Of a DNA stretch of 37,799 nt, positions 1 through 37,799 are shown piece after piece. Position 1 is the stretch's first letter. The number at the start of each line of letters is the position of its first letter. This DNA is from Sedimenticola sp. (lineage in GTDB: Bacteria; Pseudomonadota; Gammaproteobacteria; Chromatiales; Chromatiaceae). The translations under genes were made by a program, and so were the position numbers. The stretch lies in contig JAMOMB010000025.1 in NCBI GenBank assembly GCA_027068795.1, positions 1-37,799 of the forward strand, written 5' to 3'. A model generated the notes under the pieces. That model was not told the origin of the DNA and ran no database searches. It was given only the letters and a program-made list of their open reading frames with translations.

Positions 1-761
1 GTAATGTAAACAAGACCAATGGCCAGCTGGCCACATCCATGCAACGGCTCTCATCCGGTCTGCGCGTCAACAGCGCCAAGGATGATGCCGCCGGCCTCTA
101 TACCATCAACCGCATGACTTCCGATATCCGGGGCCTGAACCAGGCGGCGCGCAATGCCGCTGACGGCATTTCCCTGGCGCAGACCGCAGAAGCCGCCCTG
201 GGGCAGATCGGTGACAACCTGCAACGCATCCGCGAGCTGGCGGTACAGTCCTCCAACGGCACGGTGGAGGATCGCACCGGCATGCAGGCGGAAGTGGATC
301 AATTGACTGCGGAGATCGCGCGTGTTGTCGACTCTGCGGAATTCAATGGCGTTGGCCTGCTCAATGCGGCAACGGCGACCACCTTCCAGGTAGGCCAGGA
401 CAGCGGCGAGACCATCAGTATCAGCTCACAGGATATGACAGCACTGACATCCTATACAGCTATCGATATCAGCAGCCAGACCAATGCGCAAACAGCGTTG
501 GGTACGCTGGATTCGGATATTGACACCGTCTCCGGAGCCAGAGCCACCTTTGGTGCGGTGCAGAACCGTTTCGAAGCCGTGATTGGCAGCATTCAAAGTT
601 ATGCGGAAAACCTGTCGGCTTCCCGCAGTCGTATCCAGGATGCCGATTTTGCCGCAGAAACCGCCAATCTTACCAAGGTGCAAATTCTGCAACAGGCCGG
701 TACAGCCATGCTGGCCCAGGCCAATGCGGCGCCACAGAATGTGCTTTCCCTGCTTCGTTAA
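1..761 (+). CDS. fliC: Flagellin, 5'-truncated by window edge (flagellin copy 1)
   Basis: Structural subunit of the flagellar filament, exported by the flagellar type III apparatus and capped by FliD. The window opens inside the gene: base 3 begins the codon equivalent to Asn17 of the next flagellin, so about 16 N-terminal residues are missing and the full protein would be near 268 residues. The conserved D0/D1 N-terminal region ([15 protein letters not shown]) and C-terminal helix ending QNVLSLLR are both present, and the variable middle is short. Its first 127 bases are identical to the matching part of flagellin 2. A strong terminator follows at once, so this copy seems to be its own transcription unit. 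Its promoter lies outside the window. The family call is very secure; which paralogue name applies is not. Confidence 0.96.
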
Positions 762-778
762 TTGCATTTTTCCCCTGG

Positions 779-810
779 CGGAGATCCCTTCGGGGTCTCC
801 GTTTTTTTTT
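779..810 (+). terminator. Rho-independent terminator after flagellin 1
   Basis: A 10-bp stem (779-788 with 792-801, one T-G pair) closes a 3-nt TTC loop and is followed directly by nine T residues (802-810). It starts 18 bases after the flagellin stop codon. This is the clearest intrinsic terminator in the window and separates the two flagellin genes into independent transcripts. Confidence 0.93.
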
Positions 811-989
811 ACCCTCGATAGCTCCCGCCCCCCGGAACTGGCCATCGAATAAAGGGGCAGGCGCAATAATTTTTTCAAGGATGCCTTGAACGACATGGTT
901 TTTACCAGGATGACACAAGGCGATACTTTGGTTTTTCAATAACTTATATGCGCCAGCCTGCGCTGCAATGATAATTCATAGGGGGATCC

Positions 990-1016
990 TTAAGTTTTTC
1001 CGAATCCGGGCGATGA
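990..1016 (+). promoter_or_regulatory. Sigma28 (FliA) promoter of flagellin 2
   Basis: TTAAGTTT at 990-997 matches the sigma28 -35 consensus TAAAGTTT at 7 of 8 positions. After exactly 11 bases, GGCGATGA at 1009-1016 matches the -10 consensus GCCGATAA at 6 of 8. Transcription would start near 1022 and leave a leader of about 95 bases. Sigma28 control of flagellin is the rule in enterobacteria, pseudomonads and vibrios, and fliA itself is at 33708. The match was read by eye and not tested. Confidence 0.82.
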
Positions 1017-1072
1017 GAAAGGTGGAAGCGGTAGTTATCTCGAACCAAGGATATGTCCGCTAAAGATAAATA

Positions 1073-1098
1073 ACACAGCCAATCCTATTCGGCTGTGT
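1073..1098 (+). promoter_or_regulatory. Hairpin in flagellin 2 leader, just before the RBS
   Basis: Perfect 8-bp inverted repeat: ACACAGCC (1073-1080) and GGCTGTGT (1091-1098) with a 10-base loop. It lies in the untranslated leader and ends 5 bases before the Shine-Dalgarno AGGAG (1104-1108). There is no T-tract, so it is not a terminator. A role in mRNA stability or in translational control of flagellin is an inference. Confidence 0.5.
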
Positions 1099-1117
1099 GA
1101 TACAGGAGATCAAAATC

Positions 1118-1951
1118 ATGGCAATGGTAATCAACACCAATGTGATGTCGCTGAACGCCCAGCGTAATGTAAACAAGACCAATGGCCAGCTGGCCACATC
1201 CATGCAACGGCTCTCATCCGGTCTGCGCGTCAACAGCGCCAAGGATGATGCCGCCGGCCTCTATACCATCAACCGCATGACTTCCGATATTCGGGGCCTG
1301 GATCAGGCGGCGCGCAATGCCGCTGACGGCATTTCCCTGGCGCAGACCGCAGAAGCCGCCCTGGGGCAGATCGGTGACAACCTGCAACGTATCCGCGAGC
1401 TGGCGGTGCAATCCGCCAACGGCACGGTAGAGGATCGCACCGGCATGCAGGCGGAAGTGGATCAATTGACGGCTGAAATTCACCGTGTTGTAGGCAGCGC
1501 AAAATTCAATGGTGTGGCGCTGCTGGATGGCACCTCCGGGGCAATCACCTTCCAGGTGGGCCAGGACAACGGAGAGACCATTTCCGTTGCCCAGGGCGAT
1601 ATGACCGGCCTCAATTCCTATGGCGCTACGGCTGGCACCGTGGATATCAGCAGCCAGGCGGCTGCCCAGGCGGTGCTTGCCTCTGGTGCCACCGGTATTG
1701 ATGCGGATATTGATGCTGTTTCCAGCGCCCGCGCCACTTATGGCGCGGTGCAAAATCGCTTTGAAACCGTAATCAGCAGCATCCAGAGTTATTCGGAAAA
1801 CCTGTCGGCTTCCCGTAGCCGTATTCAGGATGCCGATTTTGCCGCAGAGACGGCCAATCTGACCAAAGTACAGATATTGCAGCAAGCCGGCACCGCCATG
1901 TTGGCCCAGGCCAATGCGGCGCCGCAGAATGTACTCTCGCTGTTGCGGTAA
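1118..1951 (+). CDS. fliC: Flagellin (copy 2)
   Basis: Complete 277-residue flagellin, the main filament protein. The N-terminus [17 protein letters not shown] and the C-terminal NVLSLLR are the standard D0 ends that form the filament core and the export/assembly contacts. The variable region (about residues 165-210) is short, as in small polar flagellins. I place the start at ATG 1118 rather than at the in-frame GTG 1097, because AGGAG (1104-1108) sits 9 bases upstream of 1118 and the protein then begins exactly as flagellins do. A sigma28 promoter at 990-1016 precedes it. It is a tandem paralogue of the upstream flagellin, with near-identical 5' sequence and a diverged centre. flaG follows after 72 bases. 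Confidence 0.97.
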
Positions 1952-1965
1952 TCCCAGATGAACCA

Positions 1966-2000
1966 CGGCATCCGGCTGCAGATAACATAGCCGGATGCTG
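1966..2000 (+). promoter_or_regulatory. Strong stem-loop between flagellin 2 and flaG
   Basis: A perfect 10-bp inverted repeat, GCATCCGGCT (1968-1977) and AGCCGGATGC (1989-1998), has an 11-base loop and extends to 12 pairs with one G-T wobble. No run of T follows. A stable hairpin without a T-tract between a highly expressed flagellin and a low-dose accessory gene would be expected to protect the 3' end of flagellin mRNA or to attenuate flaG. That function is inferred. Confidence 0.6.
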
Positions 2001-2023
2001 TCCAGGAGCATACGGACAAGACC

Positions 2024-2401
2024 ATGGCCAGTGAAATTGAATCCAATGTGATACCGCTGTTACGAGCAACAGCTCCGCGTCAGCCACAGCCTGTGCCGAT
2101 TTTCGGAAATGTGCAAAAAGGTGAGGAATTGCCGGAAATCGGAAAAACCTTGCCGCCGGAGAAAGAACAAAAACTCACCCAGGAAAAGGTTTCTGAGGCA
2201 GTGGGAAAATTGAACGAGTATGTCCAGACCATCCGGCGAGAGCTGAAATTCAGCATTGATGAAAAGAGCGGGCGCACGGTAATTACCGTGCTGGACTCCC
2301 AGACCAAGGAAATCATTCGTCAAATCCCTCCGGAAGAAGTGATTTCCCTCTCCCGGAATCTGGGCAAGCAAGACAGTGTGATCCTTACGGCAGAAACATG
2401 A
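2024..2401 (+). CDS. flaG: FlaG family protein
   Basis: A 125-residue protein with the typical FlaG layout: a poorly conserved N-terminus, then a conserved C-terminal half reading KLNEYVQTIRRELKFSID, followed by a VTVLDSQTKEIIRQIPPEE segment. FlaG proteins influence filament length in polar flagellates and usually lie between flagellin and fliD, as here. The start ATG 2024 has a rather distant AGGAG (2004-2008, 15 bases away), so initiation may be weak. The upstream hairpin at 1966-2000 may further limit its expression. Homology in this family is low, but position and the C-terminal motif agree. Confidence 0.9.
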   Translation: MASEIESNVIPLLRATAPRQPQPVPIFGNVQKGEELPEIGKTLPPEKEQKLTQEKVSEAVGKLNEYVQTIRRELKFSIDEKSGRTVITVLDSQTKEIIRQIPPEEVISLSRNLGKQDSVILTAET

Positions 2402-2427
2402 ATTGGCATTGAATTTGCTAATTCATG
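2397..2427 (+). promoter_or_regulatory. Sigma54 promoter of fliD, framed by a palindrome
   Basis: TGGCATT-GAAT-TTGCT at 2404-2419 has GG and GC separated by exactly 10 bases, as in sigma54 promoters (consensus TGGCACG-N4-TTGCW). Predicted transcription start is near 2430, 37 bases before fliD. The core is bracketed by a perfect 8-bp inverted repeat, CATGAATT (2397-2404) and AATTCATG (2420-2427). The left arm overlaps the flaG stop codon. Confidence 0.75.
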
Positions 2428-2466
2428 TTTACAGTTTAAGCGCAATCCGAAAATAGCGAGGCAACG

Positions 2467-3813
2467 ATGATAACAGCACCCGGCGTTGGTTCAGGATTAG
2501 ATGTGCGATCTATCGTCAACGACTTGATGGCGTTGGAGCGGCGGCCCATGGAGGCGCTGCAGCGCCGCCAGAGCCAGTATGAGGCCCAATTGAGCGCCTA
2601 TGGCCAGCTTAAAAGCACCTTGTCCGGTTTTCAGGATGCAATGAAGGGACTCAGCTCCACAGATGCATTCAAGGTATTTTCCGCTTCCACCAGCAATGAA
2701 GAGGCTCTCCAGGTTTCCGCCGCCAGCACTGCGCCCCTGGGCAGCTACAATGTGCGGGTAGAGCGTCTGGCAGGCTATCACAAGATGGGATCCAGTGAAT
2801 TTGCCAGCACCACTACTTTCGGCGGTGGCGCAGGCGATAGCATTTCAATTCAGGTTGGCGCAGATCCGGCCGACACCATCAGCATTGATTTGAGCAGCGC
2901 CCAAACCCTGGAGGAAATCCGTGATCTCATCAATGATGATGTCAACAACCCCGGGGTCAGCGCCACCGTTGTGAATGGCAATGGCGGCAACCAGAAGTTG
3001 ATTCTGACTTCCGAGGACAGCGGCGCCGCTTCCGCCATGAGCATCTCCTATGGCGGCAGTTTGAGCGCCGCCAGTTTCGGCTTGCAAACATTGAATGACA
3101 TTGGCGGGGATCTGGCGTTGCTGGATGCCGAAATCAGCGTGGATGGCTACACTGTCACCCGATCCAGCAATACCATATCCGATGTTATTCAGGGTGTTAC
3201 ACTGGATCTTCGCCAGGCCCAGCCGGGCGTTGATATCCAGGTGCAAATCGACCGGGACCTGGATGCAGCCAAAGAATCCGTGCAGGCCTTCGCCGATGCC
3301 TACAATGACCTGCGCGGCTCCATCAAAAGCCTGCGCAGCGGCCAGCTCGAAGCCGATAGCACCTTGCTCAGTATTGAGCGGGGTTTGCTCAATATCATGA
3401 ACAGCCCTGGCAGCGGCGGCGTATACAATCACCTGTCGGAAATCGGCCTGAGCATCCAGAAAGACGGCAATATGAGCGTGAATACCGCAAAACTCGAATC
3501 CGCGCTCAATGCTGACTTTTCCGCCGTGGCGGATCTTTTTGCGGATCCCCAGAGCGGCTATGCAAGCCGTTTCGAATCCCTGACCAATAGCTGGTTGGAG
3601 ACAGGAGGTCTCATTGATTCCCGCACGGATGGCCTGGATTCCCGTATCGAGGATCTGGAAGACCGGCAAATCGCCATGGATCGGCGTATGGAGCAAATCG
3701 AGGCCCGCTATTTGAGGCAGTTTTCGGCACTGGATTCCCTGGTGGCAGAACTGCAGGGAACCAGCAGCTTTCTTACTTCCCAACTGGCCTCATTACCCGG
3801 GTCAGGGCAATAA
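2467..3813 (+). CDS. fliD: Flagellar filament cap protein FliD (HAP2)
   Basis: A 448-residue filament cap protein that forms the oligomer at the filament tip and folds incoming flagellin. The N-terminal FliD_N signature (PGVGSGLDVRSIVNDLMALE, from residue 4) and the heptad-rich C-terminus (RIEDLEDRQIAMDRRMEQIE, near residues 394-413) are the expected D0/D1 helices. The middle (about residues 75-300) carries the globular domains. Length is usual for polar flagellates. It has its own sigma54-type promoter at 2404-2419, so cap synthesis could be timed before sigma28-driven flagellin. Its chaperone candidates fliS and fliT-like follow directly. Confidence 0.97.
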   Translation: MITAPGVGSGLDVRSIVNDLMALERRPMEALQRRQSQYEAQLSAYGQLKSTLSGFQDAMKGLSSTDAFKVFSASTSNEEALQVSAASTAPLGSYNVRVERLAGYHKMGSSEFASTTTFGGGAGDSISIQVGADPADTISIDLSSAQTLEEIRDLINDDVNNPGVSATVVNGNGGNQKLILTSEDSGAASAMSISYGGSLSAASFGLQTLNDIGGDLALLDAEISVDGYTVTRSSNTISDVIQGVTLDLRQAQPGVDIQVQIDRDLDAAKESVQAFADAYNDLRGSIKSLRSGQLEADSTLLSIERGLLNIMNSPGSGGVYNHLSEIGLSIQKDGNMSVNTAKLESALNADFSAVADLFADPQSGYASRFESLTNSWLETGGLIDSRTDGLDSRIEDLEDRQIAMDRRMEQIEARYLRQFSALDSLVAELQGTSSFLTSQLASLPGSGQ

Positions 3814-3884
3814 CCAACCCATCAATGACAATTGTGACTGGAGCCCGGTGCATTCTGGCCGGCCGCAAAAAATCTGGAGGAGCC

Positions 3885-4319
3885 ATGAGTCATCCCGCAA
3901 CACATAACCCAGCCAACCACTACAGCCAGGTCGATACCTATACGGGTGTCAATGGTGCGGATTCCCATCGCTTGGTGCTGATGCTGCTCAATGGCGCCCT
4001 GAGTAATATTGCCGTGGCCAAGGGCAGCATTGAAAGACAGGATATTTCCGCCAAGGGAGAGGCAATCGGCCAAGCCATATCCATAGTCAATGGTCTGCGC
4101 GCCAGCCTGGATCTGGATGCCGGTGGTGAACTGGCGGTGAATCTTGACAATCTCTATGACTACATGGAGCGCAGACTCCTGGAAGCCAATATCCATAGTG
4201 AGCCGAAAATGCTGGAAGAAGTATCCGGGCTGCTGCATGAAATCAAGGAAGGCTGGGCGGCGATTCCGCTAGAGGTTCGCACAGGTAGCGTGCAACAAGG
4301 AGTGGCTGGTGCCCCCTGA
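3885..4319 (+). CDS. fliS: Flagellin export chaperone FliS
   Basis: A 144-residue cytosolic chaperone that binds the C-terminal helix of flagellin and prevents premature polymerisation. The family is recognised by the N-terminal region with YTGVNGADSHRLVLMLLNGA, matching the conserved SPhxLixMLydGa pattern, and by the internal segment ISIVNGLRASLDLDAGGELA (INdGLiaSLD in the family). An upstream in-frame ATG at 3825 exists, but ATG 3885 has the strong GGAGGAG (3876-3882) and gives the usual N-terminus. It overlaps the next gene by 11 bases, so the two are translationally coupled. Confidence 0.96.
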   Translation: MSHPATHNPANHYSQVDTYTGVNGADSHRLVLMLLNGALSNIAVAKGSIERQDISAKGEAIGQAISIVNGLRASLDLDAGGELAVNLDNLYDYMERRLLEANIHSEPKMLEEVSGLLHEIKEGWAAIPLEVRTGSVQQGVAGAP

Positions 4320-4704
4320 TTTACAATCAGAAGGAACAGCGCCGAAAGCATCCGGCATGTTAGCGGAGCGTTACCGGGCCTTGCATGCCTTGCTGGATCG
4401 CAGCCTGGAGATGCTGCAGCAGGCCAAAAAGGAACACTGGGCGGAGGTCATACAAACCGGAGCGCAGCGGCAGCGGCTGATCGAGGCTTTTTTTGAACAA
4501 CCTGTAGCGCCTGCGGAAACCGATGAAGTTGCCCTCGTATTGAGAAAGATGCTGCAAGCAAACGAGGAAATCGAAGCCCTGGCGGTGAACAGCCGCGGCG
4601 GCGTAAGCGCAAGCATTGGCTCCATTCAGCAGGGAAGGCGTGCGGTGCTGGCCTATGCGGAAAATACGGGGCCGAACCACAGGATAGCGCCGTCAGGTCA
4701 ATAG
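4309..4704 (+). CDS. FliT-like flagellar chaperone (putative)
   Basis: A 131-residue, largely helical protein starting at GTG 4309 with AAGGAG (4297-4302) 6 bases upstream, overlapping the end of fliS. FliT-type features are the segment MLQQAKKEHWAEVIQTGAQR (about residues 35-54), then a LIEAFF motif, and a C-terminal stretch with MLQANEEIEAL. FliT is the chaperone for FliD and sits at exactly this place after fliS in Pseudomonas-type clusters. Sequence conservation in the family is poor, so the call rests on position, size and this helix pattern. Its last 7 bases overlap the convergent gene on the other strand. Confidence 0.72.
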   Translation: MPPDLQSEGTAPKASGMLAERYRALHALLDRSLEMLQQAKKEHWAEVIQTGAQRQRLIEAFFEQPVAPAETDEVALVLRKMLQANEEIEALAVNSRGGVSASIGSIQQGRRAVLAYAENTGPNHRIAPSGQ

Positions 4705-5189
4705 TTGCTCCAGATCTCGTCTTCCAAACCGTTTTCCCGTGTCCAGACCAGCAGACCAATGGCTGCGAACTTGGCTACCGACATGGCGCCCCGTTTGCTG
4801 CGCTTGCCGCTGGACTGGGACAGGGCCTCCAGTATTTCCTCCCGGTTTGCTTCATAAATCTTGTAAGGTTCAAACGCGCCATCCAGAAGCACCAGCGCCA
4901 CATGGGTCCAATCGCCGTTGGGGTTGAGTTGGCCAATGCGATAGCCCGCCTTCCCCTCATCAAGAATCACCCGGCCCTTGATCTGGTAGCGCCGGCCTTC
5001 GCGCTCGCCTTTTCCCAGCGCATCCACACCGGGAATTCTGGGTTCCAGCAATTCCAGCCCCAACTGCTTGGCTGCATCAAACCGGGCGATCTCCCCCGTT
5101 ACCGGCAGCATCTGCCCCGTAGTGCGGCGAAACTCGGTGGCCAGCCGTCGGGTTTCCGAGATGAGTTTTTCCAGCGCATAAACTGACAC
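4698..5189 (-). CDS. Solitary protein with PD-(D/E)xK nuclease-like motif (DUF6998-like)
   Basis: A 163-residue protein read from GTG 5189, with AGGA about 8 bases before it. It resembles a family of small proteins I know as DUF6998; this is recalled and was not searched. Visible motifs are TGEIA (Glu33), PGVDA (Asp56) and YQIKGR (Gln69, Lys71), in the order and spacing of a PD-(D/E)xK nuclease core. The C-terminal part has RGAMSVAKFAAIGLL (residues 133-147). No signal peptide or membrane helix is seen. It is convergent with the fliT-like gene (7-base overlap) and divergent from fleS, so it is not part of the flagellar transcript. It occupies the slot where fleQ normally stands. Its role is unknown and it could be a cargo gene. 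Confidence 0.6.
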   Translation of the reverse strand: MSVYALEKLISETRRLATEFRRTTGQMLPVTGEIARFDAAKQLGLELLEPRIPGVDALGKGEREGRRYQIKGRVILDEGKAGYRIGQLNPNGDWTHVALVLLDGAFEPYKIYEANREEILEALSQSSGKRSKRGAMSVAKFAAIGLLVWTRENGLEDEIWSNY

Positions 5190-5405
5190 GATGCCATCCT
5201 GTTGTGAGCCATGGGGCGGATTTTCTGTTCAGCACAGGAATATCCCTTATCTTTATACCAGCAGGCAAGAAATATTTTGCTTTTCCCGTTTCCTGGGCAA
5301 TTCTTTGACAGGGTTCACGCAATTGCTCGGGCCAACCCGCGTCAATTCCTTGTCGCCGGAGAAGAGCGCCATCATAACACACTGAAATTACTTGATTAAT
5401 AAATC
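5190..5405. other. Divergent intergenic region without a gene
   Basis: This stretch separates the minus-strand nuclease-like gene from fleS. It is more AT-rich than its surroundings near 5262-5290 (GGCAAGAAATATTTTGC is locally near-palindromic) and holds the upstream region of the fleS sigma54 promoter. I see no believable coding frame, RNA gene or terminator in it. Confidence 0.5.
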
Positions 5406-5421
5406 AGGCATGGAGTTTGCA
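5406..5421 (+). promoter_or_regulatory. Sigma54 promoter of fleSR
   Basis: AGGCATG-GAGT-TTGCA keeps the GG and GC dinucleotides exactly 10 bases apart. It matches the sigma54 consensus at 5 of 7 (-24) and 5 of 5 (-12) fixed positions. Predicted transcription start is near 5432, which lies downstream of the TTG start that gives the longest fleS frame. fleSR is sigma54-dependent in Pseudomonas, which supports the site. Confidence 0.68.
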
Positions 5422-5423
5422 TA

Positions 5424-6671
5424 TTGTTGTATCCAAGTATTGCAAACAACCCGGATATGAGAATGCCTGCAGCAAATTCGCCAACTGCACAGCAACTTGA
5501 AAACGCCTTTGAAGCTTTCAACCAGATTGGCTCGCAACTGGCCAGTTCCTATGGTGAGCTGCAACAGCGGGTGATCAGCCTGACCGAAGAACTGTCCCAG
5601 GCGCGGACGGAAGAATACCGGCAACTGGTGGAAAAAGAGCGGGTGGCGGCGCGCCTGGAAAAATTGCTCCAGGCATTGCCCGGCGGGGTACTGGTGCTCG
5701 ATGAACAGGGAGTGGTTCAGGAAGCCAATCCCGGAGCGCACCAATTGTTGGGCGAGGATCTTGTCCGGCGCCCATGGGATGAAATCGCCGCGGATGCATT
5801 CGTTTCCGGCAGCCGGGAATTGCAGCTACGGGATGGCCGGTGGATCAGTCTCTCCACCAGTCCCCTGGATGGTGGTGAGGGAAAAATTCTGTTGCTTACG
5901 GATGTGAGCGAGGCCCGTCGCCTCCAGGAGCTGCTGAACCAGCATCAACGTCTTACGGTTCTGGGGGAAATGGCAGCCGGCCTGGCGCATCAGATTCGCA
6001 CCCCCCTGGCTTCGGTGCTGCTGTACCTCTCCCAACTGGAAAATGCCTCCCTGGATGACGCGCAACGTCAGCAGTTCGTTACCAAAACCCGGGAACGGCT
6101 GCGCCACATGGAACAGATGATCAACAACATGTTGGCCTATGCCCGGGGAGAATCGAACAAGCACGAATGTTTTCCTCTGAAATGGGTTGTCGATTCCTTG
6201 CTGCAGGTGGTGGAAGACAACCTGCAACAGGCAGGAGGCCAACTGCGCATTTTCAACCAGGCGCCGGATGCCATGATCCGGGGAAACCCCGATGCACTGC
6301 TGGGCGCCCTGACCAATCTGGCGATGAACGCCATCGAGGCATGTGAGGAAAAACCGGAATTGCTGCTGAAAATAGAGCGGGCTGCACAGGGGAATACCAT
6401 CATTTCCCTGCAGGACAATGGCGCGGGCATCAGCAAATCGTTGCAGGACAAGATATTCGAACCTTTTTTCACCACGCGCTCCAGCGGCACGGGTCTGGGC
6501 TTGGCTGTGGTGAAGGCCGTGGTGCAAAGGCATGGGGGGGATTTGAGCATGCAGTCTTCACCCGGCAAGGGAACCGTGGCCAGAATCAGTCTGCCTTCGG
6601 AAAACGGCAACAAGGCTTTACCTGCACATATGAACAGCCGCCAATTGGAAGAAAAAGAGGTGAACAAATGA
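5424..6671 (+). CDS. fleS: Flagellar sensor histidine kinase FleS/FlrB
   Basis: A cytosolic kinase of 415 residues from the longest start, with no membrane helix. It phosphorylates FleR in the flagellar cascade. Order: a helical N-terminus with coiled coil (about 20-80), PAS domain (about 82-165, LPGGVLVLDEQGVVQEANPG), HisKA with GLAHQIRTPLAS (His189), and HATPase_c with N-box NLAMNAIEA, DNGAGI and GTGLGLAVVK. TTG 5424 has GGAG at 5412-5415, but that element lies inside the predicted sigma54 promoter. If the transcript begins near 5432, the true start must be ATG 5457 or 5463, giving about 404 or 402 residues. The start is therefore unsettled. The stop overlaps fleR (ATGA). Confidence 0.93.
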   Translation: MLYPSIANNPDMRMPAANSPTAQQLENAFEAFNQIGSQLASSYGELQQRVISLTEELSQARTEEYRQLVEKERVAARLEKLLQALPGGVLVLDEQGVVQEANPGAHQLLGEDLVRRPWDEIAADAFVSGSRELQLRDGRWISLSTSPLDGGEGKILLLTDVSEARRLQELLNQHQRLTVLGEMAAGLAHQIRTPLASVLLYLSQLENASLDDAQRQQFVTKTRERLRHMEQMINNMLAYARGESNKHECFPLKWVVDSLLQVVEDNLQQAGGQLRIFNQAPDAMIRGNPDALLGALTNLAMNAIEACEEKPELLLKIERAAQGNTIISLQDNGAGISKSLQDKIFEPFFTTRSSGTGLGLAVVKAVVQRHGGDLSMQSSPGKGTVARISLPSENGNKALPAHMNSRQLEEKEVNK

Positions 6672-8023
6672 AACAGAAAGCAGTTTTGATCGTTGAAGAC
6701 GACGGCCCCTTGAGAGATGCATTGAGCGATACTCTCGGCATAGGCGGATACCGGGTGCTGACCGCAAGCGACGGAGAAAAAGCCTTGCAGCAACTGCAAA
6801 AGCATTCAGAAATCAGTCTGGTTATCACGGATGTGCAGATGCAGCCCATGGATGGCTATACCTTGTTGAACACCCTGAAAGTAAAGTATCCCGAACTGCC
6901 AGTGGTGCTGATGACCGCCTATGGCACCATCGACAAGGCGGTGGGCGCCATGCGGGACGGCGCAGCGGATTTTCTGGTCAAACCCTTTGAGGCCGATGTA
7001 TTGTTGAAAATGGCCGAACGTTTTCTGGTGCCGGTGGAAGAGCAGGGCGACGGCGACATGGTTGCCGCCGACCCGGTGAGCAAAGAGCTTGCGCGCCTTG
7101 CGCAACGGGTGGCCAAATCCGGGGCAACGGTAATGATTACCGGCGAATCGGGTGTGGGCAAGGAGGTGCTGGCGCGCTATATCCACAACCATTCCGACCG
7201 CGCCAAGAAGCCGTTTGTCGCCATCAATTGCGCCGCCATCCCTGAAAACATGCTCGAAGCCGTGTTGTTCGGCTATGAAAAAGGAGCATTTACCGGTGCG
7301 CATCAGGCGCGACCAGGAAAATTCGAACAGGCCCAGGGCGGCACTTTGTTGCTGGATGAGATCACCGAAATGGACAAGGGATTGCAGTCAAAGCTGTTAC
7401 GGGTGCTGCAGGAACGGGAAGTGGAGCGCCTGGGTGGACGGCGTATGATCGATCTGGATGTGCGGGTATTGGCCACCAGCAACCGTGACCTGCGCCAGGC
7501 GGTGGGTGAAGGGAAATTTCGTGAAGACCTCTACTACCGGCTGAATGTGTTTCCCCTGGAGTTGCCTCCGCTGCGCAGCAGACGGGAAGACATCCTGCCC
7601 CTGGCAAGAAAATTCATTTATCGGCACCTGCACGGCAAGGCCTTGCCGGAATTGTGCCATGACGCCATGGCCAAGCTGCATCAGTATTCCTGGCCCGGTA
7701 ATGTTCGGGAACTGGAAAATGTCATTCAGCGCGCCCTGATTCTCAAGCATGGTGACCGGATTGCTGCCGATGACATCCATTTTGAAACCATGACGGGCGT
7801 ACAGCCCCCGGCGCCTGCACAGACAAGTGACAAAACATTGAACCTGGTGCAGGAAGAGCGGCTCAATGACGAGCTGAAACAACGGGAGGCAGACCTCATT
7901 CTCACCGCCCTGGAATCCAGCGGCAGCCGCACCGAAGTGGCGCAGAAGCTTGGAATCAGTCCGCGCACCCTGCGCTACAAGCTGGCCAAGCTTCGTGATG
8001 CGGGAATCCCCTTGCCGGCGTAG
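6668..8023 (+). CDS. fleR: Sigma54-dependent response regulator FleR/FlrC
   Basis: A 451-residue NtrC-class activator, partner of FleS, that turns on sigma54 promoters for basal body and hook genes. Receiver domain about 1-120, with acidic pair Glu10/Asp11 and phosphoacceptor Asp55 (ITDVQMQPMDG). AAA+ domain about 130-370, with Walker A GESGVGKE (159-166), the sigma54 contact loop GAFTGA (206-211) and GGTLLLDEITEM as Walker B. A Fis-type helix-turn-helix lies at the C-terminus (about 405-447). All key residues for phosphorylation, ATP use and sigma54 contact are present. It overlaps fleS by 4 bases. Likely targets in this window are the promoters of fliE, fliK and fliL. Confidence 0.95.
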   Translation: MKQKAVLIVEDDGPLRDALSDTLGIGGYRVLTASDGEKALQQLQKHSEISLVITDVQMQPMDGYTLLNTLKVKYPELPVVLMTAYGTIDKAVGAMRDGAADFLVKPFEADVLLKMAERFLVPVEEQGDGDMVAADPVSKELARLAQRVAKSGATVMITGESGVGKEVLARYIHNHSDRAKKPFVAINCAAIPENMLEAVLFGYEKGAFTGAHQARPGKFEQAQGGTLLLDEITEMDKGLQSKLLRVLQEREVERLGGRRMIDLDVRVLATSNRDLRQAVGEGKFREDLYYRLNVFPLELPPLRSRREDILPLARKFIYRHLHGKALPELCHDAMAKLHQYSWPGNVRELENVIQRALILKHGDRIAADDIHFETMTGVQPPAPAQTSDKTLNLVQEERLNDELKQREADLILTALESSGSRTEVAQKLGISPRTLRYKLAKLRDAGIPLPA

Positions 8024-8054
8024 GGGACCTGTCAACGCCTGCTTCTTTGGGGGT

Positions 8055-8070
8055 TGGCCCGAAACCTGCA
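8055..8070 (+). promoter_or_regulatory. Sigma54 promoter of fliE
   Basis: TGGCCCG-AAAC-CTGCA matches the sigma54 consensus with correct 10-base GG-to-GC spacing; one mismatch lies in each element. Predicted start is near 8081, giving a leader of about 55 bases before fliE. It sits in the only gap of any size between fleR and fliE, as in Pseudomonas where fliE begins a sigma54 operon. Confidence 0.78.
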
Positions 8071-8135
8071 TGCTATCCATGCAGAGACAGAAAACTGCCA
8101 CCCCGAGGCAACCCGGAAACACCCAGGAGAAGAAT

Positions 8136-8459
8136 GTGAGCACCGTCGATATCAATCAACTGCTGAATCAAATGCGCCAAATGGCCGCCCAGGCAGACAA
8201 GAAACCCAGCACCATGCTGGAAGGGGATACGCAGGGGCCGGCTTTTGACAACATCCTCAAGGACTCTATCGATGCAGTGAATGACGTACAAAAGGGGGCT
8301 TCAAGCATGGCCAGGAAATTCGAGCTTGGCGATCCGTCGGTGGATCTCACCGAGGTGATGGTGGAACTGCAAAAAGCCAGTGTTTCTTTTGAGGCGATGA
8401 AGCAGGTGCGCAACAAGCTCCTCAATGCCTATAAAGATGTCATGAGCATGCAGGTTTAG
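8136..8459 (+). CDS. fliE: Flagellar MS-ring/rod junction protein FliE
   Basis: A 107-residue protein that joins the MS ring to the proximal rod and is exported early. The family is shown by the C-terminal half: DPSVDLTEVMVELQKASVSF, then a KVRNKLLNAYKDVM-like end (here QVRNKLLNAYKDVMSM). The frame stays open far upstream, but GTG 8136 has AGGAGA (8125-8130) 5 bases before it and lies downstream of the predicted sigma54 transcription start, so it is the chosen start. It is the first gene of a tight fliE-J operon and is followed by fliF after 24 bases. Confidence 0.95.
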   Translation: MSTVDINQLLNQMRQMAAQADKKPSTMLEGDTQGPAFDNILKDSIDAVNDVQKGASSMARKFELGDPSVDLTEVMVELQKASVSFEAMKQVRNKLLNAYKDVMSMQV

Positions 8460-8483
8460 TCCGGACGGGTTGAATAAGGAACT

Positions 8484-10178
8484 ATGGCACTGGTGAAAAC
8501 AGACAATATGCTTACGCAGATACAGGGATTCAGCGCATTGCCCGCGGTGCGTCAGATCGGCCTGATGGTCATGCTGGCGGCAACCATTGCGCTGGGGGTG
8601 GCAGTGGTGCTGTGGTCTCAAACGCCAAACTACAGCATTCTCTACGGCAACCTTTCCTCGGGTGATCTGGCGGAAGTAGCCAGCACCCTGGATGCGGCGG
8701 GCGTTCCCTATAAAATCGAACATGCCACGGGTTCCATCACGGTTCCTTCGGGCAAGATCCATGAGTTGCGCATACGCCTGGCCACCCAGGGCATGCCCAA
8801 GAGCAAAGCTGCGGGATACGAATTGCTGGAGAAGGAAACCGCGTTTGGAACCAGTCGCTTTCTTGAAAAGGCGCGCTACCAGCAAGCCCTGGAGGGGGAG
8901 CTGGCCCGGTCAATCAGCTCCCTGAGCAGCGTGGAGCATGCAAGGGTTCATCTGGCGATCCCCAAGGAATCGGTGTTTGTGCGCGATCATGCAAAGCCTG
9001 CCGCATCCGTGCTGCTGAAGCTGCATGGCGGCCAAACCCTGGACAAGGCCCAGGTTGCGGGCATCGTCCATCTGGTCGCCTCCAGCATCCCCAAGATGAG
9101 GGCCGAAGGCGTGACTGTCGTCGATCAACAAGGGCGTTTGCTCAGTGACAAGGACGCATCCGAAAACCTTGGCTTGAGCACCCGTCAGTTCGAATACACC
9201 CAGCGGCTGGAAGAAAGCTATGTGCAAAGAATACAGGACATCCTGAGTCCCTTTGTCGGTCCTGCGGGAATTCGCGCCCAGGTAGTGGCGGATCTGGACT
9301 TTACCGTTACCGAGCAAACCCGTGAAAGCTATGTGCCGGAAAAAACCCTGGTGCGCAGCGAAGACATAAGGGAAGAGAACAATACACTCCCAAGCCCCAT
9401 GGGTGTGCCTGGCGCACTGACCAACCAGCCCCCGCGGGCCGGCACCCTGGATGCGCAGGCGGCAAATGAAGGCGTGGAAACCGGAAATACATCCAGACAT
9501 GTGGTACGCAACTATGAGCTGGACCGGACCATTACTCATTCCCGTCAGGCGCCCGGATATGTCAAGCGTCTTTCCGTTGGCGTGGTGGTGGACTACAAGA
9601 AAAAGTTCCTGGAGGAAGGCGAGATAGAGTCCGTGCCCCTCACGGCCGAAGAGCTGGAGCATATCACCACCTTGGTGAAGGAGGCCGTGGGATTCGACGC
9701 CGCCCGGAACGACAGCGTAAATGTAATCAATATTCCCTTCCATAGCGGGCCGCAGATGGAACCCGTGGAAGAGCTTCCCCTTTGGCAGCAACCCTGGGTT
9801 TGGGAGTTGGCGAAGCCGGTGCTTGGCGGCCTGTTTGTGCTGTGGCTGGCATTTGGGGTGCTGCGTCCCACCTTGAGGAATCTTGCGCATTCCGGACAAC
9901 TTCTCGAAGCCGGCGCCAATGGAGAAGTGCTGCTGGCGGGCGAAGCGGGTGGCGCCCTGACAGGTCTTCCCACGCCGGAAGGGGAAGATGGAAATACCCT
10001 GAAGGATATGCCGCTGCAAGAAGATGAAGTGGTACTCAGTGAAGGCGCACAACAGGCGCAAGAAGAACAGGAGAAAGAAAAGGCGAAAGTAGACATCGAT
10101 ACGGCCAGAAACATGGTGCAGCAAGACCCAAAGCGAGTAGCACAAGTGGTAAAAAACTGGGTGGCAGATGATGAGTGA
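8484..10178 (+). CDS. fliF: Flagellar MS-ring protein FliF
   Basis: A 564-residue inner-membrane protein forming the MS ring on which the motor and export gate are built. An N-terminal membrane helix lies at about 25-45. The periplasmic YscJ/FliF ring domains span about 48-225, including SKAAGYELLEKETAFGTSRF and SSVEHARVHLAIPKES. A second large periplasmic part runs to about 425, and a second membrane helix lies at about 441-460. The cytosolic C-terminus, which binds FliG, ends in a charged stretch and IDTARNMVQQDPKRVAQVVK. Length is normal. The stop overlaps fliG by 11 bases. Confidence 0.97.
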   Translation: MALVKTDNMLTQIQGFSALPAVRQIGLMVMLAATIALGVAVVLWSQTPNYSILYGNLSSGDLAEVASTLDAAGVPYKIEHATGSITVPSGKIHELRIRLATQGMPKSKAAGYELLEKETAFGTSRFLEKARYQQALEGELARSISSLSSVEHARVHLAIPKESVFVRDHAKPAASVLLKLHGGQTLDKAQVAGIVHLVASSIPKMRAEGVTVVDQQGRLLSDKDASENLGLSTRQFEYTQRLEESYVQRIQDILSPFVGPAGIRAQVVADLDFTVTEQTRESYVPEKTLVRSEDIREENNTLPSPMGVPGALTNQPPRAGTLDAQAANEGVETGNTSRHVVRNYELDRTITHSRQAPGYVKRLSVGVVVDYKKKFLEEGEIESVPLTAEELEHITTLVKEAVGFDAARNDSVNVINIPFHSGPQMEPVEELPLWQQPWVWELAKPVLGGLFVLWLAFGVLRPTLRNLAHSGQLLEAGANGEVLLAGEAGGALTGLPTPEGEDGNTLKDMPLQEDEVVLSEGAQQAQEEQEKEKAKVDIDTARNMVQQDPKRVAQVVKNWVADDE

Positions 10179-11187
10179 AACAGAACAGCAACAATCGGTT
10201 GATGGCGTGGAGCGGGCTGCGATCTTCATGATGAGCCTGGGAGAAAAGGAGGCGGCGGCCATCCTGCGCCATATGGAGCCCAAGGAAGTGCAGCGTGTAG
10301 GCGCTGCAATGGCTGCGCTCACCCATGTTACGCATGAGCAAATTGACAATGTGCTCGACGAATTTGTGCAGGCGGTACAGACTGAAACGGCGCTGGGCCT
10401 GGACTCGGAAGAATATGTGCGCAATACGCTGGTGGAGGCATTTGGCGTGGAAAAAGCCGTCAGCCTTGTTGACCGCATACTCACGCGCCCCAACTCCAAG
10501 GGGATTGAATCACTGAAATGGCTGGATCCCCGCGCCATAGCGGAGATTTTTCGCTTTGAGCATCCGCAAATTGTATCCATCGTTCTTTCCTACCTGGAAA
10601 ACGATCAGGCTGCTGAGGTGCTGAAACATTTTTCCGAGGAGCGTCAGGCGGACATATTGATGCGCATCGCCACCCTCGATGGCGTACAACCCTCGGCCCT
10701 TCAGGAGCTGGATGAAATTCTCGAACGCCAGTATGCCGGAAGTTTTTCCCTTACCAGCCCGGCATCGGGCGGCAAGGAAACCGCTGCCAATATCCTTAAC
10801 TATCTCGATGCCGATACCGAGCAGAAAATCACTGAAGCCATTCAGAAATATGATGCGATGCTGGCGGAGGACATCCAGGGACTGATGTTCGTATTCAGCA
10901 ATCTCCTGGATATCGATGACCGCGGCATCCAGACCCTGTTGCGCGAAGTCGCCTCGGATACCCTGCTGGTGGCGCTCAAGGGAGCCGATGCGGAAGTCAA
11001 GGAAAAGATCTTCAAAAACATGTCCCAACGCGCCGCCGATATGTTGCGTGACGACCTGGAAGCCAAGGGGCCGGTGCGTCTGAGCGAAGTGGAAGAGGCG
11101 CAAAAAGAAATTCTTGCCGTTGCCAAGCGCTTGGCGGATGACGGTGAAATTGCCCTGGGTGGAAGCGGAGGTGACGAGTTTGTTTGA
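10168..11187 (+). CDS. fliG: Flagellar motor switch protein FliG
   Basis: A 339-residue rotor protein that links FliF to FliM and meets the stator for torque. The conserved FEHPQ motif of the middle domain is present (EHPQ at 131-134). The C-terminal domain carries the charged helix with FKNMSQRAADMLRDDLEAKG (near residues 285-304), which interacts with MotA. Two adjacent ATG codons (10168 and 10171) could start it. It overlaps fliF and, by 8 bases, the following fliH. Nothing unusual in length or motifs. Confidence 0.97.
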   Translation: MMSETEQQQSVDGVERAAIFMMSLGEKEAAAILRHMEPKEVQRVGAAMAALTHVTHEQIDNVLDEFVQAVQTETALGLDSEEYVRNTLVEAFGVEKAVSLVDRILTRPNSKGIESLKWLDPRAIAEIFRFEHPQIVSIVLSYLENDQAAEVLKHFSEERQADILMRIATLDGVQPSALQELDEILERQYAGSFSLTSPASGGKETAANILNYLDADTEQKITEAIQKYDAMLAEDIQGLMFVFSNLLDIDDRGIQTLLREVASDTLLVALKGADAEVKEKIFKNMSQRAADMLRDDLEAKGPVRLSEVEEAQKEILAVAKRLADDGEIALGGSGGDEFV

Positions 11188-11824
11188 TTCTGGATCTGCA
11201 TTGTTGAAACAGGTGCAACCCTGGCAAGCGCCTGTATTGTCTGCCAATGATGAAGCAGACGATACTCGGAAAGCCGAAGCAAGCCAATTGCCCACAGTAG
11301 AGCAACTGGAAGAAATTCGCGCCCAGGCGCGGCAGGAAGGATTCCAGCAGGGCTTGGCGGAAGGCCGTCGCGAAGGCGAGAAGCAGGCCGCCCGGCGCGC
11401 AGCGCAACTGGACAAGCTGTTGCACTGCCTGGCCCAGCCCTTTGAAGAGCAGGATGCCAGAATCGAAGAACAGTTGGTGGGTCTGGCGCTGGCTGTGGCG
11501 CGGCAACTGGTGCGCAGGGAAATAAAATCCGACCCCGGGCAGATTGTCGGCGTGATCCGTGAAGCCATGGGGTTGTTGCCGGTTGCAACGGGGACGGTGC
11601 AGATTGAACTTCATCCCGAGGATGCGGCCCTGGTGCGTGAAGTGCTCAACCTGGATGAAGAGGATGAACGTAGTTGGCGCATACAGGAGGTGCCCACCTT
11701 GTCACGGGGCGGTTGCCGTATTGCGAACAGCACCTCCAGCATCGACGCCACGGTGGAAGGCCGCCTCAATCAGGTGATCGCCGCCGTTCTTGGCGGTGAG
11801 CGCGCCGTGGATGTTGAGCAATGA
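11180..11824 (+). CDS. fliH: Flagellar export ATPase regulator FliH
   Basis: A 214-residue peripheral stator of the FliI ATPase. Typical features are a variable N-terminus, a charged helical segment with glycine-spaced repeats ([20 protein letters not shown]), the conserved [14 protein letters not shown] helix and a V-ATPase E-subunit-like C-terminal domain. The frame is open well upstream. I choose TTG 11180 because GGAGGTGA (11167-11174), a nearly full match to the anti-Shine-Dalgarno, lies 5 bases before it; GTG 11171 is the alternative. Either start falls inside the end of fliG, so the two genes are translationally coupled. fliI overlaps the 3' end. Confidence 0.92.
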
Positions 11825-13218
11825 ACGCCCCCCGGGCGCAAACCCCGCAACTGCCGCGCAGCCCGCAATGGATGCAGCGGTTGAGCAAATATGAAAAACG
11901 CGCCAACCGCGCCCGAGCGCTGATCGTGGAAGGACGGGTCACCCGGGTCGTCGGCCTTACCATAGAAGCCGTCGGCATCCATGCGCCCGTAGGCGCAAGG
12001 TGCCTGATTCATACGCCCAATGATGTGGTGGAATCGGAAGTGGTGGGCTTTGCCGAGGATCGCACCTATCTCATGCCCATTGGCGACAGCCGTGGGTTGA
12101 TGCCCAATGCCCGGGTGATTCCTGGCGAAGACGCCTGCGACGCCCTGGTGGGCGATCATCTGCTGGGCCGGGTCATCGACGCCACGGGCAAGCCACTGGA
12201 CGGGAAAGGGCGGATTCAGTACAGCAACCGCAAGCCGTTGCTGGGGAAAAGCATCAACCCGCTCTTGCGCAGTCCCATCGATACGCCCCTGGATGTTGGG
12301 GTTCGCGCCATCAACGCCATGTTGACCGTCGGGCGAGGGCAGCGTATTGGCCTGTTTGCCGGGAGTGGCGTGGGCAAGAGCATGTTGCTGGGGATGATGA
12401 CCAAATACACCAATGCCGATGTAGTGGTGGTAGGTCTGATCGGCGAACGGGGGCGTGAGGTAAAGGAGTTCGTGGAAAATATCCTCGGCGCCGCCGGCCG
12501 CCAACGGGCGGTGGTGGTTGCCAGTCCGGCGGACAACCCGCCCTTGTTGCGCATGCATGGCGCCTGGCTCTCCACTGCAATTGCCGAATACTACCGTGAC
12601 CAGGGCAAGCATGTGTTGTTGTTGATGGACTCCCTCACCCGTTTCGCCCAGGCGCAACGGGAAATTGCCCTGGCCATCGGGGAGCCTCCCGCCACCAAGG
12701 GCTATCCGCCTTCAGTATTTGCGCGTTTGCCGCAACTGGTGGAGCGCGCAGGAAATGGCGGTGAAGGCGGCGGCTCCATCAGCGCCTTCTATACCGTGCT
12801 CGCAGAAGGTGACGATCAGAATGATCCGGTGGTGGATTCCGCACGAGCCATTCTCGATGGGCATGTGGTGCTGTCACGGCAGATTGCCGAAAGCGGGCAT
12901 TACCCCGCTATCGATATAGAAGCCTCGGTCAGCCGGGTCATGAACGATATTGTGTCGGAAGAGCATTTGCTGGCGGCGCGACGTTTCCGTCAAATCTATT
13001 CCACCTACCACAAGAACCAGGATCTCATCAGCGTGGGCGCCTACAAGGAGGGCAGTGATCCAAGAGTGGATGAAGCGATTCACTATTACCCCCGGCTTAC
13101 GCAATTTTTGCAGCAGGACAAGCGAACCGCGGTGGATTTTAACCAAAGTGTGGGTAACTTGCTGAACCTCACCGGTACTGATCAAACAGTAGAAGCAACC
13201 GCGGAAGAGAGCGTATGA
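11821..13218 (+). CDS. fliI: Flagellum-specific ATPase FliI
   Basis: A 465-residue F1-beta-like ATPase that energises substrate entry into the flagellar type III gate, working with FliH and FliJ. Walker A GSGVGKS lies at 181-187 and Walker [12 protein letters not shown] near 267-277. The family motif [27 protein letters not shown] follows in parts. The substrate region [10 protein letters not shown] and [10 protein letters not shown] are also standard. Length and motifs are normal. The ATG overlaps the fliH stop (ATGA), and fliJ overlaps its own stop. Confidence 0.98.
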
Positions 13219-13658
13219 GCAGAAACAAGCCGTTACTTACCGTCGCCAAGATTGCTACGGATCGCGAGCGCAATGCAGCACGGGAAATGAGTCACAGCCA
13301 GACGGAGCTGGATATCCATATGGCGCGACTCAATGAACTCAATGACTACCGCCAACAGTACCTGCAGCAGTTCCAGGCTGCCAGCAAGAAGGGCCTGGGA
13401 GTTGTACAACTGCAGGAGTACCAGATCTTTCTGGGGCGCTTAGACGAGGCCATAGATCAGCAGCAAAAACTACTCGAGGCCAGCAGGATCAGCCATGAAG
13501 AGCGGCAGCAACTATGGTTGAGCTTGCGCGGAAAAGTAAAAGCGCTGGATAAAGTCATCCATCAACGCCAACAACAGCAGCTCGCAGACCAGCGGCGCCG
13601 CGAACAAAATGAATCGGATGACCAGTCCTGCAGCCTTGCTCATTGGAGAATGCTGTAG
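13215..13658 (+). CDS. fliJ: Flagellar export protein FliJ
   Basis: A 147-residue coiled-coil protein that acts as the central stalk of the FliHIJ ATPase and helps deliver chaperone complexes. The sequence is almost all charged or glutamine-rich helix, with no membrane segment. The position directly after fliI, with a 4-base overlap, is diagnostic because sequence identity in this family is low. It ends the fliE-J operon; the next gene is on the opposite strand and convergent, 49 bases away. Confidence 0.9.
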
Positions 13659-13707
13659 CGATTGCCCCGGCATTTTGTTAATCCGGCGGCGTGGAACAGC
13701 ATCCCTA

Positions 13708-16700
13708 TCAGGATTTCTTCTCCGAAGCGATAGAAAGATGGGAAACTTTTGCACGGCTTTGCTCCGGCAAGAAGCAGGTTCTGGCCAGTGCCGGAATCTT
13801 TTCCGGAAGAACAGGGCGGCTGAACAGGAAACCCTGCACCATGTCGCAGGCGATATCCTTTAGGACTTCCAGCTGCTCTTCCTCTTCCACACCCTCGGCA
13901 ACCACCACATGCCCCAGTGCATGGGCCACATCCACGATGGTTCCCAGCAATATGCAGGAGCTCTCGTCCTTCAACATATCGGAAATAAAGATACGGTCGA
14001 TCTTGAGGCAATCAATAGGCAGTGATTTCAGCGAAGACAGGGATGAATAGCCTGTTCCAAAGTCATCCATGCTGATTCTGACCCCCAGCTTGCGAAGCTG
14101 TTTGAAAATACTGAAATCATCCCCGGTGGTCTGCACCACGTTTTCCGTGATTTCCAGTTCAAGGTTGGTCGGGGAAAGACCGGTTTGTTCCAGCACATCC
14201 TTGACGGTTGTAAGCAAGGCGGGATCATTGAAATGCAGGGGTGAAATATTTACTGCTATGCGAAATTCCGGCAAGCCAAGCATTCTCCACTTGGCTGCCT
14301 GATTGCATGCGGTTTTCAACACCCAGTTTCCCAGTGGCTTGATCATGCCAATGCGTTCCGCCACTTCAATGAACTGGGATGGAGGAACCAGACCCCGTTC
14401 CGGGTGCTGCCAACGGATCAATGCTTCCACGCCTACCATTCTGCCTGTTCCCAGGTCGATTTGCGGCTGGTAATGCAGTTCCAGCTGGTTACGGTCTATG
14501 GCGAGACGCAAATCCTGCTCCATTTGCAGGCGTTGATCTGCTTCAATCGTATGTCTTTTCTGGTAGAAAGCGTATCTGTGCTTTCCTTCTTTCTTCGCGG
14601 CGTACATGGCGGAATCCGCTGCCTTGAGCAGGGACTGAAGGTCTTCGCCATCCTGAGGAAAATGGGCGATTCCGATGCTGCAGCGTGGCCGCAGTTCCCG
14701 GGTAAGCAGTTGCAGGGGACGATTGATCTCTCTCAAGCTGCGATTTGCCACCTCGGCCGCATCGCGGCGATCCGATATGTTATCCACGAGAATACAGAAT
14801 TCATCGCCACTGAGGCGGGCAATGAAATCTGTTTCCCGCAAGATGCCTTGCAGGCGTTGGGCAACGATTTTCAGCAACTCATCACCGGTGTCATGTCCCA
14901 GGCTGTCATTGATATCTTTGAATCCATCCAGATCCAGGTAGAGCAGGGCAAATCGTTCCTCACGGCGCTGGGCAGCGCGGATGACGTCTTCCACATGTTT
15001 GTAGAAATATGCGCGGCTTGCCAGTCCGGTTAGCTCATCTGAATAGGCCAGTTGGCGAATTCGGCGTTCTGTCGCCCGTTGCTGGGTAATGTCTTGTACT
15101 GTGCCAAGAATCACATGGCTCGCATATGGCGCCATACCCAGCTCCTGATGAACGGTGATAGTGGGGCGACCATTGACCACGAGGCGATAGTCAATGGGCC
15201 TCAGGGGGGCGCCATCGGCGGTGGCGGTAATCGTATTCCGCAAATATTCCCGGTCTTTGGGATGAGTCCAGGCCAGATAGTCATCCAGTGACAGGTTATG
15301 GTTGTCCGGATCCACTCCCAGCATGGAAGCAAGGTTTTCGGAAAGCATGAGCCGATCTTTGGCCGAGTCCCAGCGCCAGTATCCAAGGCCGGCAATGCGC
15401 TGTGCGCTGATCAATCGTTCCTGGTTTTCCTGCAAGGCTTTTGCATCCCGGCTGGCGCGCAACTGAAAGCGGATGCGCTGCAGCAAAATAGGGTAGTTGA
15501 CCGGCTTGAGAACGAACCCTGATGCGCCGGATTCAAATGCGCGATCCACGGAATCGGTATCCTCCAGACCGGTGACCATGAGTATGGGGGTATCCTGCAA
15601 ACCTGGCAGCCGCAGCAAACGCCGGCAGACTTCAAAGCCGTCCATGCTTTCCATCATGGCATCCAGCAACAGCAGATCAGGTTTTTTCCTCGCTGCCAAG
15701 GTGATGGCGTCTGCTCCGTTTTCCGCTTCGATAACCTGATAGCCGGCTGCACCAAGGGCCTCTTTCGTCGCCAAGCGAAAATCAGGGTCGTCATCCACCA
15801 ACAGTATCAGTTCCCTGGCGGGTTGCGAGGCGTTGTTGGCGACAACCAGCGCTTTGGTTTCTCCCTTTAACTCGAGTTTCAAGGCTTCCATGGCTGGCGT
15901 CAGGGCTTCTTCTATGGAATCAATCAGTGTCGCAGCCAGCGACAAGTCGTTGTTTCCCGCCGCCTCTTCCAGTTTTCTGCATTGATTTGAGAGCGCTATT
16001 GCACCCAGATTGGCGCTAGCAGATTTCATGCTGTGGGCAAGAAACTGCAATTGCTCCGCATCCTCGTTTTCCAAGGCTTCACGCAGTTTTTTCATGCCCT
16101 CCGGTGCTTGATGCAAAAAGTGATCCACCACCTTCTTCAATACATTGCGACCGGTGGTCTGTTCGAGGGATCGCAACTGCTGCAATACAGCCGGATTCAA
16201 CAAGCTGTTTTCTTCAGATTGCGTAGATTCTTTCCTGGCCGTTTTTTCCGCTCGCACGGGCTTTCTTTCAGGAAGCCATTGTTGCAGCAGGGCCGCCAAT
16301 TGCTGTTGTTTGAAGGGTTTGCTCTGGTAGCTGTTCATGCCGGCGGCCAGACAGCGTTCCTTGACCCCTTTTTGCACATCGGCAGTCAGAGCGACAATGG
16401 GTGTGGGACTGCGACCTTGGGCTTGTTCCAGTTGGCGAATTTTTCCGGTGGCGTCAAAACCGTCCATTCCCGGCATGTGGCAATCCATCAGTATCAGGTC
16501 ATACTTTGCACGGGTAAACGCCTGTACTGCTTCTTGTCCATCCTCGGCCAGATCAACTTTGCAGCCCAGGGCGATGAGCATGCTGACCGCGACCTCCTGG
16601 TTCACCTTGTTGTCTTCAGCCAGGAGGATTTTGCCTCGTATTTTTGTCGGGGCATCAGCATCGGAAGATTGCAGGATGCTTTTCTTTTCCATTACCCCGC

Positions 16701-18648
16701 ATAAGCATTCCAGCAGTTGCTGTTGGCGTACCGGTTTTTGCAGGTAGCAGGCGATGCCAGAATCCCTCATGGTAATGGAGTCTATATCGACATCTGCGGA
16801 ACTCAGGGTAACCATGCAGGGCGTGGGAATATTCTCATCCTGTTGGATATGCAGGGCCAGCTCCAATCCATCCATTCCCGGCACATGCCAGTCCAGCAGC
16901 ACAACCTGATAGGGATCGTTGGACAACGCCGCCTGATGAAGCCGCTCCAGCGCTTCCTTACCAGAGGCTGCGCAGCCATTCCGCATGCCCCATGCCATTA
17001 CCTGGTTGCGCAGGATTTCCCGGTTCACCGGGTGGTCATCCACGATCAACACCCGGCTGCCTTGCAGGACGCTTGTCTGTATCGACTGGTGTTTTCTAGC
17101 CTCGGCGGTGGCAAGTGCAATACTAAACCGGAAATTGGCGCCTTCGCCGGGGGTGCTTTCCAGTTCCAGCTGGCCACCCATCAGGGTTACCAGGCGCTTG
17201 GCTATTGCCAGGCCGAGGCCGGTGCCTCCGTAACGCCTGGTAGTAGAACCATCGGCTTGACTGAAAGCATCAAAGATTTTTTCCTGCTGTTCTGGAGCAA
17301 TGCCAGGGCCGGTATCAGAGACTTCGAAAGATACCCGCTGCTTGCCGTCTTCCAGCTTTGTCGCCCTGACCCAGAGCCGCACCTCGCCACGCTCGGTAAA
17401 TTTGATGGCATTACCCAACAGGTTGATCAGTATCTGTCGCAGCCGTACAGCATCACCACTGACTCTGTCAGGAAGATCCGGCGGCAAGTTGGGCACCAGC
17501 TCCAGTCCTTTGCGGTGCGCTTGACCGGCCATCAACTCCAGTGTGTCTTCCAGCATCTCGCGCAGATCAAAATCTTCGTTACTGAGCTGAAGTTTGTCGG
17601 CCTCGATTTTGGAAAAATCAAGAATATCATTGATGACCCCCATCAAGCTTTCCGCAGATCGATGGGCAATATCTGCCAGGCGGCGTGTATGTACGTCCAG
17701 GCCACTATCCAGGAGTAATTCGGTCATTCCCATCACGCCGTTCATCGGTGTGCGGATTTCATGGCTCATGGTGGCAAGAAATTCACTCTTGGCGCGGCTG
17801 GCTGCTTCCGCGACTTCTTTGGCGTTCTCCGCGGCCTCCTTGGCTTGTCTCAAATCCCGCGTACGTTCTTCCACTTTTTGTTGCAGTTCTTCCTGATAGG
17901 AGGCCAGCTTGTTTTCCCGTTCATCCAGTTGCTCCAGCATATAGTTGAAGTTGTTGATAATGGTGCCGATTTCATCATTGTCCCCGGCTTTCAGGCGAAG
18001 CTGAAAGTCCTGGTTGTCCGAAACCTGCTGCATGCCTTCCACCAGTTCACGGATGGGTGTGGAAATGCGCCGATGCAGCCGGTTGGCCAGAAGATACACA
18101 CCCCCCATGATGAGCAACCAGAGAATGGAGACAATCAGCAGATATTCCTTGATGCGCTCATACAGCAAGTTCAAATCGAACTGGATATGAATGTAGCCAA
18201 GGTGGTCGCCTTTGAGGAAAATCGGTTTGAATGTATCGACATGTCTGGTTTCGATGCGATGCTGTGCTGTTGTGGCTTTTTCCCGGATCAGGCGGGTGAG
18301 CCATAACTGGCTTTCCTCATCGATAGCAGGTGTGGCAGGCGTAGGCCGGTGATAGTGCGCAAACACAGTTCCGTCAGGGAGGTACAGGGTGGCTGTTTCC
18401 ACGGAAGCTTCCGACTGCAGGGAATCAAGCAGTTGATTTGCAATTTTATTGTCATCAAAGGTAAGGGCGGCGGAGGAATTGGTGGCAATGAAATCCGCCA
18501 ATACCTCGGATTTTTCCACCAGGTTCTGCCTGTAGCTGATGAACTCCAGCGCCAAAAAAGCATTTGAAGCAATCAACAGCGCAATACCACAGGTCAGAAG
18601 AATCATTCGCCGGAGTCTGTGCGCGATAATCAAATCCTTGGTATTCAT
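13708..18648 (-). CDS. Giant hybrid kinase-phosphorelay-GGDEF-EAL protein with CHASE8-like sensor
   Basis: A 1646-residue inner-membrane signalling protein. Order: TM1 (15-36), periplasmic sensor 37-168 resembling CHASE8 of YfiN/DgcN ([22 protein letters not shown]), TM2 (169-189), HAMP (190-242), coiled coil, HisKA with [10 protein letters not shown] (His296), HATPase (Asn413, DTGPGI 445-450, GGTGLGL 474-480), REC1 (Asp586), REC2 (Asp722), HPt (His872 in [13 protein letters not shown]), REC3 (Asp996), PAS (about 1084-1190), GGDEF (SGDEF 1280-1284, I-site RETD 1271-1274) and EAL (EAL 1408-1410, [16 protein letters not shown] 1528-1536, EGVE). Every phosphorelay and c-di-GMP residue I can check is kept; only the first Gly of GGDEF is Ser, which some active cyclases also have. 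It could therefore both make and degrade c-di-GMP. ATG 18648 overlaps the yfiR-like stop and has AAGGAT before it. Confidence 0.93.
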
Positions 18649-19247
18649 GGCGTATCCTTGTTCTTTTTTGTATGGACGACAATTGCCAGCTCCAGTAACG
18701 GAGCGGCGATTTTCAGACCTGCTGCCTGGGCGGCATAGGTGTTTATCTTGAAACCGATATGTTTTTGTCCGAGAACAAACTGAATCATGCCGCCGTTCTT
18801 TGCAAAATCACGGGCGTCGCTGACGGTAAGAATGGGCTGGTTCTCAAATGAACGAAGAATTGTTGTCATAAATGGTCGTTTCGAGTCGCTGATGAACAGC
18901 ATCTGGCAGTCGCCATCCACTCCGGTGGAGTGTGTATAGCGATGAATGGTGATAGGTAGGCCGTTTACTTTGTGTTCTTCCAGAACATCGAGACTTCTGC
19001 CAAAATCGTCTCTACCCAAAATGCAGAGCTTGAAATTTTCCGGTCTTGTTTTTCCCATAGCAGGTGGCCACTCGATAAAGCGGCTCAACTTGTACAGCAA
19101 TGCTGCCTTGAGCTTGTATTCTGATGATGTCGATGTTGGGCCGGTGGCGTTGGCGTGCAGGGCGGCGGCAAACAGCGCCAGTAAAATACAACCAACCCGC
19201 TTTACCCGGGCTGGTTGAAGCAGAAGATGTTTGCTCAAAAGTCCCAA
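18645..19247 (-). CDS. YfiR-like periplasmic regulator (DUF4154 family)
   Basis: A 200-residue secreted protein with a signal peptide (hydrophobic core about 18-30, likely cut near HANA-TG). Family marks are [19 protein letters not shown] (43-61), [36 protein letters not shown] and the end [15 protein letters not shown]. YfiR proteins sit in the periplasm and inhibit the CHASE8 domain of the cyclase YfiN. The mature part keeps two cysteines, Cys75 and Cys114, 39 residues apart, the same spacing I recall for one disulfide of Pseudomonas YfiR; a second pair is absent. The start is TTG 19247 with GGGGGGA just upstream. It overlaps the receptor gene by 13 bases and the kinase by 4, so all three are one operon. 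Confidence 0.88.
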
Positions 19248-21298
19248 CGAATCCCCCCATAGATCGAACGCTCGACTTCCGTGGGAGATATCAGGTTCTC
19301 TCCTACAAACTCCAGGTGATGGTCATCCAGCAGGTTTTGCGCCACCAGGGAAAATTCCAGCGTTTTGGTGGGATGCCAGGCAAGCGAGGCATTCAGGCTG
19401 ACATAAGCGGGAACGGGCATCTGTACGGAATAACTGGGCCGTTCCAGATCGCCGACATAGTAGACCCACAGGTCAAACGCCACCTGATTACCCAGATCCA
19501 TCATGGAGCGCACGGAAAACTGATGCTTTGGAGTTGCGGTTTCGCTGGTATCGTTTTCGTTATTTGGAAAACTGCTGTCGCTGTTCAGGGAGCTGGAGAT
19601 TTCAATAAAGCTGTAATTGGACTGCAGGCGCCACCATTCCAGCGGTCGCCAGTCCATGGCCAGTTCCAGGCCGTAGCTGTGTGCGACAATAGTGTTGTCA
19701 AACAACACGTCAGACAGGGGATCCTGCACGTCAATTTTTTCAAAACTCTGCAGGTTTTCATAGTCATTGTAGAACACCGCCAGATCCAGGGAGAGGTTCT
19801 CTTTCGGCTGCACCCGATATCCTGCTTCATAGGCCAGGAGCTCTTCGGATTGAAATTCCTTCGTGCCCAGGCTGTAAACCACCTTGGGCGTGAAAGCCGG
19901 TGGCGCTGGAGCAATTACGGCAACGATGCGTGATCCGTTCTCCAGCCGGGAAGGGGTTCTCACTGCTCTGGAAATCGCCCCCCAAAAGGTGCTGCGCTCG
20001 TTCGGCAACCAGGCCAGGCGGATACTGGGCTGCACTTCCAGGCCCGTAAAATCATTGTGCTCGAGTTTGGTGCCCAGGGTGAGGCGCAGGGTGTCCGGAA
20101 CCAGCTCTATCTCGTCTTGCAGAAAAGCACTGTACAGATTGAGCGCACGGCTATCCGGCAGAAAACTGGCTACAAAAGTATTGCTGAAATGATCCTGGAT
20201 GCGTCTATAGCCCAATCCCCAGACAATTTCATGACCGGAAACTCCATGATATTGATGTTGGAAATCAATATCCACAGTATCGTGTTTCTGGGTTAAAAAC
20301 TCCTCTGCACGCTTGGAATGATCGATATAGAGCTGAAGGGATGCCTCACTGGACGCAGAGAAGCGGCGGTTCCATTTTCCCAGCAGATTCCAGCCAGATG
20401 ACTCGATGCTGTCCGGCACATCCGTAGCCAGAAAGAAAGGCGCATAGACAGCATTTGCCGGATCAGCAGGATCCTTCCACAAATTGATATTTTGATTTTC
20501 CTCTGCCTGGTAGGCATCTCCGTGGATTGTCCAGCGGTCAGTCTCGCCAAACTGCCCGTCCGCACGGAAGCCGCCACGCAGACTTCGCCAGTTGTCCCCG
20601 CTGCCTTTTCCCGTATTGCGGGCATAGGAATCATCCCTGTCGTTGTACTTTATATACATGCGCGCCGCAGTGCCGTTGTGCGTTTCCACGCCGTAGCGGA
20701 CTCCGGCGAAGGCTTTTTCCTCATTTCCCGCACCGAGGCTCAACAGGCCGCCTTGGGTCTGACTTGCCTCCCTGGTAATAATATTGATGACACCATTGAC
20801 TGCATTCGCCCCCCAGACGGTAGCGCCTGGCCCGCGGATGACTTCAATGCGCTCTATATCTTCCAGCAAGGTGTCCTGAACATCCCAGTAAACGCCGGAA
20901 AATGACGGGTTGTACACCGTCCTCCCATCAATCATCACCAGCAGTTTATTGGCGAACTGATTGGCGAAACCACGGGAACTGATTGCCCATTTGTTGGCGT
21001 CTATACGGCCAACCTGAATGCCTGGCGCCAGGCGCAATGCTTCCGGAATGCTGGTGACGCCGGAACGCCGGATATCTTCCTGGGTGATGACAAAAACCGC
21101 GGCAGCAGTTTCATTGAGAGGCTGCTTTTTCTTGGAAACCGAGGTCACCTCCATGGAGAGCAAATCCGCCAAAGGCATGTCGATGTAGTCTTCGATGGAC
21201 TCATGGGCTTGAAGTGAAGATGCCGGCAACAACAAAAGCAGCGCCAGCCCCAGAATGGAGTGACCGCTATCGCCGCAGACAATGCTTGTAGTTCTCAC
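19235..21298 (-). CDS. TonB-dependent outer-membrane receptor
   Basis: A 687-residue outer-membrane receptor, first gene of the minus-strand operon. Signal peptide about 1-31, TonB-box-like MEVTSVSKK (49-57), and a plug domain (about 58-165) with IPEALRLAPGIQV and the conserved ERIEVIRGPGATVWGANAVNGVINIIT segment. A beta-barrel follows, ending in the C-terminal aromatic (GGIRWDF). There is no N-terminal STN domain, so it is not a FecA-type transducer for an anti-sigma factor. The start is GTG 21298, with only a weak GGTGA before it. The substrate cannot be told from sequence. Linkage to YfiR and the kinase suggests a signalling role, possibly replacing the outer-membrane partner YfiB. Confidence 0.93.
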   Translation of the reverse strand: MRTTSIVCGDSGHSILGLALLLLLPASSLQAHESIEDYIDMPLADLLSMEVTSVSKKKQPLNETAAAVFVITQEDIRRSGVTSIPEALRLAPGIQVGRIDANKWAISSRGFANQFANKLLVMIDGRTVYNPSFSGVYWDVQDTLLEDIERIEVIRGPGATVWGANAVNGVINIITREASQTQGGLLSLGAGNEEKAFAGVRYGVETHNGTAARMYIKYNDRDDSYARNTGKGSGDNWRSLRGGFRADGQFGETDRWTIHGDAYQAEENQNINLWKDPADPANAVYAPFFLATDVPDSIESSGWNLLGKWNRRFSASSEASLQLYIDHSKRAEEFLTQKHDTVDIDFQHQYHGVSGHEIVWGLGYRRIQDHFSNTFVASFLPDSRALNLYSAFLQDEIELVPDTLRLTLGTKLEHNDFTGLEVQPSIRLAWLPNERSTFWGAISRAVRTPSRLENGSRIVAVIAPAPPAFTPKVVYSLGTKEFQSEELLAYEAGYRVQPKENLSLDLAVFYNDYENLQSFEKIDVQDPLSDVLFDNTIVAHSYGLELAMDWRPLEWWRLQSNYSFIEISSSLNSDSSFPNNENDTSETATPKHQFSVRSMMDLGNQVAFDLWVYYVGDLERPSYSVQMPVPAYVSLNASLAWHPTKTLEFSLVAQNLLDDHHLEFVGENLISPTEVERSIYGGIRWDF

Positions 21299-21665
21299 AA
21301 TATTTTCACCGGTGATTCAATTCGGTTGGCTTCTGATTGATGTTGTCGGCCGGAAGTGGAATTTATTAACCCGGCTACAACCTATGTTCTCTCCAGCCCC
21401 TGTTTGCTCGATCCCAGTCTATCCAGACGGGCAAGTATCCGCTTGTCAAAAAGCGACAAGATATTGCGTTTTTCACCATTTGCAGGATATAGAAGCAGAT
21501 TTCATGCCATCAATAGGAGTAGAGTCTGGTGATGGTGCCGGAATTGTTGTTCAGCGGCGAATTTCCGCTTGAATCAATAGCCAAACTGTTGATGACCAGG
21601 GGAATACCGTCTCCCCATTGGGCATAGATACTGCACACGGATTAAAACCCGGCAACTAAGGATAC
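21299..21665. other. Intergenic region between divergent receptor operon and fliK
   Basis: Upstream DNA for both the minus-strand receptor operon and plus-strand fliK. A perfect 10-bp palindrome TCACCGGTGA (21306-21315) lies just before the receptor start. CTTGTC (21442-21447) and GACAAG (21455-21460) form an inverted repeat with a 7-base spacer, which could be an activator site for the fliK promoter. I find no convincing coding frame; a 96-codon plus-strand frame here has no family features and begins inside the receptor gene. Confidence 0.45.
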
Positions 21666-21681
21666 TGGCATTGATGTTGCA
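21666..21681 (+). promoter_or_regulatory. Sigma54 promoter of fliK
   Basis: TGGCATT-GATG-TTGCA keeps GG and GC exactly 10 bases apart. It has the same TGGCATT half as the fliD promoter and a perfect TTGCA -12 element. Predicted start is near 21692, 30 bases before the fliK ATG. The site shows that fliK is transcribed separately from fliE-J across the inserted operon. Confidence 0.8.
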
Positions 21682-21721
21682 TTCATCTTTGGCAAAGATC
21701 ATTCGTGTGTTGGAGTAAGGA

Positions 21722-23605
21722 ATGCAAAACCCACTTCTCAACTTGAGACTGCAGCCAGTAGCTGATGCGGAAATGCACCAGGCCACCGGAGCGCCAAGCG
21801 GACTTACTGCCTTGTTCAATCAGGAAAAACTTGCCGAAGGCGAGCAGCGCCCCAGCTTTTCTGGAACCTTTCAGCAGGTCGTTTCCGATGCCGCTGAAAT
21901 GCAGACAGCCGAGTCTGTGGTTCATCAGGAATTGCCGACTGCCGGCAAGCCCTTGCCGGAACTCCCGGACCTGGAAGCCCCGGACCCGTCAGTGGAAACA
22001 CTCGCATCCCAGATGGAGGTGGTTGAAGCCCCTGTATCTGTATCACCGCCGGCAAAAATCGACTTGGCGGATGAATACAGGCTTCCAGCGCAAAAAATTG
22101 ACGTCAGAGCTGCCGCATTGGGGCCAAATATTTCTCCGCAGCCTTCTCCAAGCGAGCCGCCCGATTCTCTACTACAGGAATGGCCCGCGCCTTCAAACAG
22201 CGCTGCAGGGAAAGAGTCATTGAACCGGGCGGCGGCCACCACCATTTCAACGGCTCCCGCAGCACCTGGCCAAACGCCGCTGGAGGCAAAGAATCTGCTG
22301 GAGTCGGCAGCGATGAAGCCTTTGTCTACAGAGGAAAACCTCCTGGCCAGGCAATCTCCCCCGGTTGCAAATGGAAAGGAGGCAATCCCCAGGCAGCCGG
22401 CCCCGGCTGACGATGAAGTCGTTCCTTCGAGATTGCAGGCCCGGGATGCTTCGAATCTCCCGCCGGCTGCTGTCTCCCGCCCCGCGGCGAGGGGGGCGGA
22501 TGGCATGGCTGAATCCCTTCTTGCCCCGGCTCCACACACCCGCCAAGGCCACGTCGCACCGGAGCAGCTTGGACTGCGTTTCACCGAAGCGCAAAAAATC
22601 ATGGGTTCCCGATCTTCGGTGATTGCCACGGAGGGGGGGATGAAAGAAGCCGCTGGCGGTGAAGCGCCAAGACCTTCAGCAGAAAGCCGCAGCCTCGCCG
22701 CTTCTGAAGTGGTACGACAGCAATCGGTAGTTGCAGAAAACGGCTATCGCGCACAATCCGTGGCTGCCAAATCCACAGAGCTGTCCGCGGCAGCCTTGGC
22801 CCTTGCAACCGCTGAAAACCGCAGTACCACAGCATCGCCGGAACTCCCGCGGCAGCCGTTTGCGGCCCTTCAGCAGCCAGCGGAGCGACAGCGTCTGACG
22901 CCAAGAGCGGAAAAGCAGCCAGGCCTCACCCAGGCGCCGGTAATTTCCCCGGCCATGTTGCAAAAATCAATGGAAACACAACGGCAAGCAGTTCAGGTAG
23001 CAGGCGTTGGCGGCGCAACCACTCCGGCTGACGGCTTGGCTGCCGCGCGCGCCGAAACCATTGCCGCAGCCACGCCGGTGCAGGCGTCTTTACAGGCTGC
23101 GAGCAGTACTTTCCCGCCACTTCCGGCAAGCGCTGCAACGCCGCCGCCGGCCACCGGAATGTCGAGCATTTCTGCGCCGGTGGGTCATGCCGCCTGGGAG
23201 CAGAGTATGGCCAGACAGGTATTGCAGGCCGGGCAGAACCAAATGCAGAAACTTGAGATTCGGCTGAATCCGTCCAACCTGGGAGCATTGAATGTACAGA
23301 TTTCTGTAGACGCCGACACCACCAGCATCCTATTTTCCAGCCACCATGCCCTGGTTCGTGATGCAGTGGAAGGGGCGATTCCCCGTTTGCGGGAAATGTT
23401 CAACACCAGCGGCATGAATCTTGGCGATGTCGATGTTGCAAACCAAAGCGCCGCGGAACAGCAGGGGCGGCAATCTTCCCGACAGTATCAACCGGGACAG
23501 ATACTGGGCGATACAGGTTCCGGGGCCCAGGCGGAACCGCTGGTCGATGGCGCCAAGAATACCCCTGTCATTCCTACAGAGCAGTTGCTGGACTATTACA
23601 TCTAA
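21722..23605 (+). CDS. fliK: Flagellar hook-length control protein FliK
   Basis: A 627-residue secreted molecular ruler that stops hook growth and switches export specificity through FlhB. The long N-terminal and middle part (to about residue 480) is low-complexity and rich in Ala, Pro, Glu and Gln, as expected for the ruler. The conserved C-terminal Flg_hook domain (about 490-595) contains QKLEIRLNPSNLGALNVQIS, which carries the family's LxPxxLGxlxv pattern, and ends with REMFNTSGMNL. The start ATG 21722 has GGAGTAAGG (21712-21720) before it. Length is variable in the family and this one is long. It has its own sigma54-type promoter. Confidence 0.95.
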   Translation: MQNPLLNLRLQPVADAEMHQATGAPSGLTALFNQEKLAEGEQRPSFSGTFQQVVSDAAEMQTAESVVHQELPTAGKPLPELPDLEAPDPSVETLASQMEVVEAPVSVSPPAKIDLADEYRLPAQKIDVRAAALGPNISPQPSPSEPPDSLLQEWPAPSNSAAGKESLNRAAATTISTAPAAPGQTPLEAKNLLESAAMKPLSTEENLLARQSPPVANGKEAIPRQPAPADDEVVPSRLQARDASNLPPAAVSRPAARGADGMAESLLAPAPHTRQGHVAPEQLGLRFTEAQKIMGSRSSVIATEGGMKEAAGGEAPRPSAESRSLAASEVVRQQSVVAENGYRAQSVAAKSTELSAAALALATAENRSTTASPELPRQPFAALQQPAERQRLTPRAEKQPGLTQAPVISPAMLQKSMETQRQAVQVAGVGGATTPADGLAAARAETIAAATPVQASLQAASSTFPPLPASAATPPPATGMSSISAPVGHAAWEQSMARQVLQAGQNQMQKLEIRLNPSNLGALNVQISVDADTTSILFSSHHALVRDAVEGAIPRLREMFNTSGMNLGDVDVANQSAAEQQGRQSSRQYQPGQILGDTGSGAQAEPLVDGAKNTPVIPTEQLLDYYI

Positions 23606-23765
23606 GGGCACTTGCGGTTTCCGGCTGGTTTCTCTAGCCGAAATTCCCGCGACATTGCATCGGCGGAAAACAGGCATCTGTTTTGCGTACAGCCGTCAAA
23701 GAACCGGCATTCCCCCAGCATCATCCTGTCATTATCTCGATATTACTTTAATATAGAATCGTAAT

Positions 23766-23782
23766 TTCTTGTAATACAAGAA
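23766..23782 (+). promoter_or_regulatory. 17-bp palindrome upstream of fliL promoter, possible activator site
   Basis: TTCTTGT-AAT-ACAAGAA is a perfect 7-bp inverted repeat with a 3-base centre, lying in an AT-rich stretch 21 bases before the -24 element of the fliL promoter. Dyads of this size are usual binding sites for dimeric NtrC-type activators or repressors. Whether FleR, another activator or a repressor binds it is unknown. Confidence 0.45.
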
Positions 23783-23803
23783 TAATAATATTCTGTTTTT
23801 GCT

Positions 23804-23819
23804 TGGCACGAGTCCTGCA
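23804..23819 (+). promoter_or_regulatory. Sigma54 promoter of the fliL operon
   Basis: TGGCACG-AGTC-CTGCA is a perfect -24 element and a one-mismatch -12 element with exact spacing, the best sigma54 match in the window. Predicted start is near 23830, 27 bases before fliL. It probably drives the long fliL-to-fliA run, in which I find no other clear promoter. Confidence 0.88.
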
Positions 23820-23856
23820 TCCTTGTTAGGAAAGTCACGAACAGGAATGTGGAACC

Positions 23857-24420
23857 ATGGCAAAAAAAGATGATTTGGATCTGGACGTAGAAGGCAAGGG
23901 GAAAAAGAAATCCTCAAAGCTGAAACTCATCATCATTCTATTGGTGGTGTTCTTATTGCTCGCCGGAATCGGCGGGGGGGCAGCCTGGTACTTCCTCGGC
24001 ATGCAGGCGCCGGCGGTTGCCGAAGTCGATGCGGAAGCCGAAGGCGCCGGTGAGGAAAGTGCGCCGGCCAAAAAGAAAAAGAAAAAAGGCGGCAGCAATG
24101 AACCCCCCTTGTTCACCGGCCTGGATCCGGCCTTTGTAGTGAGCTTCAAGGACCAGAGCCAGGCGCGCTTCATGCAGCTCAGCGTAGAACTCATGTCCCG
24201 TGACCCGGAAGTCATCGAGATCGTGGACAAATACAAGCCCATGCTGCGCAACAACCTGCTGCTGTTGTTCAGCGCCCAGGAATACACGGATGTCATCACT
24301 CGTGAAGGCAAGGAAAAACTGCTGGAGCAAGCGCTGGAAGAAGTGAACAACACCCTTTACAACGAAGCGGGAATCGATGGCGTAGAGGCCGTTTACTTCA
24401 CCGCCTTTGTCGCCCAGTAA
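23857..24420 (+). CDS. fliL: Flagellar basal-body protein FliL
   Basis: A 187-residue single-pass inner-membrane protein that surrounds or supports the stator. Residues 1-22 are charged and cytosolic, with the lysine-rich GKGKKKSSKLK. A membrane helix spans about 23-47. A periplasmic linker with KKKKKKGG leads to the stomatin-like domain, with LDPAFVVSFKDQSQARFMQL and the C-terminal ALEEVNNTLYNEAGIDGVEAVYFTAFVAQ in two parts. The start ATG 23857 is downstream of the predicted sigma54 start. fliM follows after 5 bases. Confidence 0.95.
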   Translation: MAKKDDLDLDVEGKGKKKSSKLKLIIILLVVFLLLAGIGGGAAWYFLGMQAPAVAEVDAEAEGAGEESAPAKKKKKKGGSNEPPLFTGLDPAFVVSFKDQSQARFMQLSVELMSRDPEVIEIVDKYKPMLRNNLLLLFSAQEYTDVITREGKEKLLEQALEEVNNTLYNEAGIDGVEAVYFTAFVAQ

Positions 24421-24425
24421 CCACC

Positions 24426-25442
24426 ATGTCTGCCGAGAAGAACGTACTCTCCCAGGAAGAAATCGACGCCCTGCTGGTTGGCGTGGAAAGCGGTGAAGTG
24501 GAGGCGGGCACTGGCCTGTCGGCAGCGGATGGCGAGCTCTATGCATTTGACTTTACCGACCAGGAGCATTTGTCACGCAACCAATTGCCGGTGCTGGAAA
24601 CCATATACCAGCGCTTCGTCCGCCACTTCAACATCAGTCTGTACCGCATGCTCAAGCATTCCGCAAACCTGACGCTGGGCGAACCCAGGCTGCTCAAGTA
24701 CGCCGAATACATGGACAGCCTGGAGACGCCATCCAGCATCAACCTTATTCATGTTCATCCTTTGGTTGGAACAGGTCTCATCGTGCTCGACCCCCAGCTG
24801 GTGTTTATCGCCGTGGACAATTATTTTGGTGGAGACGGGCGCTTTCAGACCAGCCGCGCAAGTGCGGAGTTCACTCCCACCGAACGGCGGGTAATCCAGC
24901 TACTGACCAATTTGGCCCTTGAGGATCTTTCCAAGGCCTGGGAGCCGGTGGCCAGCCTGGGCTTTGCGCTAAACAAGATCGAAACCAATCCGCGCTTCGT
25001 CAATATCGCCACCCCTTCCGAGTTGGTGGCAGTAACGGAAATAGAGGTGGAGCTTGACGGCGGCGGCGGTTTCTTTCACCTGGTGTTGCCTTTGAACATG
25101 CTGGAGCCCTTAAGGGAACAACTGGAGCCAGGCATGCCGGAAGCCGGGGAAGAACAGGATGGTGTGTGGCAACAGGCCTTGCATGCGGATCTGTTGAAAG
25201 TGCAGGTGGAACTGGACAGCTCCCTCATCGAGATTCCCAAGACCCTGGGGGAAGTATTGCGTCTGCAACCTGGTGACATCATTCCCGTGGATATTGGCGA
25301 GCAGGTCACCCTGCGGGCCGCTGGCGTGCCCATGGTGCAAGGCTGTTTCGGCGTTGCCCAGGGCAAGAACGCCATAAAGATCATCGCGCCGCTGAACCAT
25401 TCGGCGGCGAACCAGAAACATGAACACAGGAGTCAATCATGA
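24426..25442 (+). CDS. fliM: Flagellar motor switch protein FliM
   Basis: A 338-residue C-ring protein that binds phospho-CheY and couples it to motor reversal. The N-terminal CheY-binding peptide VLSQEEIDALL (residues 7-17) is intact, so chemotactic switching is expected although no che genes lie in the window. The CheC-like middle domain has LRNNL-type core features and the YFGGDGRF motif, and the C-terminal SpoA domain has LRLQPGDIIPVD. The Shine-Dalgarno is weak. The stop overlaps fliN by 4 bases. Confidence 0.97.
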   Translation: MSAEKNVLSQEEIDALLVGVESGEVEAGTGLSAADGELYAFDFTDQEHLSRNQLPVLETIYQRFVRHFNISLYRMLKHSANLTLGEPRLLKYAEYMDSLETPSSINLIHVHPLVGTGLIVLDPQLVFIAVDNYFGGDGRFQTSRASAEFTPTERRVIQLLTNLALEDLSKAWEPVASLGFALNKIETNPRFVNIATPSELVAVTEIEVELDGGGGFFHLVLPLNMLEPLREQLEPGMPEAGEEQDGVWQQALHADLLKVQVELDSSLIEIPKTLGEVLRLQPGDIIPVDIGEQVTLRAAGVPMVQGCFGVAQGKNAIKIIAPLNHSAANQKHEHRSQS

Positions 25443-25900
25443 GTGAACAAGCAGCCAGCGCGGCGGAAGAATCCAGCAGTCCGCCAAATGTTGATATCCC
25501 CGAAGAGCCGCCAGTAGAAGAGGCTGCTGAAACCGCAGCGTCTGAGGCAGAACCGGAGGAGGATCAGAAACCGGAACAGCCAGGGTATGAAAGCGCAGAG
25601 TTTGAATCCCTGAATGCTGATGAAACAGTGGAACCCATCGAACCCAACCTAGATGTAATTCTCAACATCCCGGTAACCCTGTCCATGCAGATTGGCAGCA
25701 CGCGCATGACCATTGAAGAGCTGATGCGCCTGAATCGCGGCTCCGTGGTAAAGCTGGATCGCCTGGCAGGGGAACCCATGGATGTGCTGGTGAACGGCAC
25801 CTTGATTGCCCACGGTGAAGTGGTGGTGGTCAATGACAAGTTCGGCATCCGCCTGCTCGATGTAATCAGCCCCGCAGAGCGGGTCAAGAAACTGCGTTGA
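25439..25900 (+). CDS. fliN: Flagellar motor switch protein FliN
   Basis: A 153-residue C-ring protein that also docks FliH at the export gate. The first 75 or so residues are an acidic, proline-rich extension of low complexity (PEEPPVEEAAETAASEAEP). The SpoA domain follows, with NPLDVILNIPVTLSMQIG-type start (here EPNLDVILNIPVTLSMQIG), then LNRGSVVKLDRLAGEPMDVL and FGIRLLDVISPAERVK. The domain is ordinary. The acidic extension varies among species and may be disordered. Starts within the fliM stop. Confidence 0.96.
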   Translation: MSEQAASAAEESSSPPNVDIPEEPPVEEAAETAASEAEPEEDQKPEQPGYESAEFESLNADETVEPIEPNLDVILNIPVTLSMQIGSTRMTIEELMRLNRGSVVKLDRLAGEPMDVLVNGTLIAHGEVVVVNDKFGIRLLDVISPAERVKKLR

Positions 25901-25906
25901 ACCAGC

Positions 25907-26359
25907 ATGGATCTTCGACCGTACAGGCTGCTTTTTCTGCTCTCGCCTTTTCCCGCGGCGGCGGAAACCCCATCACCCGCCCTGATCAGCGGAAGCGCCG
26001 TGCGCACGGATCTGGGCGCACAAATGGTGCAGGTGCTTGGCGGCCTGGGCATGGTGCTGGCCATGGTGTTGTTGCTGGCCTGGCTGGCCAAGCGCTTTGC
26101 CCATTCCCGCATGACGGGAACCCAGGGCTTGCGCCTGCTCGGCGGACTCTCTCTAGGAGCGAAAGAGCGCATCGTGCTGGTGCAGGTGGGCGATACCCAA
26201 TTGCTGGTGGGAGTGGCGCCGGGAAGGTTGCAAACCCTGCATGTGCTGGAAGAACCCATTCCATCCCGGGAATCCTCCGCAGAAGAAGTTTCCGCAAGCA
26301 GCGGCTTTGGCCGGAAGCTGTCACAACTACTCGATGAGAAAAAAGGGAAGAATGAATAA
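25907..26359 (+). CDS. fliO: Flagellar biosynthesis protein FliO
   Basis: A 150-residue membrane protein that helps assemble the FliP ring. A short hydrophobic N-terminus (about 8-20) is followed by one clear membrane helix (about 40-57, [20 protein letters not shown]). The cytosolic family segment reads [20 protein letters not shown] and [16 protein letters not shown]. Position between fliN and fliP confirms it. The stop codon is one base before the chosen fliP start. Confidence 0.92.
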
Positions 26360-26360
26360 C

Positions 26361-27164
26361 ATGGAAACAGCATCATCCCGGAAGCGGGGAAAGCCCCTGT
26401 TGTCGAAACCCGCAGCAGCCATGATGCTCCTCGCCCAGGGATTGATAGGCCTGCTGCTGTTTGCCGGCGGCGATGCAATGGCGCAGCCGGGCCTGGCGGC
26501 AGTCACCGTTACTCCCGGCACGGATGGCAGCCAGACCTACACGGTAACCATTCAGATCCTGTTGTTGATGACCGTGTTGAGCATGCTTCCTGCCGCACTG
26601 ATCATGATGACTTCCTTTACCCGCATCATCATCGTGCTGGCAATCCTGCGCCAGGCCCTGGGCACGGCGCAGACGCCTTCCAACCAGATCCTCCTCGGCC
26701 TGGCCCTGTTTCTTTCCCTGTTCATCATGTCCCCCGTATTCGAGCAGGCGTACAAGGACGGCCTCAAACCATATCTGGACGAACAAATCGGCGCAGAACA
26801 GGCCCTGGAAAAATCAGCCGCGCCTTTTCGCCAGTTCATGCTGGATCAGACCCGTGAGGCGGATCTTCTCATGTTCACGCGGATTTCGGGCAGAAGCAGC
26901 CTGCCGGCGCGTGATGAGGTGCCGTTCTCCCTGCTGCTGCCCTCATTTGTCACCAGCGAGCTGAAAACCGCATTCCAGATCGGCTTTCTGATCTTCCTGC
27001 CGTTTCTGGTCATTGATCTGGTGGTAGCCAGCGTACTCATGGCAATGGGCATGATGATGCTTTCGCCAATGATCATCTCATTGCCGTTCAAACTGATGTT
27101 GTTCGTGCTGGTGGATGGCTGGTCGTTGATCATGGGCACCCTGGCGGCAAGTTTTTATCTTTGA
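26361..27164 (+). CDS. fliP: Flagellar type III export gate protein FliP
   Basis: A 267-residue core subunit of the FliP-FliQ-FliR export channel. A cleavable signal sequence (hydrophobic 18-37, likely cut after DAMA) is typical of FliP. The conserved body has [20 protein letters not shown], then [20 protein letters not shown], and near the end [20 protein letters not shown]. Upstream in-frame ATGs at 26334 and 26352 exist. GGGAAG (26345-26350) is at useful distance only for ATG 26361, so that start is chosen, with moderate certainty. Confidence 0.96.
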
Positions 27165-27221
27165 GGAACTGGAAATGACGCCTTTGTTCAAGCGGCAAGA
27201 CAACCATGGGGGCGGGGAACA

Positions 27222-27497
27222 ATGACGCCGGAATCCGTTCTTGCCGTGGGTGAAAGCGCCCTCATGGTAACCATTTTTCTTGCCGCCCCCCTGCTGCTCT
27301 CGGCATTGGCCATTGGCCTGTTCATTGGCGTACTGCAGGCCGCCACGCAGATCCAGGAAATGACCCTGAGCTTCATTCCCAAGCTTATGGTGCTGGTGGT
27401 GGCGCTGATGATAGCGGGTCCCTGGATGCTGGGGCTGATCACCGATTTCACCATCCAGTTGTTTGAGAGCATTCCGGATCTTATTGGAGGCGGCTGA
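27222..27497 (+). CDS. fliQ: Flagellar type III export gate protein FliQ
   Basis: A 91-residue protein with two membrane helices (about 15-37 and 54-75), part of the export channel. Family motif TPESVLAVGESALMV at the start and QAATQIQEMTLSFIPKL in the loop between helices are standard. A 57-base gap after fliP is the widest inside this run from fliL to fliR and holds no recognisable promoter. The Shine-Dalgarno is poor. Confidence 0.96.
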   Translation: MTPESVLAVGESALMVTIFLAAPLLLSALAIGLFIGVLQAATQIQEMTLSFIPKLMVLVVALMIAGPWMLGLITDFTIQLFESIPDLIGGG

Positions 27498-27502
27498 GGA
27501 GG

Positions 27503-28279
27503 ATGCTGAATTTTACCGGAACAGAGCTGATGGGATGGGCAGGCGGGCTGCTGTGGCCCTTTTTGCGTATCAGCGCCATGTTTGTTTCCGCGCCCATATT
27601 CTCCGCTTCCAGCCTGCCGGTACGGATACGGGTTCTGCTGGCGCTGCTCATCGCCTGGGTGCTGTTTCCCACGCTGCCGGCCACACCGGCGGTGGACCTG
27701 ATCAGCGGCGAAGCCTTCCTCATCAGTATCTATCAGGTGCTGATCGGCGTAGCCATGGGCTTCATCCTGCAAATGGTGTTTGCGGTTTTCATCATCGCCG
27801 GCCAAAGCATCGCCATGGCCATGGGGCTGGGGTTTGCTTCTGCGGTGGATCCGCAAAATGGCGTGCAGGTGCCGGTCATCAGCCAATCCCTGCTGATCAT
27901 GATCACCCTGATCTTTCTCGCCCTCGACGGGCATCTCCTGTTTCTGGAGCTGATGGCGGAAAGCTTTCAGTTGTTGCCCGTGGGCCTCCTGTATCCAGAT
28001 CCCGGCCAGTTATGGGAGCTGGCCATCTGGGGCGGTTACATGTTTGCCGGTGGGGTGCTGGTGGCGATTCCCGCGGTTACGGGCCTGCTGCTGGTGAACA
28101 TTGCTTTCGGCGTGGCGTCGAGAGCGGCTCCACAGTTGAATATCTTTGCGGTTGGTTTTCCGGTAATGATCATGACGGGTTTCGTATTACTCGTTCTGAT
28201 ACTGCCTTCGTTGACATCCCATCTGAGCGAGTTGCTGTTCGATGCCGTGGCATTGATTCGGCAGCTGCTGGCTTCATAA
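27503..28279 (+). CDS. fliR: Flagellar type III export gate protein FliR
   Basis: A 258-residue polytopic membrane protein, the single-copy subunit of the export channel that joins FlhB. About six hydrophobic stretches are visible, with the family segments RISAMFVSAPIFSASSLPVR and QAVDPQNGVQ-like VDPQNGVQVPVISQ. The start matches other FliR proteins (MLNFTGTELMGWAG). However, the purine-rich GAGGAGG directly touches ATG 27503, leaving no spacer, so translation may depend on coupling to fliQ, whose stop is 5 bases upstream. Confidence 0.95.
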   Translation: MLNFTGTELMGWAGGLLWPFLRISAMFVSAPIFSASSLPVRIRVLLALLIAWVLFPTLPATPAVDLISGEAFLISIYQVLIGVAMGFILQMVFAVFIIAGQSIAMAMGLGFASAVDPQNGVQVPVISQSLLIMITLIFLALDGHLLFLELMAESFQLLPVGLLYPDPGQLWELAIWGGYMFAGGVLVAIPAVTGLLLVNIAFGVASRAAPQLNIFAVGFPVMIMTGFVLLVLILPSLTSHLSELLFDAVALIRQLLAS

Positions 28280-28291
28280 CGAGGAGGATTT

Positions 28292-29419
28292 ATGGCCCAG
28301 GGGAACAACGGCGAAGAACGCACGGAACAACCCACGCCAAAACGCCTGCGAGAAGCAAAAGAAAAGGGGCAGGTACCGCGCTCACGGGAGCTGAACAGCA
28401 CCATTGTGCTGATGGTTTCCGCTGTCGGCCTGATGTTGCTGGGAGGCGTGTTGGTGGAGGATCTGGCCATGATCATGCGCGATGCGTTCGTTATCGAGCG
28501 TGACAAGGTCATGGATCCCGCGGCGTTGGTGCAGCAGTTTGGCGCAGTCATCGGCAAGGCCCTGTGGATACTGTCTCCGTTTCTGGCGCTGCTGGTGCTG
28601 GCGGCCATGAGTGGGCCAGTGAGCATGGGCGGATTTTCCTTCAGCACCAAGGCCATTGCCTTCAAGGGCTCAAAGATTGACCCCATCAAAGGCCTGGGGC
28701 GAATCTTCTCCGCGAAAGGTCTGATGGAGCTGGTGAAGACCCTGGCCAAGTTTCTGCTCGTCGCCGCAGTTTCCGTGCTCTTGCTCTGGTCCCTGAAAAC
28801 CGAATTGCTGTCCCTGGCCAACGAATCGCTCCGCCAGGCCATTGCACATGCGGGAACCCTGTCTGTGTGGGCTTTTCTGGCCCTAAGCTCGGTTTTGATT
28901 CTGGTGGCGGCCATGGATGTGCCGTTTCAACTCTGGCAGCACAAAAAGCAGTTGAAGATGACGCTCAAGGAGGTCAAGGATGAAAGCAAGGAAACCGAGG
29001 GCCGTCCGGAAGTAAAGGGGAAGATCCGCGCCCTGCAAAGGGAGATGTCCCAGCGGCGCATGATGGACAAGGTGCCCGACGCCGATGTGGTCATTACCAA
29101 CCCGACGCATTATGCAGTGGCGCTGTGTTATGAAAGGGAAGGGGGCGGTGCGCCGCGAGTGGTGGCCAAGGGCGCCGATCTGCTGGCCATGCGCATCAGG
29201 GAAATTGCCCGGTCTCATGATATCGCCATTGTTTCAGCGCCGCCCCTGGCGCGGGCGCTCTATGCCACTACCGAGCTGGAGCAGGAAATCCCCGCAGAAC
29301 TCTATGTCGCGGTGGCGCACATCCTGGCCTATGTGTACCAGCTGGACGCAGCCCAGGCCCGGGGTGGCGAGGAACCGACGCCGCCCACGGATCTGCCGGT
29401 GCCGGATGAATACCGGTAA
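28292..29419 (+). CDS. flhB: Flagellar export switch protein FlhB
   Basis: A 375-residue export-gate protein. The N-terminal RTEQPTPKRLREAKEKGQVP (residues 10-29) is the family signature, four membrane helices fill about 30-210, and the cytosolic domain contains the self-cleaving NPTH site (270-273) in VVITNPTHYAVAL. Cleavage there permits the FliK-triggered change from hook to filament export. Length is normal, with a short proline-rich tail. It starts 12 bases after fliR, with GAGGAGG as Shine-Dalgarno. Confidence 0.97.
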   Translation: MAQGNNGEERTEQPTPKRLREAKEKGQVPRSRELNSTIVLMVSAVGLMLLGGVLVEDLAMIMRDAFVIERDKVMDPAALVQQFGAVIGKALWILSPFLALLVLAAMSGPVSMGGFSFSTKAIAFKGSKIDPIKGLGRIFSAKGLMELVKTLAKFLLVAAVSVLLLWSLKTELLSLANESLRQAIAHAGTLSVWAFLALSSVLILVAAMDVPFQLWQHKKQLKMTLKEVKDESKETEGRPEVKGKIRALQREMSQRRMMDKVPDADVVITNPTHYAVALCYEREGGGAPRVVAKGADLLAMRIREIARSHDIAIVSAPPLARALYATTELEQEIPAELYVAVAHILAYVYQLDAAQARGGEEPTPPTDLPVPDEYR

Positions 29420-29452
29420 TCGAACAACAGCCACACCGAAGAGTACGGAAAT

Positions 29453-31552
29453 ATGCAAACTCAAGCCTTGATGGGAAATCTGAAAACCCTCCACCACAGC
29501 GGTCTGGGCACGCCCATTCTGCTGGTGGTGATGTTGTCCATGATGGTGCTTCCCCTGCCGCCCATGGCGCTGGACATCCTCTTCACCTTCAATATCGCCA
29601 TTGCATTGATGGTGATCCTGGTGGTGTTGTATACCCATCGTCCCCTGGATTTCGCAGTCTTTCCCACGGTGTTGCTGGTGGCAACCCTGCTGCGCCTGTC
29701 CCTGAATGTGGCCTCTACCCGGGTAGTGCTGCTGGAAGGCCACAACGGTACGGATGCGGCGGGCAAGGTGATCCAGGCGTTTGGCGAATTCGTGGTGGGC
29801 GGCAACTACGCCGTGGGTCTGATCGTGTTCGCCATCATCACCATCATCAACTTCGTGGTGGTCACCAAGGGCGCGGGAAGGATCTCCGAAGTCAGCGCCA
29901 GGTTTACCCTGGACGCCATGCCCGGCAAGCAGATGGCGGTGGATGCCGACCTCAATTCCGGGCTTATCACCCAGGAACAGGCCCGCGCCAGGCGAGAGGA
30001 AATCGCCAGCGAGGCGGATTTCTATGGCTCCATGGATGGCGCCAGCAAGTTTGTTCGCGGCGACGCCATTGCCGGCATCCTGATTCTCATCATCAATGTG
30101 GTGGGAGGACTGGCAATCGGCATGGCGCAGCATGATCTGTCGTTTTCCCAGGCATCCCATAACTATGCACTGCTGACCATCGGTGACGGCCTGGTGGCGC
30201 AGATTCCTTCCCTGGTGCTGTCCACCGCGGCGGCGATTATCGTCACCCGGGTTGCGGCTGCCAAGGATATGGGGCAGCAGGTCAATGACCAGCTTTTCAA
30301 CAGCCCCAAGGCGTTGGCGGTTACGGCGCTCATCATCGGCACCCTGGGTCTGGTGCCGGGTATGCCCAACTTTGTGTTTCTGATGTTGGCGCTGATCTTT
30401 GCCATCGGCGCCTGGCTGGTTTACAGCAAGCAGCAAAAAGGCGTGGCGGAAGCGGAGCAGGAAGAGGAAGTTGCAACACAGGAAGCCGGCGAGACAGACC
30501 TGAGCTGGGAAGAAGTGGCCCAGGTGGACACCGTGGGCCTGGAAGTAGGCTACAGACTGATTCCATTGCTGGATAAAGACCAAGGCGGGCAGCTCATGGC
30601 GCGGATCAAGGGAGTGCGCCGCAAGCTGTCCCAGGAACTGGGCTTCCTGGTGCCTGCGGTGCATATCCGCGACAATTTGGAGCTGGCTCCCGGCGCTTAC
30701 CGCATCACCCTCATGGGCGTACCCGTGGGGGAGGCCGAGGTGTATCCGGACCGGGAGCTCGCCATCAACCCCGGCCAGGTCTATGGAGAATTGAAGGGCA
30801 TCCACACCCGGGATCCCGCATTCGACCTGGAAGCGGTCTGGATCGAACCTTCGCAACGGGATGAAGCGCAGGCCCTGGGCTACACCGTAGTGGATACCAG
30901 CACGGTGATTGCAACCCACCTGAGTCATTTGCTGCAACAGCATGCGCATGAACTCCTTGGCTATGAAGAAGTGCAGCAACTGCTGGATCTGCTGGCGCGC
31001 AATTCTCCCAAACTGGTGGAGGATCTGGTGCCCAAGCTGATTCCCCTGGGCACCCTGCTGAAGGTGTTGCAGAACCTGCTTTGGGAAGGCGTCCCCATCC
31101 GTGATATGCGCACAATTGCAGAAACTTTGGCGGAGCATGGGCGGGAAAGTCAAAACGCTGACGCCTTGACTGCGGCTGTGCGGCGGGCGCTCTCTAGACA
31201 AATATTTCAGCAAATCAATGGAATGAAAGATGAACTTAAAGTAATTACTCTTGATCCTCAATTGGAACAGATCTTGCAGCAAACTATTCAGGGCGCCCAG
31301 GAAGGCGGTATGGGCATGGAGCCGGGACTCGTGGACAGATTGATGACAGACATGAAAGAAATGGTGCAAAAACAGGAAATGACCGGGGAGACCGCAGTGC
31401 TCCTGGTGAGCCCCGGGCTTCGGGCATTGCTGTCGCGCCTGCTCAGAAGCGCGCTTCCCAGTCTCCATGTCATTTCCTATGACGAAGTGCCCGACAGCAA
31501 ACAAATCATGGTAACGGGAAATGTCGGGCGCCAGCTGGAACAGACCGGATGA
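29453..31552 (+). CDS. flhA: Flagellar export gate protein FlhA
   Basis: A 699-residue protein forming the nonameric export gate. The first ~335 residues hold about eight membrane helices, with the FHIPEP-type segments LLRLSLNVASTRVVLLEGH and then NFVVVTKGAGRISEVSARFT. The cytosolic part (about 360-699) docks chaperone-substrate complexes and includes LLVSPGLRALLSRLLR near the end. Length and motifs are normal. It begins 33 bases after flhB, with no separate promoter seen. Confidence 0.98.
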   Translation: MQTQALMGNLKTLHHSGLGTPILLVVMLSMMVLPLPPMALDILFTFNIAIALMVILVVLYTHRPLDFAVFPTVLLVATLLRLSLNVASTRVVLLEGHNGTDAAGKVIQAFGEFVVGGNYAVGLIVFAIITIINFVVVTKGAGRISEVSARFTLDAMPGKQMAVDADLNSGLITQEQARARREEIASEADFYGSMDGASKFVRGDAIAGILILIINVVGGLAIGMAQHDLSFSQASHNYALLTIGDGLVAQIPSLVLSTAAAIIVTRVAAAKDMGQQVNDQLFNSPKALAVTALIIGTLGLVPGMPNFVFLMLALIFAIGAWLVYSKQQKGVAEAEQEEEVATQEAGETDLSWEEVAQVDTVGLEVGYRLIPLLDKDQGGQLMARIKGVRRKLSQELGFLVPAVHIRDNLELAPGAYRITLMGVPVGEAEVYPDRELAINPGQVYGELKGIHTRDPAFDLEAVWIEPSQRDEAQALGYTVVDTSTVIATHLSHLLQQHAHELLGYEEVQQLLDLLARNSPKLVEDLVPKLIPLGTLLKVLQNLLWEGVPIRDMRTIAETLAEHGRESQNADALTAAVRRALSRQIFQQINGMKDELKVITLDPQLEQILQQTIQGAQEGGMGMEPGLVDRLMTDMKEMVQKQEMTGETAVLLVSPGLRALLSRLLRSALPSLHVISYDEVPDSKQIMVTGNVGRQLEQTG

Positions 31553-31574
31553 GAACGAAACAGGTAACAGAATC

Positions 31575-32819
31575 ATGAAGATGAAACGCTATTTTGCCCC
31601 GGATATGCGCCAGGCAATCCGCAAGGTCAGAGAGGATCAAGGCCCCAATGCGGTAATTCTCTCCAACCGCAAGGTCACTGGCGGCGTGGAGATCATTGCG
31701 GCGCTGGATTATGACGAGGCCCTGGTGAATCAAGCCCTGGGCGCCCATGAGGGGAAAAAAAACAAGGCTGCGGCAAATGCTTATACATCACCCTATGCCG
31801 AAGCCGAAGGGCGCGGGGAAATGCGAGGCAGGGAAGATGCCGGGTGGGATTTTCCCGGCTATGCCGATGCGCAGGCTGATTCCTCTTCCCTGGAAAGCAT
31901 ACAAAAGGAACTCAAGGCGCTGCGCAGTTTTATGGAAGCGCCGCTGTTGCAGTTTGGCTGGGGTGAAATGCGCAAGGTGCAGCCTTTACGGGCCAACTTG
32001 CTCAAGCGCCTGATGGCCCTGGGGCTGGCCCCGGATTTGTGCCGGGAAATCGTGGAGCAGGTGGTCAGTCATGGACAAATCGACAATGGCTGGGCGGAAT
32101 CCCTGAAACTGCTTGCCGGCATGGTGCCGGTGGCCGATGACGACCTTCTGCATGACGGCGGCGTGATCGCCCTGGTGGGGCCTACCGGCGTGGGCAAGAC
32201 CACTACCGTGGCCAAGCTTGCAGCGCGTTTTGCCCTGCGCCACGGGCGACGCCATGTGGCCCTGGTGACCACGGACAGCTACCGTATCGGCGCTCATGAA
32301 CAACTGCGCACCTATGGCCGCATCCTGGGCATCCCCGTGCAGACGGCAGGCGACCGTGATGAGCTGGCGGCGGTACTCAACCATGCGCAGGATCGCAAGC
32401 TGGTGCTCATTGATACAGCGGGAGTAAGCCAGCGGGATCTGCATCTGATGGAAAAACTTTCCAGCCTCAGCCTGGGAGAGCAACGCATCCGCAACTACCT
32501 GGTGCTTTCCGCCACCGGACAGACCCAGGTGCAAAATGAAGTCATCAAGTCCTTCCGCAAGGCAGGCCTGCACCGCTGCATTCTGACCAAAATGGATGAG
32601 GCCAGCAACCTGGGCGGCACTCTGGCCACCTTAATCCAGCACGGCCTACCCGCAGCCTATATTGCGGACGGCCAGCAAGTGCCCGATGATCTGCATCCCG
32701 CCCGGGCGGAAAAACTGGTGAAGCATGCCGTGGGCTTGATGCAGCAAAAGGAAGAGTCACTGGCGGAAGAGGCCCTGGCATTCAATTTTGGAGGACTTGT
32801 CGCAAATGCTCACACCTAA
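31575..32819 (+). CDS. flhF: Polar flagellum placement GTPase FlhF
   Basis: A 414-residue SRP-type GTPase that sets the polar site of flagellum assembly. The N-terminal basic domain starts MKMKRYFAPDMRQAIRKVRE. The NG domain carries G1 GPTGVGKTTT (202-211), then VTTDSYRIGAHEQLRTYGRI in the insertion region, DTAG-type switch LIDTAGVSQRD, and TKMDEASNLGG as G4. Start ATG 31575 lies 9 bases after AGGT (31562-31565); an earlier in-frame ATG at 31521 is inside flhA and less likely. Its presence indicates a polar flagellum. The 3' end overlaps fleN by 14 bases. Confidence 0.96.
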   Translation: MKMKRYFAPDMRQAIRKVREDQGPNAVILSNRKVTGGVEIIAALDYDEALVNQALGAHEGKKNKAAANAYTSPYAEAEGRGEMRGREDAGWDFPGYADAQADSSSLESIQKELKALRSFMEAPLLQFGWGEMRKVQPLRANLLKRLMALGLAPDLCREIVEQVVSHGQIDNGWAESLKLLAGMVPVADDDLLHDGGVIALVGPTGVGKTTTVAKLAARFALRHGRRHVALVTTDSYRIGAHEQLRTYGRILGIPVQTAGDRDELAAVLNHAQDRKLVLIDTAGVSQRDLHLMEKLSSLSLGEQRIRNYLVLSATGQTQVQNEVIKSFRKAGLHRCILTKMDEASNLGGTLATLIQHGLPAAYIADGQQVPDDLHPARAEKLVKHAVGLMQQKEESLAEEALAFNFGGLVANAHT

Positions 32820-33711
32820 CACCAGCCTGCAACAGGGCAACCACCGCGACCAGGCAACAGGACTAAGAAGAATGACACAACCCAGACCAGTAAAAGTGAT
32901 CGCCATTACCGGAGGCAAGGGCGGTGTGGGGAAAACCAACGTGGCCGTGAACATGGCCATGGCCCTGGCCGGCGATGGAAAAAAAGTGATGCTGCTGGAT
33001 GCGGATTTCGGCCTGGCGAATGTGGATGTACAACTGGGGTTGAGCCCGGAATACGATCTTTCCCACCTCATCGCCGGCGAAAGAAATCTGGAAGAAATCA
33101 TCGTCGAGGGCCCCCGGGGAATCAAGATCATTCCCGCTTCTTCGGGCATTGCCCGCATGGCGAACCTGAGCCAGGCGGAGCATGCCGGGGTTATCCGCGC
33201 CTTCAGTGAACTCAGTTATGACGTGGACTATCTTCTGGTGGATACAGCCGCCGGCATTTCCGACGGGGTGGTGAGTTTCTGCCGCGCCTCCCATGAGGTA
33301 ATCGTCGTGGTATGTGATGAACCTGCCTCCATAACAGACGCCTACGCCCTGATCAAGGTCATGAACCGGGAACATGGCGTGGATCATTTCCATGTGCTGG
33401 CGAACATGGCTCATACCGCCAGGGAAGGGCATGAGCTGTACAACAAGCTGGCGCTGGCTGCGGATCATTTTCTGGACACCACCCTGACCTATCTGGGCGT
33501 CGTTCCCCAGGATGAACGTCTGAGAAAGGCGGTGCAGAAACAGCGCGCAGTGGTGGATCTGTATCCCGGAAGCCCCTCGGCCACGGCGTTCAAAAAGATC
33601 GCGGGTAATGTGGAAAAATGGCCGGGAGCCCGCAATGCAAGCGGTCAGCTGGAGTTTTTCGTCGAGCGGCTGATCAACGTCGAACAGGAATTGATTGGAG
33701 TAAAACCATGA
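32806..33711 (+). CDS. fleN: Flagellar number regulator FleN/FlhG (MinD-like ATPase)
   Basis: A 301-residue MinD/ParA-type ATPase that limits flagellar number. Deviant Walker A GGKGGVGKTN lies at 36-45, DADFGLANVD in switch I, and LLVDTAAGIS in switch II. The N-terminal DQATGLRRM (15-23) matches the DQAxGLR activator helix by which FlhG stimulates the FlhF GTPase; keeping it requires a start at ATG 32806 rather than ATG 32872. GGAGG (32790-32794) precedes 32806 by 11 bases. In Pseudomonas FleN also restrains FleQ, which is not encoded in this window. The start is inside flhF, and the stop overlaps fliA. Confidence 0.95.
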   Translation: MLTPNTSLQQGNHRDQATGLRRMTQPRPVKVIAITGGKGGVGKTNVAVNMAMALAGDGKKVMLLDADFGLANVDVQLGLSPEYDLSHLIAGERNLEEIIVEGPRGIKIIPASSGIARMANLSQAEHAGVIRAFSELSYDVDYLLVDTAAGISDGVVSFCRASHEVIVVVCDEPASITDAYALIKVMNREHGVDHFHVLANMAHTAREGHELYNKLALAADHFLDTTLTYLGVVPQDERLRKAVQKQRAVVDLYPGSPSATAFKKIAGNVEKWPGARNASGQLEFFVERLINVEQELIGVKP

Positions 33712-34445
33712 ATATGGCAGCCATTTACCAGGAAGCTTCGGAACAGCTCAGCTATGAGGAAATGGTTGCCAAACACATGCCTCTGGTCAAGCGGGTTGCC
33801 TATCATCTGATGGCGCGCATGCCCAATAGCGTACAACTGGACGATCTGGTTCAGGCAGGTATGGTCGGCCTGCTGGAGGCCATGCAGAACTATGACGCCT
33901 CCAAGGGCGCCAGTTTCGAAACCTATGCGCGCATTCGTATTCGCGGCTCCATGATCGATGAAGTGCGCCGCGGCGACTGGACACCACGCTCGGTGTACCA
34001 CAAGGCCCGCTTGCTGGCCGAGGCAACGCGCACGGTTGAAGCCCGCGAGCACCGGGCCGCACGCGATGAGGAAGTCGCTGCGGAACTGGGGCTGGATCTT
34101 GCGTCCTATAACAAGATCCTCACCGATACCAACGGCTGCCATGTATTGAGCTATGATGACCTGAGCGCCGACAGCTGGATGACCGATGATGAAGACCAGC
34201 CCGAAACCGGACCACTTCCGGAGCTGCAAAAAAACCTGTTCAAGGAAGGGCTGGCCGAAGCCATTGCCAATCTGCCGGAGCGGGAGAAGATGGTGCTTTC
34301 CCTCTATTATGATGACGAATTCAACCTGCGGGAAATTGGCGAAGTGCTGGGCGTGAGCGAAGCCAGAATCTGCCAGATCCATGCCCAGGCGCTCACCCGG
34401 CTTCGCTCCAAAATGCGGGACTGGGTCGGCGGAGACGATGACTAG
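33708..34445 (+). CDS. fliA: Flagellar sigma factor FliA (sigma28)
   Basis: A 245-residue sigma factor for late flagellar genes. Region 2 (about 20-95) has LVKRVAYHLMARMPNSVQLD, then DDLVQAGMVGLLEA and SFETYARIRIRGSMIDEVR. Region 3 has TPRSVYHKARLL, and region 4 has LPEREKMVLSLYYDDEFNL, then REIGEVLGVSEARICQIHAQAL as the helix-turn-helix in two parts. Start ATG 33708, with GGAG just upstream, overlaps the fleN stop. It should recognise the promoters at 990-1016 and perhaps 35943-35969. In many relatives cheY and cheZ come next; here they do not. Confidence 0.97.
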   Translation: MNMAAIYQEASEQLSYEEMVAKHMPLVKRVAYHLMARMPNSVQLDDLVQAGMVGLLEAMQNYDASKGASFETYARIRIRGSMIDEVRRGDWTPRSVYHKARLLAEATRTVEAREHRAARDEEVAAELGLDLASYNKILTDTNGCHVLSYDDLSADSWMTDDEDQPETGPLPELQKNLFKEGLAEAIANLPEREKMVLSLYYDDEFNLREIGEVLGVSEARICQIHAQALTRLRSKMRDWVGGDDD

Positions 34446-34477
34446 ACAATGCAAGCAGAGCCACCGGGGCGGATATC

Positions 34478-34642
34478 ATGGCTGATCCGGTCATCAAACC
34501 CCTGTTGCCCGTCTGGCCCATAGCGCCTACACTACCCGCAGGCAAGGAATCCCGGCGGGAGAAGCCCGTACAGGAACGCCCTGCTTCCAGCAGCAGCAAA
34601 AAAAAGAAGGATGGGCGCAAACACATTGATTTGTATGCCTGA
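34478..34642 (+). CDS. Small 54-codon ORF after fliA, unrecognised
   Basis: An open frame of 54 codons from ATG 34478 to TGA 34640-34642, with a purine-rich GGGGCGGA about 4 bases before the ATG. The protein is proline-rich at its start (PLLPVWPIAPTLP), then strongly basic and serine-rich, and ends KKKKDGRKHIDLYA. No membrane helix or cysteine. The gap between fliA and the next gene is filled almost exactly, which suggests real coding. I do not recognise a function. A chance frame remains possible. Confidence 0.5.
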   Translation: MADPVIKPLLPVWPIAPTLPAGKESRREKPVQERPASSSSKKKKDGRKHIDLYA

Positions 34643-34658
34643 TTCAGGGAATTGATCC

Positions 34659-35813
34659 ATGTCCATATTTTCAGACGACAAGCCAGCCGAAAATCCTGCG
34701 GAAAAACCATCCGGACAGGCACAGGAGGCCGTTGGCCTGGAAGGGGAGAGCGTTGATTTCAACTCCGTACTCAGCGCCGTATCCGGAAATGGAGCACAAG
34801 ATGCCGCCGAAATGCCGGCTTCGGGAAAACAGGCAGCGCAGAAAGACCTGAATCTCAGCAGCGTCATCGCCAATATACAGGACGAAGGTCCGGCCTTTGC
34901 CAAAGAACAACTGGCAGCAGAAACAAAAGAGCCTGAAAACATCCCTGAAAAAACACTTCAGCCAACAGAACATGCGCCGACAGAAAGCATAGAAAAGACC
35001 CAAGAAGAAAAACCTGAAATACCTGACAAGCCCCAACAGCAAAGCCCGGCAAAGGAAAATCCTCCCCGGCAAATCCCCGCCGCCTCCACAGGTGGAAACA
35101 GCGTGGCGCAAAACGCCGTTCCCGTCCCCTGGAGCAGCATATTGATGCGACTGCTGGTCACAGTGCTGCTGATTGGCCTGGCTGGAATGGGTTACCTGCT
35201 GTACACGCAAGAAGCCGCCACGCAAAAACATGATACGACAATCACCCAACTGGAAGGGGCCCTGGAAAAACTAAAACAGAAAATTGCCACTCTGGATCAA
35301 CAATTGCAGCAACAACAGGAACAAATGTCGAACTTTGTCACACCCGCACAGATGCAGGAACAACTGCTCAGTCAGCGGCAGAGTCTCGATGTCTGGCTGC
35401 AATCCGAATTGCGCACCATCCTGGCCAGCCAGGCCGCAATGGCCCCGGAGCCGGCGGAGCGGGTGGCCGCAAAAAAAGCCATTCAAGCCCCACAGCCCCA
35501 GGCAGCAGTTGCGGAAAAACCTGCCTCTGATGAAAACAACAGCACCGCAGCAGGGAAGGGGGGCAAAAGCGAAAATTGGGTAGTCCATATAGCATCTTAC
35601 AGCAACCAGAATCAGGCAAAGAAGAGCCTGCGCCGGTACCACGAACAGATTCCGCATGCGGAAATACATACCGCCAGGGTAAAAGGAAAAGAAGTGTTCC
35701 GCATCAGCGTGCCCGGCTTCTCCTCAAAGAAAGAAGCACTGAACTACCGAAAAGAAATCAGCAAGAAACTGGGCCTGAAAGGCACCTGGATAGCAAAAGA
35801 AAAAAATAAATAA
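34659..35813 (+). CDS. SPOR-domain single-pass membrane protein
   Basis: A 384-residue protein. Residues 1-155 are an acidic, proline- and glutamine-rich cytosolic region of low complexity. One membrane helix lies at 161-183 (ILMRLLVTVLLIGLAGMGYL). A coiled coil follows at about 192-245, then an Ala/Pro-rich linker, and a C-terminal SPOR domain at about 306-380 starting WVVHIASYSNQNQAKK. SPOR domains bind denuded peptidoglycan, often at division sites. The order (cytosolic-TM-coil-SPOR) resembles FtsN and DamX-type proteins. It lies 16 bases after the small ORF and may be co-transcribed with fliA. A link to the flagellum is suggested only by position. Confidence 0.82.
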   Translation: MSIFSDDKPAENPAEKPSGQAQEAVGLEGESVDFNSVLSAVSGNGAQDAAEMPASGKQAAQKDLNLSSVIANIQDEGPAFAKEQLAAETKEPENIPEKTLQPTEHAPTESIEKTQEEKPEIPDKPQQQSPAKENPPRQIPAASTGGNSVAQNAVPVPWSSILMRLLVTVLLIGLAGMGYLLYTQEAATQKHDTTITQLEGALEKLKQKIATLDQQLQQQQEQMSNFVTPAQMQEQLLSQRQSLDVWLQSELRTILASQAAMAPEPAERVAAKKAIQAPQPQAAVAEKPASDENNSTAAGKGGKSENWVVHIASYSNQNQAKKSLRRYHEQIPHAEIHTARVKGKEVFRISVPGFSSKKEALNYRKEISKKLGLKGTWIAKEKNK

Positions 35814-35942
35814 AACAATAATATATCGCTTATTCGAGACAAATGACTCGATGTTCGTCATGCCAATATAAGACGCCTTCGCCAAGCACTGGCGCAACAC
35901 CACAAACCAACCCGCATTGCCAACCGGTTCACGTTAACAGGT

Positions 35943-35969
35943 TAAAGATAACTTTAAGTCAGCCGAACA
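35943..35969 (+). promoter_or_regulatory. Possible sigma28 promoter of the lipoprotein gene
   Basis: TAAAGATA (35943-35950) and GCCGAACA (35962-35969) are separated by exactly 11 bases. Each matches the sigma28 consensus (TAAAGTTT, GCCGATAA) at 6 of 8 positions, with the core TAAAG and GCCGA intact. Start would be near 35975, 28 bases before ATG 36003. An inverted repeat TTAAAG-ATAA-CTTTAA (35942-35957) overlaps the -35. The site could be chance in AT-rich DNA. Confidence 0.5.
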
Positions 35970-36002
35970 CTAGTAGTAGGCAAACTTCAAGAGAAAACCG
36001 GC

Positions 36003-36677
36003 ATGCAAAGGCGACCCCCAATACAACCTGTTTCTGGTCTACACGTTGCGCATTTTCCAGACAAAACGACAGAATTATTCTTGCTGCCGAAAACATACAC
36101 CGCCTTTGCTCTTGGCCTGACATTACTGGTCAGCGCCTCCTGCACAAGCAAAATCCCCGCCAACCAATGGACAGCCATTGCCCAGGAAAACTATCCGGGC
36201 ATGACCAATATCCACCAGGAAGTAAACGTAATCGAAGGAATATATGAAGGACAGAAAATTGTCGGCTACGTTGACCAAAATGAAGAATGGGTGGAGCTGC
36301 ACAGACGGCCGCTCAAACCCATGGATGCAGCAGAAGCCGGCCAGATTGCCGACACCCTTACCACCGGCGTCGCCTTATCCCGGGGATTCTCTGAAGGCAA
36401 CCCCCTGGGCATTGGCATTCTGCCGTTGAAGTTTGCATTGAATTACTATGCAGAACAACAAGGCCTGCGCCAATGCGGAAAAATCAAAACCTTCCTCTCT
36501 GCCACCGGCTGGGGCGCTGCCGCCGCCAATATCGTCACCCTTTCCGCTGGCACCTTCACCGGCGGCAGCGCGGCAGCGGGGCTGCTCGTCGGGGCTATGG
36601 CCTGGAACCATTTCCCCGGCACGGAAGGATGCGAAGGCTGGCTTGGACAGCCTGTGGAATTGACCACCACGCTGTAA
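36003..36677 (+). CDS. Possible lipoprotein or membrane protein, unrecognised
   Basis: A 224-residue protein of no family I can name with confidence. A hydrophobic stretch (32-46) ends at SASC (Cys47), a weak lipobox. If this is a signal, the 25 or so residues before it are unusually long, and TTG 36081 could be the real start. The body contains ADTLTTGVALSRGFSEGNPLG (116-136 in part), a D-x-L-T-T...E-x-N-P-L pattern seen in some small membrane proteins. Near the end is a glycine/alanine-rich hydrophobic hairpin (about 168-200). Three further cysteines are present (158, 210 and Cys47 itself as the first). A sigma28-like promoter lies before it, which would make it a late flagellar-regulon gene. 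Coding is likely; the function is unknown. Confidence 0.65.
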   Translation: MQRRPPIQPVSGLHVAHFPDKTTELFLLPKTYTAFALGLTLLVSASCTSKIPANQWTAIAQENYPGMTNIHQEVNVIEGIYEGQKIVGYVDQNEEWVELHRRPLKPMDAAEAGQIADTLTTGVALSRGFSEGNPLGIGILPLKFALNYYAEQQGLRQCGKIKTFLSATGWGAAAANIVTLSAGTFTGGSAAAGLLVGAMAWNHFPGTEGCEGWLGQPVELTTTL

Positions 36678-36828
36678 GCTGTTTCAAGCGCTACTTGCGC
36701 AGTAAATAGATGCGCATAATGTATATTATGTTAAATAATGTGATCTGTATTTTGCTATTGGATGTTTATCTCATATATCCTTAGAATAACTTCCTGGAAA
36801 AACATCAAGAATTGTCAGGAAGAATCCT
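36678..36828. repeat. AT-rich intergenic region with inverted repeats
   Basis: TGCGCA occurs at 36696-36701 and 36711-36716 (self-complementary, so also an inverted repeat). It is followed by CATAAT-GTAT-ATTATG (36715-36730) and a further ATAATG. The segment is markedly richer in A and T than the rest of the window and probably holds the promoter of the next gene. No T-tract terminator is seen for the preceding gene. Confidence 0.45.
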
Positions 36829-37799
36829 ATGGCACAGAAGCCACCGGCAAATTGCTCTGGATACCTTGCAGAAGAAGATAGCAAGGCGAGCGACAAGCCT
36901 CCCTATTTCCGCTCTACTGACGAATCCATCCCAAAGTCCCCATTCCGCCTTGAACAAGAATTGTTGCGCAGAACCCAACAAGCAGGTGGCTCACACCTTG
37001 ATCAGGCGAAGGATGCATTCCGGAAAGATCATTGGTTAGGATTGGCGCAACTGGGAATGAACCTAGAGAAAGCCTCCAGGAAAGTGGCTGGGTTTGTACC
37101 CAGGCCAGACGCTCCCGCACCCGTGCTTGAGCTTGATGATCTTGCGCTACTGGTCACCAATGACAGCAACTGCCAGCAGGATAAAATATGGGCTCTCAAA
37201 CCTCCTGATAACGATCCTTTGGGTGGCTTTGATGCCCAGGTGTTTCATGGAAAAGTCCCTAATCCCCGTCCAGTACTGGTTCTTGTCACGCAAGACCAAA
37301 ACGATTTACTGAATTCCACCACACAACTGAGCTATACCGGCTCTCTACACTACCGACGCTTTTTCTGTGAATTGATGTTGAATCACCGCTGGCGTTCAGT
37401 AGGTGAGATGTATCTTCAGCTTGGCCGGCATACCCTGGATTTCCAAATGGTTTTTTGCAATGCCGGTTCCAGGAATACCAGCAGGTTCATCAGCATGTTG
37501 CTGTCCACAGTTCTGTGGTCAGGGCGCCCCTTGCGTCACTACAGCGCTACTTTTTTCTGCCCTATTCCTATTCGCAAGGAAAATGGAAAACAGTATCAGC
37601 TACTGGACGGTCAGCACGCAAAATTCAAACCCAAGGTCTTTAACAGGCAGTTGCCAATCACCACATCAAACAACAAAATTGCAACTGGTGGAGACCAAAA
37701 TCATAAATACCACAGCTACAATGAAAAGGAAATCGATGCGCAGGTTCTAAGTTATTTTTCTCCACGCATCCGGGAGCAACTTTTTAACTTTGTGGAGCC
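36829..37799 (+). CDS. Large unrecognised gene, 3'-truncated by window edge
   Basis: An uninterrupted reading frame of 323 codons from ATG 36829 to the end of the window. AGGAAG (36817-36822) lies 6 bases before the ATG, a good Shine-Dalgarno. The frame has no stop in 971 bases while the other plus-strand frames are broken often, so coding is likely. The N-terminal ~100 residues are polar and charged. A segment with PNPRPVLVLVTQDQNDLL (about 144-161) and SLHYRRFFCELMLNHRW follows, then a Lys/Asn-rich part. There is no signal peptide or clear membrane helix. Codon use and composition differ from the flagellar genes (less GC at third positions), which hints at another origin. I recognise no family. 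Confidence 0.75.
   Translation, partial: MAQKPPANCSGYLAEEDSKASDKPPYFRSTDESIPKSPFRLEQELLRRTQQAGGSHLDQAKDAFRKDHWLGLAQLGMNLEKASRKVAGFVPRPDAPAPVLELDDLALLVTNDSNCQQDKIWALKPPDNDPLGGFDAQVFHGKVPNPRPVLVLVTQDQNDLLNSTTQLSYTGSLHYRRFFCELMLNHRWRSVGEMYLQLGRHTLDFQMVFCNAGSRNTSRFISMLLSTVLWSGRPLRHYSATFFCPIPIRKENGKQYQLLDGQHAKFKPKVFNRQLPITTSNNKIATGGDQNHKYHSYNEKEIDAQVLSYFSPRIREQLFNFVE

Follow-up and report, generated by a model that had tools for sequence, protein, structure and literature searches.

The flagellar locus

The window, a 37,799-nt stretch that is the whole of contig JAMOMB010000025.1 (C25) in a 2.29-Mb draft genome (84% complete) of a marine Sedimenticola, carries part of a flagellar gene cluster. The genes fliS (3825-4319, + strand; Pfam 5.8e-38) and fliT (4309-4704, +; Pfam 1.3e-12) are followed by a gene in reverse orientation, here called P1 (4698-5189, - strand), and then by genes for a FleS-type sensor kinase with HisKA and HATPase domains (5424-6671, +) and a FleR-type response regulator with a sigma-54 interaction domain (6668-8023, +). 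P1 starts with GTG and encodes a nuclease-like protein of predicted BisI/PvuII fold with 163 residues, in which Glu33, Asp56 and Q69-I-K71 (motif codons 4977-4985, - strand) were confirmed as originally predicted, and Pfam likewise confirmed the gene order fliS-fliT-[P1 reversed]-fleS-fleR. The ORF map and Pfam show P1 converging with fliT, the two genes sharing 7 bases at their 3' ends, and diverging from fleS, with fleR beyond; since it is reversed after fliS-fliT, it forms its own transcription unit.

An orthologue was found in 14 of the 15 genomes of the genus, the present one included, always without an internal stop and always adjoining fliS (14/14). With dN/dS values of 0.05-0.19 in 15 pairs from six congeners, P1 is a real conserved gene under purifying selection. 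The gene on its other side is more variable, being fleS in nine of the 14 genomes, part of a cluster resembling that of the MSHA pilus in three and unsettled in two (G005 and G014), in which the contigs end beyond P1 and the sequence present has no fleS match. In G008 and G013 the place of fleS is taken by genes for an AAA ATPase and an MshL-like secretin (245.2 and 246.3 bits, just below the NCBIfam cut-off of 250.2), accompanied in G013 by a TPR protein, and G011 was assigned to this type by ORF similarity, as it has the same ATPase-like ORF.

A sigma-54-like -24/-12 site, AGGCATGGAGTTTGC (5406-5420, +), lies just upstream of fleS, too near to its listed TTG start, so that the in-frame ATG at 5457 is probably the true start. 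Such a site occurs at the corresponding place in all nine loci of the genus that reach fleS, although loose matches of this kind are common (37 on both strands of the window). Similar sites in G008, G013 and G011 were left out of this count because a gene other than fleS follows P1 there. The replacement of fleSR beside P1 by the pilus-like cluster with its sigma-54-like site, at 3150-7446 of locus L202 (G013) and 4502-7181 of L203 (G008), marks a sub-group of the genus.

Elsewhere in the window, two tandem flagellin genes lie at 39-761 and 1097-1951 (+); the contig start cuts off about 24 positions from the beginning of the flagellin N-domain of the first. Upstream of fliK (21722-23605), the fli cluster is broken by three minus-strand genes (13708-21298); they encode a 1646-residue hybrid protein of CHASE8-HAMP-histidine kinase-receiver-Hpt-GGDEF-EAL architecture, a YfiR-like protein and a TonB-dependent receptor, and together look like a c-di-GMP signalling module.

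Fold and family of P1

AlphaFold2, run on seven sequences, yielded a best model with pLDDT 80.0 and pTM 0.77, and four further models that were poor (pLDDT 44.5-52.0). The P1 model contains an alpha-beta-beta-beta core (helix 31-43, strands 46-52, 55-58 and 67-74), and in a Foldseek search its first 11 chains all belonged to Eco15I and NhoI, followed by PvuII. VIA-align placed the same three enzymes at the top, i.e., NhoI (Z 13.3 over 132 residues, 4.2 A), Eco15I (Z 12.4 over 123 residues, 4.2 A) and PvuII (Z 10.5 over 122 residues, 4.0 A), with the first other row at Z 8.7, in a list from which the absence of a family does not exclude that family. The PD-(D/E)xK nuclease fold that had been predicted from the sequence is thus supported by the model and by both structural comparisons, and a non-nuclease fold did not emerge.

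Sequence profiles point the same way. The PADLOC mREase_II model PDLC03209 matched P1 at 4.5e-23 and also matched all 15 orthologues scanned, and a profile built from P1 orthologues alone found Eco15I at 6.9e-7 and NhoI at 1.7e-5. This is the fair profile, as the Eco15I score of 8.1e-18 from a second profile is inflated by the inclusion of L039, a close relative of BisI type that itself matches Eco15I at 3.3e-25. A single-sequence phmmer search of P1 against the PDB gave scores at chance level only (NhoI E=0.47). In Pfam, the sole match of the window protein was DUF6998 (PF22522), below the cut-off with 16.8 of 27 bits, and this family matched 13 of the 15 P1 orthologues at E<=0.1 (best 3.8e-10); we found nothing on DUF6998 in the open-licence papers searched.

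By fold and homology P1 is almost certainly a relative of the BisI-type restriction enzymes. NhoI and Eco15I, which belong to this family of 5mC-dependent GCNGC endonucleases, resemble it in topology, in the xD and QxK motifs, in the arginine that follows QxK-x and in size. The fold is also common to P1 and the type II restriction endonuclease PvuII, which acts on unmodified DNA and is paired with a methyltransferase. Unlike PvuII, P1 has no adjoining methyltransferase gene in the flagellar and yoaA contexts read.

Active site and predicted activity

Conservation was counted over 54 non-redundant P1 orthologues, with L038 and L039 left out. The E-D-Q-K core at positions 33, 56, 69 and 71 is complete in all 14 sequences of the genus and in 45 of the 54 orthologues, while nine have lost part of it; individually, K71 is present in 54/54, E33 in 53, Q69 in 50 and D56 in 49. 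D38, R73, R84, G86, Q87, W94, G134 and W149 are invariant (54/54 each). All 14 genus sequences contain the xD ... (D/E/Q)xK motif of the PD-(D/E)xK superfamily, in the form of D56 and Q69-I-K71. According to PMC11347163, NhoI and Eco15I have the corresponding motifs WD/AD and QVK/QIK plus an essential glutamate in helix alpha1, and an arginine of the external methyl pocket, Arg84, occurs in about half of the BisI family.

NhoI Glu50, essential in Eco15I, aligns with P1 residue 36, which is arginine in 14/14 genus sequences and glutamate in 21 of the 54 orthologues. The counterpart of P1 Glu33 is NhoI Asp47 (in entry numbering, which runs two below the chain index); lying one turn from residue 36, Glu33 may stand in for Glu50. 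The invariant R73 aligns with the pocket residue Arg84, and NhoI Arg101, of the internal methyl pocket, aligns with a variable position, P90. The profile alignments stop before or at the (H/R)(V/I/T/M) motif, which falls in a low-confidence part of the model.

The structure, the profile matches and the QxK motif support the fold well and make nuclease activity likely, but the arginine at the Glu50 position tempers the latter. P1 probably cuts DNA, and the chances that it would act on modified DNA are evenly balanced. We hypothesize that P1, presumably as a homodimer, would contact double-stranded DNA with its surface near R73, R84, Q87 and W94, and that K71 and a metal bound by D56 and Q69 would cleave DNA bearing a foreign or aberrant modification. 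P1 would then be a resident nuclease for restriction or for surveillance of the DNA. It does not take the place of FleQ, whose gene lies elsewhere in the genome. Defence or DNA processing, the class of function suggested by the original prediction, is still the likeliest for P1, and as a whole we give the reading of P1 as a resident, solitary nuclease of BisI-type fold an equal chance of being right or wrong.

The conservation pattern could also mean that P1 is a domesticated restriction fold, a DNA- or protein-binding or structural factor in which cutting is no longer needed. The residues R73, R84, G86, Q87, W94, G134 and W149 are better conserved than the catalytic D56 and Q69, glutamate at position 36 is kept by a minority of orthologues, and the synteny of the gene is fixed. 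This explanation is nevertheless unlikely in view of the invariance of K71, the near-invariance of E33 and the intact core throughout the genus.

The yoaA locus and the distribution of P1

Two samples were searched, one of 141 relatives, including the genome under study, and one of 369 evenly drawn Gammaproteobacteria. P1 was matched in 59 of the 141 relatives, among them G054, with a short remnant that was scored as absent, and G078, in which the gene is cut by the contig end and was scored as present. In the class sample it was matched in 106 of 369 genomes, or 104 without the fragments of G054 and G182, with a single match in all but two of the 106. Outside the genus, P1 lies directly upstream of yoaA and co-directional with it in 40 of the 44 P1 genomes of the relatives sample; of the rest, G087 has two genes, with LemA and GIDE domains, between P1 and yoaA, and G107, G121 and G137 have P1 without a neighbouring yoaA. 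The usual order, within reach of the fetched stretches, is an mrcB-type transpeptidase gene, a TPR lipoprotein gene, P1, yoaA and tsaB, and yoaA also adjoins P1 in 26 of the 28 loci from the class sample outside the genus, several of these genomes being shared between the samples. In all 14 Sedimenticola yoaA loci (G003 is not among them) the corresponding site is empty, the TPR gene being followed by yoaA. The window protein is 40-60% identical to its non-genus orthologues in matches longer than fragments, and by sequence P1 is a member of the yoaA-linked orthologue group. In the open-licence papers searched we found nothing on yoaA together with mrcB.

Two loci of this kind deserve mention: in L077 (G137) and L078 (G107) P1 stands directly by tsaB, with the usual intervening yoaA missing. 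In L076 the short remnant of G054 (about 2944-3114, in yoaA orientation) lies directly upstream of yoaA, and this genome is without flgH.

The adjacency to yoaA raises the alternative that P1 is a DNA-repair nuclease partnering the YoaA helicase, which would unwind a damaged nascent strand for P1 to cut, so that the flagellar place would be merely the result of a move. Besides the frequent co-directional neighbourhood, the published model of YoaA action (PMC11981726) calls on an unnamed nuclease. Such a partnership is distinctly unlikely, as G107, G121 and G137 have P1 but no full YoaA match (only weak DinG-like pieces in G137), two of these three having P1 by tsaB, and yoaA often occurs without P1 (a YoaA match in 118 of the 141 relatives, twice as many as for P1). 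In Sedimenticola, moreover, the two genes are far apart (1.50 vs 2.27 Mb in G007).

The usual picture of modification-dependent restriction enzymes is one of mobile weapons that vary from strain to strain. P1, by contrast, seems to be a chromosomal representative of the same structural group that has been in place for long, its neighbours mrcB-TPR-yoaA-tsaB being stable in many families of Gammaproteobacteria, and this points to a standing role. In its stable chromosomal synteny across many families it differs from the BisI homologues, whose genes are described as solitary and transferable (PMC4926085).

History and mobility

Pairwise distances of P1 correlated with those of YoaA in 39 non-genus genomes (r=0.86) and in 13 genomes of the genus (r=0.86), and less so when pooled (r=0.61). 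The P1 tree joins the genus to G095, from another family, and to G087 (support 98/95), and the genus's own family (27 rows) forms a separate single group (99/83), whereas in the YoaA tree the genus falls within that family. This different placement in the two trees suggests that the P1 gene of the flagellar cluster was acquired from another lineage, although the AU test allows the alternative as well (p 0.11); any such transfer is old, since the gene occupies the same place in all 14 congeners that carry it.

No match was found in 50,697 phage records with the orthologue L031 as the query; among viral contigs no P1 match was confirmed, and the L039 relative as the query found none. Distant cousins were found on 26 plasmid records, with 33-42% identity and annotated as hypothetical among the 20 matches listed, and together with L038 they form a separate group in the P1 tree (100/100). 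Of two plasmid cousins, L197 and L198, one lies beside IS transposases (Cupriavidus) and one near ABC-three-component genes (Rhizobium). The proposal that P1 is a moron does not agree with its stable chromosomal neighbours, the lack of a match in the phage records and its constant position beside fliS.

P1 might instead be a horizontally acquired defence gene that was inserted in the flagellar cluster by chance, as could be argued from the discordant trees and from the existence of plasmid cousins. We regard this as very unlikely: the AU test did not reject a P1 clade uniting the genus with its family (p 0.11), the plasmid cousins group apart, and the position is the same throughout the genus.

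The missing fleQ

The original prediction started from the absence of fleQ between fliT and fleS, and this absence is real for the slot and does not extend to the genome. A full FleQ of 509 residues is encoded on contig C90 (16724-18250; 388-1917 of locus L002), which bears out the expectation that fleQ could be elsewhere; its best PDB match is FleQ of P. aeruginosa (E=2.4e-140, residues 26-503). Two further candidates, L001 and L003, were rejected as response regulators of 209 and 207 residues beside histidine kinases, leaving L002 alone as FleQ. At E<=1e-100, FleQ was found in 12 of the 15 genomes of the genus; the exceptions are G003, G006 and G012, and G012 is also without FliS and FlgH. 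In the five congeners with both genes on one contig (G007, G008, G009, G010 and G013), fleQ lies 22-25 kb from P1. Its neighbours were read in two genomes (own, L080 2585-8251; G010, L081 5596-11286) and include genes for PilZ and GGDEF proteins in both, with a MotA-type protein gene nearby in G010. The fliT-fleS gap contains no fleQ remnant, and the only strong FleQ tblastn match in the window is FleR.

The synteny of the gap was compared in 20 flagellar regions from other genera, six from other families and 14 from the same family. The order fliS-(fliT)-fleQ-fleS-fleR was found in four of the six other-family regions (L103-L106), so fleQ fills the slot there and is not generally unlinked among relatives; in L102 fleQ-fleS-fleR follow 9 kb further on, and in L107 there are none within the fetched stretch. 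Within the same family, fleQ, fleS and fleR were found in none of the 14 stretches fetched after fliS. The Sedimenticola locus therefore resembles the Pseudomonas-type cluster in that fliS-fliT and fleS-fleR flank the gap, and differs from it in having P1 in the gap and fleQ 22-25 kb off in congeners, beside PilZ, MotA and GGDEF genes.

With fleQ in the genome and the sigma-54-like site before fleS in 9/9 loci, fleSR need no unknown activator, contrary to one of the suggested options, and a false lead is thus removed. A role of P1 itself as a stand-in for FleQ or as a regulator of fleSR, for which only its position in the slot speaks, is practically untenable given that Pfam detects no DNA-binding regulator and no AAA+ domain in P1, that most congeners encode FleQ, and that three of them have P1 by fliT with fleSR absent from the stretch read.

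Co-occurrence with flagella

In most species the P1 gene is away from flagellar genes, but its distribution follows theirs. In the class sample flgH was found in 98 of the 104 genomes with P1 vs 99 of the 265 without (odds ratio 27), and among relatives in 55 of 58 vs 28 of 83. Six class genomes with P1 have no flgH, among them the complete single-contig genome G119. Canonical FleQ, i.e., a match at E<=1e-120 plus the truncated ORF of G021, was found in 52 of the 58 relatives with P1 vs eight of the 83 without, a count that is a post-hoc grouping because canonical FleQ was defined after the scores had been seen.

On a YoaA tree with 104 tips, which covers 104 genomes and leaves 37 of the 141 relatives outside, a model of dependent evolution of P1 and flagella was better than an independent one (LR 40.2). 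For comparison, the LR was 5.9 for photolyase and 1.6 for catalase, the two genes run as controls, and did not exceed 12.8 in 40 null simulations. In a model that allows losses only (LR 27.9), the rate of P1 loss was 12.7 without and 0.32 with flagella, although in these rate models one large P1-less clade, partly flagellated, weighs heavily and some fitted rates are at their bounds. Independent pairs on supported branches gave a median p no lower than 0.0625 for flgH and 0.03 for FleQ. The P1 loss in G012 is no independent evidence, as the whole flagellar cluster was removed there.

The correlation of P1 with flagella and canonical FleQ leads to a specific and unexpected hypothesis, and in the open-licence papers searched we found nothing on this subject, going by their listings, that joins modification-dependent restriction with flagella. 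We tentatively propose, as a rather unlikely addition to the reading of P1 as a resident nuclease, that this restriction-fold protein is functionally tied to motility, being kept or lost with the FleQ-type flagellum and drawn into the flagellar cluster in Sedimenticola. P1 could protect flagellated cells from phages that use the flagellum and have modified DNA, or it could have a DNA task in cells controlled by FleQ and c-di-GMP. A shared lifestyle may also be the cause of the correlation. One flagellated clade of the same family is without P1 (G018, G032, G036, G041, G044, G046, G062, G070 and G083); in its genomes there is no more than a FleQ-like activator whose match begins at the AAA+ domain (E about 1e-106 to 1e-110) and which may be another flagellar master regulator.
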